Position numbers and translations under genes: made by a program. Under the pieces are notes generated by a model that ran no database searches, had not been told where the DNA came from, and worked only from the letters and a program-made list of their open reading frames with translations. DNA of 64,000 bases from Chrysoperla carnea. Its lineage: Eukaryota > Arthropoda > Insecta > Neuroptera > Chrysopidae. Positions 1-64,000 of this stretch are shown piece after piece. Location of the stretch: contig NC_058342.1 of NCBI RefSeq assembly GCF_905475395.1, forward strand, positions 23,656,640 through 23,720,639, written 5' to 3'. The first letter of the stretch is position 1. Every line of letters begins with the position of its first letter.

Positions 1-879
1 ATAGGTAAAATACAATTTTATAATAACTAGCAGTAATGCTCAGCGTTATCCAATTAACTGTGTTCTATAAAATTTCTGTTATTCATTGTTTTCCAAAATA
101 GTTTTAGATAGTTTAGCCGTAAATCCACTTTTCTTAAAAATTTGATCGAATTAAAATAGTTTGTTGAGAGGTTATTTCGCCTCCACTGCTATTAAAAAAT
201 TTTAGATTACAAGGAAAAATAATTTTTTTATAATAGTTGAAGTTTTTATGTATCGTATAGTGAAGTTTCGTTTATACTTTACCGTGTAAATTTTTGTAAA
301 GAAATTTTTCAAAAATGTTAACAGAACAGAACATTTGCTAACAGTCGTACGAAAACTAAGACTCTAACAACTTTTCTTGAATTATACTACCAGTTATCGA
401 TTAGATGGAGTGAAAAAAAAACTGAAAATTAGTTTTTTGAAATATTAATATTTCTATTTTTGCACTAAAATATATATTTTACCGTGAAATTTATAGGGAA
501 TAAATAATAAATTGGAAAAAAGTCCTAGCAGAAAAATTTGTTCTTAAGACAGCAAGTACATATTTTCAGCCCAATTAATTTTCGTTTTTGCAATTTAAGC
601 AATTTCGGTGAAAAAAATGGGATAAAAAGTCTCAATGAAAGTTAAAGATAGCATATAACGGACAATATCATTTGTGTAAAAAATTGTTTACTATGACTCG
701 TTCGTCTATCGCCAGGGGTGATCAAAGTTACGCACTCCCGAACAAAGCGCATATAGAGTTATTTAAGGTGATTGTAATCCTACAGAATTGTAAAAAAGCT
801 TTGGTTTATTGCACGGTACATACATTGAAACCAAATATAGCTAGTAGTCAAATGATGTGTTCTTTTTGGCTTTACAATA
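1..879. other. noncoding AT-rich stretch
   Basis: I see no gene, RNA or recognisable repeat here. The open frame that begins near 672 runs into repeat family RA downstream and has no protein-family resemblance. Confidence 0.5.
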
Positions 880-1335
880 GCACGCAACTACAAAAATGTA
901 TAATATATTGTGTGCAAGTGATACTTATAAATTTGGTAACATAGATATCTCTCTTCAATCATTAATAAACTAACTATAGTCGTCAGTGTTCATCAAATGA
1001 TGGATCTACGATGAACTCATAAATAAATTAAAATTTTGTTTTGATATCATCGACAATCTTTTTTTATTTTCTCAATATTTTGATGGTATTATTTATAAAC
1101 TACAAGACTGTCCAAATATTTTAGATAGTTTTTTATCACACTCTCTAGGTTTTTTGATATAGAAATATCCAATTGAAAAGGATAACCTATTTGATTCATT
1201 ATTTTTCTACCCAACTTTGAACGATAAAATAATAATAAAAAGCCCGATCACCTAGGAAGTTTTAGTGATTTTTGTAAACTTTGTTAAACAAAAAATGTAT
1301 TTATAAAGTTTTATTGAAACCCCTAGTATTATTCA
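880..1335 (+). repeat. dispersed repeat family RA, copy 1
   Basis: This stretch matches, in reverse complement, the stretch at about 8,590-9,060. Shared blocks include the ATATCTCTCTTC motif near 950, a TGATGGATCT-type block near 1,000, the TCACACTCTCTAG block near 1,140 and TTATAAAGTTTTATTGAAA near 1,300. The identity looks like about 75-80 percent with small gaps. I see no coding capacity or obvious terminal repeats, so the class is unknown. Confidence 0.7.
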
Positions 1336-1438
1336 ATCCTTGCATATCTCCTTAAAAGCAACTTATGTGTGTCTTTAAAACATAAATAAAGCTATTTGAC
1401 AGTCAAATAATAATACATATACGTTGCTGTTATGAAAA

Positions 1439-1958
1439 AAGGTATTATCGTTAGTCAAAAATAAATCATGAAATTTGAAAAAAGTTAAAATTTATGTAAA
1501 AATATACTTAAGTATTCTGATTTCGAGTCATAAAAACAGATTTTTCTTTTATAATATTAAAATTAAAAATCGTAATTTTTAAACTGTATATCACGTGACC
1601 TAAAACGCGGGTAAGCCTTGCTGTGATGTCATATCGGTAGGAGTCATAGACCATCAATTAGTTCAGTGTAGACAGCTGGGTATAATATATCCATAGATAG
1701 TAAGTATTTATATTTATTATAATCAGATGTCTATGAATATATCTGTCAAACTTATTTGTGTTATTTCGTATAATGATACCGATATTACGTCATCAAATTG
1801 GATGCCCGCGTTTTTGACAGTTTAAAAAAGGTTAAAAATTTAATTTAAGTTTTTGGCAAGAAAGCGTGTGTATTTTTCCAATATAAGTTTTCGGTGACTT
1901 TTTATTAGCAAAATCAATATTTTGAAGTACTTTTCCAAAAATAGTAGAATACCCTATT
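1439..1958 (+). mobile_element. MITE family M1, copy 1 (about 520 bp)
   Basis: This is a near-duplicate of 20,315-20,829. The right end reads AATACCCTATT, the reverse complement of the AATAGGGTATT that starts the other copy, so the ends form short terminal inverted repeats; the left end here has lost the first few bases. Inside are mirrored GC-rich blocks: AAAACGCGGG and TGATGTCATATCGGTA on the left, TACCGATATTACGTCATCA and CCCGCGTTTT on the right, which allow a long imperfect hairpin. A CACGTG E-box and CRE-like TGACG motifs lie in it. There is no coding capacity. Confidence 0.8.
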
Positions 1959-2900
1959 ATTGCAATGTGTAATCATATAAAATGTAAAGCACATGAATGA
2001 AGCCGCGGGAATATCTCGTAATATTCATAAATAGCATTTATTAGTTGTATTCATGTTTTCATCATATTGCAAGTCAATTGATTGTCAAATATATTGGAAA
2101 TGAAAATAAATTTACCTCAAAATATTCGATGTGTATATGTATTGATGAGTATATAAGCAAGCAATGATGTATATATATGTGTGTAATCTTGTTTTTTGAC
2201 ATCTATGACAAATTGATCTCATGAAAAACCAATTTACAAAGTTGTCAATTCAAACTGCCTAAAATATTATCCAACAGATTTCATATCATTCCATACAGTA
2301 GGTGAATGTATAACAGACATTATTATGATGTCTATTTTACTGCATTGTGAAAAGAAAATGGTTATCGAGTGTAACAAAAATAATTTGAAATCTATTTTAG
2401 AAATTCACGGAGAAAAATAAAATTTGAAAATTTGGTTGTGAATCGTTCCAGGAAGGCGGGAAATGTGTGTTAAGTGATATTAATTAATTTATATTACTGT
2501 GTACGTTATTTTTGATGTTTTGTAAATTCAGTTTTCCATAATTAAAGAAGTTCGGCCGTCCCGTGACTAGTAAAGTTAATAACAAATTTATATTCATTGA
2601 ATTTAAATCTAAGTTATGAATAAAATTATAAATAAAAATAATATTTGTATCACGTAAATGTTTTTTAATGCTTTAAAAATATCGTAAAAAATGAAATTTA
2701 TACGTCAGTTTGACTAGTTAAGTGATTGAGTCCGCCATGATTATAATAATCTTCGGATAAAGTCGAATCGCTACCCCTATCACCCTCGCCATGCCGCTAC
2801 CGGTGACATTGTTGACAACATAACATACCTATTACGAATTTATTTTTTATTGATTAAAAAGTAAGATTTCAAAAGATTATCCATGACAATTTCTTTGAAA
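1959..2900. other. noncoding stretch
   Basis: AT-rich sequence with no gene or repeat that I can name. The short GC-richer patch near 2,765-2,810 does not extend into an open frame. Confidence 0.5.
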
Positions 2901-2904
2901 AACT

Positions 2905-3025
2905 AGCTCATCACAACTATTAATTAAATTCATTTTGTTGCGACAGCGGGAATCGAACCCGCTACACTAAGCATACCGCGGACGAAATTGGTTACGCCTA
3001 AGCCAGCTAATAGGGCGATTAATTG
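2905..3025 (-). mobile_element. SINE1 fragment (tRNA-like head)
   Basis: Reading the minus strand gives a tRNA-like A box, a TTAGGCGTAACC block and a B box GGGTTCGATTCCCGC, followed by the AATTAATAGTTGTGATG body start that is shared with the copies at 4,060-4,312 and 11,104-11,400. Only the head and the first bases of the body remain. It is a SINE remnant rather than a tRNA gene, since the acceptor stem does not pair and the body sequence follows. Confidence 0.75.
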
Positions 3026-3687
3026 TTTATAACTTCCTTAATTTTTTATGTGGTGAAAAACGATTCTGGAACATTTTTCTAGACATCATACCGAATCCAA
3101 CGAACAATCACACGTATTTTTACGACCATTATTTATATATTTCGCCCACTTGAACTTGTTACCTACCCAATAAATTGTTGTTCACAGGTTAACATAAATT
3201 TTGACAAAACGAAGTCTATCGGGGCAGCTAGTATAAAATAAAATTTTGTGTATGCTGGTACATGGAACATTTTTATTAAATATTATGACGAGTTGTCACT
3301 TACTCTAGATGGCCTATTAACTGAAACGTGTGATCAAATCTATTTCATCCATGGTGACAATATAATATTCACTTAACCAAAAATCATATTCTCATTCCCC
3401 TTATATCATCTATAACATATATCATCTATCTATATATATATATATATATGTATACATATATGTTGAATGTACAAGCGAACGTTAACGCTAGTCAACGCTA
3501 ACATTAACATCTATATACAACATATTAATCCCCCTAATATATAACTCAATATTTACAAAACACTGGTATGTTTAGCACTTATATATTACACATATGTACA
3601 TACTATTTTATTAGCACAGATACCGTTATGTGGAGAAAAATGGGATTTGACGGATTCGGAAAAAACGAATTTTAACCTCATGATATC
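3026..3687. other. noncoding stretch with a TA microsatellite
   Basis: A (TA)n tract of about 20 bp lies at about 3,430-3,450. No gene seen. Confidence 0.5.
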
Positions 3688-4312
3688 TTAAATATCACCA
3701 AGTTAGGCTAGGTTAGGTTAGATTATATTGACTGTCTAAGAGCTTAAATGGCCGAGCGGTCTAAGGTGTTTGTCTTTGGCTGTTTGTCTATTTAGACTTA
3801 GGTTGCGGGTTCGAATCCAGGCAGCGGCAGTGTGAACAATTATGATAAATGAGGGCGGTAAAATTGATCACATTGTCGTCGCTTGGATAAAAACGAAGCA
3901 ACCGACTCCACCCACATCAAAATGTAATTGTAAATATGTTTGTAATTATCTAAATAAAGATTAACAAATAATGATGTGGGTGGCCTCTGTTATAGGCGTA
4001 TATGTCAGAGAAAGGGAGGTTAAACCCCATTATTATTATTATATTATATTGGCTGTCCACGAAGGACACATTTAGGCTAAAGAGCCCCTTCTGATACCAT
4101 ATGTGTTTTACCACCTTTCCGCTGATAATTTCATTTATCAGCTCTTCAACTTGAGTCTGAGTGCACCTCCTTCATGAATAAACCATGCACTATACCAGCC
4201 CATCACAACTATTAATTAATTTACTTTGGTTGCGACGGCGGGAATCGAACCAGCTACCCTAAGGATACCGCGGACGGAATTGGTTACAACTTCACCAACT
4301 TTGCTAATATGA
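3688..4312 (-). mobile_element. SINE1, split by a SINE2 insertion
   Basis: On the minus strand the tRNA-like head is at 4,312 down to about 4,235, the body runs to about 4,050 (with the TCATGAAGGAGGTGCACTCAG block shared with 11,240-11,265), and the tail, TAACCTAACCTAGCC-like, is at 3,735-3,690. The plus-strand SINE2 at 3,738-4,042 interrupts it just where body meets tail. The spurious 70-aa frame at 4,216-4,428 comes from the head. SINE1 is therefore the older family at this site. Confidence 0.85.
3738..4042 (+). mobile_element. SINE2, full length, nested in SINE1
   Basis: The head has the A box TGGCCGAGCGGTCTAAGG and the B box GGTTCGAATCC with a long variable region, as in type II (Leu/Ser) tRNAs. 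The body contains the ACTCCACCCACATCAAA and TAGGCGTATATGTCAGAGA blocks shared with 22,480-22,795. The tail is an ATT microsatellite. The flanks are direct repeats ATTATATTGACTGTC (from 3,722) and ATTATATTGGCTGTC (from 4,043), one mismatch in 15, which is the target-site duplication of an L1-type insertion. Confidence 0.9.
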
Positions 4313-5234
4313 TAACCAGCCACTTGGGTCATTTTTACATCACTTGACAACTTTTGTCTCAAATATGGGACATTTGTTTTTAATTTTAAATGACGAAAAA
4401 TCACAAACGATGATATTTTATGTGGCATGTACGAAAATTTTGAAAAACTATTAGGTTAACTTTATTTTTAAACTTTCAAATTATCGGGTGTTTATAATAT
4501 TCGACACAAAATTTAGGAAAAACAAATTTTTTTTATCTGTCATTTGTGCTCAACGCTTGTAAAATATTTTGTCTCATATATGGGACAAAAGTTATCATGA
4601 GGTTATGTTTATCATTGGTAAAAAGATGTGAATCGTTCAAATTTTAACAAAAGTGTTAAATTTATTCCTTTTTTGGAAGAAAATATTATAAAAAAAGAAC
4701 TAGAAAATTCAAAACTTAATATAAAACTGCTTATGGTTCTCTATGGAACTCTAAGAATGCCTTTCAAGTAAGGGACCATCTATTAATAGCGTTGGGCGTT
4801 AAGGGGGACGGAGCGGTTCAATGAAATATGACATTGTGTAACAAGGGGTAAGGGGTCAATAACTTTGTGACGTCCCATGTGAAAATTTAACACACCAAGG
4901 AGGGGGGGCTCCAAAAATGTGACCATCTGTGACAAGGTGAAGGAATGGGTTATTTAGACGGAGAAAGTAGCCATAATCATACTCCTTAACTTCAAGAGTA
5001 AGTGCATCAATTTACTTTTTAAAAATTAATTTATAATAAATTATTATTAATATTTTCGCTTTATTTGATTAAAATTGTATAAAAAAAATGAATAAAAACT
5101 CTAAATAAACATAATTTGCGCATGGTATAGAAATTTAAATGTACGTTTTCAGCAGCTTTATATTGGTACAGAAAGATAACCACTCTTAATAAGAATATCC
5201 ACAAAGTAATAAGAATATCTAAGTAAATAATAAG
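4313..5234. other. noncoding stretch with one possible dispersed repeat
   Basis: A GC-richer piece at about 4,765-4,960 (runs of GGGG, 'GTGACGTCCCATGTG') looks like a type of short repeat common in insect genomes and has a distant echo at 19,130-19,200. Nothing else is recognised. Confidence 0.4.
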
Positions 5235-5816
5235 AGCAGACCTAGGATTTCAAGCTCACTCCACAACTTGCAATCGATAGATGAACACTTTAAATTAAAA
5301 ATTAATTAATGATTAAAAAAGTAACATTTTTTGTTCGGGATATTATTCCGCAAACTGTACAGTTAACGCAAAAAACGAACTCAAAAATACAATTGTTTTT
5401 GTGATAGCTAAGCACGCTTCGAAAAAAATTTTCCAATAAATCCAATAAAAGTGGTTCATTTTTTTTCTAAAGACCATTTAAGTTCAAGTTGAATGAACAA
5501 ATGCACAAAAAGCTTGATTTTTCCTATTAATTCCTGGTCTAAACTATTCGGTTTACAAAAAAATGTTTCCAACAAAAAATGTTTGCGTATTTATAAAGAA
5601 CAACTTTCTAATTTATAGTTTATAGCGTTTATCTAATGTTTGTCAATTATGAATTAGAGTAAGGTTTTAACTGAACCTGAAAACTTAGATTCGATGTCGA
5701 TATAAGATGTGTGTCCCTTTGAAAATAATATTTTTCGTTTGAAACATTTTCCTTGATTATACTTTTTATCGAGTTTCAAGCATATGTCAACTGAAAAAAG
5801 GATACACCCTGTATAT
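5235..5816 (-). mobile_element. MITE family M2, copy 1 (one end lost)
   Basis: The minus strand starts at 5,816 with ATATACAGGGTGT, the terminal repeat of the full copy at 27,917-28,520. Internal blocks AACTTTCTAATTT, ATTGGATTTATTGGAAAA and AAATGTTTC are shared with that copy and with 17,850-18,265. The other terminal repeat is missing. There is no coding capacity; the 60-aa frame inside is by chance. Confidence 0.75.
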
Positions 5817-6450
5817 GGTATGAGTGAAAAGGGCAATAAATATTATTTTTGTCCAGAGCGGCTAAATAGTAAGATCGGGCCATGTATGCAATAAATTAAT
5901 ACTTGTCACAATGCAATACATACCTAATTTACGCCCTCGTATAGGATACAATATTTTAGTGTGGTACAATAAATATGCACCACACTGTATATTGAGAAAT
6001 TAGTTTGTTATAATCCTAGTAATCACAATCAAACGCAGATGATATGTCATCCTCATCAAATTGAAAGTAAATTCATGTGATTGTGAGGCGTATACACATC
6101 CAACCATTAAACCACTCTTACAGATCTGTTTTATGAATAGAAAATAATATGTCTTTAACCACAAATAATATTACAAACCAAGTGCAAGTGAGAGTTGATT
6201 TATGCTAATAAATTGGAAGGAATGTTTTCTGGTTTAATAAAGGTCTTGTGTTATTTATTATTTTTAAATCCCTTTAATTTTATCATTATAAACCCTTTAA
6301 GCAAACCCGTCAAAATCATAATTATTGGATTAAAATGGATTTGTTTTGTCAATCATTATTAAACATCGCGGATATAATATTTAAAACATGTTTTGCTTCC
6401 GTATTTTTTTAGAATGATAAGAATTGGGTCGATAAATACTTTGACATTTT
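5817..6450. other. noncoding stretch
   Basis: AT-rich; no gene or named repeat seen. Confidence 0.5.
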
Positions 6451-6962
6451 TATACCATATGTATATGAAATATATCATAGTATTTTAAGTTTAGTCCCAA
6501 GTTTGTATCGCTAAAAAATATTAATGCTACGAATAAAATTTTGTTAAAGGTGTTTATAAAATCACCTAATTAGTCCTTTTTAGGTTGTCCGTCTGTCTGT
6601 CTGTGGACACGATACTTCAAAAACGAAATGGGATATCAATCTGAAATTTTTATAATATGCACAGGACGAAAAAGTGAGGCTATGTTCGTAAATGACCAAC
6701 ATAGGTCAATTGGGTCTTGGAGATTGGAACTTTTGCTTGAAACATCACTGTTTACCCACGAGGGCCCAAATTAGGTGTGAATTTTATTATATGTATTATA
6801 TCAGAGTATCAGAGAATATCAGTTATGAATGTGTGACTATCTAAGAGTGGATATCTTTCTTTTCTTACGTGACGTCAAAAAACAAACGATTGCCTCATCA
6901 ACACTGTCTATACATGGTATTTAAACAATTAACTCAGTCAATTGTTTGTTTTCACTTGTTCT
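6451..6962 (+). mobile_element. family D element, copy 1
   Basis: The copy begins TATACCATATGTATATG, runs through AGTTTAGTCCCAAGTTTG, GTCTGTCTGTCTGTGG, ACTTCAAAAACGAAA and TAGGTCAATTGGGTCTTGG, and ends ACATGGTATTT..ATTAACTCAGTCAATTGTTTG. The best-bounded copy is at 23,652-24,157. This one has an internal deletion after the GTTTACCCACGAGGGC block. No open frame. Confidence 0.8.
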
Positions 6963-8589
6963 AAATGTTTCTACATTTTTATAAAAATAATATCTATTTT
7001 CTATTTGATGATCAATTTCATATAATATTTTTAATTAATTATAGAAGTAACACTATAAGAAAGCCATGGCGTTTATTACAATTCTGGTATGATATAGGTA
7101 CAGATACTCAAAAAGTATCTTTTTAAAGTTGCTGATCTCGAATTTATGATAAAATTTATTCAATTTTTATCACCCCTCTCTTTTAAAATATATAAGTAGA
7201 CCCCTAAATAAATTATACCACCAACAGGCCTTAAATTTTCAACAAAATGGCATTTTTTATTTCGGGGGTCTACTTATGTGGGCTTAAAGAAGAGGGGGTT
7301 ACAAATTTAACGAGCGACCCCAAAAACACCTTTATACGTCATTGAAACTCTAAATTTGCAAAAAAAATGGTCTTTTAGACCCTCGAAAGGGAAAGGGAGT
7401 TGCATAAAGGAGTTAATAAATAAAAATATCTTAAATTTTGAGTTACTTTAGCATTTTGACCTTTTTATAGTTTTTTAAAAGTTATCGGATTTACTTTACG
7501 ATATAAACCCCGTTCACCCTAATAGCGCGGGGGCTAAAACTAAAAAGTTCCGCTTTAAATTATACAGACTTTTTTAGGATAATTTTCTGAAGCGAATGCA
7601 AAAAGTCGCAAGTCAATACACCCAGCAAATAATTTTTTCCTAAGATTCAAAAAATTCTTCATTCATTTATTAAAGGTACTAATTGAAAGACCCTATTCGT
7701 TGTGTGCGTAGTCATGGTAGGGACAATAAAATCGATGCCAGCGCTTCCAGTGAAAAATTTTGGCGTTAAAGGAGACTGTTATGACTAATTTGCAGTTCTT
7801 TACATGTTAATGTTATAGAAAATGTCAAATTAAAATTATTGAAAAACACTAATTAATTAAACTTAATGCATTAAAAATTGTGAAAATAAGAAATCAAATT
7901 GCACAAATATTATTTTTCAAATGTTAATTATCATAATTATTTATTTAAATTTGTGAGACAATAATATTAAATTTCCAATGTAAGTCATAAATGCAATCCA
8001 TACAATTATATGTACATCCATACAATTCTATAATTAAAGTAGTGTATCGTTACCATGGAAACGAAACTCACACACGGAGCGAATACTTTGATAATATATT
8101 TTTAACTAAAATATTTTATCGTAAATTTTACAAATGATAAATTTTTAATGAAATATATTAAACTCTTATAAATAATTAGCAGTCATGTTTTTTTGAAATC
8201 GGTTAAAAAAAGAATTTAAGTACTCTTAAGAAAAATTGTATCGTATACTAAAAGTACTTATTAGAAAAGTACCTATACATATTTAAAAACATGTTTTGAT
8301 TTGAAATAATTGTTTTAAGACTAATATTTTTCTATATTTAATAAAAATAAACAATTATCAAACAAAGAAGCAACAAATAAATACACATTTTGCAAGGGTG
8401 TTTTTTTCCTTTCACCCCATACAAAAAAAAAAAACTCTTGAGCAGCCGTCATATTTCCATCACTACAGTCATATTTTCCCCACGTTTATTAATTGCTAAC
8501 TTGTTAAAACTAACGAACATTTGTAATATAATTAATCATAACAAATTGTAATTTTAAGATGTTGAGAATATCAAATGTTGAATGAACGG
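6963..8589. other. noncoding stretch with a small palindromic repeat
   Basis: At about 7,187-7,275 the blocks TAAGTAGACCCCTAAATAAA and TTATTTCGGGGGTCTACTTA face each other about 50 bp apart, so this is another short inverted-repeat element. The rest shows no gene or repeat that I recognise. Confidence 0.5.
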
Positions 8590-9060
8590 ATCCATTTTAG
8601 ATAATGTTGATCCGAATAATACCAAGGATTTCAATAAAACTTTATAAATTCATTTTTTGAATAACATAGTTTCAAGAAATCACAAAAAATTCAAAGGTCA
8701 CCAGGGCTTTTTATTATTATTTTATCGTTCAAAGTTGGCTGAAAAAATGATGAATCAAATAGGTTATCATTTTCAATTGGATATTTCTATATCAAAAAAT
8801 CTAGAGAGTGTGATAAAAAAACTATATAAAATATTTATACAATCTTGTAGTTTATAATAATACCATAAAAATATAGCCTTGTCGGTGATATAAAAACAAA
8901 ATTTTAATTTAATTATGAGTTCATCGAAGATCCATCATTTAATGAACAGAGACGAGTATAGTTAGAGTATTGCTGATTGAAGAGAGATATCTATATAATC
9001 AAATTTATAAACAGCACTTGCAAACAATATATTACATATTTTTGTAGTTTCGTGATTACT
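8590..9060 (-). repeat. dispersed repeat family RA, copy 2
   Basis: This is the reverse complement of 880-1,335, with about 75-80 percent identity by eye. The small open frames at 8,657-8,857 and 8,977-9,201 sit in it and are not conserved in the other copy, so they are not genes. Confidence 0.7.
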
Positions 9061-9794
9061 ATAGATAATATTAGATGCTATTTAAATTTAAATAATTTAA
9101 ATACTGAAAAATTGAAATCTTCGAAAGCGCACATCCTTAACACTGACCTAACTCAAATACCGCTTTTAAATTCTCTAACTTATCTCGATATTTCGACATA
9201 AGGAAGAAAGAAAAGGATTGAAAAGTGTTCACCCCCAAAAGGCATATCCTTGTTGTTAAGTTAACCTACATACCGATATTAAATCATTCTAGCCCAATTT
9301 GGGTAGGCTGTACTAAAGTTTATAGCCATAAAAACGTAGAAAAGGGTTTATTCCCTCTGGGATTCTCCCCAAATTGCTTAAATTAGTCCCTCCCCACTTT
9401 TATAACATTGATCGGCCTAGTAACAAAATCTCCATATTAAATTTGAACTCATTTGAAACCAAGAGGAGTCTGACGACGCCTGAAAGTAGTGGGGAAAGGA
9501 TGCGTGTACTTATTTACGCTCGTAAGAAGTTATACCTCTTCGGTAATAACAAATATCATAATTTATAAATAATGTAAACAAATAACTATCTATTGTGTTC
9601 ATAGATGTCACTTAATCTGTCATCTATCTATTTCTGTCTATTGTGAGTAGCATTTCGTTTATCAACTAAATTCATGGTGTTAAAAAATAGTTAATAACTT
9701 CAAAATGTACTTTTCAGCCACTCTGTGTGCGTGCATCATAAAAATTCACTCTCATAATTTTTTCATTACACGATAACTTCAAAAATATATCTAA
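9061..9794. other. noncoding stretch
   Basis: A short frame at 9,374-9,568 has no family resemblance. Nothing else is seen. Confidence 0.45.
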
Positions 9795-10235
9795 CTAGCT
9801 TTATACCCGCCCGTTTTATTGGGCTTAAAAGTAAAAACCACTGATTAATACCTTTCACCTCTCTTAATCTCATTTATCCTCCTTCCATAACAATTGAAAG
9901 GATTGTTTTACACATGCTAAAATGTAAAATAGTCATATTTCATTGAGTATATTAGAAAAGATGGCCATGAATTGTTTGACATTTACTATTTTACATTTTT
10001 ACAGAAATCTTCAATTTATGGTTCAAAATGATGATCATAGATGTGGCAGTAAAATGTCAGATTAAATTTAATTTTTTTAATATATCTTTATAAATTATAC
10101 CTCATGTGTTATTCTGATGTATCAGCTATATTATTTTTAAGTTTCATACAAATCAATTCGCTAGTTTTTGAGTGAAAGTGTAACAAACAAACAAACATCC
10201 TTACTTTCACATTTATAATATATAGGGATAGGGAT
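9795..10235 (-). mobile_element. non-autonomous retroelement-like repeat
   Basis: On the minus strand it starts near 10,235 with TATATTATAAATGTGAAAGTA, goes on through a GTTTGTTTGTTACACTTTCA block and an 'aactagcgaattgatttgta' block, and ends near 9,795 with GGGCGGGTATAAAGCTAG. Elements with an ATAAATGCGAAAGT start and a CGGGTA..GCTAG end are widespread in insects and are non-coding. Related copies here are at 19,315-19,855 and 62,222-62,460. The class is not settled. Confidence 0.6.
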
Positions 10236-11103
10236 ATAAAAACCCATTGTGTTATGGATTTTATGAAACGAATTCAGTGCATATGTCTATATTTTCAGGT
10301 AAAATATGATTATTCAACAACGTAAACGATCACAAATTGTGAAGTATGATTGTGGTGGGGGTAAATAATTTGTTTTAAAGTTTATTAGCTATAATAATTT
10401 TAAACAATATAAAAATTGTGCTTTAAAAATAATATTTTATTCATATATATTTTTTTTAATAATTCATCTATCCAAATCGCAGGGGAAAATCGATTTTGCC
10501 ATATGTATAATGAAGTACTTCAAAGTATTATTATGAGTACTTTTTTTTGAATAAACGCGCCTATTTTGTTTTTATACTGAGCCAGGTGTTTGTTTTTTTT
10601 TTTGACAAACGATTTGTTTGCAAACAAATTTCTTATTGTATAGTTTTTTAATTGGATTCTTTGAGAGTTTTTCTAAAAATTACTTTCTTTGAAAAATGAA
10701 TGTTAATTTAAACTTAAGGTTGTCTCCACACTGTCGTCATATTTAATTAATAGTTGTGATATGAACATATGACTAAAAAAGCTTCACAGTTGACAGATAA
10801 TATTTTGATATGAAATAGAAGATACGGCATGTTTATCAATAAATGACCTTGGGTACATTTTCCTTAAACTTATTAAAGTTAATTGAATCAATACCGATAT
10901 TTATCGTTTGAGGTGTATATTAAAACAGTTATATTGAAGGACATTTTAAAAATCTAATTTTTTTCTAAGATCCGCCAATTTATTTTGCTGATGCATGGTT
11001 TTCCTAAAACCATAGTTGGTTTCAGCTATCTTTTTTATCTTTATTAGCCCATATTTCATTCCAACTTCTCAATTGTACGTTCTTTCAATGCTGTTATGTT
11101 ATT
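10236..11103. other. noncoding stretch
   Basis: A short SINE1 body fragment (TTAATTAATAGTTGTGAT) lies at about 10,743-10,762. No gene seen. Confidence 0.45.
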
Positions 11104-11400
11104 TATTAGCTCAGTTGATTAAGGCGTAACCAATTCCGTCAGCAGTATACTTAGGGTAGCGGGTTCGATTCCCGCCGCCACCACAAAAATTAATTTAATT
11201 AATAGTTGTGATGGGCTGGTGTAGTGCATGGTATATTCATGAAGGAGGTGCACTCAGTCTTTGAAATTGAGGAACAGATAAATGAAATTATCAGCGGAAA
11301 GGTGGTAAAACATATATATGGTATCTCAATGGGCTCTATAGCCTAAGTGGGTCCTTCGTGGACAGCCAATTTAACCTAACCTAAGCTAACCTAATCTAAC
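11104..11400 (+). mobile_element. SINE1, full length
   Basis: The head has the A box TAGCTCAGTTGATTAAGGCG and the B box GGGTTCGATTCCC. The body includes GATGGGCTGGTGTAGTGCAT and GTCCTTCGTGGACAGCCAA. The tail is TTTAACCTAACCTAAGCTAACC, a degenerate CCTAA array. It is the reference copy for the fragments at 2,905, 3,688 and 21,071. I found no clear target-site duplication. The head would probably trip a tRNA scanner but it is not a tRNA gene. Confidence 0.9.
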
Positions 11401-13388
11401 CTTGTCCCTACACCCACTAAAAAGCTAAAATAAAAGAACAGATGGCGCATGAAACTAAACGCACTTGGACAAACCAAATCATGCGAAGAGTCTTATAAAT
11501 GGCTTTTCATGGGAAATCCTTGAGAGCGATTGCAAAGTAGGTAAATGTTTCCTCCTTTTCTCAAAATCTTTTCTCCAAGTGGATTTTGCTCATTAGGTAC
11601 AGGCTTTTCCTTTCAAAAATCAGAATCATTTCACTTTTTAGATCACATTCAATTTTGATTGGATTAAAAACTAAAAGTGTTTCCACAGAAATTTTCAAAG
11701 AAGGCAATCTAAGAAATTCAATTTCTCCGACGGTAAATATCGATCAGGTAGAAATAAAATTACAATTCCTAATAATAAGTAGACAAATTTTTATTTTCAG
11801 AAAAATCAGAGCGAATATTTTAGGTTTTCCCACCGATGTATAGATGAAAATTTTGAACTTACGCTCGAATTAAAAAACGGATGTCCGTAAATCCATTATT
11901 CTACAAAATGGAATAGATTTTTGAGTAGATAGTAAGAATAACCGCGTTATCTTAAGAATTGCTTAACTCAAAAGTTTTTTGCCCGTTGACTAAAAAAGAT
12001 ATTCACTATCAAATTTGGAACTTTTTGCATGGATTGAATGTACCAGTTGATTAAAATTGAATCTTTTTAAATCATATCTGAGATACTTTTCTATAGATTT
12101 TGTTCCACCTTAATTTATGATAAATTTTTGGTAATAAGAAAATGGTTCTTGTCCATTTTGTTAAAACACAAAAATAATTATAAAATATACAGCTGTGTGC
12201 GTATAATTTGTATATGTATACATACGATGTATAAGTATGTACACTGAGGAAAATTTATGAAATCGTGACTCCGCGCGAAGTTGACAAATTCGAAATTGAG
12301 TCAATAGAATTACGACAAGTCTGTCGAAATCAAAGTAACTATGTAGCTTCTTTTAAACCAACTGTGCGAGAGAATTAAAGTTAAGTTTTAGGTGGTGTTG
12401 AGTCCACTAAATTTGAATTGGATCAATGAATTTAATTTTCATACAACAAAATAAATAATACAATAAAAATGCAAGCTTGACCAGTATATAATCGGGATTT
12501 TTAGAAAAAAAGCTCAGAATTTGAGAAAAATATAACCGAATTATTGTAACTCTCATAATGTGACATAGTTCCTATATGTTGAATTTGATACATCAATACA
12601 TTCTCACAAAATTTCACATTCATAACAGATTCGAATATTAAAAACCAATAAATCAATTGTAAAAAATAATAAAATAAGTGAAATATAGAACTTAGAGAGT
12701 TGATATTCAAATCGAATCGAATTTACGTCAAATGCTTTCGCTTCTAAATCAAAGCTACCAACAGTTGCATAAATAATTTTTTTATATTACCAATTTTTTT
12801 TTTGCATTTTTGCTAATTATTTCCAATGTTAAATATGTCTACTTTTGAAGTCATTTATTTAGTTAAATAATTGGATAACCTATTTAAAAATTATTTTCTA
12901 GAGGAATTTTAACCTTAAAATACAAAAATCGGGTTCATTTGACGACTGAGCAAATATAGTTTTATGAGATATCGTCCAAAATCACTCCAAATATCATGGT
13001 ATCTCAAAAATAATTCATCCATTGTCAAATTAACCGATTTTATTATTATTATTTTTTTTTTTTGGGAGCTAACCTTTTGAAACTAAATTTTATCAAATTC
13101 CGAAATTTTTTTGTCTACCGTTTGGATAAAAATCACGTTCTAGAGTACCTAATTTTAATTTAAAAAAATACAAAAATCAGGTTTATTTTACGATTGGGTA
13201 AGTCATTTCTGATATATGGACTAAAACCATATAGAAACGGTGATCCCAGAAACTTCGTCGTTATTAAACCAAAATTTTCCCCAGAAACTTCGTCGTTTAA
13301 TCTTACAATAAACCAAATCTTCGTGTTACTTTAAAAAAAAATTAACCAAAGGTCCAGTTTTAGTATCAAACGAACTAAAGGTAAGGTA
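11401..13388. other. noncoding stretch
   Basis: No gene is supported; frames at 11,586-11,843 and 12,501-12,710 have no family resemblance. Near 12,910 and 13,165 an imperfect direct repeat (AAAATACAAAAATC-GGGTT / -AGGTT) recurs, and CCAGAAACTTCGTCGTT is present twice at about 13,248 and 13,280. Confidence 0.45.
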
Positions 13389-13470
13389 GTGACTATTTGT
13401 AAAAGCAAAAGTTCCTCAATTTAAAATATCAAGGTTGATTCGTAGCGCCTCAAGCTTTTACAAATAGTCA
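13389..13470. mobile_element. MITE family M3, degraded copy
   Basis: The ends GACTATTTGTAAAAGC and GCTTTTACAAATAGTC are inverted repeats. They match the ends of the copy at 33,577-33,715 in the first dynein intron. It is about 80 bp long and non-coding. Confidence 0.7.
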
Positions 13471-15410
13471 GGTATGAGTAAAAGTATAAGTGTTATTATT
13501 TTTTACTTTTTAGTACTATATGCTTGTTCCTTTAAAAGTATTTTGTATTTAAATTTTTTTCATGATCAAAAATTAATTTTTCATGATTTAAAAGAATTTA
13601 AAATATACCTACATTTAAGGCCATAATTTAATTATGGCCAAGATTTGACAATAACTTTTGACATTTTTAAAATGAAGCATTTTCGTTACATATTTAATGG
13701 TCTCATATTTTTAGGGTTTGAAAAGAAAAAAGCATAGTTTGAAAACGAAAATACATTGCAATAATTTTTCTGAAAAACTGTTATAATTCTTTTTTTCCTA
13801 CTAAAATAAGTCTTTTTGTATAAATTTTTGCTTTTTTAATTCTTCAAAGCTTTAGCTGCTTCAAATTTTCATTAGGTATTAAAAGAAATAGCAACAATAT
13901 AGGGCATTGGATATATAGGTAATATTAGACGCCATTTTGTAAGCTTAAAAATTATACTAGCCAAACCGTCGGTATTAACAACCGACGGTTATTCTAAACA
14001 AATCAAAAAATTACTTACATTTTTCGTTTTATTAAAACAATTCTCCAAAGAATGCGTTTTCCTTAAAACATGTCAATAAATTCCAAAAAAAAGAAAATAA
14101 TAATAATAATTCAAAACTTAAAAACACCCACAAAATCACCACAAATTTTTCAGACCAGAAATAATAAAATCTCCAAAAAAAATTTCAACTCAAAATTCGT
14201 TATGAATTTACAACAAGCTAAGTAATATTTTATTTGTTGTAAATTTTATTGCAGAACTCGAGAAAAATTCCAGAAATCACTAGATCACTTCAAAAAGTCA
14301 CCCACTTGATCCAAGATTGTTCATTTGAATGTTCAAACACGTTCCCATATATATATTCCCCAAAATCAAACAAACAAAAAACTTAAATTTGATTGTTGGA
14401 TCCCGAAACTATTTAAGGATAATTCAAACGTTAGGCATTTTGATAACTGAATGGCACGATTCCAAAAAGGCTGTGTTATCAAACATTACACAGTTGCCAA
14501 CAGTGTACCAATTGGTGTTTTTAGGCGGAGTTACAATTTGTACACGATACATTGGTTCAAATGTACATACCGGGGCGGTGCATAGCTTTAAGGGTTTCTA
14601 TTTCCACCCCATAAACTTGATACAGACAAGGAACAACGTATTCATGTTTAAGTGTGTACGAGTGAGGTCATACTATCAATTCCATCCATCCCTAATATTT
14701 TTATAACGGTTCAGAAGTGGGGTCTTACTACCATAGTCGGGTTCTTTTTTTAGTTCCTGAAAAGTGCCTTTCTGTGATCATCATTTCTTACCTTTTTTTT
14801 CGTTTTGATCTTTTTTTCGTTTGTTTGTGATTTGCTTTTTCTTACGAATTTTCTTACAGTTATTTCTACCTCTATGTACAAGTCATATAATTATGAGGTG
14901 GAAAAATTTTCACATTTTGGATTTGTTTGTGCGGGTGTGTGTGCTTTGTGTGTAAATATCGGAAATTTTCAAACTGAAAATGCTTATATGCTCCTGATTT
15001 TTTGAATTTTTCATTTTGGAATCATTTGATGTTTAAAGTATACCTACCTAAGTACTTAATTCATGAATCATAAATAGATATATGTATATTTGGTAATGAA
15101 ATAGACAAGAAAATTTAACATATTACCACGAAAATTTTTAAAGTAAGATGAATCGTGATGCGTATTTTTGCATTTAGCTCTAGAAGGTATTTATAAATTT
15201 TGTGAACATTGCAAATTGTTGGGAGATAATTTTCGTCCTTTGTGCATTAGAAAATTCATTTTTTGTACATATATATCGTAAATTATGATTCGAAAATGAA
15301 TTTTTTCAAAATTTTTTTAATATCTTTACGTTTCATGATCATTACAAGCATTTTATGAAATTTAACAAATTTTTGAATTTTTTACGGTACAACATAGTAA
15401 ATAATGACAG
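13471..15410. other. noncoding stretch
   Basis: The 125-aa frame at 14,329-14,706 and the 66-aa frame at 14,805-15,005 lack domains and a credible start context. I see no host exon. Confidence 0.45.
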
Positions 15411-15866
15411 TGCTTAATTTAGACTTAGCCCCGTGAGGCCCGGGACTAGGCCAGCACAATTTTAGGGGCGACAAAATTTTCGGAACGTCAAAATTTTAAA
15501 AGCGAACCAATTCAAAAGCAATCCAAATTTGTTCAATAAAATGTATAGAATTAAAAATTTGTAAATTGTTAGAGAACAAAAGTTTAAGCGTAAAAAATGT
15601 TCCTTATAAAAAAATAAACAACTTTTGTTTGAAACATTTTTCTGTAAACTTCATTGTTTACCCGTGAGGACGGAAAACTTTGATGTTCATTTTCTCCAAA
15701 ACTATAAAAGATAGACAGTTTGAAATTTGTAAGTAGCTTCAACTAGTCGTCTCGAAAATTGAAAAATAAATTCTAGAAACTATTTTCGAAAATTTTTGAA
15801 AACTAAATACCTAAATACCGGTCGAAAGGGGGCCTAGGGTGTCATCAAGCCTAAATCTGCCACTGA
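15411..15866. mobile_element. hAT-type non-autonomous element carrying a family D segment
   Basis: The ends read CAGTGCTTAATTTAG and CTAAATCTGCCACTG, imperfect inverted repeats starting CAGTG as in hAT elements. The flanks are AATAATGA and AATAATGC, a 7-of-8 match to an 8-bp target-site duplication. The interior at about 15,590-15,790 holds family D sequence (AACAACTTTTGTTTGAAACA, GTTTACCCGTGAGG). No transposase is left. Confidence 0.75.
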
Positions 15867-16349
15867 ATAATGCTTCGAAAATGAATTTTTTTGAAAGTTT
15901 TTTCAATATCTTTACGTTTTATGACTATTACAAGCTTTTTATGAAATAAAAGAAAAATTTTTAATTGTTTCTACTTTTGAAATCAGGATGCTCAGGTCCC
16001 CAAGTACTCCAAAGAATTTTTTTAACATCGGATTCGTGTTTAGAGATCCCAAAAACCCCCGAGTAACCCTATTTTCAGCCCATTTGCTACATTTGACGGG
16101 ATAATAATCTTTTTTTCAATTTCCTAAAATAGTGCATCACAAAAAGTGCATTTTTAATGCACAAATGAGGAAAATCATCTCCCCATAATTTGCAATGTTC
16201 ACAATGTTTATAACTACCTTCTAGAACCAATGCAAAAAAACCGCATCTCGATTCATGTTACTTTAAAAATTTTCGCGGTTTTGATGTTTTTTGTGTTAAA
16301 TTTTCTCGTCTAAAATTGAAAATGGCATTATAAGATTTATACCATGCAC
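15867..16349. other. noncoding stretch with a foldback-family fragment
   Basis: CCCAAAAACCCCCGAGTAAC at about 16,047-16,067 also occurs in the foldback element at 33,789-34,198. No gene seen. Confidence 0.45.
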
Positions 16350-16570
16350 AGAGTACATGCTTTAAGCAATGTGTGTAAGAAAGAGATGTTATATTTCTTG
16401 TAAGTGTTGTAGCTTCAGTTCCCTTTAAACTGGACGATGGTTCTACTGCTGCTGTATGAGCTTTGTACGACTCAACACGTATTGAAGCTACATTAAACTT
16501 ATAGCAAGAAAACTTGCCTATAACACCTCTTTCTTGTACGCATTGCTTAATGTATACATACGTACTCTCT
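16350..16570. mobile_element. foldback element (about 220 bp)
   Basis: The left arm from 16,351 (GAGTAC, TTAAGCAATGTGTG, AAGAAAGAGATGTTATA) pairs with the right arm ending at 16,569 (TATAACACCTCTTTCTT, GCATTGCTTAA, GTACTCTC). The centre is a GC-richer loop of about 80 bp. It is non-coding and looks like a MITE. Confidence 0.7.
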
Positions 16571-17294
16571 CATACTCGTAGATGTACTATACCAAGACGT
16601 AAAGTAAACAACCAGTATAGTTAAGTACCTACTTAGGAGAAAGTTGTCTATTGGGTACCGGTGTTTAAAGTATATAATGTAGTTTTCTCTTAACTGTCGA
16701 TCGTTTTGATGAGAAATCTAATAATCAATTCATAAACTAAAAATAAATAGGTAATCTATAGACAAATACCTGAAAACAAACAATTGATTGAGTTAATTGT
16801 TGAAATACTCTGTATAGAAAGTGTTGAATACCTCTACTTGCATTATTACAAATTTTTTTGCTGTCAAAAGTATAATTTTCTTTTGATTATTTATAGACGG
16901 GGGTTAAGTGAGTGTTCACCACTTCAGTTTACTTTTTTTTTTGAACTAACATACCGGAATGAACTTGTTTTCTTTTCAGAAAGTAAGAGATGATACTCTT
17001 TTTTTTTCATTTTGATTTTAGTTGTTAAAATGTTAAACAGTCAAGGAATCTTCATACTGTAATGTATATGTTTACCTGGATACGGAGAGAATTACTGCCA
17101 AATGCGAGCTTTTCGAATTCTTTGTTTGTATCCGTACGAACAAAACTGTTTTGAATAGAAGAGCTTATGTGGACTCAACCATATTCTAATCCAAAGAGAA
17201 TTTCAACTCGTAAAACTATTGGTCATCTTTGTCCTTGGAATGAAAAATCTTCTTTAAGATATGATTCAAAATTACACTAATTACTTTTTCAACG
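16571..17294. other. noncoding stretch with a family D end fragment
   Basis: AAACAAACAATTGATTGAGT..TTAATTGTTGAAATAC at about 16,775-16,807 is the terminal part of a minus-strand family D copy. No gene seen. Confidence 0.45.
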
Positions 17295-17855
17295 GGTGGT
17301 CGGACACCCGGTAGGAACAATGTTTCTATTATATTTTCGTACATTATAAATGTAGCGATTACTTTTTTACTCAGATTCGCTTTGATTTTTTTGCTGGTTT
17401 GAATTATTGATTATGCACATGTTCAATTTTGTAAAATCATTTTGTACTTTTTTCTTCTGTCTATATTTTATAAATTATTCAGTGCGACTTGTAATTGATT
17501 TGCTATTAAAAAAACACAATTCTAAAAAAATGAAAAATATACAACAAGATAAAGATAATTATTTGAAAATACAATTAACTGTAATAATAATTAATTATAA
17601 ATATTAGTTTTGTGATACGCTACTTTGCTGGTTTAGTGTAGTTAGTTTCTTGTAATTGGTTTTTTTTTCTCTCACGATACTGCTTGCGTTTCTGTGCATT
17701 GGTAATTCTGAAAATTTAATGTATTAATTTAAAAAGTACAATATTTGTTTTATTATTTAAAGATTTAAATATTAGAGCTACTTTAACTGTATACTTTATG
17801 ATTTAATTGTAATATTAGTTTAAAAAAGACATACTTCTGATTTAGTAATCAACCC
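17295..17855 (-). repeat. dispersed repeat family RC, copy 1
   Basis: The minus strand shares TACTAAATCAGAAGTATGTC, TTTTTTAAACTAATA, AGTAATCGCTACAT and TACCGGGTGTCC blocks with 60,757-60,930, and the first block also with 19,050-19,100. The ends and class are not known. The 66-aa frame at 17,407-17,607 lies in it and has no resemblance to a protein family. Confidence 0.55.
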
Positions 17856-18265
17856 AATTTCAAAAGGGCACATCTTATACCGATATCGAATTCGATCTAA
17901 GTTTTCAAGTTCAATTAAAACCTCACTCTGAGTCATAACTGACAAACATTAGACCTCACTATGAGTCATAACTGACAAACTTTATATGAACGCTTTAAAT
18001 TAGAAAGTTGTTCTTTATAAATATGGATTTTTTGTTTTTAAATTTTTTTTGTAAACCGAATAGTTTAGAAATTGATAGCATAAAGTAATTGTTTAATCAA
18101 TACTAAAATGGTCTTTATAGAAAAACAAACCATTTTTATTGGATTTATTGGAAAATTCTTTTCGAAGAGTGTCTAATTTTGGGTAAAACTTTTCAGTCCA
18201 TTTTTACCTAAGCTGTGGGGATTGCGTTACCTAACTATATGGAAAAATGTTTCTAACACAAAATT
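17850..18265 (+). mobile_element. MITE family M2, copy 2 (partial)
   Basis: It shares AATTAAAACCTCACTCTGAG, GAAAGTTGTTCTTTATAAAT and TGGGTAAAACTTTTCAGTCC with the full copy at 27,917-28,520. A short block (TGAGTCATAACTGACAAAC) is tandemly doubled near 17,930-17,975. The terminal repeats are gone. Confidence 0.7.
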
Positions 18266-19314
18266 TGCTCGGCTTGTCCCATGAATTAGCTGACTGCGTC
18301 ACCAATTTAGCAACGAGTAACATACACAATAAGAGTAACTAGGATTAGCTAATTCATACTGATAATGGCTACTTGGTAGTCGAAATAAGTATTTATACAA
18401 TAAAAAAATTGATCTAGCCAAAAAATCAAAATTTATACCCAATAATTGTTAATTTTGTTACCAATTTCCATAACCCATTTGACAGTCAATTTACGAAGCG
18501 ATATTTAACCAAAACATTATCGCTTTGTATAAAGCTTTCAAATAATATAAATCAAATGTTGTCTACACATACTGAATAAAAAGTATATACATGAATTGTG
18601 ATTCGAACCATCTGTCTTCGGTAAATCACCCGCGGATATTTAACAACAAAGGGGGCTGTTTTATAACATACAAAAAAAAACCTCATGAACAGTAAAGCTT
18701 CATCACTAAGGACATATTTCCCCTTCATCATGGGTTGCTTTTTGGAACATGTTCCTTGTCGCACGTTATCGTTCTGATTTGTTTGCTGGTTGGGAGATAA
18801 AACAAAACAAGATGCAACAAAAAAAAATGACTCCAAAAACCGACATCTAGGTTAGCTAGAAAACTAAAACTTTTTAAATCGATTCAGCTTGCCATGAACT
18901 TTCAAAAAATGCAAATATATTTTTATAACTGTCAATTTGTATTTATTGTCAAAATTTTATGTTTATCATTTTAAAAAATTGAATTGTGAAAGTTATCAGA
19001 AGTTACAAAAACAGAAATATTTTAAAGTAGGTAAGTACAATGCAATGTTTAATGACTACTAAATCAGAAGTATGTCTTTTTTAAATTAACACTACAATTA
19101 TTTAATACCTTTGGTAAGTCGAACATAAGGGAGCGTCCATAAACTACCCGCCTCAAATTTAACCTCTTTGGAACCTCTCCCTCCCTCCATGTTACTTATC
19201 GTAGCCATTACTCCCCTCTTAGATGAAACGTAGTTTTTTATTGTCAAACAAAGAAGACATTCTTTTTTTCTGCAACACTGAAATTACAACAATGTAAGAA
19301 TACGGCACTCATTC
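18266..19314. other. noncoding stretch with a small dispersed repeat
   Basis: The block TTTGCTGGTTGGGAGATAAA and what follows at about 18,780-18,875 recurs at 57,188-57,265 in an ALDH4A1 intron, so it belongs to another dispersed family. RC sequence is present at 19,050-19,100. No host gene. Confidence 0.5.
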
Positions 19315-19855
19315 TTACTTATAAATGCGAAAGTAACTCTGTCTGTCTGTCTATATGTATGCTACGCAATAACGCCTAAACTACTGAATCGATTTAAATG
19401 AAATTTGCCCCGGAGACAGTCTAGACCCTGAGGAAGGAAATAAGGTACCTACTTTAATGCGAAAATCGTTGGAATAGGGGTTGGAAGGGGTGTAATTCAA
19501 AAACTTATTAAGCTCAAATTTTGGCACGATATACAACCAGCTTCAAAGATTGTTTTTATATATTTTTTACCTACGGAGGGTGAAAAGGTGAAACGACAAA
19601 GTGAGATGAACAATCGAATATTTTCAAATATACCCAAGTGGAGTATCAAATAAGAGAGCATGACATATACATTACAAAACTATAGCTCCGACGCAAGGGC
19701 ATATAGAGTGAGGGGATAAAATTGGGATAAACTAACGAATGCTTTTAAATAAGCCCAAATGTGATATCAAATAAAATGACATGCTGCTAGATACTTCTCA
19801 TCTATTTCTATACACCCATAATGATCCACAGCGAAGCGTGGCAGGGTACAGCTAA
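19315..19855 (+). mobile_element. non-autonomous retroelement-like repeat
   Basis: It starts TACTTATAAATGCGAAAG with TCTGTCTGTCTG behind it and ends GCGAAGCGTGGCAGGGTACA. It shares AACAATCGAATATTTTCAAA and TACCCAAGTGG with 62,222-62,460. It is non-coding, and the same broad family as 9,795-10,235. Confidence 0.6.
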
Positions 19856-20314
19856 AATTTTTTCCCTAAAATTAGGGTTCTGCACCAAAATAATAAAATT
19901 GATGAAATTGTGAACAAACGGAGGCTAAGTGACGGCATATAAAGTGAAGGTTATAACTCAACACATTCCTTCACTTCTCCGTTGACATTAAATACAGTGC
20001 ATAAGTCTATATTTTTAGAGAAAATATGAGTAAAAATAAAATATACATATATAACGTATGTATACGTACAATTCATTTGAGAAATACCCCCGCTATGTGG
20101 TATATGCATGTGCCCTTTTAATGGTTTTAGAGCAATTATTTCCATATAGTTTAGGTCTTTTCACCTTAATTAAACGGCTTTAAATAAAAAGTCACCCAAC
20201 ACTTTAAAAATATCATTTCGTTTTTTTTTTTCTGACAATTAAAATAACTTTTTTGCTTTGTTTTTAAAATGAACGTCAATCTAAGTTCAAGAGAACTTTC
20301 AAAATATTTAAGGC
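19856..20314. other. noncoding stretch
   Basis: No gene or named repeat. The 64-aa minus-strand frame at 19,951-20,145 has no support. Confidence 0.45.
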
Positions 20315-20829
20315 AATAGGGTATTACCGTTAGTCAAAAATAAATTATGAAATTTGAAAAAAGTTAAAATTTATGTAAAAATATACTTAAATACTTTGAT
20401 TTCGAGTCATAAAAGCATATTTTTCTTTTAAAGTATTAAAATTAAAAATCGTAATTTTTAAACTGTATATCACGTGACTTAAAACGCGGGTAAGCCCTGC
20501 TGTGATGTCATATCGGTATGAGCCATAGACCATCAGTTAGTTCAGTGTAGACAGCTGGGTATAATATTTACATAGATAATAAGTATTTATATTTATTATA
20601 ATCAGATGTCTATGAATATATCTGTCAAACTTATTTGTGTTATTTCGTATAATGATACCGATATTACGTCATCAAATTGGATGCCCGCGTTTTTGACAGT
20701 TTAAAAAAGGTTTAAAATTGAATTTAAGTTTTTGGCAAGAAACTTTTTCTGAAATAAATTTTTGGCGGCTTTTTATTAGCAAAATCAATATTTTGAAGTA
20801 CTTTTTCAAAAATAATGGAATATCCTATT
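20315..20829 (+). mobile_element. MITE family M1, copy 2 (about 515 bp, both ends intact)
   Basis: It starts AATAGGGTATTACC and ends GGAATATCCTATT, giving an 11-bp terminal inverted repeat with one mismatch. The interior matches 1,439-1,958 closely, including the mirrored ACGCGGGTAA and GCCCGCGTTTT blocks and the CACGTG site. The target-site duplication is not clear. Confidence 0.8.
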
Positions 20830-21070
20830 ATAACGACATGGACTAAAAGTAGTTTTTCAAGAAATATTCCAAGGAAAAAATTTTCAACGACATAAATTTG
20901 TAAAAAAAAATTTGTAGAAGCATTGGCCGTCTGTTAACTGCTGTAAATTTTAAAAGTAATCCATATTTAACACGTAAAGGATAGGAATAATATTTAACAG
21001 ACATTTTTGAAAACGTTAAACTCGTGTTTTTGGTACAGAAAGTAACTTTGCAACCAATACTAGATGTAAG

Positions 21071-21720
21071 TAGGTTAGATTAGGCTATCCACAGTGCACA
21101 CACTTAGACAGCGGTGGATTTACACTAGGGGCAATCGGGGCTAGTGTCCAGGACGGCAAATTTTCTAAGGCGGCAAAATTTGGAAAGTGGAAAAAAAATT
21201 TTTGTTGTCATCAAAATTTCTCAATAGAAATTTTTATTCTTTTAATTACCTAATCATACATCATTTAATAGGTAATTCAAGAAATTCGACTCATATAATA
21301 TTTGTCAAATGGAAATAATTAAATTATTTCAATTCTTAGAAGATTTGAAATGGTTATATTTGATTTTTTAATTTGCTGGAATCATAAAATTTAAATTTGG
21401 TTTTTTTTTTGGAAAAATTAATAATGTTTTTGAGTTATTTTTGCAAATAGACCAATAGCTTAGCTATTCTATGCATCGACTCGTACACTTCAACGTTTAG
21501 ATTGTGAAGATTTAATCGACCAATTCGCAATTCAAAAAGTCAGGCGTGTTTGCCTGTAAAAAAAATTATTATAATATAATTATGAGTCAAGCTGAGTGCA
21601 AAATGTATAACTCTAAGAACAAAAGTGCCCAAGGGCGGCAGAAGTTTAAATCCGGCCCTGCACTTAGACCATAGGGTCCATTGTGGTACCATATACAGTG
21701 TGATCATTTCAAAAGTATCC
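21071..21720 (-). mobile_element. SINE1 3' remnant, split by a hAT element
   Basis: The plus strand reads GTAGGTTAGATTAGGCTATCCAC, then after the hAT insert ACCATAGGGTCCATTGTGGTACCATAT. This parallels the tail and 3' body of the SINE1 at 3,688-4,312. It is diverged, so the call rests on order and spacing as well as identity. Confidence 0.55.
21109..21666. mobile_element. hAT-type non-autonomous element with an 8-bp duplication
   Basis: The ends are CAGCGGTGGATTTA and TAAATCCGGCCCTG. Both flanks are CACTTAGA, a perfect 8-bp target-site duplication typical of hAT elements. The first 60 bp (ACTAGGGGCAATCGGGGCTA) match the start of the hAT relic at 25,777. No transposase remains inside. Confidence 0.85.
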
Positions 21721-22466
21721 ACCCTTAATAACTCTTGACCTGACATGATTATTGTTTTGAGTGAAAACATGTCGATTTACATATCTAGATTGTAATTTAA
21801 AAATGGTACCTTGAAAATTTTCTGATTCACCCCTTCATCTCTACCCACCCCAACTTTAAAATATTAAATGGCAAGCCCTAGCTTATGATACCTCATTTGA
21901 AATGACATAAAATTGACAAAAAGTATGAAGTAATATAAATATATTAGAAATTTGCACATTTTATCATTTTGCACGAAAACTATCAGTCAGTTTGTTTTGG
22001 CATTAATCCTTAAGTATCCATCAACACTTAATCACAAGGTACAGACATACAAATTTTACACAAGCATGACTCGAATAAAACGAACAAATATGAAAATTCT
22101 GCACCAACTTGTCTCAAATAGAGCGAATATAAAATTTTTACAACTGACTTCTTATCGAGGTACCAACAAAATAAGCTGAAAAGTCCTATAAACATGTACA
22201 AATGAAAATTCCTATAAACATGATAAAAAATCATGAACAAAATCAATTCTCAGTATTCTAATAGCTGATTTCAAATCCATCGTGGTTTCTATCTAATTTT
22301 TGCTTTTCGACTCTAACCACGCGATGGCCCGTCAAAATTTTCAAAAACTCGACCGCCCGGGAAAACCTTTTTAGCTCATTGCTGCCGGGCGATGCTCGAG
22401 CAGGCGGCAACCCTATCAAAGGGGTGACTATTGCTAAAAAGTGTGTTTCCGGATATTCTACCTAAA
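21721..22466. other. noncoding stretch
   Basis: Overlapping 70-75-aa frames occur on both strands near 21,950-22,250, without family resemblance. Nothing else is seen. Confidence 0.45.
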
Positions 22467-22479
22467 ATTATTAATCTCA

Positions 22480-22795
22480 GAGAGACTAAATGGCCGAGCG
22501 GTTTAAGGCGTTTTGCCTTTGACTGTTTGTCCATTTAGACTTAGGTTGCGGGTTCGAATCCAGGCAGCGGCAGTGTGAACAAATTATAATTAATGGGAGT
22601 GGAGAATTGATCACATTGTCGTCGCGTCGCTTGGATAAGAATGAAGTAACCGACTCCACCCACATCAAATTGTAATTGTATATATGTTTGTAATTAAAAT
22701 AAATAAAGATTAACAAATAATGATGTGGATGGCCTCTGTTATAGGCGTATATGTCAGAGAAACGGAGGTTAAAACCCCTTTATTATTATTATTAT
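22480..22795 (+). mobile_element. SINE2, full length, copy 2
   Basis: It has the same type II tRNA-like head (TGGCCGAGCGGTTTAAGG, GGTTCGAATCC), the same body and an ATT-repeat tail as the copy at 3,738-4,042. The 13-bp sequence ATTATTAATCTCA is present on both sides (22,467-22,479 and from about 22,793), a target-site duplication that partly merges with the tail. Confidence 0.9.
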
Positions 22796-22805
22796 TATTA
22801 ATCTC

Positions 22806-23523
22806 AAATTACTTTAACTGAAAAATGATTTGTGTGTTTCAAGATTTCTCCATTTTTGATCAGTAACATTTTTTGATGTTTTATTGATTACTGACTGAAT
22901 TAATAATTTATTGAATAAACATCGAACATTTTAGGTATCACTGACGTAAGGATAGAATTTGATATATAAAATACCGCTACATAGACGAACATATACTGAA
23001 AAAAGCCCCACCTAAATACGTATGATTGGTAACAAGATTTATGTGTAGCGTCTATTCATTGGCTGTCACAAATCGGTTACAAATATCACAAACACATCAT
23101 CACTGATTTATAAATAAATAAGTGTAACAAAGACACAACGATATGACACTGTTACATTCTCAATTATATAACGATATATCGTATATTGTGTATCATCATC
23201 CATATCGTGTATCGTGTATCGTGTATTCGTAAACATCACCATCATTCCATTCTACTGTTTTGTGTGTTACAGATGTTACAGATTGGAAAGAGAAGTGGTG
23301 GGAGAATGAAATTCACTGGTGGAATTATACGATTTTACGGATGGAAAGAGAGTGGAAGTATTTGTGGTGTTTAGGTTTTTTATTTCTTCTCAAATAAATA
23401 TATACAACACATATATATTTTGTAATATTCATTAAAATGTTAAATTTTTTTCGTCTGATTTTACAACTTTTATCTTTAACTTAATGTTATTTGGAAATTA
23501 TTTGAGATGTTTCATAGACTAAT
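22806..23523. other. noncoding stretch
   Basis: A TATCGTGTATCG-type short repeat lies at 23,170-23,225. The 62-aa frame at 23,186-23,374 has no support as a gene. Confidence 0.45.
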
Positions 23524-24728
23524 TAAATCCGGCATAATCTATCATTGAGCATAATTAATTTTCGCATGGAAAATTTTTGCAAAATCACGTTTAAAGCATG
23601 CTCCTGAACGTAAAAGGGTAAATTTCCGGTGGGTACCCCGGTAGGATATTGTTATACCATGCATATATGTAATATGCAAGGTACACTAAGTTTAGTCCCA
23701 AGTTTGTAACGCTTAAAAATATTGATGCTATGAACAAAATTTTGATATAGGTGTTTATAAAATCACCTAATTAGTCCATTTCCGGTTGTCCATCCGTCTG
23801 TGGGCACGATAACCCAAAAACGAAAAAAGATATCGAGCTGAAATTTTTACAGCGTACTCAAGACGTAAAAAGTGAGGTCGAGTTCGTAAATGAGCAACAT
23901 AGGTCAAATGGGTCTTGACCTACGGGTCCGTAGAACCCATCTTGTAAACCGTTAGAGATAGAACAAAAGTTCAAGTTAGTCAACTTTTGTTTGAAACAAA
24001 TTAGGCGTAAATTGTATAGTATGCATTATATAAATTGTATATGTATGTGCAATGTGATAGAGTAATCAACACTATTTATGCATGGTATTTCAACAATTAA
24101 CTCAGTCAATTGTTTGTTTTCACTTGTTTAAACTAAGTTTTTTTTCAACAAATAAGTGATATTGACCGAATCGCTTCGGAAAAAATTATATCACATAATT
24201 GGGGTAAAAATTAATAAAAATTGCTCTCACACGTTTTTCACTTAGGCATCTAGTTTTCGAGTAAAAATTCGTTTAATTTGAAAAAACGCGATTTTTACAA
24301 TTTTCATCCCACAAAAAGACTATGCAATAATTAGTTTTTTAATATCTATAAAATTGTTATTTGTAGTGTAAAGCTTACTCAACAACATCCCGCAAAATGA
24401 TTGCTGCCTGATTGCATTTTAAGTGCTTGGTTGTTCATTGTTAAGATAACGCGAGGGATCAAAATCGTAAAAATCGTGTTTTTTCAAATTTAACAAATTT
24501 TTTACTCGAAAACTAGATGGCTTAGAGAAAAGTAAGAACATTTAGTATTAATTTCGACTCCAATAATATGATAAAATTTTTTCCGAAGCGATTCGGTCAA
24601 TATTACTACCAGGATATCCACCGGCAACCTGCACTTTTATGTTCAGGAGCATGTTTTAAACGAGATTCTGCAAAAATTTTCCATCTGAGAAATCATGCTC
24701 AATGACGAATTTTACCGGATCTAAATAA
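23524..24728. mobile_element. long foldback element (arms about 330 bp), interrupted by family D
   Basis: The left arm (23,524-23,651 continued at 24,158-24,370) is the reverse complement of the right arm (about 24,395-24,728). Paired landmarks are CATGCTCCTGAAC / GTTCAGGAGCATG, GACCGAATCGCTTCGG / CCGAAGCGATTCGGTC, and CATCTAGTTTTCGAGTAAAA / TTTTTACTCGAAAACTAGAT. Without the insert it is about 700 bp. It is non-coding. Confidence 0.85.
23652..24157 (+). mobile_element. family D element, best-bounded copy (506 bp)
   Basis: The insertion splits the left arm of the foldback element, so its edges can be read off. GATATTG is present at 23,645-23,651 and again at 24,158-24,164, a 7-bp target-site duplication, and the right foldback arm shows the site once. 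It starts TTATACCATGCATATATG; a subterminal inverted partner ATTTATGCATGGTATTTC lies near 24,075, followed by ACTCAGTCAATTGTTTG, which is conserved in other copies. There is no open frame. Confidence 0.85.
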
Positions 24729-25010
24729 AGTATTTTTGTCATTCATTGAGAAAAAAAACAGATTTGAAAGACGATTTTACATGCATTGGTCCTTCAAGCC
24801 GATATATCTGCTTATATTTCCAATAAACATTGGTCATCGTAGCCGATATGTCATTATAATCGATATTGTTATAGCCGATACATTCATGTTTGTGTTTATG
24901 TAAGGATTCAGTCGTGACCTTTCATTTTCGTTGTTATAACCGGTTCTTCGTTATAAGCAATTTTGACTGTATATGAAATCTTAAAAAATTCCAAAAAATA
25001 AATAACGATA
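24729..25010. other. noncoding stretch, possible pogo-like end
   Basis: GTTATAACCGGTTCTTCGTT and TTTTGACTGTATA near 24,935-24,974 look like the outer part of another pogo-type element, but I cannot find the partner end. Confidence 0.3.
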
Positions 25011-25299
25011 TACAGTGGAACCTGATTAAATGAAATAACAAGGGACCTGAAAATTTGTCTCATTTATACAGGTATTTCACTTACCCAGTGTCTCAGACAT
25101 ACAGGTATAAATAAATATCTGTCTCATTTACAGAGGGTTCCATTATTAGAGGCCAGTATACAGATTATTTCAGTTAAAGAAGTGCGATTATGAAATAAAA
25201 TAACGTATTATCGAATCAAAAAAATAATAATAACGAAATAGATAATAATTGCGCAAAAGAACTAGCAGGTCTTCAATCCACTGGATACATTTTTTGAAC

Positions 25300-25719
25300 A
25301 TTAACAGCGTTACTTTCTCCACAAATTGCTTTGAAAACTATATTATTTATTTTTTTAAACCCTTCCAACCAACCATTACTGGTACAAAATTATGAATACC
25401 GAACCTTAGCGCGAAATCTTGTGCCTTTTCTTTAATCATGAGTCCACTTACCGGAAAATTTTGTTACGTAGTTGCTTGACCCACGTTAGCAAACACTGTT
25501 CAAGCTCAGGATATTCTGATAAACGTATACGTTTTAGCTTTCCTTACCCTTCAGAACATTGTGATTGAATTTTATCTTTATTCTGAATTATTCTACAAAG
25601 AGTAGATTTTGGCACATTAAAATCGACACAGACTTAATCGCGTGTCTTCCCACTTTCATAAACGGATATTAAATTCAGTTTTTCACGTAATGATAACGAT
25701 TTGAACACTCGTTTCGGCA
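25300..25719 (-). pseudogene. Tigger-type transposase N terminus, broken
   Basis: From the ATG at 25,719 the minus strand reads MPKRVFKSLSLREKLNLI and continues into a helix-turn-helix typical of CENP-B/Psq-like domains. It then has an in-frame stop after KTRD, and the rest (PELEQCLLTWVKQLRNK, then GPLMIKEKAQDFALRFG) is in shifted frames. This is the DNA-binding region only, so the copy cannot be active. Confidence 0.8.
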
Positions 25720-25776
25720 TTTTTCAAATAAACATCCGTATGATGAAGGAGAACTAAAACTGAAGGTCATTGAGGC

Positions 25777-26116
25777 CAGTGCTGGATTTTCACTAGGGGC
25801 AGTCGGGGCTAGTGCCCAAGGCGGCAAATTATCTAGGGCTTCAAAATTTTGAAAGTGAGAAAACATTTTCTATACAATATATAATTAACTAATTCTTTTA
25901 AATAAACATTTTATCTTTCAAGAAATATAATTTATGCATTATGTATCAAATTAAAATTTTGTATATTATAATATATCAAATTTAAGTGAAAACTATTAAA
26001 ATAAAATTAATTTATTTCCATAAAGGTTTGAACAAATAAAATTTGATACTTTTTTTTTCTGGAATTGATAAATTAATATAGTTTTTTTTGAAGAATTAAA
26101 AAAATTTTTTTTTCTC
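25777..26116 (+). mobile_element. 5' part of a hAT element
   Basis: It starts CAGTGCTGGATTTTCACT and shares the ACTAGGGGCAGTCGGGGCTA block with the miniature hAT at 21,109. It leads directly into the broken hAT transposase. I do not see the matching 3' end, so the element is truncated or its end has decayed. Confidence 0.7.
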
Positions 26117-26540
26117 ATGTTTATTGAGAACTCTAGACATAAAGCTGAAGATTTGCTAGTTGCTGTATTATCTGTTCTTCAGTTTTTTTATCTTGATCTC
26201 TCAGATTGTCGAAGTCAGTCATATGATAACGCGAATAATGTATCAGGGATTTATTCGGGCTTACAGGCAAGAATTCATGAAATTATATCTTGCAGATCAT
26301 GCTCCTTGTGCTGCTCATTCTATGAATTTAGTTGGAGTTCACGCAGTAGAATGCGCCCCAGAAGCTGCGTCATTCTTTCATACAGTACAAACTTTATACA
26401 ACTTTTTTACTGCATCGACGCATTGCTGGGAAATCTTACAGTCTCATACTGAAAAAAGAATTGCGTTAAAAACTTTATCTGCAACCAGATGGTCAGCTCG
26501 TTATGAAGCGGTTCTTTTTTCTGCAATTAATTAGTTATTC
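26117..26540 (+). pseudogene. hAT-type transposase fragment (ZMYM1-like), frameshifted
   Basis: One frame gives QSYDNANNVSGIYSGLQA and the next gives HAPCAAHSMNLVGV, then LYNFFTASTHCWEIL and LSATRWSARYEA. Together these are the conserved middle of hAT transposases of the kind often labelled zinc finger MYM-type 1-like. A one-base frameshift lies near 26,275, and only about 125 codons remain, with a stop after FSAIN. The zinc finger and the dimerisation domain are gone. It is a relic. Confidence 0.8.
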
Positions 26541-26847
26541 TAATTCTTAAAAAATAAGATATCAAAACTTGCGGGTAAAATAAAAATATGTAAGTAAAAA
26601 ACAAAACGATGTTATCTCAGTTCTCAGTTACAGAGAGAGGTTAATGCATATAAAATTCACTCGTTGTCTCAGTCATAGAGGTAGCTATGGCGATAAAATC
26701 GAAAGAACGAATTCCAGATACAAAGGTTTACATCGTCCCACTAACAAAGGTAATTCAGGTAATGTCAAAGTGTTGGGACCTCAGCATGAGTTCCAGTTAT
26801 GGAGGTTTCTCACTTATCCAGGTCCCACTTAACCAAGTTCCACTGTA

Positions 26848-27916
26848 CATAGTCCAAGAAATATATAGTTAAAAGTTACATAACGTTTTCGGTAATACAT
26901 AAGAAAAAAGCGTAAAAATATACCTATATCTAACCTACTGATGATGATTATATAAGAGTAGAAATGGATGATAGATGACAGACGAGGACATTTGATGTGG
27001 GTGCTGTTTAAGTATGCGTACGAATTGTTTTTCAAAGGGAATAAAAATGCCGCCTTTGCATATAAAAGAGTAATAGCGAACCTTTGAAGGATGTACTTGA
27101 TATGATAATTCATTGAACCATCTTTCATCATATCTGGATATCTCTCATAACTCATATCATAACTGATGACGTTGTGTAGGCAAAGCCACTCCAATTAGAT
27201 TTTTATACATTTTTCTTTTGATTTATTTTCATTTTTTTTTTTTTTTTTTATGAAACATGAAAAATGTTTTTCCTTTTTGAAAAACATAAAAAAAAAAAAA
27301 AAACAAAAACATCAGTTTGAAAATGTAATTAAATTTTCAATACGTTCATTTTGTGATATAAGAAGTGAATATTTTTATAAACCTCCGTGTGTAGGTACAA
27401 ACTACGAAATGGTATCAGACTTTTTTTAACGTTAATGTAGGCGCTGAGTGGGTTTCGTATGCATTTGCAGGTTCCAACAAGGAGTGTATTTCGATGTATA
27501 TTGACACGCTGTTAATTTATTATACGTCCATAGCTTTTAAACTAATTTTATGGAACAATTGTGTACCATTTTCTTCTACATGAAAAAACAAATTCTTATT
27601 TCTTTTTTTTATTCGTCTTGATATGACCAATAAAACCGGAAATTTTTGTACTTTAAGGTACTCATTTTAAAGGTATGAATCTATATTTTAATGTTATGCA
27701 CATACAAAGGTACGTTTTATGCAATAGCAACGAAGGTAGCACGATAGTAAGTATTTAGTTTTACCATTTTTCCGGCTCGCTATTTTTTTATATGTCAAAA
27801 GTTTAAGAATCTTTTTATTTTTGCAAATATCTGTTTTAAAACTTGAGTTATTGTATACTACTTCCGATTTGTGCAGCTTTAAATTATTTTTTAGCTAAGC
27901 AAATTATCAATCTGAT
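26848..27916. other. noncoding stretch with opposed poly-T and poly-A tracts
   Basis: A run of T at about 27,233-27,250 and a run of A at about 27,288-27,303 flank AACATGAAAAATGTTTTTCC, so the strand can fold. The 121-aa frame at 26,829-27,194 on the minus strand has no family resemblance. No gene seen. Confidence 0.4.
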
Positions 27917-28520
27917 ATATACAGGATGTCTTTTTTAAGTTGACATATTGTGCTTGAAACTCAAAAAATGAATTTAACCGAAGAAAATGTTTTCGGTTTA
28001 ATTAAAACCTGACTCTGATTCATAACTAACAAACATTAGATGAACACTTTAAATTAGAAAGTTGTTCTTTATAAATACGGAAACATTTTTTTATAAATCG
28101 AATAGTTTAGACAGTAGACAGTAGATAGCACAAATCTAACTTTTTTTGCGTTTGTTCATTTAATTTGAACTAAAATTGTATTTATAGAAAAACAAACCAC
28201 TTTTATTGGATGTATTGGAAATTTTTTTTTCTAAGAGTGCCTAGATTTCGCAGTAGCACTTTTATACGGAATAACCATTACCTATAGATACGAAAACAAA
28301 AATTTTGGGTAAAACTTTTCAGTCCGTTGCCTAAATTGTACAGTTTGCTGAAAAATGTTTCAAACAAAAAATGTTACTTTTTTAATCAATAACAACTTTC
28401 TAATTTAAAGTGTTCATCCATCGATTACCAGTTATGGAGTAGAGTGAGCTTGAACACCTAGATCACGTTTAATGCCTGCGAAAGCATATCTATATCAACT
28501 TAAAAAAACAGCCTGTATAT
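27917..28520 (+). mobile_element. MITE family M2, full copy (604 bp)
   Basis: The ends are ATATACAGGATGTCTTTTTT and the inverse AAAAAAACAGCCTGTATAT, both followed inward by AAGTTGA / TCAACTT, giving about 28 bp of terminal inverted repeat. Inner blocks ATGAACACTTTAAATTAGAA and TTCTAATTTAAAGTGTTCAT are also mirror images, so most of the element can fold back. Partial copies are at 5,235-5,816 and 17,850-18,265. Confidence 0.85.
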
Positions 28521-28529
28521 TATAATCGT

Positions 28530-28760
28530 AAAAATTTGGATAGATGGATGGATGTTTGTTACTCAATCACGCCAGAACGGCTGAACGGATCTGGGTGTAA
28601 TTTGGGACAGAGATAGATTATAGACTGAAATAGCACATAGGCTTTTTATCCCGGTAAAATGTATGGTTCTCGTGGGATAGATTTTTAGTTTTAATTTTTC
28701 ATAGGGCAAATCCCAGTGTAACATTTCTCAACATTTCAACCCTCCGTTCAACGGCAAGGG
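28530..28760 (+). mobile_element. non-autonomous retroelement-like fragment
   Basis: The stretch contains CGGCTGAACGGATCTGGGTG, AGAGATAGATTATAGACTG and TTTTTATCCCGGTAAAATGT, blocks found in many insect non-coding retroelement tails. It is a fragment without coding capacity. Exact class unknown. Confidence 0.5.
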
Positions 28761-29774
28761 GTGCAAATAATTTTTGAGCATTAAATTCCAAAACTAGAAA
28801 GTAAAAGTTTTCAAAAAAGCTATTGAGGTTCCAAATTCGATAATTTTTCGCAGAGATGCAGCTGTCTTTTATTAATTTAATAATTTTATATAACTTTTTT
28901 TTTTAATTTTCTATGTAAACTTGAGAAATTTTGGCAATTTGTGTCGTTCTAAAATAGTTTAAAAAAACACTGAATGGTATACCTTTAGGGGCGTTTTATC
29001 AATAGTCGACTAGCGGCGGTGCTAGGGTTATAGGAATGATTAACACTGTTAGGAAGCGTTGAAAATTAAACGAATTTTCCGATTTTTAATTTTCGGAGTA
29101 CAATCAAAATCGCATCTAGCGACATCGCATATAACAACGAAACAGTTACTACGATTAGTTCCAATGATTTTCTCCTTCAGAGTGTATTTTTTCTTCGTTT
29201 GAACTTGGCTTATCAAGGATAAATTATCTTTTATTAAGAAACGTCTCAATTTAAATAGAATAGAAATGGTTTTGGGAACGGGTGATATATTATACATCCA
29301 CATAGAGGTGATGTGAGTGTATGGTTACAAATTTTTTTTTATGTCAAATATTCTTTGAAGATATGCAAATAGAAATTTTAAACGAGTATAATCACTTGAA
29401 ATATTTCTTTTGATAATTTTTCGTATTTACATATTTTTAATAGTTAAAAGTTGTCTTGCCATCTATGTAAAATCAGTGGAAGTATTTTGGTTTGCGTCTT
29501 AACTAATATGAATAGAACACAATTGGTATTGGTTTTGTTCAGTTTATGATAAATAGATGGCTACTTTATTTAAACAAATAAAGATATTTAATTATTCTGC
29601 TTCTTCCAATCTGTGAAAGGATACGATTTTCGTGATTATTAGACCCAATAAACATAAATAAATAATTTTTTAAATTGGTTTTAATTTATTTCCATAAAAA
29701 TACAATTTAGCATTTTTGCTACAAACAGTTTAATGGCAGTGAATGGAATTTCTACAAGCAATTCTTTTGAACAT
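28761..29774. other. noncoding stretch downstream of TPGS2
   Basis: This likely includes the TPGS2 3' untranslated region, at the high end; ATTAAA/AATAAA-type signals are too frequent here to choose one. The 84-aa minus frame at 29,049-29,303 has no family resemblance. Confidence 0.4.
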
Positions 29775-32618
29775 TTAACGTCTATATCTTCTGGAATTAT
29801 GTGAATCTGTTGTAAAAATGACTGGATCTATATGATTATGAGGTAATTCGGGAATATAAGTTTCACGAATTACTTTGGATTTCTTTGGCCGTGGTGCTAA
29901 CAAATGTGGGGCTACTAAAAGATATATTTCCTGGAAGAAAAAAAAATTTATTTCAATTATTTCATAATAAAAATTCTTTAGATTTTAAGATATCTGGGAA
30001 TAAATTATAATTTTAATTTTTCTGTAATCTAAAAATGAAAAGTGACTTTATATAACCTGAATCCAAGTTGGTAAAGCTTTATTAAATGCACAATATTGCC
30101 AATAAGGTAGACCTTGATGAACTAACATCATTCGAAAATATTTCGTGAAATTTTCACATAATGGAAACCAGCCCATAATTTTATCCAATATCCATATCGT
30201 TGGCTCACTTTCGATTTTTTCATATATTAAATATATCTACGGAAACAAATTTGAGATTAGTATTGGCTTTAGTAATACAGTTAAATCACTTAATAACCAC
30301 AATATAGAGGAGAGTTCCCTATTCTGTCCCGTTGGTTAATTCGTACCATGTAGTCTCCTGAAAAGTGATTGTTTCTACGCGATATGTGACGATCAATTCA
30401 TAAACTAAATATTAAATCAGTAATCCAGACAAGAACATATATATTAAGGACGAAAACTAGACTACAGAGGGTAGCAGGAAAATAGACGCCTTTCTGGGCG
30501 AGCCCGTCGTTGCGTACTTTGTACTGCGCATCAGGTTGTATTAAGTTGATGTCTTTGTTGCAGTACAAAGTACGCAACGGGCGCTAATAGCTCGGCATAG
30601 GAGGTTTTTGAAATCAAATTAAATGTAAAAATAATGAAGGGTAGAGATAAGGAGAATCATCTTAAATAGGGGTTAAAGTAAAAATGTGTCCACCTTTTTG
30701 CTGCAGCAGCGCCACCAATTTTCTGATTCACGAGGACACTTTTTATATACAGAGATGTCAGATGGTCCTCAACCCTCCATGGTAAAAATAATAACAAAAA
30801 TTAAATTTTTATAAATTAGAAATAAATTTTTTGCTCGGAAACATATAATCAAATAAAAATTATTATATTTAAAAAAAAAAATTTTCTTAAGCAAATCAGA
30901 TTGATGCACTTTAGAGTTACAGGAAGTCCTAACAGAGGGTACCATTTCTGTTATCGTGGTTATTAAGAAAAAATATGCCAAAATTATACTGTATTTGTAC
31001 GGAATATTTCAGAGTAAAAGGTAACATACTTTTGTATCATTTTTTACCGTATCTAATTCCAAAATTTTACTAAATTCACTTAATTTTGGCTGTTCCTCAT
31101 TTTCTGGCGTAATAACTTCATTTAAAATATGTGTAGCACAAACTATTTCTGCTAATGGACGTACATAAATATGACCAATTTGTAATTCCTTATCTGAAAA
31201 CCGGAAAAATATTAGCAAATTATGCCCCGAGCACACAAGGCCAGTAAATTTCATAAGAGAACAGCATACAGTGGAGTATTTATACATTTCCGAACAAAAT
31301 ATAATGAAGGAATTTTGCTCAAAATTGTTTCAATTTAGACTATTTAGATGCAAAAAAACCTTTTATTTTCCAATAATAACAAAACAATTTTTAAGTCATA
31401 TTCATCTTCATCATATTCGTCTTCAAACCCAATTATTTCATTTTCTTCTATAATTTTTTAAGCTTCTAAGAAGCCACTTTTTTTCTTAACTATGGTCGTT
31501 TTTGTTTCCTCGTAAGGGGATTTTGGAATTATAAGTCACAAATGAAAACTGCTTGCTCGTTTTTTTTACTTTTGACTTTGAGCTATCTTATTCTTCATCT
31601 TTATCTTAGTCTTAAAAGGAAAGGCGCAAGTTCGTGCAAGATTTTTTTTCATAAACATGTCAAGAATACTAAAAATTTGCACTGCTACAAAAAATTTTAC
31701 TGGGTAAAAAGGGGCACATAAACAAAAAGCTTTGGGTTTGATAAATTTAATGAAAAAAAATTGTCTTTTTTAACAGCAAGTATAAATCACAAATATTTAA
31801 TTAAATTAATAGAAACATTAGCATTAAATACATATAAATAAAGCACAAACCTTCGTCTTTAATATAAAGAAAAATTCTTACTAAATTTCACTAGCAAACA
31901 CAGTAAAGGTAAATTGAATGACACGGTAAATCGAGAGCAACAACAATAATACCGTGCATCCGTAAGAGCAGGTAGATTGCGGCTTACAAAACAGGCGGGG
32001 GCGAGGTTAAGGTAACTCAAAACTACAACAAAAAACAAATTTCAGTGCAAAACAAAAGAGGTCAGTTTTCTGACTTTTGTCCGGAAATTTGGTGTAAATA
32101 CTTCACTGTGTAGCGCTGTAATCGATTCAGTCGTCCCCTCAACCTACTTTGCTCATAAAAAATACAATATTTTTATATTAAAGAACTAATTCATACCAGC
32201 ATATTTGAAATTCCACGTTAGACTAAATCCATCAGTGGATAAATAAAATTTTCTCATATCATCTGGCAAAGCGACCCCATTTTTTTGCTCCCAATTTCCT
32301 AAAGTTAGTTTATCACATGGACTGTATCGATGTAATTTAATATCAGTTATTTGTTGGTGTTTACCTAAAATCAAATTTTTATATTAGGCTACCACAGTCG
32401 TCTGAAAATCGTGGTTCCTTCAAAATTGAAAAAATAAAATAAAAACTATAGTGTTTATAGGCAACTTGCTTTGTATATCTACTATAACTCATGTATGACT
32501 TGAATTATAAGTGAATAAAAATATGTGTTATTTAAAACTTACTTAATAATTTAGTTAAACCTAAAAGTAAATTCACGTAAAATGAATCCTCGGAAACTAA
32601 ATCCACAACAAATGACAT
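29775..32618 (-). CDS. TPGS2: tubulin polyglutamylase complex subunit 2, five exons, 247 aa
   Basis: TPGS2 is a non-catalytic subunit of the complex (with TPGS1, TTLL1 and others) that adds glutamate chains to tubulin in cilia, centrioles and neurites. Coding exons on the minus strand are 32618-32543, 32364-32197, 31193-31030, 30236-30057 and 29930-29775. All junctions are GT-AG and phases agree (total 744 nt with stop). The fold is SMI1/KNR4-like. Diagnostic parts are LLLGLTKLL at residues 18-25, WEQKNGVALPDDMRKFYL at 50-67, STDGFSLTW after it, IYLIYEK at the start of exon 4, and LVHQGLPYWQY near residue 177. The human protein is about 300 aa; the basic, low-complexity C-terminal tail is shorter here and ends RRYRR. 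The ATG was chosen because the 76-nt first exon ends in the phase needed and encodes the family's N-terminal helix. It is head-to-head with the dynein gene. Confidence 0.9.
30509..30578. repeat. hairpin with a perfect 19-bp stem in TPGS2 intron 4
   Basis: GTTGCGTACTTTGTACTGC (30,509-30,527) and GCAGTACAAAGTACGCAAC (30,560-30,578) pair perfectly across a 32-nt loop. Pairing continues imperfectly outwards (GAGCCCGT / ACGGGCGC..CTC). It may be a small foldback element or a pre-miRNA-like hairpin. The local GC content is higher than that of the intron. Confidence 0.75.
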
Positions 32619-32855
32619 AATTTTTAGTAAAAAAATATGGGCTAACAAAAATATACCTTCTTATAAAATCAAAATGTTTAATCAATAAACATGTTTCTAT
32701 AGCATTCATAAAGAGAAGTTTATACAAGTTTTGTAAACATAACAAACACATACTCAGAAAAAAAAACACATACTTTGAAAAAGGATATTTTTGAGAGAAA
32801 ATATAAAGTTTGGGTCAAGCCAAAATAATTTTATAAATCTATTATTAGACAAAAC
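32619..32855. promoter_or_regulatory. probable bidirectional promoter between TPGS2 and dynein
   Basis: Only 237 bp separate the two divergent start codons, so both 5' untranslated regions and core promoters must share it, unless one gene has an upstream noncoding exon. Both products act in axonemes. An imperfect RFX X-box-like sequence, GTTTCTATAGCATT, lies at 32,693-32,706 (left half 5 of 6, right half 4 of 6 against GTTNCC/RGNAAC). That match is weak and is only suggestive. Confidence 0.55.
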
Positions 32856-35800
32856 ATGTCTGATCCAAATAAAAGACGAATTTCAACTGAATACACGCTA
32901 ATATCAAGTCCTGTGCTAACAAATTTAAAAAAACAACTCCAAAAAACAACATCGATAAATGTGTTACCCAAACCGTATGAAGTGAAACGAAAAAAACAAC
33001 GGAGAAAAATACAATTGGATCCACAATTGTATGCTAAAGAACAATTACGTTTATTGGCATTTGAAACACCTGAAGGTCATTTGGATAAACGTACTGAAAA
33101 ACGAATTAAGAAATTGATACCAACACCTTTATGTGAACAATTTCCACCATTGTTTTCTAATTTATTTCGAAGTATACAAGATGAATATGGTATGTATTTA
33201 ACCCTTTTTTGAACTAACCCAGAAGTATTTTTTACTAACCCAAGCGAAAAATGAGCTGATGAAATATATTTTTTTTACAAGCTTTTATTTAGTTTCGCCT
33301 ATCCCGTTGTCTGTCTGTTATCAAATTTTGCAAGTCAAATTTGATCCACTTCCCAGTTTCCGATTGAGCTGAAATTTTGCATGCAAATTTAGTTTGGATA
33401 GCAATGCATGGCATTCCATTGGCATTTTCCCATCGCTTCCACCATATTTGATATATATATATACCTATACATTTTTTTTAGTATAAAATTAAAAATTTTA
33501 ATAAAAAATACTTTTTAAGGGACAAGCTTTTATTTTATAAAAAGTAGAAAATAATTTTATCTATGAGTCACTCATACCCGACTATTTGTAAAAGCTTGAG
33601 GCGCATAATATCAAGAATGAATAGAAAAATAATTAAGCATGTGGAGTAGATTAGGAGTTCCAATTCATTTTTGATATTTTAAATTGAGCGCCTCAAGCTT
33701 TTTCAAATAGTCGGGCAGGTGCGGATTAAAGGGGGGGAGGCACAGGGGTCATGAATGCATTTTATAATTGGCTTTTTAAATTAACCATAAATATACTAAA
33801 TACACAATTCGGTTAAAAGTGATGAAAATGATTCTAAATTTGTTACTCGAGGATCTTTAGAGTCACGAATATCGACTCTTGGTGCCCAGGGTTCAAATTC
33901 GTTACTCGGGTGTTTTTGGGGTCACTGAATCGGGCACCAGGCACCTCGAAAATAAATTCTGTCACGATATTCGTTCTCAGCAGCCCCAAAAACCCCCGAA
34001 GTACGAGTTTGGACCGAATATATAACGAGTTTTCCGAAAACTCCAGGAGACGATGGCGATACCGTTTACCCTGGGCACCAGGTACCTTGGACATCAATTC
34101 TGACACGATATTCGTGTTCATCGATCTCAAAAACCCCCGAGGATCAATTTTGGAATCATTTTCATCACTTTTAATCGAACTGTGTATTTAGTATATTTAC
34201 GGTTTAGTATATTTCGCGATCCTTTGGACCGCGAGGACATAGGTGGTGGCCCATGTCGCTCACGTTACTTTAATCTTCAGTTAATTAATTTATTTTTTAC
34301 AGGTAAATTTATCAAAACAATCGCAGCTGAACAGAAAATCGTTACAGAAGCTCCACAAATCGTTCCAATTACTATAAACGATTATGGCATAAAATTTTCG
34401 AATGATGAATTAATCGAACGTAAAGCTTACTTAGAAAGGCGTTTATTTATCACAACGCTCTTAATGCGTTCGATTAATTACAAATCATGCACACAGTACT
34501 TAGAAACTTTAATCGAATTCGATAGTTATCGAGATAATAGTAAAAGTATTCAAATCGCTGTCCTTCGAGCACGAATTCGAGAAGATCTTGAAAATGGTAA
34601 ATCACAAACAATTCATTTATTATGTAAACATACAAATTCATTAATCGAATCTAAAAAATTACCAAAATTTGTCGACATCGATTTAATGTATGTATATTCA
34701 TCATGCGTAAAACACTTTCTAAGTTTAAAAATTATGGAATCACTTTATCGGACTGTAGAAAATTTTATCCATGTTTTACATAAGCCGGAGAAAGTTCCAT
34801 TGTTAAAATTTCAATTACAAGTAACCAATGAACTCGAATTAATACCGAATTGTGGACAAGTTTTAAAATTTTATCACAGTTTAATCGAAATATTCGGAAT
34901 CCATGAAATGGAATCAAATCAATTGGGACGTTTAAAAATTGAAATACCTATGTATTTATCAGAATGGGCTCACCAGGAAATTGATATCTCAATTGAGAAT
35001 TTAGTAAAACCCTTACAAGATCATATTGTTAATCTCGATGCGACCTATTCTCAATTTTGGAACGATGAATATATCAACGATTTAAAGAATTACTACAAAA
35101 ATCATACTTTCGAACAATGTAGCGAAAAATTTCTAGAGTTGCAAACTTTTAAAACAAAAGTGACCCAATTATTCCCGTACGAATATTTTCAAATTGGAAT
35201 TTTGGAGCAAACCAGCTTTATTGAGACAATTCAGCGAAAACTGAGTATATGTATTGAGAATGTTTTAAATTCACTAGTTTTGAATAACTTCGAAACAAAT
35301 CAAAATATTTGTAAGGAGTTTAAAACAATTGCACAGAAAGCATCGAAAATTTCTGACAATACCGAAGATTTAATGAACATGAATAAATTTATGTTGCACG
35401 TAAAAAATGAACGTATTCATGAATTACGAAAAAATGTTGAAAATTCGATGCTACAAGCTACCGAACTACTTTCGATGACAACAATTAATCCCGAACATAT
35501 TGCGTTAAACTCGAAGACAATTGTTTGGACACGTCGAATTGATAAAATCTTGGAAAAGAATACGGTAATGTTTGAACAGCGTAAAAACGAATTAGAAGAA
35601 GAAATGCAGAAACAGATTGATGAGCTAACGCGAGATGTGCAACATTTTGCGAATAACTTACAAATTTTAGATGATATGTCCGATTGTACAAAAACGGGAA
35701 CGTATGTGAATCATTTAAAAAAAATGCGAGCAACTATTGAGATATTTGATAAGAAACAGAAATGGATTAATCATGAGGAAGTTTTATTTAAATTTCCACC

Positions 35801-38800
35801 ATCCACATTTACCGATTTGGAAGATTGTAAGGATATTATATATACATTCACGGATCTAATAATGCAATGTCATAGTTGGTTACGGACGTATTCCGTGTTT
35901 ATGAATGGACCTTGGGAGAATTTATCCTATGAATATGTGCTGACTTCCGTGGAAAAGTATAAAGAAACTTTCATGAAGTATCAAAAACAGTATAACACGA
36001 AAATTCGACAACAAATTACTGATAATGTTGCACGACGATTTAAAGGTAAATTTTTTATTTTGTCTTTTAATCGTGTGGACGATTGACATTCTTGGTATGG
36101 ATTTTAACAAGGCCAGAAATTTGGGAAGCACTCGCGTAAATCGTTCGGAAATCTTTAGTCGAGTTATGAGAGATTTGCACACGCGTTCTGCACATGCGTC
36201 AAATATTTCACGCGTTAAATATTCTTTATCAAATGATACTAAGTTTAGTTCCAAGTTTGTAACGCTTAAAAATATTGATACTACGAAATTTTGGTATAGT
36301 TCATAAAATCACCTAAAGAGTCCATTTCCGGTTATCTGTCTGTCCGTCTGTTAGCACGATAAGTCGATAACTCAAAAACGAAAAGAGATACCAACTTTTA
36401 CAGCGTGGTCAGGACGTGAAAGTGAGACTAGGTTCGTAAATAATCCTAGTCAACAACAAAGGTCAATTAGGCCTTGGATCCGTAGGACCCATATTGTAAA
36501 CCGTTAGAGATAGAACAAAAGTTTAAATGTAAAAAATGTTTTTATAATAAAATAAACAACTTTTGTTTGAAACATTTTTTCATAAACATCACTGTTTATT
36601 CGTGATGGCGCAAATTAGGACAAAATTTTTGTGTCCATTTACTCCAAAACTTTAAGGATAGGGAGTTGAAAATTTGCAGGGAACTTCAGCTAGTGATCTT
36701 GTGAAATATTCTTGAAAAATGAAAAACAAATTCAAGAAAATACTTTCGAAAATTTTCAAAGTGTTGGTTTTAAAACTCTTCTGGTTTTTAAGCACTGATA
36801 TTCAATACATTCTATACAGGGCATTACAACAATTAACTCAGTCAATTGTTTGTTTTCACTTATTTTATGTAAGTACAGACTTCAGCATTACCCTCAAGCA
36901 TCATTTTTTCTAATAAAATTTCTTCTTCAATTTCTTCAAGCATTAAAAGACATAATAGAATATCGCAGGCACTCATTTTACTTCAATTTAGTTAACTTCA
37001 CTTTGAAGGACTGAACACAGCTGACGCTTCAGAAGAAACAATCAAATACGCGTTAGACGCTCAGCGTCAGACGCTCAGCGACAGACGCTCAGCGTCAGAC
37101 GCTCAGCGCCAGACGCTCAACGTCAGACGCTTGCTTCAGCCACAGCATAGAAATCATAACTTTATTGTGTTTTTAATTTGCTTGTTCAGAATCACTGGGT
37201 TAGTTCCCCATTCTTTTCCCTTTTCTTGAAGTCTCTCAATTTATTTCGCCGCACTTACTTGAAGACATTGTTCGAATTTGATTCTTTTAGGTATGGTTGA
37301 CGATCCAGACTTTCATAATCATCCAGCACCGTTGAAACTATGTACAACAGCCTTAAAATATTTGACCGATTTTGAACCAAACATTGAAAAAATTCGAATC
37401 CTGTGTAATCCAGCCTTGTTACAACGTCATTGGGATGAAATGAGTGTGGTAATTGAGCGTGATATTACACCGAACGCTGGCACAACATTAGATAAAGTGA
37501 TTAAAGAAAATTTACAACCATATTTAGAACAATTTGATATAATCAGTGTGGCAGCAATGAAAGAATTAAAATTACAAGAGAATTTACATATTATGAAAGA
37601 ACAATGGGAAACAATTGCTTTTGAAACGCAACAATGGAAGCAAAGTGAATTAATGATTTTATATAATTTGGATAAAATTTATACGATTTTAGATGATCAT
37701 ATTATTCAAACGTTAACAATGCGTGGATCAGTGTTTGTGAAGCCTGTTGAAAATGAGGTACATTTACTTAGTAGAAAATTTATTTAGGGATGGTCAAGGG
37801 CGTCGCTTGCCGATGGCAAAGAGGGGGTAGGTTGCTTTATGGAGAATGGGACAAGTATGAATTGTAAGTACAAGTAAAAACATAGGAGATAAAACGCGAA
37901 AATTTATTTTAAATTTTAAAATTAGACCTATTTTATCATTCATTTACCTGAAAACAGTCGTTGATCTAAAGTTAAATTTTGGGGGGTCACAGACAGTGGA
38001 ATCCGGATTTTTACTGGTGAGAACCGTGACCTTTTTTTGTGTTTTCGTATGAGGGTCTTACGAAAGACGATTAAATTTATTTTTGTACTATTCTTTTATC
38101 CTCCCTTTCATCGTATAGGCGCCCTTTTCCTAAAAACTTGTTGTCAAAAATGATTTTATTTAGTTTTTGTACCCTATATATGAAATATATCGGAGTATAT
38201 TAAGTTTAATCCCAAGTTTGTAACGCTTAGAAATATTGATGCTACAGACAAAATTTCGATATAGGTATTCATAAAATTACACTAATTAGTCCATTTCCGT
38301 TTGTCTGCCCGTTAACACGATAACTCATTAACGAAAAGAGGCAACATGGGTACATTGGGTCTTGTATACCGCAACAGGAAGAACAAGAGTTTAAATGTAA
38401 ATTTATTTCATTTAAAAGAGTAAAAAACTTTTGTTTGAAACATTTTTTCATAAATAACTTTGTTTTCCCGTGAGAGTCCAAATTATGGCGAAAATTTAGT
38501 TCCCTTTTTCTCAAAACCTATAAAAGAAGAAAAGATAGTTAGTTGAAAATTTGTTGGTAGTATTCATTCAAATTTCATACTCTCCGATAACTGAAATTTT
38601 TAATTCAGTAGAATTTTAGTTTTTTAAAATGGGTGCTTTGAAACATTTTTGTGAATCTCTAGAGGGGGCAGCTGCCTCTACCTACCCTTCCTTGGCGACG
38701 ACCATGAGGACGGATAATTAACATTTTCTTTAGTTTTGAACCCGAGGACTCTGTGCGAAAAGAGGGTACCTTCCTACATTTTTTCCTCAATAACTCCCTA

Positions 38801-41800
38801 CGGCCAATTAATTTTAAAAAATTTTACTAGCAGTTTGGCTGTGTATATCTTAAAACGATGCCAATTTCTTGTTTTTAATATTTCAGGTACGAATATGGTA
38901 TGAAACATTACTTGAAATCCGTGCAAATATAGAGATTTGGTATCGATTACAAAATAACTGGTTACATTTAATACCAGTCTTAACCTGTGATTATATTTCA
39001 TGTGAGTTACCAGATGAAACTGAATGGTTTCAAACAGTTGATGGTCAACTTCGAATGTTTCTTGAAACTGTTAAAAACACACAAAACGTTGCTAAAATCA
39101 CCACCAATATCGAGCTAAATCGGCAACTCCTCGAAATTAATATCCTCTTAGATAAAATCAACAATGGAATTAACACTTTTATCGACGAAAAACGATTATA
39201 TTTTTCACGATTTTTCTTCTTGTCGAACAATGAAATCTTACGAATTTTATCTTACTCGAAATGTATTACGAAATTAATACCATTTGTACGAAAATGTTTC
39301 GAAAATGTTCACTCCATGAAAATAACCGACAATGTTATTGAATCCATTTCAAGTGAATTCGAAACGATTCAACTAAAAACGCCCATAGTGCGAAAGGATT
39401 TCAGTGTATGGACTCTATTTCGACAAATCGAAGATGAAATTTGTGAAACTATAAAGCAATATATTTATAAGGCGAGTCAGGATCATTATTTTATGTCACG
39501 CTTAAAATGGTTTCAAAAATGGCCACAACAAGTGATTTTAATTGTATCGAAATTTAATTGGACCAAAGAATGTGAGACATGTTTAACAAAGACCCCAAAA
39601 AATTTAATTACCTACAAAAACGATTTGGGGCAACAATTAAACGAGCTTACTCAAATGTTGCATTCGAACGATTTAACTTTTCAATTAAAATTAAAACTTG
39701 TTGAATTATATGCACAAAAATTACATAATCAATCGATTATCGATTATTTAATTGAGAATGAAATCGATTGTATTAGTTCGTTTTATTGGATGATACAGTT
39801 CCGGTATTATTGGGATCAAAAAGACGTCCATGTGCGATTACTTCAAATCGATAGATGTTACCAATATGAGTATTTAGGAGTAAAACCGCGTTTAGTACAA
39901 ACTCCAAACACTGAGCGCTGTTATCGTACATTTATGGCGGCATTTCAATTTCAATTATATGGCTGTTTAGAAAGTGCTGAAATATCGGGTAAAACTGAAA
40001 CATTTCACGATTTATCGAAGATTTTTGCTGTACAGTATAAAATCTACAATTGTCGTGCTAACTTGGAATATGACGCAGTTATACGTTTTATTAAGGGTAC
40101 CGTTTCTTCAGGGGCCTGGTTTTGTTTTGATGATTTTAATTACACGGAACTTGGAGTCCTTTCAGTTTTAGCACAATTTTTAAAGAATATTTCGCAAGCA
40201 ATTCGATTAAATACGGAGACAGTCAATATTCACGATAAATCTTTAAAGATGAAGCATTCATGTTTCATTGGTGTGACACTCGCTTGGGATTATCCAAGGA
40301 ATATACCCGATAATTTACGATTGATGTTTCGTAACTTTTATATTTGCGAACCAGATAAAAAAATTGTTTGCGAAACGCTGTTAGCTTCCTACGGTTTTAC
40401 CAACTATCAAAATTTATCGAGGAAACTACTATTATTATACGATTATTGCGCAGAAATGTTTCATGCAAAGTTGTATGATTTTCAAATACGTAGTTTAAAA
40501 GCGATACTAGTGACATCTGGTAGATGGAAAATTGAACATAACTTTAATGGAAATGAATATCAGATCATTTTAACAGAAATTATTAAGCGAAATATACCGC
40601 AATTGAATTTAAGTGACATTCCAAGATTTGAAAATTTGTTAAAAGAAATTTTTCCAAATTTGGAACTAAATTACACCAGTGAAGAAGATCGCACGTTGAT
40701 TGAATCCATTGAAAAAATTTGTATCGAAAAGCAAATCACTCTAACACAAGATATTTTACGAAAATTTGTCCAATTATATTGGCTCATCGAAAATAATCAT
40801 GGAATTTTACTTACAGGTGATGCATTTTCTGCAAAAAGTGTTTCGCTAGATGTAATTCGAACTTTACGTAGTGAACAAACCAAAAATGAAATTAAATCAA
40901 CACTATTATATCCAAAAAATTTGGAATTGAATCAAATTTTTGGTAAAGTTAACGAACATCCAGCGGTTATTATTGAAGGAATATGTGCGCAAATTTATAA
41001 TCGTAAACAAACAAAAAATCAAGTTAACGAAGAATGGATTATATATGACGGTCCAATTGAAAATATTTGGTTTAATTTCTTATATCCGGCATTAGATAGT
41101 TGTGGTCAAATTTGTTTACAATGCGCAGAAACAATATTGAAAACTGATCGATTAATAAATATATTTGAGACATCAAATATTGAGAATTTGTCACCGAATA
41201 TTATATCACGTTGCGGGATCATTTGCTTCGATACGGTACAATGGAAAATTATTTTCGAGTCTTGGATAAAACAGGTGAATCCACTTTGGGGTTCCAAATA
41301 TGTTGAATCGATTACCGATATGGTTAATTGGATTATTCCACCATGTTTGGAATTTATTCGAGCTCAAAAAGGTTTGTTATGGATTTTTATGAATACTAAC
41401 GTGGAAGCAGAAGTCGATAAAGTCTCCCCTCATGAAGCTTTACAATAAAAATTATTTTGAATTCGTTCAGAATTACTTAAAGCTATGCGAAGACCCCCCG
41501 GCCATAAAAACCTTGAATAAAACATTTTAAATATAAAAAATAAACAACTTTTGTTTGAAACATTTTTTCATAAAGATCACTGTGTACCCGTGAAGGCGCA
41601 AATTAGGGCAAAATTTTGGAGTAAATTTTCTCCAAAACTGTAAAAGATAGGGAGTTGAAAATTTTCAGGTAGCTTCAACTAGTTAAAATTGATGGTTAAA
41701 TGAGTCTAATTTTAAAATAAAAACAAATTTTACGTTTTTTGTCCTATATTTTTACTTGAACATACCTAGAATTCATAATTTTCTTATTCTCCATAAACCA

Positions 41801-44800
41801 ACTTGCCCCCCCTTTGCCATCGGTGCAAAACATTTAATTTTTTCTTTTCCTTTCAGGTTTTCATTTATATTTAAGTGATACAAATTTAATTCGTTCGACC
41901 TTAATACTAATGGAAATGATTCTAAACGACGCATGTAACGAAAATATGGAAGACATTAAACACGTTTACAGTTGGATTCAAGCCACATTCTATGGATCAT
42001 TGATCTTAAACATTTCAATACTTTTAGAATCTAGTTTTCATGAAAAATACGACGAATTTTATCGAAATTTATGGCGAAATCAAAATAAAAACTATCCACA
42101 ACCGTCTTCGCTAGATCGTCTCGATTTTTCGTTACCCTCAGAAGGTTTATCTATCGATTATTTTTATATATTCAAGGTAAAAGGTGTTTGGAAATATTGG
42201 CCAGACATAATAAAATCACCCAAAATTGAAGAGATTAATTTAAGCGAACAAATAGTTCCTACATTAAATTCAGCGCGCCAAATGTATTTACTTGAAATGC
42301 ATATTCGGCATAAAAATAAATTTTTATTAATTAGTGACACGGGTTGTGGAAAAACTCGATATGTGAAAGATTTACTAACAAATAAATTACCAAAAAATGA
42401 TTTTGAGAAAACTTACATACATTTAACGCGAAAAATGTCAAGTCATGATGCAATTGATTTATTTTTATCGAAATTCGAAAAGTTAACTAGCAGTAAATAT
42501 GGTGCATCCCCAGGAAAAACTCGTGTCGCTTTTGTCGATGATATACATTTATCCATCCGTGATGAGTCTGCAAGTCAAGCACCGATTGAATTAATCCGCC
42601 AATATTTCGACCATCAGTTTTGGTACAGCGAAAAAGAAAATCGAAAAATTACAATCCAAAATGTTTTATTTATCGGTGCAATTGGATTTATTGGGGGACA
42701 ATTACCAAATATTTGTCAGCGATTTTTACATCATTTTACACCATACATTCTACCAATGATCGAAAATGATAGTTTAGAGAAAATTTTCAGTTGCATTTTG
42801 TTCCATAACATGAAAGACAACGGTTTCCCCACGGATATTGTTGCGATTATTATGAATATTATCCAAGTTACGAATATAGTTTATACAAAAATTCGTACCG
42901 AATTAAAAGCTACCCCGAACACAAGTACCTACATGTTTAATTTATACGATTTTGAAAAATTAATCCGCGGATATTCACTGTTTCGTAAATCATCGATGAC
43001 CAGTAAAAAAATGTTACCACGTTTATGGGTTCATGAAATGTTACGAGTTTTCTCAGATCGATTAGCAACCGATCACAAGGAATGGCTTCGAGAACAATTA
43101 ATCGAACCGCTTCAGGAATATTTTAAGGATGATTTTCAAACGATCTATGAAAGTTCTGATCACGAAATTATCAACACGGTTTGTTATAGTGAAATTCTAC
43201 GTGATCCTAGATGTTACAAAGAAACATCTATTTCAGATTTCGAAAAAGTTCTTATAACTCAATTAGAGAACTTTAACTTAAAAAACAATCAGAAATTAGA
43301 TTTAACAGTACAAAATTACACCGCTCAACATTTTGTGCGCATATGTCGCATTTTAAGTCATGCGGGGGGGAGTGCGTTGTTAATTGGACAAAGTGGTTCG
43401 GGACGCGAATCGTTAATACGATTAGCGGCGAGTGTATTTGAATACAACCTCTATGTTCCCGATGTCAAACCGAATTATAACTTTGACGATTGGAGGCAGA
43501 ATATCAAGCAAGTATTATTACAAGTTGGAGGATTGGGAAAGAAAACAATTTTCCTAATCAAAGAGCATCACTTAAAGGATGATAATTACTTATACGATAT
43601 TCATAGTTTGCTTACCTTAGGGGAAGTGCAAAATATGTACACGATTGAAGAGTTACAGAAAATTTTGGAAACAACTCGCGTTGCCGCTCAAAAAGGGAAT
43701 CGATCCTTGGATGTCAGTGTTACAGATATAATGGACTTTTATGTAACACGATGTCGAGAAAATTTACATATTTTTATATGTTTATCTCCGAAATCGAAAA
43801 AGTTGCGAGACTATCTTCAATCATGTCCAGCATTGTTGAAGACATGTACGATTAATTACTTTGATGAATGGCCGCCATTTATGTATCAAAATATTGCTGA
43901 GAATATGGTTAGTTCACTAAATTTAACAACCGAATTAAAATCACCGTTACCGAATGCGTTTCGGATCTTTGATAGCACGATGCGAAAATTATCGAATGAG
44001 ATAAGTATACGGACAAATATACGGAACAATATCACATCTGGAGCGTATATGGACTTTTTAAAGTGCTACAAAACGCTCATGAATAAGAAGCAAAAGGAAA
44101 TTATGGACGCCCGGCAAAAATATCAAATGGGGTTGGATAAATTATCATTTGCAACCGAGCAAGTTGTGCTCCTACAAAACGAATTAGCGACCTTGAAACC
44201 ACAGCTAATACAAATGGGGGAACGAGCTGCAGAAATGGGTAAGGTGATCGAGCAAGAAACTATTGCTGTAGAGAAAGCAAGTCAACTTGTGCGTGAAGAA
44301 GAAAAAATAGCAAATGTACAAGCGGCCGCTGCACAGAGTTTAAAAAGTGAGTGCGAAGCTGATTTAGCACTAGCTATTCCTATCTTAGAAGATGCTATAA
44401 ATGCGTTGAATACGCTTAAACCAACTGATATTACGCTGGTTAAATCCATGAAAAATCCACCGGATACAATTAAATTAGTTATGGCAGCGGTATGTGTGAT
44501 TAAAGAAATTAAACCAGATCGATTACCCGACGCGGCTACTGGTAAAAAAATTATCGATTATTGGGGTCCCAGTAAGCGTATTCTAGGAGAAATGAACTTC
44601 TTACAACAGCTTAAAGAATTCGATAAAGATAATATTCCGCCAACTGTTATGGTAAAAATTCGTAAGGAATATTTACCAAATAAGGATTTCCAGCCTCATA
44701 TTGTTGCGAAGGCATCTAGTGCTGCCGAAGGATTATGTAAATGGGTAATCGCCATGGATTTATATGACAAAGTTGCAAAAGAGGTTGCTCCCAAAAAGGC

Positions 44801-47800
44801 AAAGTTAATGATCGCTGAAAATAAGTATGCAAATACGTTAAGTATTTTAAATGAGAAACGTCGAAAGTTTTCTGAATTAAAAGAACGTTTGGAGGCATTA
44901 AATCGACAATTAGCCGAAGCGAATCGAGATATGAAACGTGTGCAAGACGAAGTCGATATATGTACCAAAAAATACCAATGTGCACAAAAATTGGTAAACA
45001 GTTTGGAATCAGAAAAATCATATTGGACGTCCACTGTTGACGCACTTAAAAAAGCATACGATTATTTAATCGGCGATTTATTATTTTCATCGTGTATAAT
45101 CGCATATATGGGCCCGTTCTCATGGAAAAATCGTGAAATGATTTTTATTCATTTACGAGATCATTTAATCGAATTAAAGATCGAATTTTCGGATAATTTT
45201 AATTTTGCCCGTTTACTAAAAGATAAAAGTTCGAAGGAGGTTGTTTCGTATAAAATTCGTAATATTACCACCGATAATAAAACAATTATTCATAATACGA
45301 ATCGTCGATGTTTGTTAATCGATCCCCAACTACAAATGTATCATTGGATCCAAACGGTTGAGACAAATTTGGAAATTGTGAAAATCACTGATCAGAATAT
45401 AATGGAAACTTTAACGCAAAACCTGAAAATTGGACGGCCTATGTTAATATCAAATTTAAAATTAAACGTTGATGTTGCGTTGATGCCATACTTATGTCAA
45501 AATTTTTACGAGCGTGACAATCAAACGTATTTAAACGTGAACGCAACCGAAATTCCTTTTAATCCAGACTTTCGATTATATTTAACCACAACTTTACCGA
45601 ATCCCCAATACAGTGAACATATCTCACATTACGTGAATATTATTTACTGTCCGATTACGAAATTTTCTTTAACGGATCAACTTCTTAACATTTTGGTAGC
45701 CAAGGAAAATAACGATTTATATGTAAAACATAAAAATACGATCCAGGAGACGTTAAATTTTAAAATAAAATTAAAAAATATTCGATATAACATTTTAAAA
45801 ACTTTAAGCGAATCAAAAACGAATATTTTAGATGATGAGTATGCGATTGATACTTTGGATCGATCAAAAATTGAACTTAAAATCACTCAACAAGATCAGA
45901 TTACAACCGATAATGAGTTGAATAACATTGAAATTATTTTACAAGAATATAAACCGGTTTCGGTCCACGGTGCAACCGTTTACAAGTGTTTACTATCGTT
46001 ATATAATCTCAATTATATGTATCAATATTCATTGAGATGGTACATGAACTTATTTGAGACATCAATCTCAAAAGCACCAAAATCGAAATTATTACCAAAA
46101 CGGATTGAGAATTTAATTGAAAATTTTGCGAAAACTGTTTTTAATAATATTTCCCGATCATTATTCTCAAAAGATGCACTTTTATTCTCATTTCTTCTTT
46201 ATTTGAGTACGATGAGCTTACAGAAAAAAATTGAACCTGAGCTTATTTCGATTTTTATTAAAAATCAAATTAAACGAATTGAGTTCACGATTGAAAAACC
46301 TCCATGGTTGGATTCCGAAGAGAAATGGAGGAATATCGTTTATTTATCCCAACTCAAACAATTTGCAGGTCTTGAGGAATCTTTTTTGAAGGATAAAGAA
46401 TGGGAGAAGTTTGTAACTAAACGCTTATTTTTACAATTTCCTTCTGAATGGGATCAAAAATTAAAATTATTTGAGAAATTAATTCTCATTAAAGTTTTAC
46501 TGCCGGAATGTACGTTAAATTATTTAAAAATCGTTGTATCCGAAGAATTAGGGAATAATTTTGTAATTCCCCCGTTATATAACATTGAGCGAACGTATCA
46601 AAGTTCGTATAACACTAAAATTATAGTTATTTTGACGACTCCGGATGTTGATCCTGTGATATCCGTACAAAAATTCGCGTTAAAAATGGGATTAACAACG
46701 AATTTCGAAACAATATGTTTTGGTACGCCCGATCAAACAGAAATCGCTGAAAATTTAATAAAAACCTTACAAAAATATGAATATTGGATATGTATACAAA
46801 ATTGTCATTTAGCACCAGAATGGATGCCAAAATTAGAAATGTTATGTGAGAATTTTAAACCAAATCCAAATTTTCGTTTATGGTTAATCACCGATATGAC
46901 CGAACATTTTCCGACGTATATTTTACAAAATTGTACGAAAGTCACGATTGATACACAGGATGGCTTTAAGGAGACGTTAATCGCAGGCTATAATTCCGAT
47001 TTAATTGGGAATACGGATTATTACAATCAATGTCCAGGATATGATAAAATGTTTCGACGGGCGATTTATAGTTTATGTTATTTTCATGCAATGGTTAAGG
47101 AACGTCAAAGATATGGACAACTAGCCTGGACTTATCCAGTCAAATTCAATAATTTCGATTTGAATATCTCGTTACGACAATTATCCGTTTATATTCGAAT
47201 GGAACATCGGATTCCGTTTTTATTAATGAATTACCTTATTAGTAACTGTAATTATGGAGGTAAAACCGTTAATTTTTGGGATCAAAGATGTTTAACCCAA
47301 TTACTCAACCAAGTTTTTAATGTTGATATAATCAAATACGATCTATGTTCATTTTACGATAATCAAATCGAGTATCGAGTTCCAAGAAAACTAGAACATT
47401 TTGATGTAATTAACCATATAAATAATATTCCAAAAATCCAACCGCCTGAAATTTATTGGCTCAACCAAAACGATGAGACTGTGAAAAACTTAAAAGAATT
47501 AAACTCCTTTATCCATAATATTTATTTAGTTAAAAACTATCAAAATCAATCCAGAAGTTTGAATAATAAAATCAATGAAACGATTAGCGAAACTATAAAT
47601 TCAATACCCAAGTTGGATCAAGTAATTGCGATTAAATCCAAATTTTATAATAAATTAACAAATGATAGCTTTAGTGATTTAGTTTATGGCGAAATGTTGT
47701 ACTTCGAAATGTTACTAGAGATTATGATCAAAGATTTGCATAACCTAAAAAGAGCGTTAAATGGATCGATTACGTTAACGGATGAATTAAACGTAATTTT

Positions 47801-48374
47801 TGAACGATTTCAAATGAATTATGTTCCAATAATTTGGCTAAACATTGCAATGAATTCCAAACATACATATCTCGGTGATTTTATCCAGAATGTGAAGCGA
47901 CGTTTTGATTATTTTTGGCAATGGTATGAAAACGAAACTATACCGAAAATATTCGATTTAACAATTTTCTTTTTGCCAAAAAAACTGTTGTACACAATTA
48001 TATTTGAATATGCTCTGAAAAGCTGTTTACCAATTGAACAAATATCGTTAGATTTTCGAATGGATGTCGATAATACCGATAGCTATTATTCTATTTCGGG
48101 ATTGTATATAATTGGAGCATGTTGGAATTGGGATACAAAATCTTTGGATTATGTAAAATCGGGTAATATTTACACAGAGATGCCAAATATTAGTGTGGTA
48201 CCGATTCAAGGTTCACCAATTGAAAATAATGAGATTTTTATATGTCCATTGTTTAAAACAATTTCCAAAAAATATGATAAATATTTAAATTTTATTTGGG
48301 AAATACCATTACGAACGATTTATTCGCCGGTTGTTTGGATGAAACGTGATGTATTTTTAGTTTGTCATCCATGA
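32856..48374 (+). CDS. axonemal inner-arm dynein heavy chain (DNAH3/7/12 class), five exons, 3,848 aa
   Basis: This is a microtubule motor subunit of ciliary or sperm inner arms. Exons: 32856-33189, 34303-36045, 37291-37757, 38887-41371, 41857-48374; all GT-AG, phases consistent (11,547 nt). Residues 1-850 are tail; linker follows (TMRGSVFVKPVENE near 840). AAA1 has RCYRTFMAAFQ, then SAEISGKT (1211-1218) for GPAGTGKT, CFDDFN (1261-1266) for CFDEFN, and FIGVT (1308-1312) for FITMN, so key Walker A, Walker B and sensor-I residues are lost. AAA2 is GDAFSAKS (1492-1499) with SRCG kept. AAA3 is SDTGCGKT (1836-1843) with FVDD (1902-1905). AAA4 is GQSGSGRES (2187-2195). The coiled-coil stalk with microtubule-binding domain (about 2420-2730; DKDNIPP, EGLCKWVIAMDLYDKVAK) is highly conserved. 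AAA5, AAA6 and the C-terminal domain follow, ending VVWMKRDVFLVCHP. Usual length is about 4,000; the tail is shorter here. The exact orthologue was not resolved. Confidence 0.9.
33577..33715. mobile_element. MITE family M3 in dynein intron 1
   Basis: The ends CCCGACTATTTGTAAAAGCT and AGCTTTTTCAAATAGTCGGG are inverted repeats, extended inward by TGAGGCGC / GCGCCTCA to about 28 bp with one mismatch. It is 139 bp long and non-coding. A degraded relative is at 13,389-13,470. Confidence 0.85.
33789..34198. mobile_element. foldback element in dynein intron 1 (about 410 bp)
   Basis: The left end AATATACTAAATACACAATT and the right end ATTTAGTATATT with TCATTTTCATCACTTTTAAT mirror each other over about 60 bp. 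The inside has repeated, partly mirrored GC-rich blocks (TGGTGCCCAGGG, CTGGGCACCAGG, CAAAAACCCCCGA), which create chance open frames on both strands. The apparent N-terminal 40 residues upstream of the splice acceptor at 34,302 come from this element and the intron, and are not dynein. Confidence 0.8.
36236..36863 (+). mobile_element. family D element in dynein intron 2
   Basis: It has AAGTTTAGTTCCAAGTTTG, GTCTGTCCGTCTG, ACTCAAAAACGAAA, AACAACTTTTGTTTGAAACA and ends TTAACTCAGTCAATTGTTTG. It is one of the longest copies and makes up half of the intron (36,046-37,290). Confidence 0.8.
37054..37131. repeat. 14-bp minisatellite, about 5.6 units, in dynein intron 2
   Basis: The unit is CAGACGCTCAGCGT with single-base variants (TAGACG.., ..AGCGA, ..AGCGC, ..CAACGT). 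It is GC-rich against an AT-rich background and 160 bp upstream of the exon 3 acceptor. A related GACGCTTC copy lies just upstream at 37,023. Confidence 0.9.
38170..38600 (+). mobile_element. family D element in dynein intron 3
   Basis: It has ACCCTATATATGAAATATAT, TTAATCCCAAGTTTGTAACG, AACTCATTAACGAAA and AAAACTTTTGTTTGAAACAT. It occupies much of the intron (37,758-38,886), in the same orientation as the copies in introns 2 and 4. Confidence 0.8.
41519..41690 (+). mobile_element. family D fragment in dynein intron 4
   Basis: It holds AACAACTTTTGTTTGAAACA, CACTGTGTACCCGTGAAGGC and GATAGGGAGTTGAAAATTT. Only the central part of the element is present, in a 485-bp intron (41,372-41,856). Confidence 0.75.
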
Positions 48375-50956
48375 ATAAGGAAGTATTTTTACAAATATCT
48401 CCAGAGTCTCGTTCCAAAATAATATAGCTTCTTGTACAGGATTTTAGGCGATATTCCTAACACGATTTTTGAAGTTACATTTGTTTAAGCGCGTTATGAA
48501 AAAACGATTAGAGTGAATATACTTTGTCCACATGAAATTTAGTTCTTGTCTCACCACTGGAAGATTTTTTTTAAAATCTCTCAAGGAATCTTAATATTTT
48601 AAAGGGGTTGGCGAAGGATTATTCGTAATAATTTTTCATCTTTTCGAGTTTAAAATTTCACATAAAATAAAAATTTTACGAACCCTGCAGTACAAATGAA
48701 ATACTGTTTTTTTTACTTGGCAGCATTTCGTCATAACTGAAGTGATCATCTATTATTCCTAAATCAGTAGAACCAGTAGTTGTGTTCGATATGTATCGTC
48801 AAATTGTCGAACTGTCGTTATCTGAAGCCAAAGCATGAGCAATATATGAAAAATGCCCACGGCGTTTTGAAAAAATGAGTTAATTTTGATGATGCGCGCG
48901 CACGGGGTGACGCGAAAACTACATGTTGAAGTTAGTTACAATTTTTTAACACCATGAAGTTAGTTGATACACAAAATGTTACCCACAATAGACAAACATT
49001 TATTTGTATTATTTTATTGTAATTAAAATCTTTTATTATTTTATTCTAAATAATTATTCGGATGCAATTAAAAACTATTTTTAATTACATCAGAAAGGTA
49101 TAACTCTCACGAGCGTACACACGTTTTTTTTAAGGACAGGGCTTGAACAAATTCATTATTTATCCGATACTTACCTTCACAAATAATATATTTGACATTT
49201 TTTTAAAGTTTGTAAATAAAGTTTGAATAAAAAATTTTTAAAATGGCTTTTTATTTCAAAATGTGTATCACCCAAAAATATTTTTCAAAAATTACAGAAT
49301 ACTTTAATAGCTACATTCTACAATGAATTTTACGGTTTGTATAGGACCTAGACTGCCACCTCGTTCCGGGAAATTGGGGGATAGTGAAATTAATCTAATT
49401 ATACTAAAATGTTATGTATCGGAAGTGACAAATAAAAACATTCCGATTAACAAAAATGACGAAATATTCCGTAGATGAACCTTAAGGGTATTCCATTTTT
49501 GATGATATTTTTTAAGATTTTTGTAAAAAAGGCGGTTTTTTGGGGAAACTATTGATTTTCGCTGATAACATTACAAGGAGACGAAAATCGACCCTTTAGA
49601 TGCAAGTCTCGACTGTGTATCTTTATCCGTTCTCTAGTTATAAGCAATTGAAGTTTTGAAATTCACAAATTTTTTTCTTGGGAAAGGTGGGGGATTTTAT
49701 AATAGTATGAAAAGATAGCACTTTTTATGAACTACTTATGATATTTTTTCGAATTTGTATTGGTAATAGAAACGGCTTTATCCCTGATTGTTTATGAAAA
49801 TTGATGGATCGCCGCTGACAATTGAGGGGGTTAGCGACCAAAATGAACCCCGTCAGGTCGAAGTATGACTAAACCCGTGTTCCATCGAGTAAATCCAGCG
49901 CTGGTAGGTGTTAAACCTTGGAAATTATTAAAAGAAAAACACAAAAATTGTAACAACTTATCTTTATTATTATTTTATATTGTTGTACAAGTTTTTTCTT
50001 TTGTTTAAATTAGTACATTATTAATTAATTTAAATAGATTTCATCTATAATTAAAACTTGTGTAAAGAGACCTTTTCATCGACTGTCTTTTGTTTCGTGC
50101 AGTTATCAAAAAACTAGATGATGTTTTCGAGTGAAGAAAACACAACTTTTCCTCGAAAACATCTGTATCAAATACTTTATATCTTTGTCAAACAGCGCTA
50201 AACAAATATAGAAAGTATGTGGCGCATCTCTTCATTTAAATTGTTGTTCGACATGTTGTCCGAAACAAAAAAAAGTATCTTTTTTATTAATGAAAAGATC
50301 TACAGCATTAATACATTCTTCATAAAAATGTTTCAACACTATCGACTTTTTAGTATTACTTTCGCAAATTTGATCACATTAAATAAAAAAAACAAATTTT
50401 CTTTATTATTGAGGAATAAACACTTAAAATTTGTGTTTTTAACACAAGTTCTCTCTTTTCTCTTAAGATTACAAATAAAAAACATTTAAAAAAAATGATA
50501 TAATATTTAGGGGAGTTATTTTCATTTAAAAAATATTTCGACAACGATATTATATCATGCAGTGCATCCTATTGGTAGAATTAATAAAATGACATGACTT
50601 TGTAAATCACTGAAATTTTAAAAAAAGTGGGAAGACAATCAAATTGTATTATTTCGATACAAAGACCAAGCGTTTTACGAGAAAAAAAATCAGAGATTCC
50701 ATGGTTAAAATTGATGTACAAAGATCAGAGAATTTTATCATTTTCCCTGACCAATACTTAAATTCTCTGACTCAGAATTTCAAAATGACATTTCCAGGTC
50801 GATCGCCATCCTGTTTAAGTAAGCACACTTCTAATATCTCACGTTGTTTCATATAGCGTGTTTCATTTTCGATAATTTTTTAAAATATGATGTCATTTTG
50901 GAGTTTTGTACTACCCTGGTGGAAAAATATTTGAAGAAAGAATAATTCTTAATAAA
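48375..50956. other. noncoding stretch downstream of dynein
   Basis: This includes the dynein 3' untranslated region; AATAAA-like signals occur near 49,216. At 49,490-49,930 there is a GC-richer stretch (CGAAAATCGACCCTTTAGAT, GACCAAAATGAACCCCGTCA) that looks like a dispersed repeat without a second copy in this window. Small frames near 50,217-50,856 have no family resemblance. Confidence 0.4.
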
Positions 50957-51095
50957 GTCTTAGAAAATTCTGAAAAAGTCTTAGGAATTCTGAATTTCTC
51001 AACGGTTTTGAGCTAGTCTGAATAACTCTGAATTGAACAGTCCAAAAACGTTGAAAAATTCAGAGTTCCTAAGACTTTTTCAGAGTTTCTAAGAC
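50957..51095. mobile_element. foldback element (139 bp)
   Basis: The arms 50,957-51,004 and 51,049-51,095 are inverted repeats of about 47 bp. Paired landmarks are CTGAAAAAGTCTTAGGAA / TTCCTAAGACTTTTTCAG. The loop is about 44 bp. Non-coding. Confidence 0.8.
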
Positions 51096-52591
51096 CACCA
51101 GAGTAGAATATTCTCTATTTTGACATGTGGCAAATACGAATTTTTCGGGTAATGAAAATGGCGTAATATTATCTCTGAAATTCGTTAACACATTTAACTG
51201 TTTGAAAAAGCTGGCTCGTACTATTTTAATCATATTTTCATTTATCTATCCCTGCGAGTCATTATTTTCAGAGAGAATAACATTAAAGATTCGCTTAGAA
51301 ACCGTTTGACAGATGACTCCAGATCAGCATCTTACAATCCTAATATCAGCTATCTGTCATTTAATCTGCAAAAATCGAAGTCACACTTTTACTTGAATTA
51401 CGTGCCCCGCTTAGACATTGCAAAATTGCTTTTTTTTTTTGGTAGTAAATAAAGAGTTTTGACTACACGTTTATGGCCTCACTAAACATTTCTTTAAAAA
51501 TCTCATGTTTATACATAAAGGTTCCTCACCCCGGTTCAAAACTAACATCGAAAATGAAACAGCCCTAATAATCCCACTTCTGATGTTTCGGTGAATAATA
51601 TTATATCAATTAAGAAAAAAAAATTATTATTTTTAAATAAGTTATATTTTTAAATAAAAAATAAACATTTTTTTTTGTTTAACAATTAATTATTTGTTTG
51701 AAGAGTCCCTTAAAAATTGATTATTTCTTTAAAATATACATTCAATTCTTTTAAATTTTATTGTCTGTTTGGTTATTAAATAATAAAAAATAATTTTATC
51801 GAATCATTTTTTCAGGGACCTTCAATTCTTTTTTTTACAATTATTATTGGTTTTTTTTATAGTTTTTTCTTTAACTTATTTTTTTAAATTTGTTTTAAAC
51901 AAATTTTGAATGAATAAGATTTTGTTTTTCTCAAATATTGTGCTCAATATATTTCCCTTACCCATTTTTTTTTAAAGTTTAATTAGAATCTGAATTTACA
52001 ATTTCAACCATAAAATCAATTGTATAGCACCAAACTCTGGCAATATGAAGTAGTGAAAAGGAAAAGCTTTTATTTACATAGGGTACGCTCAATAGTAGAG
52101 AGCGTTCATAAACCAAGTGGCCTGGTCATGAGCAAGAGAGGATTAGTTCAAAATGAAGTGGCAATGACGTCAAACTACGTAATTCGCAAAATCGGCTCCT
52201 TTTATATTTTAAGATCCCTGCATTCTTACAATGCCATATGTACGTGTGAGTTTTAGTCATATATTGTACAGCGTCTATAGATTAATCACGTTCGAACTAG
52301 CTAGAGAGAATAGAACTAGAAAATACAAAAGGATTTCTGGCTTGATAATAAAAAAAAACTATGTAGAGTACGGTAGACTACATAGACGCAGGGAGGGATG
52401 GATGTATTCCAAACTGTACACTCTCTCATAAAAAACAGGTAAAAAGTCTTTTTTAGACAAGGAAAGATACAATTTATACTTCATTTGAATGCCACTTGAA
52501 CACGGATTGTTCAAAATAACTGAACGATTATTTTACGCTTATAGCTGAGCTAAACGTACATTGATTTAGCTTACATTATACGTTTGAGACT
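51096..52591. other. noncoding stretch
   Basis: Very AT-rich at 51,590-51,980. A GC-richer piece near 52,020-52,420 carries chance frames of 66-78 aa without family resemblance. Confidence 0.4.
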
Positions 52592-52750
52592 ATTATTGTA
52601 AGTCTAAACCCTGATTTTAAATCGTCAGGATGCTGTGCGGAGGTATTGGTAAAAATCCAAAAAAGTGTGACAACATCGCAGTTGTTCGGCCAACATTTTG
52701 TTAGCACAGCATCCTGACGATTGAAAATCAAGATTCAGACTCACAACAAT
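52592..52750. mobile_element. foldback element (159 bp)
   Basis: The arms begin ATTATTGTAAGTCTAAAC and end GTCTGAATCT-like on the other strand (GATTCAGACTCACAACAAT), and meet at ATCGTCAGGATGCTGTGC / GCACAGCATCCTGACGAT, which pair perfectly. Each arm is about 47 bp, around a 65-bp loop. Non-coding. Confidence 0.85.
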
Positions 52751-53913
52751 GGCCCAAAACTTATATATTACAAAATCAATAATACTCCATTTAATTGTAA
52801 GTCCATGCCTTTTTTTAGATACGTTTCGCTTCAGCAATAAATTTAGTTTTAAATCCTGGGCAATTTTCCTCTAGATGAATATTATAAAATATTTTTTCTT
52901 AAATTTAGCGACAATGGCGACATATTTTGATAATAGCACTGAGTATTTTAAGCCTAAAATTTGAAATAGTTAAAGTTGGAAAATAATATTTTTCAATAGA
53001 AGAACAGTAGCTTCTTTAAATGGTTATATAATCCAAAAAGCAAATGACATTGGCCACTAAAAAATCGTATCTTTATTTTTTTGAACTCCAAGGAGGAAAA
53101 TTTTTGGCATTTAAGATTATGTAAATTATCCAAGTCAATTCTTTGTAACATTTCATTGTAAATTAGATCTAAATTGTGCAAAAAAATTAACAAATTTTCT
53201 TGAAAGAAAAACATAAAATCTTATTCAATCTAACATAGATTTTAGAAAAAAAAATATTCCTAAATTTATTCCTCATAGGATACAGAATGAAAAAAAAAAA
53301 TGTTTTTATTGTACCATTTTTTTTGAAACAACAAGAGACCTTCAAGATCTCATCTAAGAGCTAGACTGTAGTCAAAAATTGAAAACGGAATGAAATTGAT
53401 CACCGGTTGCTTTTTTTGGAATTTAATAGCTTAATGATTTATGAAAACTTTGTGGATGGTGGAAAATGTATGTCGGTGCTTCATTTTCAAAATCACAAAG
53501 CTACTAAAAAATATTTTATTCTTTTATTTTAAATTATTGCTAATCATCACAAATCCTTGTTTATCGAAATGTACTCGCGGTTTTTCTGGTTTGGATCTTT
53601 ACAATATTTGGGAGGGAAATACGCTATTGAGAACATTTTGATCAACAAATTGGAATTACTCGAATAAAAAAATAAAATTTAAAAGAAAATTCTTGACATG
53701 CAAAATTTTAGACTACAGTCATTTTTGACATTTACTTAAATATTTAAGAGCATAATGATAAATTATCTAGCATACACTGCGCATACTCGTGTGTGAAAGA
53801 CGGTGTGATAATTCAGTACGGTTTTTTTTAAATGAATTGCTCAATTTTTTTTTTTTTTTTTTAAATTGTTGCAGATATGCTAGGATCATGTGATTTTCTG
53901 ACTAAAGAAATGT
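52751..53913. other. noncoding stretch downstream of ALDH4A1
   Basis: This likely contains the ALDH4A1 3' untranslated region next to 53,913. A poly-T run lies at about 53,848-53,862. No other gene seen. Confidence 0.45.
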
Positions 53914-60450
<6,537 letters not shown>

Positions 60451-61555
60451 CTGTAAATAAAAATTTGCAATTAAAAATTTAATAAATTTAATAAGCGAAA
60501 CAAAACATATATGCATTCCAAGCGTGGATCCACGCAGGGACATTCGAGGCCAAAGCCTCCTCCAAAAGTAAAGAAGTTAACTAATTAGCGAATAATTGAA
60601 CTCCCCTAGTCATAATACATGATACAGGTGGTTAGATTACAAATTTTCATAGAATGCCGATTGGATTCGTTTGAAATAATTTAAAGTACAACGCAATTTT
60701 TATGTAATGTCATAATAAATATCCTGATCAAACCAAACGTAATGTACTCACATATTGGGTTGACTACTAAATCAGAAGTATGTCTTTTTTAAACTAATAC
60801 TACAATTATTTCATACAGTAAAAACTAAAAGTAGCTTGTAAATAAAAAAAGTAATCGCTACATCTATAATGTATCAAGGTACGAAAGGAATATAGTTCCT
60901 ACCGGGTGTCCCACTTCACCTCTCGTTTTTCTCCCTATAATTGCTAGTTATAGAGACAATTAAAAATTAAGACATCACTCCCCCCCCCCCCCCCGATGCA
61001 AACTTTCATAAAATGCAGATGCCATTCATTTGAAAACGATTTGTCCACGTTTGCCGATCCAAAATTTTTGTTTGTCCACCTTTCAATTTTTAAATTTTGG
61101 ATAGTTTTTGGGTAAAAACTAATTTCCAAAGTTATTTTTGCCCGAAAAAAAGAAAAGTAGTCTGAAATCCTATACCAACCTAGGAAAATTTATGAGTAAA
61201 TTTATGTCTACATGAAAGAAGGAATAACGTCATATTTTTCCCCACTCAATCTTGATGATGTTTGTTTCCGATTCATTCTCGAAATAGTTCGAAGGTTTTG
61301 TGACACTGAGTAGGAGTCGAACTTCTTTAAAAATTATTTGATATGCAAATATTTATAACTTAATATTTAAATTACTTGTAAACAAATATTTTGTTTGTTT
61401 TAAGGAAAATTATTTATGAAATTCGCTCGATATCATGGAAAATATTTTATATTTGTTTAAAAAAGACTCATCTGTAATCGACATTGTTTACATTACTTAT
61501 AATATTACATGCCTTGAATGTAATTTAAAATTAAACAGAGTAAATAGACGTATAT
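60451..61555. other. noncoding stretch upstream of the ALDH4A1 exons found
   Basis: It may contain the missing first ALDH4A1 exon, which I could not find. A run of 15 C lies at 60,980-60,994, and family RC covers 60,757-60,930. Confidence 0.45.
60757..60930 (+). repeat. dispersed repeat family RC, copy 2
   Basis: It contains GACTACTAAATCAGAAGTAT, TTTTTTAAACTAATACTACA, AAAGTAATCGCTACAT and CTACCGGGTGTCC. The same blocks occur on the minus strand at 17,295-17,855. Confidence 0.6.
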
Positions 61556-62134
61556 TATAGTAAAACCTCTTTATACATGGTACCTCTTTGCTAGGAACGA
61601 ACTAAAAATTTAATTGCAGGTACTCCTCCTAAAAACACCTAATTGAACTTGTAATAAACACCTCATTAATATTCTTTGAGAAATTTTCCATAATAAAAAG
61701 TAAAAAAACTAACGATGATATAATTAAGTTACAATTATTATTATTTTTGGAGTCGGTGTCAGCTAAGGAAACAACTGTGACAGAACAGTTTTTTAATTTT
61801 TCACTGAAAAAAAAAACCATCGAAATCGGTTGGCGTGATATTGAGTTATTTGTCCATATGTCTCGCACATACTCAATGCAAATTTAAGACTTATATGGTT
61901 TTCTCATGGATTTCATTGTCAGAACTAGACCAAATTGAAATAAGTCCACATGGGAAGCACCAGCTTTCAAATAAAAAAAAGAATCGTCAAAATCGATTCA
62001 CCCAGTCGAAAGTTCTGAGATAATAAACATAAAACAAAAAATACAGTCAAATTGAGAACCTTCTGTTTTTTTTGAAGTCGGTTAAAAATAACTTAAAAAC
62101 TGATATATTTAAAATTCATAGAGGTTTTACTGTA
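61556..62134. mobile_element. pogo-like MITE (579 bp)
   Basis: The ends TATAGTAAAACCTCT and AGAGGTTTTACTGTA are inverted repeats flanked by TA, as in pogo-type elements. The interior (61,740-62,090) is a different, widespread-looking sequence (AATCGATTCACCCAGTCGAA, TTTTTTTGAAGTCGGTTAAA), possibly a nested insertion. There is no transposase. Confidence 0.75.
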
Positions 62135-62221
62135 CTCATTTATTAATTGAAAGTAAATGTAATGTTAATACTGTTTTTTCCCTTAGCTTAAGAAAATAAA
62201 ACTTGTATAGGTATAATTAAT

Positions 62222-62460
62222 CTCTTTATATAAAAATGTTGTTCAAAAAGTTGTTGCTCTAAAAGTTCTGCATCGATTGAGCTCAAATTTTTACACGATA
62301 TAAAACCCACTTACAAGAGAGATTTTATCTATTTTTAACCTCCGTCGCAAGTGGGATATGGGGAGTGGAAGTGGGGAAGAACAATCGAATATTTTCAAAC
62401 ATACCCAAGTGGGGTATCAAATAAAAGTTCATGACGTGTACATTAGAAGACTGTAAGTTA
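62222..62460 (+). mobile_element. non-autonomous retroelement-like fragment
   Basis: It shares TTGAGCTCAAATTTTTACAC-type, AACAATCGAATATTTTCAAA and ATACCCAAGTGGGGTATCAA blocks with 19,315-19,855. It is truncated at both ends. Confidence 0.6.
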
Positions 62461-62989
62461 TATGAAAATCAGTTTAGCCGTTCAAAAGTTGTGAACTCTT
62501 CTATCGAGCGTTTATCAAATTTTATAAAATTTACTAACTTCTCATCTATTTTCATGCAAAAAACAACTCACAAATTTTTCATAGAGAGAAGAAATTGCAA
62601 AATTCGTAATCCGTCAGTTTAGGCACTCAAAGTTCCTTTCTAGTGTCTTTAAAAAAAAAAAACAAAATTTTAATATTATTTTGTTGAATAAATTTTTTTC
62701 CAAAATCTATTTTTATCCATTGATGACCTTTGATTAGCGTGTTTATGTTTATAATTAACAACAAATTATTTTCCCAAGGTGAAGGTTATATATTCAAAAA
62801 ATTTTGGCTGACATGACTACCAATAAGAATGATTCATTTTTTGTCAATGAGTTATATTTGCTTCAAATAAGATTTGATCACTTTTCTCTGAGAAAGGCAA
62901 GATATCTAAAGGGCTGAAATCATTTCTCCATCCAGGTTAGAGAAAAACATTAGTAAATTTCAAATTTTTACATCAAATTAAGAAATTTG
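62461..62989. other. noncoding stretch
   Basis: No gene or named repeat. Confidence 0.4.
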
Positions 62990-63283
62990 AGTGAGTTAAT
63001 TGTTGAAATACCATCTATAAACAGTATGTTTGACCTATGTTGCTCATTTACGAACTTAGTAACATCCTTTACGTCCTAAGCACGCATAAACATTTCAGCT
63101 TGATATCTCTTTTCGTTTTTAAGTTATCATGCTCACAGACAGACGGACAGACGAAACGACAACCGGAATGGATTTTATAAACACCTATACAAAAATTTTG
63201 TTCGCAGCATCAATATTTTTAAGCGTTCCTAACTTCGGACTAAACCTAGTTTACGTTGATATATTTCATATATCAAGATCGCC
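62990..63283 (-). mobile_element. family D element, internally deleted copy
   Basis: On the minus strand it starts TTGATATATGAAATATATC, has AGGTTTAGTCCGAAGTT, GTCTGTCTGTGAGC and ends GGTATTTCAACAATTAACTC. The middle third is missing. Confidence 0.75.
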
Positions 63284-63309
63284 AGTTATTTTTTTTTTTC
63301 GAAAAATTT

Positions 63310-63840
63310 CCAGAATTTTTTTTTCGTTTTACAAGAATACTTCATAAGACCACTAGTTGAAGCTACCTGTAAATTCTCAACTCCCTACCTTTCATAGTTT
63401 TGGAGAAAATGGACACCAAAATTTTGTCCTAATTTGGGCCCTCACGGATAAACAGTGACGTTTACAAAAAACTGTTTCAAGCAAAAGTTGTTTATTTTTT
63501 ATAAGGAACATATTTTAGATTTAAAATTTTGTTCTATCGCTAACGGTTTACAAAATGGGTCCTACGGACTCAAGACCCAATTGACCTATGTTGCTCATTT
63601 AGGAACTTATCCTCACTTATTACGTCTTGAACACGCTGTAAAAATTTCAGTGTGGTATATCTTTTCGTTTTTGAGTTATCGTGTTCACACAGATAGACAG
63701 ACAGTCGGAAATGTACTCTTTAAGTGATTTTATGAATGCCTATACCAAAATTTTGTTGGTAGCATCAATATTTTTAAGCGTTACAAACTTGGGACTAAAC
63801 TTAGTATACCTTGATATATATTACATATATACAGGGTATA
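63310..63840 (-). mobile_element. family D element, tandem neighbour copy
   Basis: On the minus strand it starts TATACCCTGTATATATG and contains AAGTTTAGTCCCAAGTTTG, ACTCAAAAACGAAA, GTCCGTAGGACCCATTTTG, CTTGAAACAGTTTTTTG and GGGAGTTGAGAATTTACAGG. It lies in the same orientation as the copy at 62,990, only about 25 bp away. The 72- and 90-aa plus frames here are shadows of the repeat. Confidence 0.8.
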
Positions 63841-64000
63841 AAAATGAAAACGTTATCTAACGAGATTTTTTTAGAACGTCCTAAAGCAAAACAGAAAATT
63901 GGGAAAAACGGGTGAGGTCAATTTGATTTTAAATATTGAAAATTGTCCAGATGTTTTAAAAAATTAAAGAGTTCTAGTTGATTAGCGAATATTACTTAAT
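63841..64000. other. window end, noncoding
   Basis: No feature recognised. Confidence 0.4.

Follow-up and report, generated by a model that had tools for sequence, protein, structure and literature searches.

A DNAH12-type inner-arm dynein heavy chain of Chrysoperla carnea with a degenerate AAA1 site and a conserved stalk tip

The window, a stretch of 64,000 nucleotides from the X chromosome of the lacewing Chrysoperla carnea (NC_058342.1), contains a gene for an axonemal dynein heavy chain. The gene consists of five exons with GT/AG ends on the + strand (32856-48374) and encodes 3,848 residues followed by a terminal stop (Table 1). A first-pass annotation of this DNA had placed it at 38887..48374; that span covers exons 4 and 5, but the gene actually starts at 32856. 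Likewise, the frame of 3,848 codons described there is indeed without internal stop, but it is open across the spliced exons and not as a single open reading frame. According to Pfam and PDB alignments, the domains are arranged in the order tail, linker, six AAA modules, with the stalk and its microtubule-binding domain (MTBD) in the AAA4-AAA5 interval, and C-terminal domain. The exon-2 tail query (P0002), which included some flanking intron residues, had no match in Pfam.

Table 1. Exons, domains and motifs of the dynein heavy chain gene (positions in the window)
Feature	Position	Strand	Description	Remarks
Exon 1	32856..33189	+	Coding start (tail)	ATG and GT donor
Exon 2	34303..36045	+	Tail (docking region), DNAH12-type	Top PDB match DNAH12, 103.5 bits
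Exon 3	37291..37757	+	Tail to linker	
Exon 4	38887..41371	+	Linker, AAA1, most of AAA2	Pfam DHC_N2, AAA_6; top PDB match DNAH12
Exon 5	41857..48374	+	AAA2 end, AAA3, AAA4, stalk and MTBD, AAA5, AAA6, C-terminal domain, stop	Pfam AAA_7, AAA_8, MT, AAA_9, Dynein_heavy, AAA_lid_11, Dynein_C
AAA1	39859..40662	+	Residues 1173-1440	122 window-only, 10 canonical-only changes
AAA1 Walker A, degenerate	39973..39996	+	SAEISGKT, residues 1211-1218	GPAGTGKT in 15/15 other loci
AAA1 Walker B, degenerate	40123..40140	+	CFDDFN, residues 1261-1266	Asp1264, Glu to Asp
AAA1 sensor I	40264..40278	+	FIGVT, residues 1308-1312	Thr1312, Asn to Thr
AAA2 P-loop	40816..40839	+	GDAFSAKS, from residue 1492	Human DNAH12: GEPFAAKT
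AAA2 H2 insert	40933..40980	+	WxDG motif lost	Motif from PMC4047620; coordinates counted by hand
AAA2 PS-I insert	41095..41130	+	DDNKxL motif lost (DSCGQI)	Motif from PMC4047620; coordinates counted by hand
AAA3 P-loop	42333..42356	+	SDTGCGKT	Relatives: GPTGTGKS/T
Stalk coiled coil CC1	44124..44459	+	Residues 2433-2544	38/43 conserved columns kept
MTBD	44460..44792	+	Residues 2545-2655	33/37 conserved columns kept
Stalk coiled coil CC2	44793..45032	+	Residues 2656-2735	Less kept, 12/25 columns; 18:9, p=0.12
Stalk base	44991..45017	+	LVNSLESEK	Replaces LIGGLGGEK

On its sequence affinities, the gene is a divergent paralog of the inner-arm heavy chain DNAH12. Every query taken from the window protein (the tail, exons 4 and 5, and two sub-stretches) has a DNAH12 chain as its best PDB match, and the window copy falls together with lacewing DNAH12 in trees, with UFBoot values of 92 (795 columns) and 100 (2,928 columns). 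The AU test rejects three placements outside DNAH12 (basal to DNAH3/7/12, with DNAH3 and with DNAH7) under both LG+F+R4 and LG+C20+G4. Within DNAH12, a position as sister to the lacewing DNAH12 is favoured, with two alternative placements at p ~0.06 under the mixture model; a tree of the stalk only (321 columns) does not resolve the placement of the window copy. The earlier assignment to the DNAH3/7/12-type inner-arm chains is thereby borne out, and is narrowed to DNAH12 by the trees and AU tests. Human DNAH12 corresponds to IDAa, and the position of inner-arm dyneins is set by their N termini (PMC10266980). The Drosophila DNAH12 is named Dhc62B (PMC6367277) and is referred to here by name only, its sequence not having been compared. 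The window gene shares with DNAH12 the domain order, a place in the DNAH12 clade and an MTBD that aligns over its full length. It differs in lacking the AAA1 catalytic and AAA2 linker motifs and in its accelerated ring, whereas AAA1 is intact in human DNAH12 and in the canonical lacewing DNAH12, a gene likewise on the X chromosome at ~1.4 Mb from the window gene.

None of the four introns of the window gene coincides with the six of the canonical lacewing DNAH12, the first lying in a poorly aligned stretch. By eye, one of them is a few bases from where both DNAH7-type genes have an intron; base and phase differ. The copy could be a retrocopy that gained introns or an old duplicate in which introns were lost differentially, neither of which is established. 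Among the matches listed there is no near-identical second copy, the only match at 100% being the gene itself (55 of 74, 22 of 161 and 6 of 6 candidates scored). As expected for an insect gene, no relatives came up when the exon-5 protein was run against viral contigs and the exon-4 protein against bacterial and archaeal genomes.

AAA1 is the sole nucleotide site that is conserved across all dyneins (PMC4047620). In the window copy it is degenerate: the altered Walker A, Walker B and sensor I motifs reported earlier are all found in the spliced five-exon translation, and the loop PGYAGR after sensor I is substituted and two residues shorter. Seventeen lacewing stretches were read around all match places listed (55 of 74 candidates scored), and 15 of them hold an AAA1 P-loop. 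All 15 of these other heavy-chain loci, among the matches listed, have GPAGTGKT and DEFN, and 14 have TMNPGY in a single frame; at the remaining locus, L015, this motif is interrupted, it seems by an intron, and the aligned row gives ITMNPGY. The P-loop of lacewing DNAH3 is GPAGTGKT. Since the motifs are intact at 15 other lacewing loci, their loss in the window copy is not due to chance. PMC4879348 deals with the roles of the Walker B Glu and the sensor-I Asn, and with the open ring of the apo form. Of the features that mark an active dynein, the window copy has neither the Walker A pattern GxxGxGK[ST] and the catalytic Walker B Glu of AAA1, nor its sensor-I Asn (Thr1312 in a shortened loop), nor the linker-bending motifs in the H2 and PS-I inserts of AAA2. 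This loss of catalytic and linker motifs is directly visible in the sequence. The copy may bind nucleotide weakly, as it still carries GKT in AAA1 and the SRCG arginine in AAA2.

Decay of AAA2 had been read from its P-loop, which by itself is a weak sign, since human DNAH12 is also non-canonical there. It is the loss of the linker-bending motifs that upholds the claim. The AAA2 inserts bend the linker (PMC4047620), and WxDG and DDNKxL are absent in the window copy and kept in 16 of the 17 other rows, the seventeenth (L021) being without coverage there. AAA3 and AAA4, in turn, do possess GKT and GSGR, but they are less well kept than was thought, with 58 of 107 conserved columns in AAA3 and 53 of 105 in AAA4.

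Relative rates were counted as changes found only in the window copy against changes found only in the canonical lacewing DNAH12, with human DNAH12 as reference. AAA1 is the most accelerated domain (122:10), and the linker, AAA2 to AAA6 and the C-terminus have ratios of ~3:1 to 7:1 (linker 95:25, AAA2 83:12, AAA3 70:22, AAA4 76:18). CC1 (12:16) and the MTBD (9:17) are not accelerated; CC2 stands at 18:9 and the whole stalk at 39:42. Acceleration of the tail over the canonical copy is not detectable (66:56), an equality that is less certain than that of the stalk because the tail has only ~20% identity to human. With vertebrate DNAH3 as outgroup, the counts are 117:4 for AAA1, 9:17 for CC1 and 9:15 for the MTBD. 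The chain 9fqr_Xx, itself labelled 'putative malate dehydrogenase 1B', was used as vertebrate DNAH3 for its near identity with 8j07_g3; entry 8j07 is human and 9fqr is from cattle. Branch-length ratios over 40 bootstraps are 12.5 (9.1-22.3) for AAA1, 1.0 (0.6-2.5) for CC1 and 0.5 (0.2-1.0) for the MTBD, while the range for AAA2 is unbounded above (5.7-418). Among columns identical in three relatives, the window copy keeps 83 of 105 in the stalk versus 93 of 207 in AAA1 (Fisher p=5e-9). The AAA1 share is not distinct from that of AAA2 (43/112), the C-terminus (80/189, computed without the Cc7b row, which has too little coverage) or AAA3 (p=0.12). The earlier proposal that the motor site has relaxed while microtubule binding is kept agrees with these rates; the relaxation extends over the whole ring and the linker, beyond AAA1 alone.

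The first-pass annotation had allowed for a slow as well as a non-motile chain, and of the two the slow one is less likely because the losses are combined. A slow or unusual motor would have a weak AAA1 and a residual cycle driven by another site, AAA3, which retains GKT and, as in its relatives, a DD Walker B; the GSGR of AAA4 could be cited in its favour as well. However, AAA3 and AAA4 are themselves among the accelerated domains, the AAA3 of axonemal dyneins is described as lacking residues needed for hydrolysis (PMC4047620), and the motifs that bend the linker are gone, all of which makes such a motor highly improbable.

The stalk and MTBD had been described as well kept, which is true for CC1 and the MTBD but not for CC2. 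These figures use stalk borders set at conserved prolines, and the excess in CC2 is sensitive to them, rising from 18:9 to 21:5 (p=0.0025) with borders ~16 to 35 residues further C-terminal. The glycines of the stalk base are also less well kept. In the MTBD, 65 of 93 compared residues of the window copy are identical to human DNAH12, against 57 of 93 in the canonical lacewing copy; for a wider MTBD core the values are 77/107 and 67/107. By homology, the PDB chains aligned here do carry an MTBD, but PMC11949491 states that DNAH12 lacks one, which counts against a role based on this domain in the DNAH12 family. Gene conversion as an explanation of the kept stalk is not supported, since identity at four-fold sites is near chance (0.29) in CC1 (8/21) and the MTBD (10/28) as elsewhere (AAA1 13/41), with synonymous sites near saturation. 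An old conversion at the stalk may have occurred.

A pseudogene was rejected on the grounds that the frame is undisrupted over 3,848 codons and that loss is not uniform, CC1, MTBD and tail not being accelerated. The window gene could also be a decaying duplicate or 'ghost gene', with no function besides avoiding a harmful truncated product, that is becoming a pseudogene. The acceleration of the ring in every part, of the linker and of the C-terminus is in line with this, and DNHD1, which has been called a ghost gene (PMC8754002), offers a precedent. Yet no stop has appeared with 2,443 of 3,810 aligned residues changed, the splice sites are intact, CC1 and MTBD evolve at or below the canonical rate and the tail is not accelerated. 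Furthermore, a merely harmless frame would not predict an MTBD that remains as close to human DNAH12 as that of the canonical copy. We consider such a decaying duplicate quite improbable.

The window gene is best read as encoding an ATPase-dead inner-arm chain that is kept as a passive docking and tethering part, to which we assign a probability of about 0.7. The gene is a divergent duplicate of DNAH12 and lies on the X chromosome. In its sequence, AAA1 has no P-loop glycines, no catalytic Glu and no sensor-I Asn loop, while the insert motifs that bend the linker are missing from AAA2. By their rates, CC1 and the MTBD, the parts that bind the next doublet, have stayed as in the canonical copy, with a docking tail not detectably faster. 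The protein would sit in an axoneme, incapable of a power stroke, its ring near the nucleotide-free form, its linker straight and its microtubule binding strong. From this we infer a structural role, which may be that of an ATP-insensitive passive tether or of an assembly scaffold. On balance, we lean towards the more specific idea that selection has dropped the ATPase and the power stroke and kept the docking tail, stalk tip and MTBD, so that the arm would be a fixed tether between doublets in some axoneme of the lacewing. AlphaFold single-sequence models are of low confidence (mean pLDDT 55.9 and 37.6) and lend no support.

It could also be imagined that the protein assembles and binds microtubules but mainly vies for the docking sites or common subunits that active DNAH12 uses, and so tunes the number of active IDAa arms in an axoneme. 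The unaccelerated tail would suit such a regulatory competitor, as would the report that mammalian DNAH12 is needed for recruitment of DNALI1 and DNAH1, its stem being critical for the interaction with DNALI1 (PMC11949491). Competition alone, however, does not require CC1 and the MTBD to be conserved, and sequence does not tell such a competitor apart from a tether; we regard it as rather improbable.

Among the papers listed in literature searches, no title or abstract opening describes a naturally AAA1-dead axonemal heavy chain. Vik1 and KIF26 are non-catalytic relatives of kinesin in which the motor fold is kept for microtubule binding without ATPase; they belong to the kinesin family and have no homology to dynein. 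DNHD1 resembles the window gene as a dynein-derived heavy chain whose ordinary motor function is doubted (PMC8754002). The two are set side by side by description only; the window gene, which has kept its stalk tip, is paralogous to DNAH12, and this affinity makes orthology to DNHD1 unlikely.

If the tether reading is true, the gene would encode a naturally evolved pseudo-motor dynein, an arm turned into a fixed link between doublets. A full-length axonemal chain without an AAA1 site but with its attachment ends would be a natural experiment on the roles of dynein arms other than force, such as docking, spacing, stiffness and assembly, which would be testable in an insect. The contrast between the rates of AAA1 and MTBD, finally, offers a simple scan for further pseudo-motor dyneins.

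The divergent paralog of the dynein heavy chain DNAH12 in the window (the window copy) is encoded by five exons with GT/AG ends, which join into an uninterrupted frame of 3,848 codons closed by a stop. Pfam recognizes dynein domains from the linker through the C-terminal domain, and DNAH12 is the top solved-structure match for the tail, exon 4, exon 5 and two sub-stretches of exon 5. In the exon-joined translation, the degenerate motifs reported by the first-pass annotation (SAEISGKT, CFDDFN and FIGVT in AAA1, GDAFSAKS in AAA2) stand at the residues assigned to them. Intron 2 carries a minisatellite. Elsewhere in the window, three of the four open stretches tested within 54447-60470 (- strand) match the aldehyde dehydrogenase family; this region may be a delta-1-pyrroline-5-carboxylate dehydrogenase gene.

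Features of the window and two heavy-chain loci elsewhere in the lacewing genome (L-numbers, genome stretches; C1, C6, chromosomes)
Feature	Position	Strand	Remark
Exon 1	32856-33189	+	GT/AG ends
Exon 2	34303-36045	+	GT/AG ends
Exon 3	37291-37757	+	GT/AG ends
Exon 4	38887-41371	+	GT/AG ends
Exon 5	41857-48374	+	GT/AG ends
Minisatellite	37050-37131		about six 14-base units (GCGTCAGACGCTCA)
Open stretch	26160-26534	+	transposase-fragment-like by eye; no Pfam match
Open stretch	54447-54854	-	aldehyde dehydrogenase family
Open stretch	58004-58243	-	aldehyde dehydrogenase family
Open stretch	59272-59508	-	aldehyde dehydrogenase family not matched
Open stretch	60108-60470	-	aldehyde dehydrogenase family
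Canonical DNAH12	C6:22.308-22.327 Mb		L032 + L009 + L028; 3,997 residues from seven exons
Two tandem DNAH7-type heavy chains	C1:115.14-115.19 Mb		L011, L012, L029, L030, L033, L034; AAA1 canonical in both

The window protein shares 1,391 of 3,799 aligned residues with the canonical lacewing DNAH12, whose chromosome, C6, fits the X chromosome. The two copies are sisters in the linker-AAA2 tree (UFBoot 92) and the whole-motor tree (UFBoot 100); the stalk alone does not resolve the position of the window copy. In AU tests of six candidate trees, the three placements outside DNAH12 were rejected under both models. The favoured duplication is one that postdates the divergence from vertebrates, but two alternative placements within DNAH12 gave p of about 0.06 under the mixture model. 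A genome search with exon 4, in which 55 of 74 candidates were scored, led to a possibly incomplete panel of 17 stretches around matches. Fifteen (L009-L023) contain the AAA1 P-loop; in L024 and L025 none of the three AAA1 motifs was seen. GPAGTGKT and DEFN occur in 15/15 and TMNPGY in a single frame in 14/15, the sensor motif of L015 being split, apparently by an intron (its aligned row shows ITMNPGY). Within this panel, only the window copy has a degenerate AAA1.

Rates were compared by domain within one lacewing genome, with stalk borders (CC1 and CC2, coiled coils; MTBD, microtubule-binding domain) at conserved prolines and other borders from Pfam matches and motifs; the vertebrate sequences came from printed, gapped alignments, with one gap within the MTBD.

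Window-only:canonical-only changes (outgroup human DNAH12) and columns kept by the window copy among those in which the canonical lacewing copy, human DNAH12 and vertebrate DNAH3 all agree
Domain	Changes	Columns kept
Tail	66:56 (alignment at about 20% identity)	
Linker	95:25	65/135
AAA1	122:10	93/207
AAA2	83:12	43/112
AAA3	70:22	58/107
AAA4	76:18	53/105
CC1	12:16	38/43
MTBD	9:17	33/37
CC2	18:9 (p=0.12)	12/25
Whole stalk	39:42	
AAA5	67:18	78/130
AAA6	84:22	62/123
C-terminus	137:36	80/189

These counts detect no acceleration in the tail. Replacing the outgroup by vertebrate DNAH3, for which there was no tail row, gave counts of 117:4 for AAA1, 9:17 for CC1, 9:15 for the MTBD and 16:7 for CC2, with ratios of 2.4 to 6.8 in the remaining seven domains. 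On a fixed topology (40 bootstrap replicates), branch ratios were 12.5 (9.1-22.3) for AAA1, 1.0 (0.6-2.5) for CC1, 0.5 (0.2-1.0) for the MTBD and 1.7 (1.0-3.4) for CC2. The AAA1 core shares 185/217 residues with human in the canonical copy and 92/214 in the window copy; for the MTBD, the values are 57/93 and 65/93. In the canonical copy (L028), CC1 and MTBD are no slower than in the window copy, and its MTBD has a one-residue insertion relative to the window, human and DNAH3 rows. Since the shares kept are low across the ring and high in CC1 and MTBD, the whole ring is relaxed and the stalk tip is exceptional. The share is a less informative measure than the rates: AAA1 is exceptional in rate, because it is ordinarily so conserved, but not in share lost.

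Four-fold sites in codons shared by the two copies are identical at 10/28 (MTBD), 8/21 (CC1) and 13/41 (AAA1), near the chance value of 0.29. Synonymous sites are therefore near saturation and, as the amino acids are retained, CC1 and MTBD are under purifying selection. Such saturation argues against recent gene conversion as the source of the kept stalk. A pseudogene is likewise unlikely: 2,443 of 3,810 aligned residues have changed, yet there are no stops.

Losses in the motor extend beyond those first annotated. The sensor-I loop of AAA1 is shorter by two residues, the LIGGLGGEK glycines at the stalk base are substituted, and the AAA2 H2 and PS-I inserts have lost WxDG and DDNKxL, which are both present in 16 of 17 other rows, the 17th (L021) being without coverage there. 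PMC4047620 describes these inserts as bending the linker and as highly conserved among dynein families. Counter to a full loss, the window copy retains GKT in AAA1, the arginine of SRCG in AAA2 and remnants of the P-loops in AAA3 and AAA4.

When AAA1 carries no nucleotide, the dynein ring is open and its linker straight (PMC4879348); ATP binding alters the stalk, pushing H1 down and releasing the MTBD (PMC6629372). The human IDAa chain is DNAH12, with inner-arm location set by divergent N termini (PMC10266980), and the Drosophila orthologue is listed for chordotonal neurons and testis (PMC6367277). DNALI1 and DNAH1 recruitment to the sperm flagellum requires DNAH12, according to PMC11949491, which describes it as lacking an MTBD. 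The PDB chains used here contradict that description: 8j07_g1 (DNAH12, 3,960 residues) aligns through stalk and MTBD; the description may refer to a shorter isoform. Single-sequence AlphaFold models of the window protein were uninformative. The window protein has lost the AAA1 catalytic residues and linker motifs and retains CC1 and MTBD. Most likely it would dock like a DNAH12 arm and grip the next doublet, with neither release nor stroke driven by ATP, serving as a tether or scaffold.
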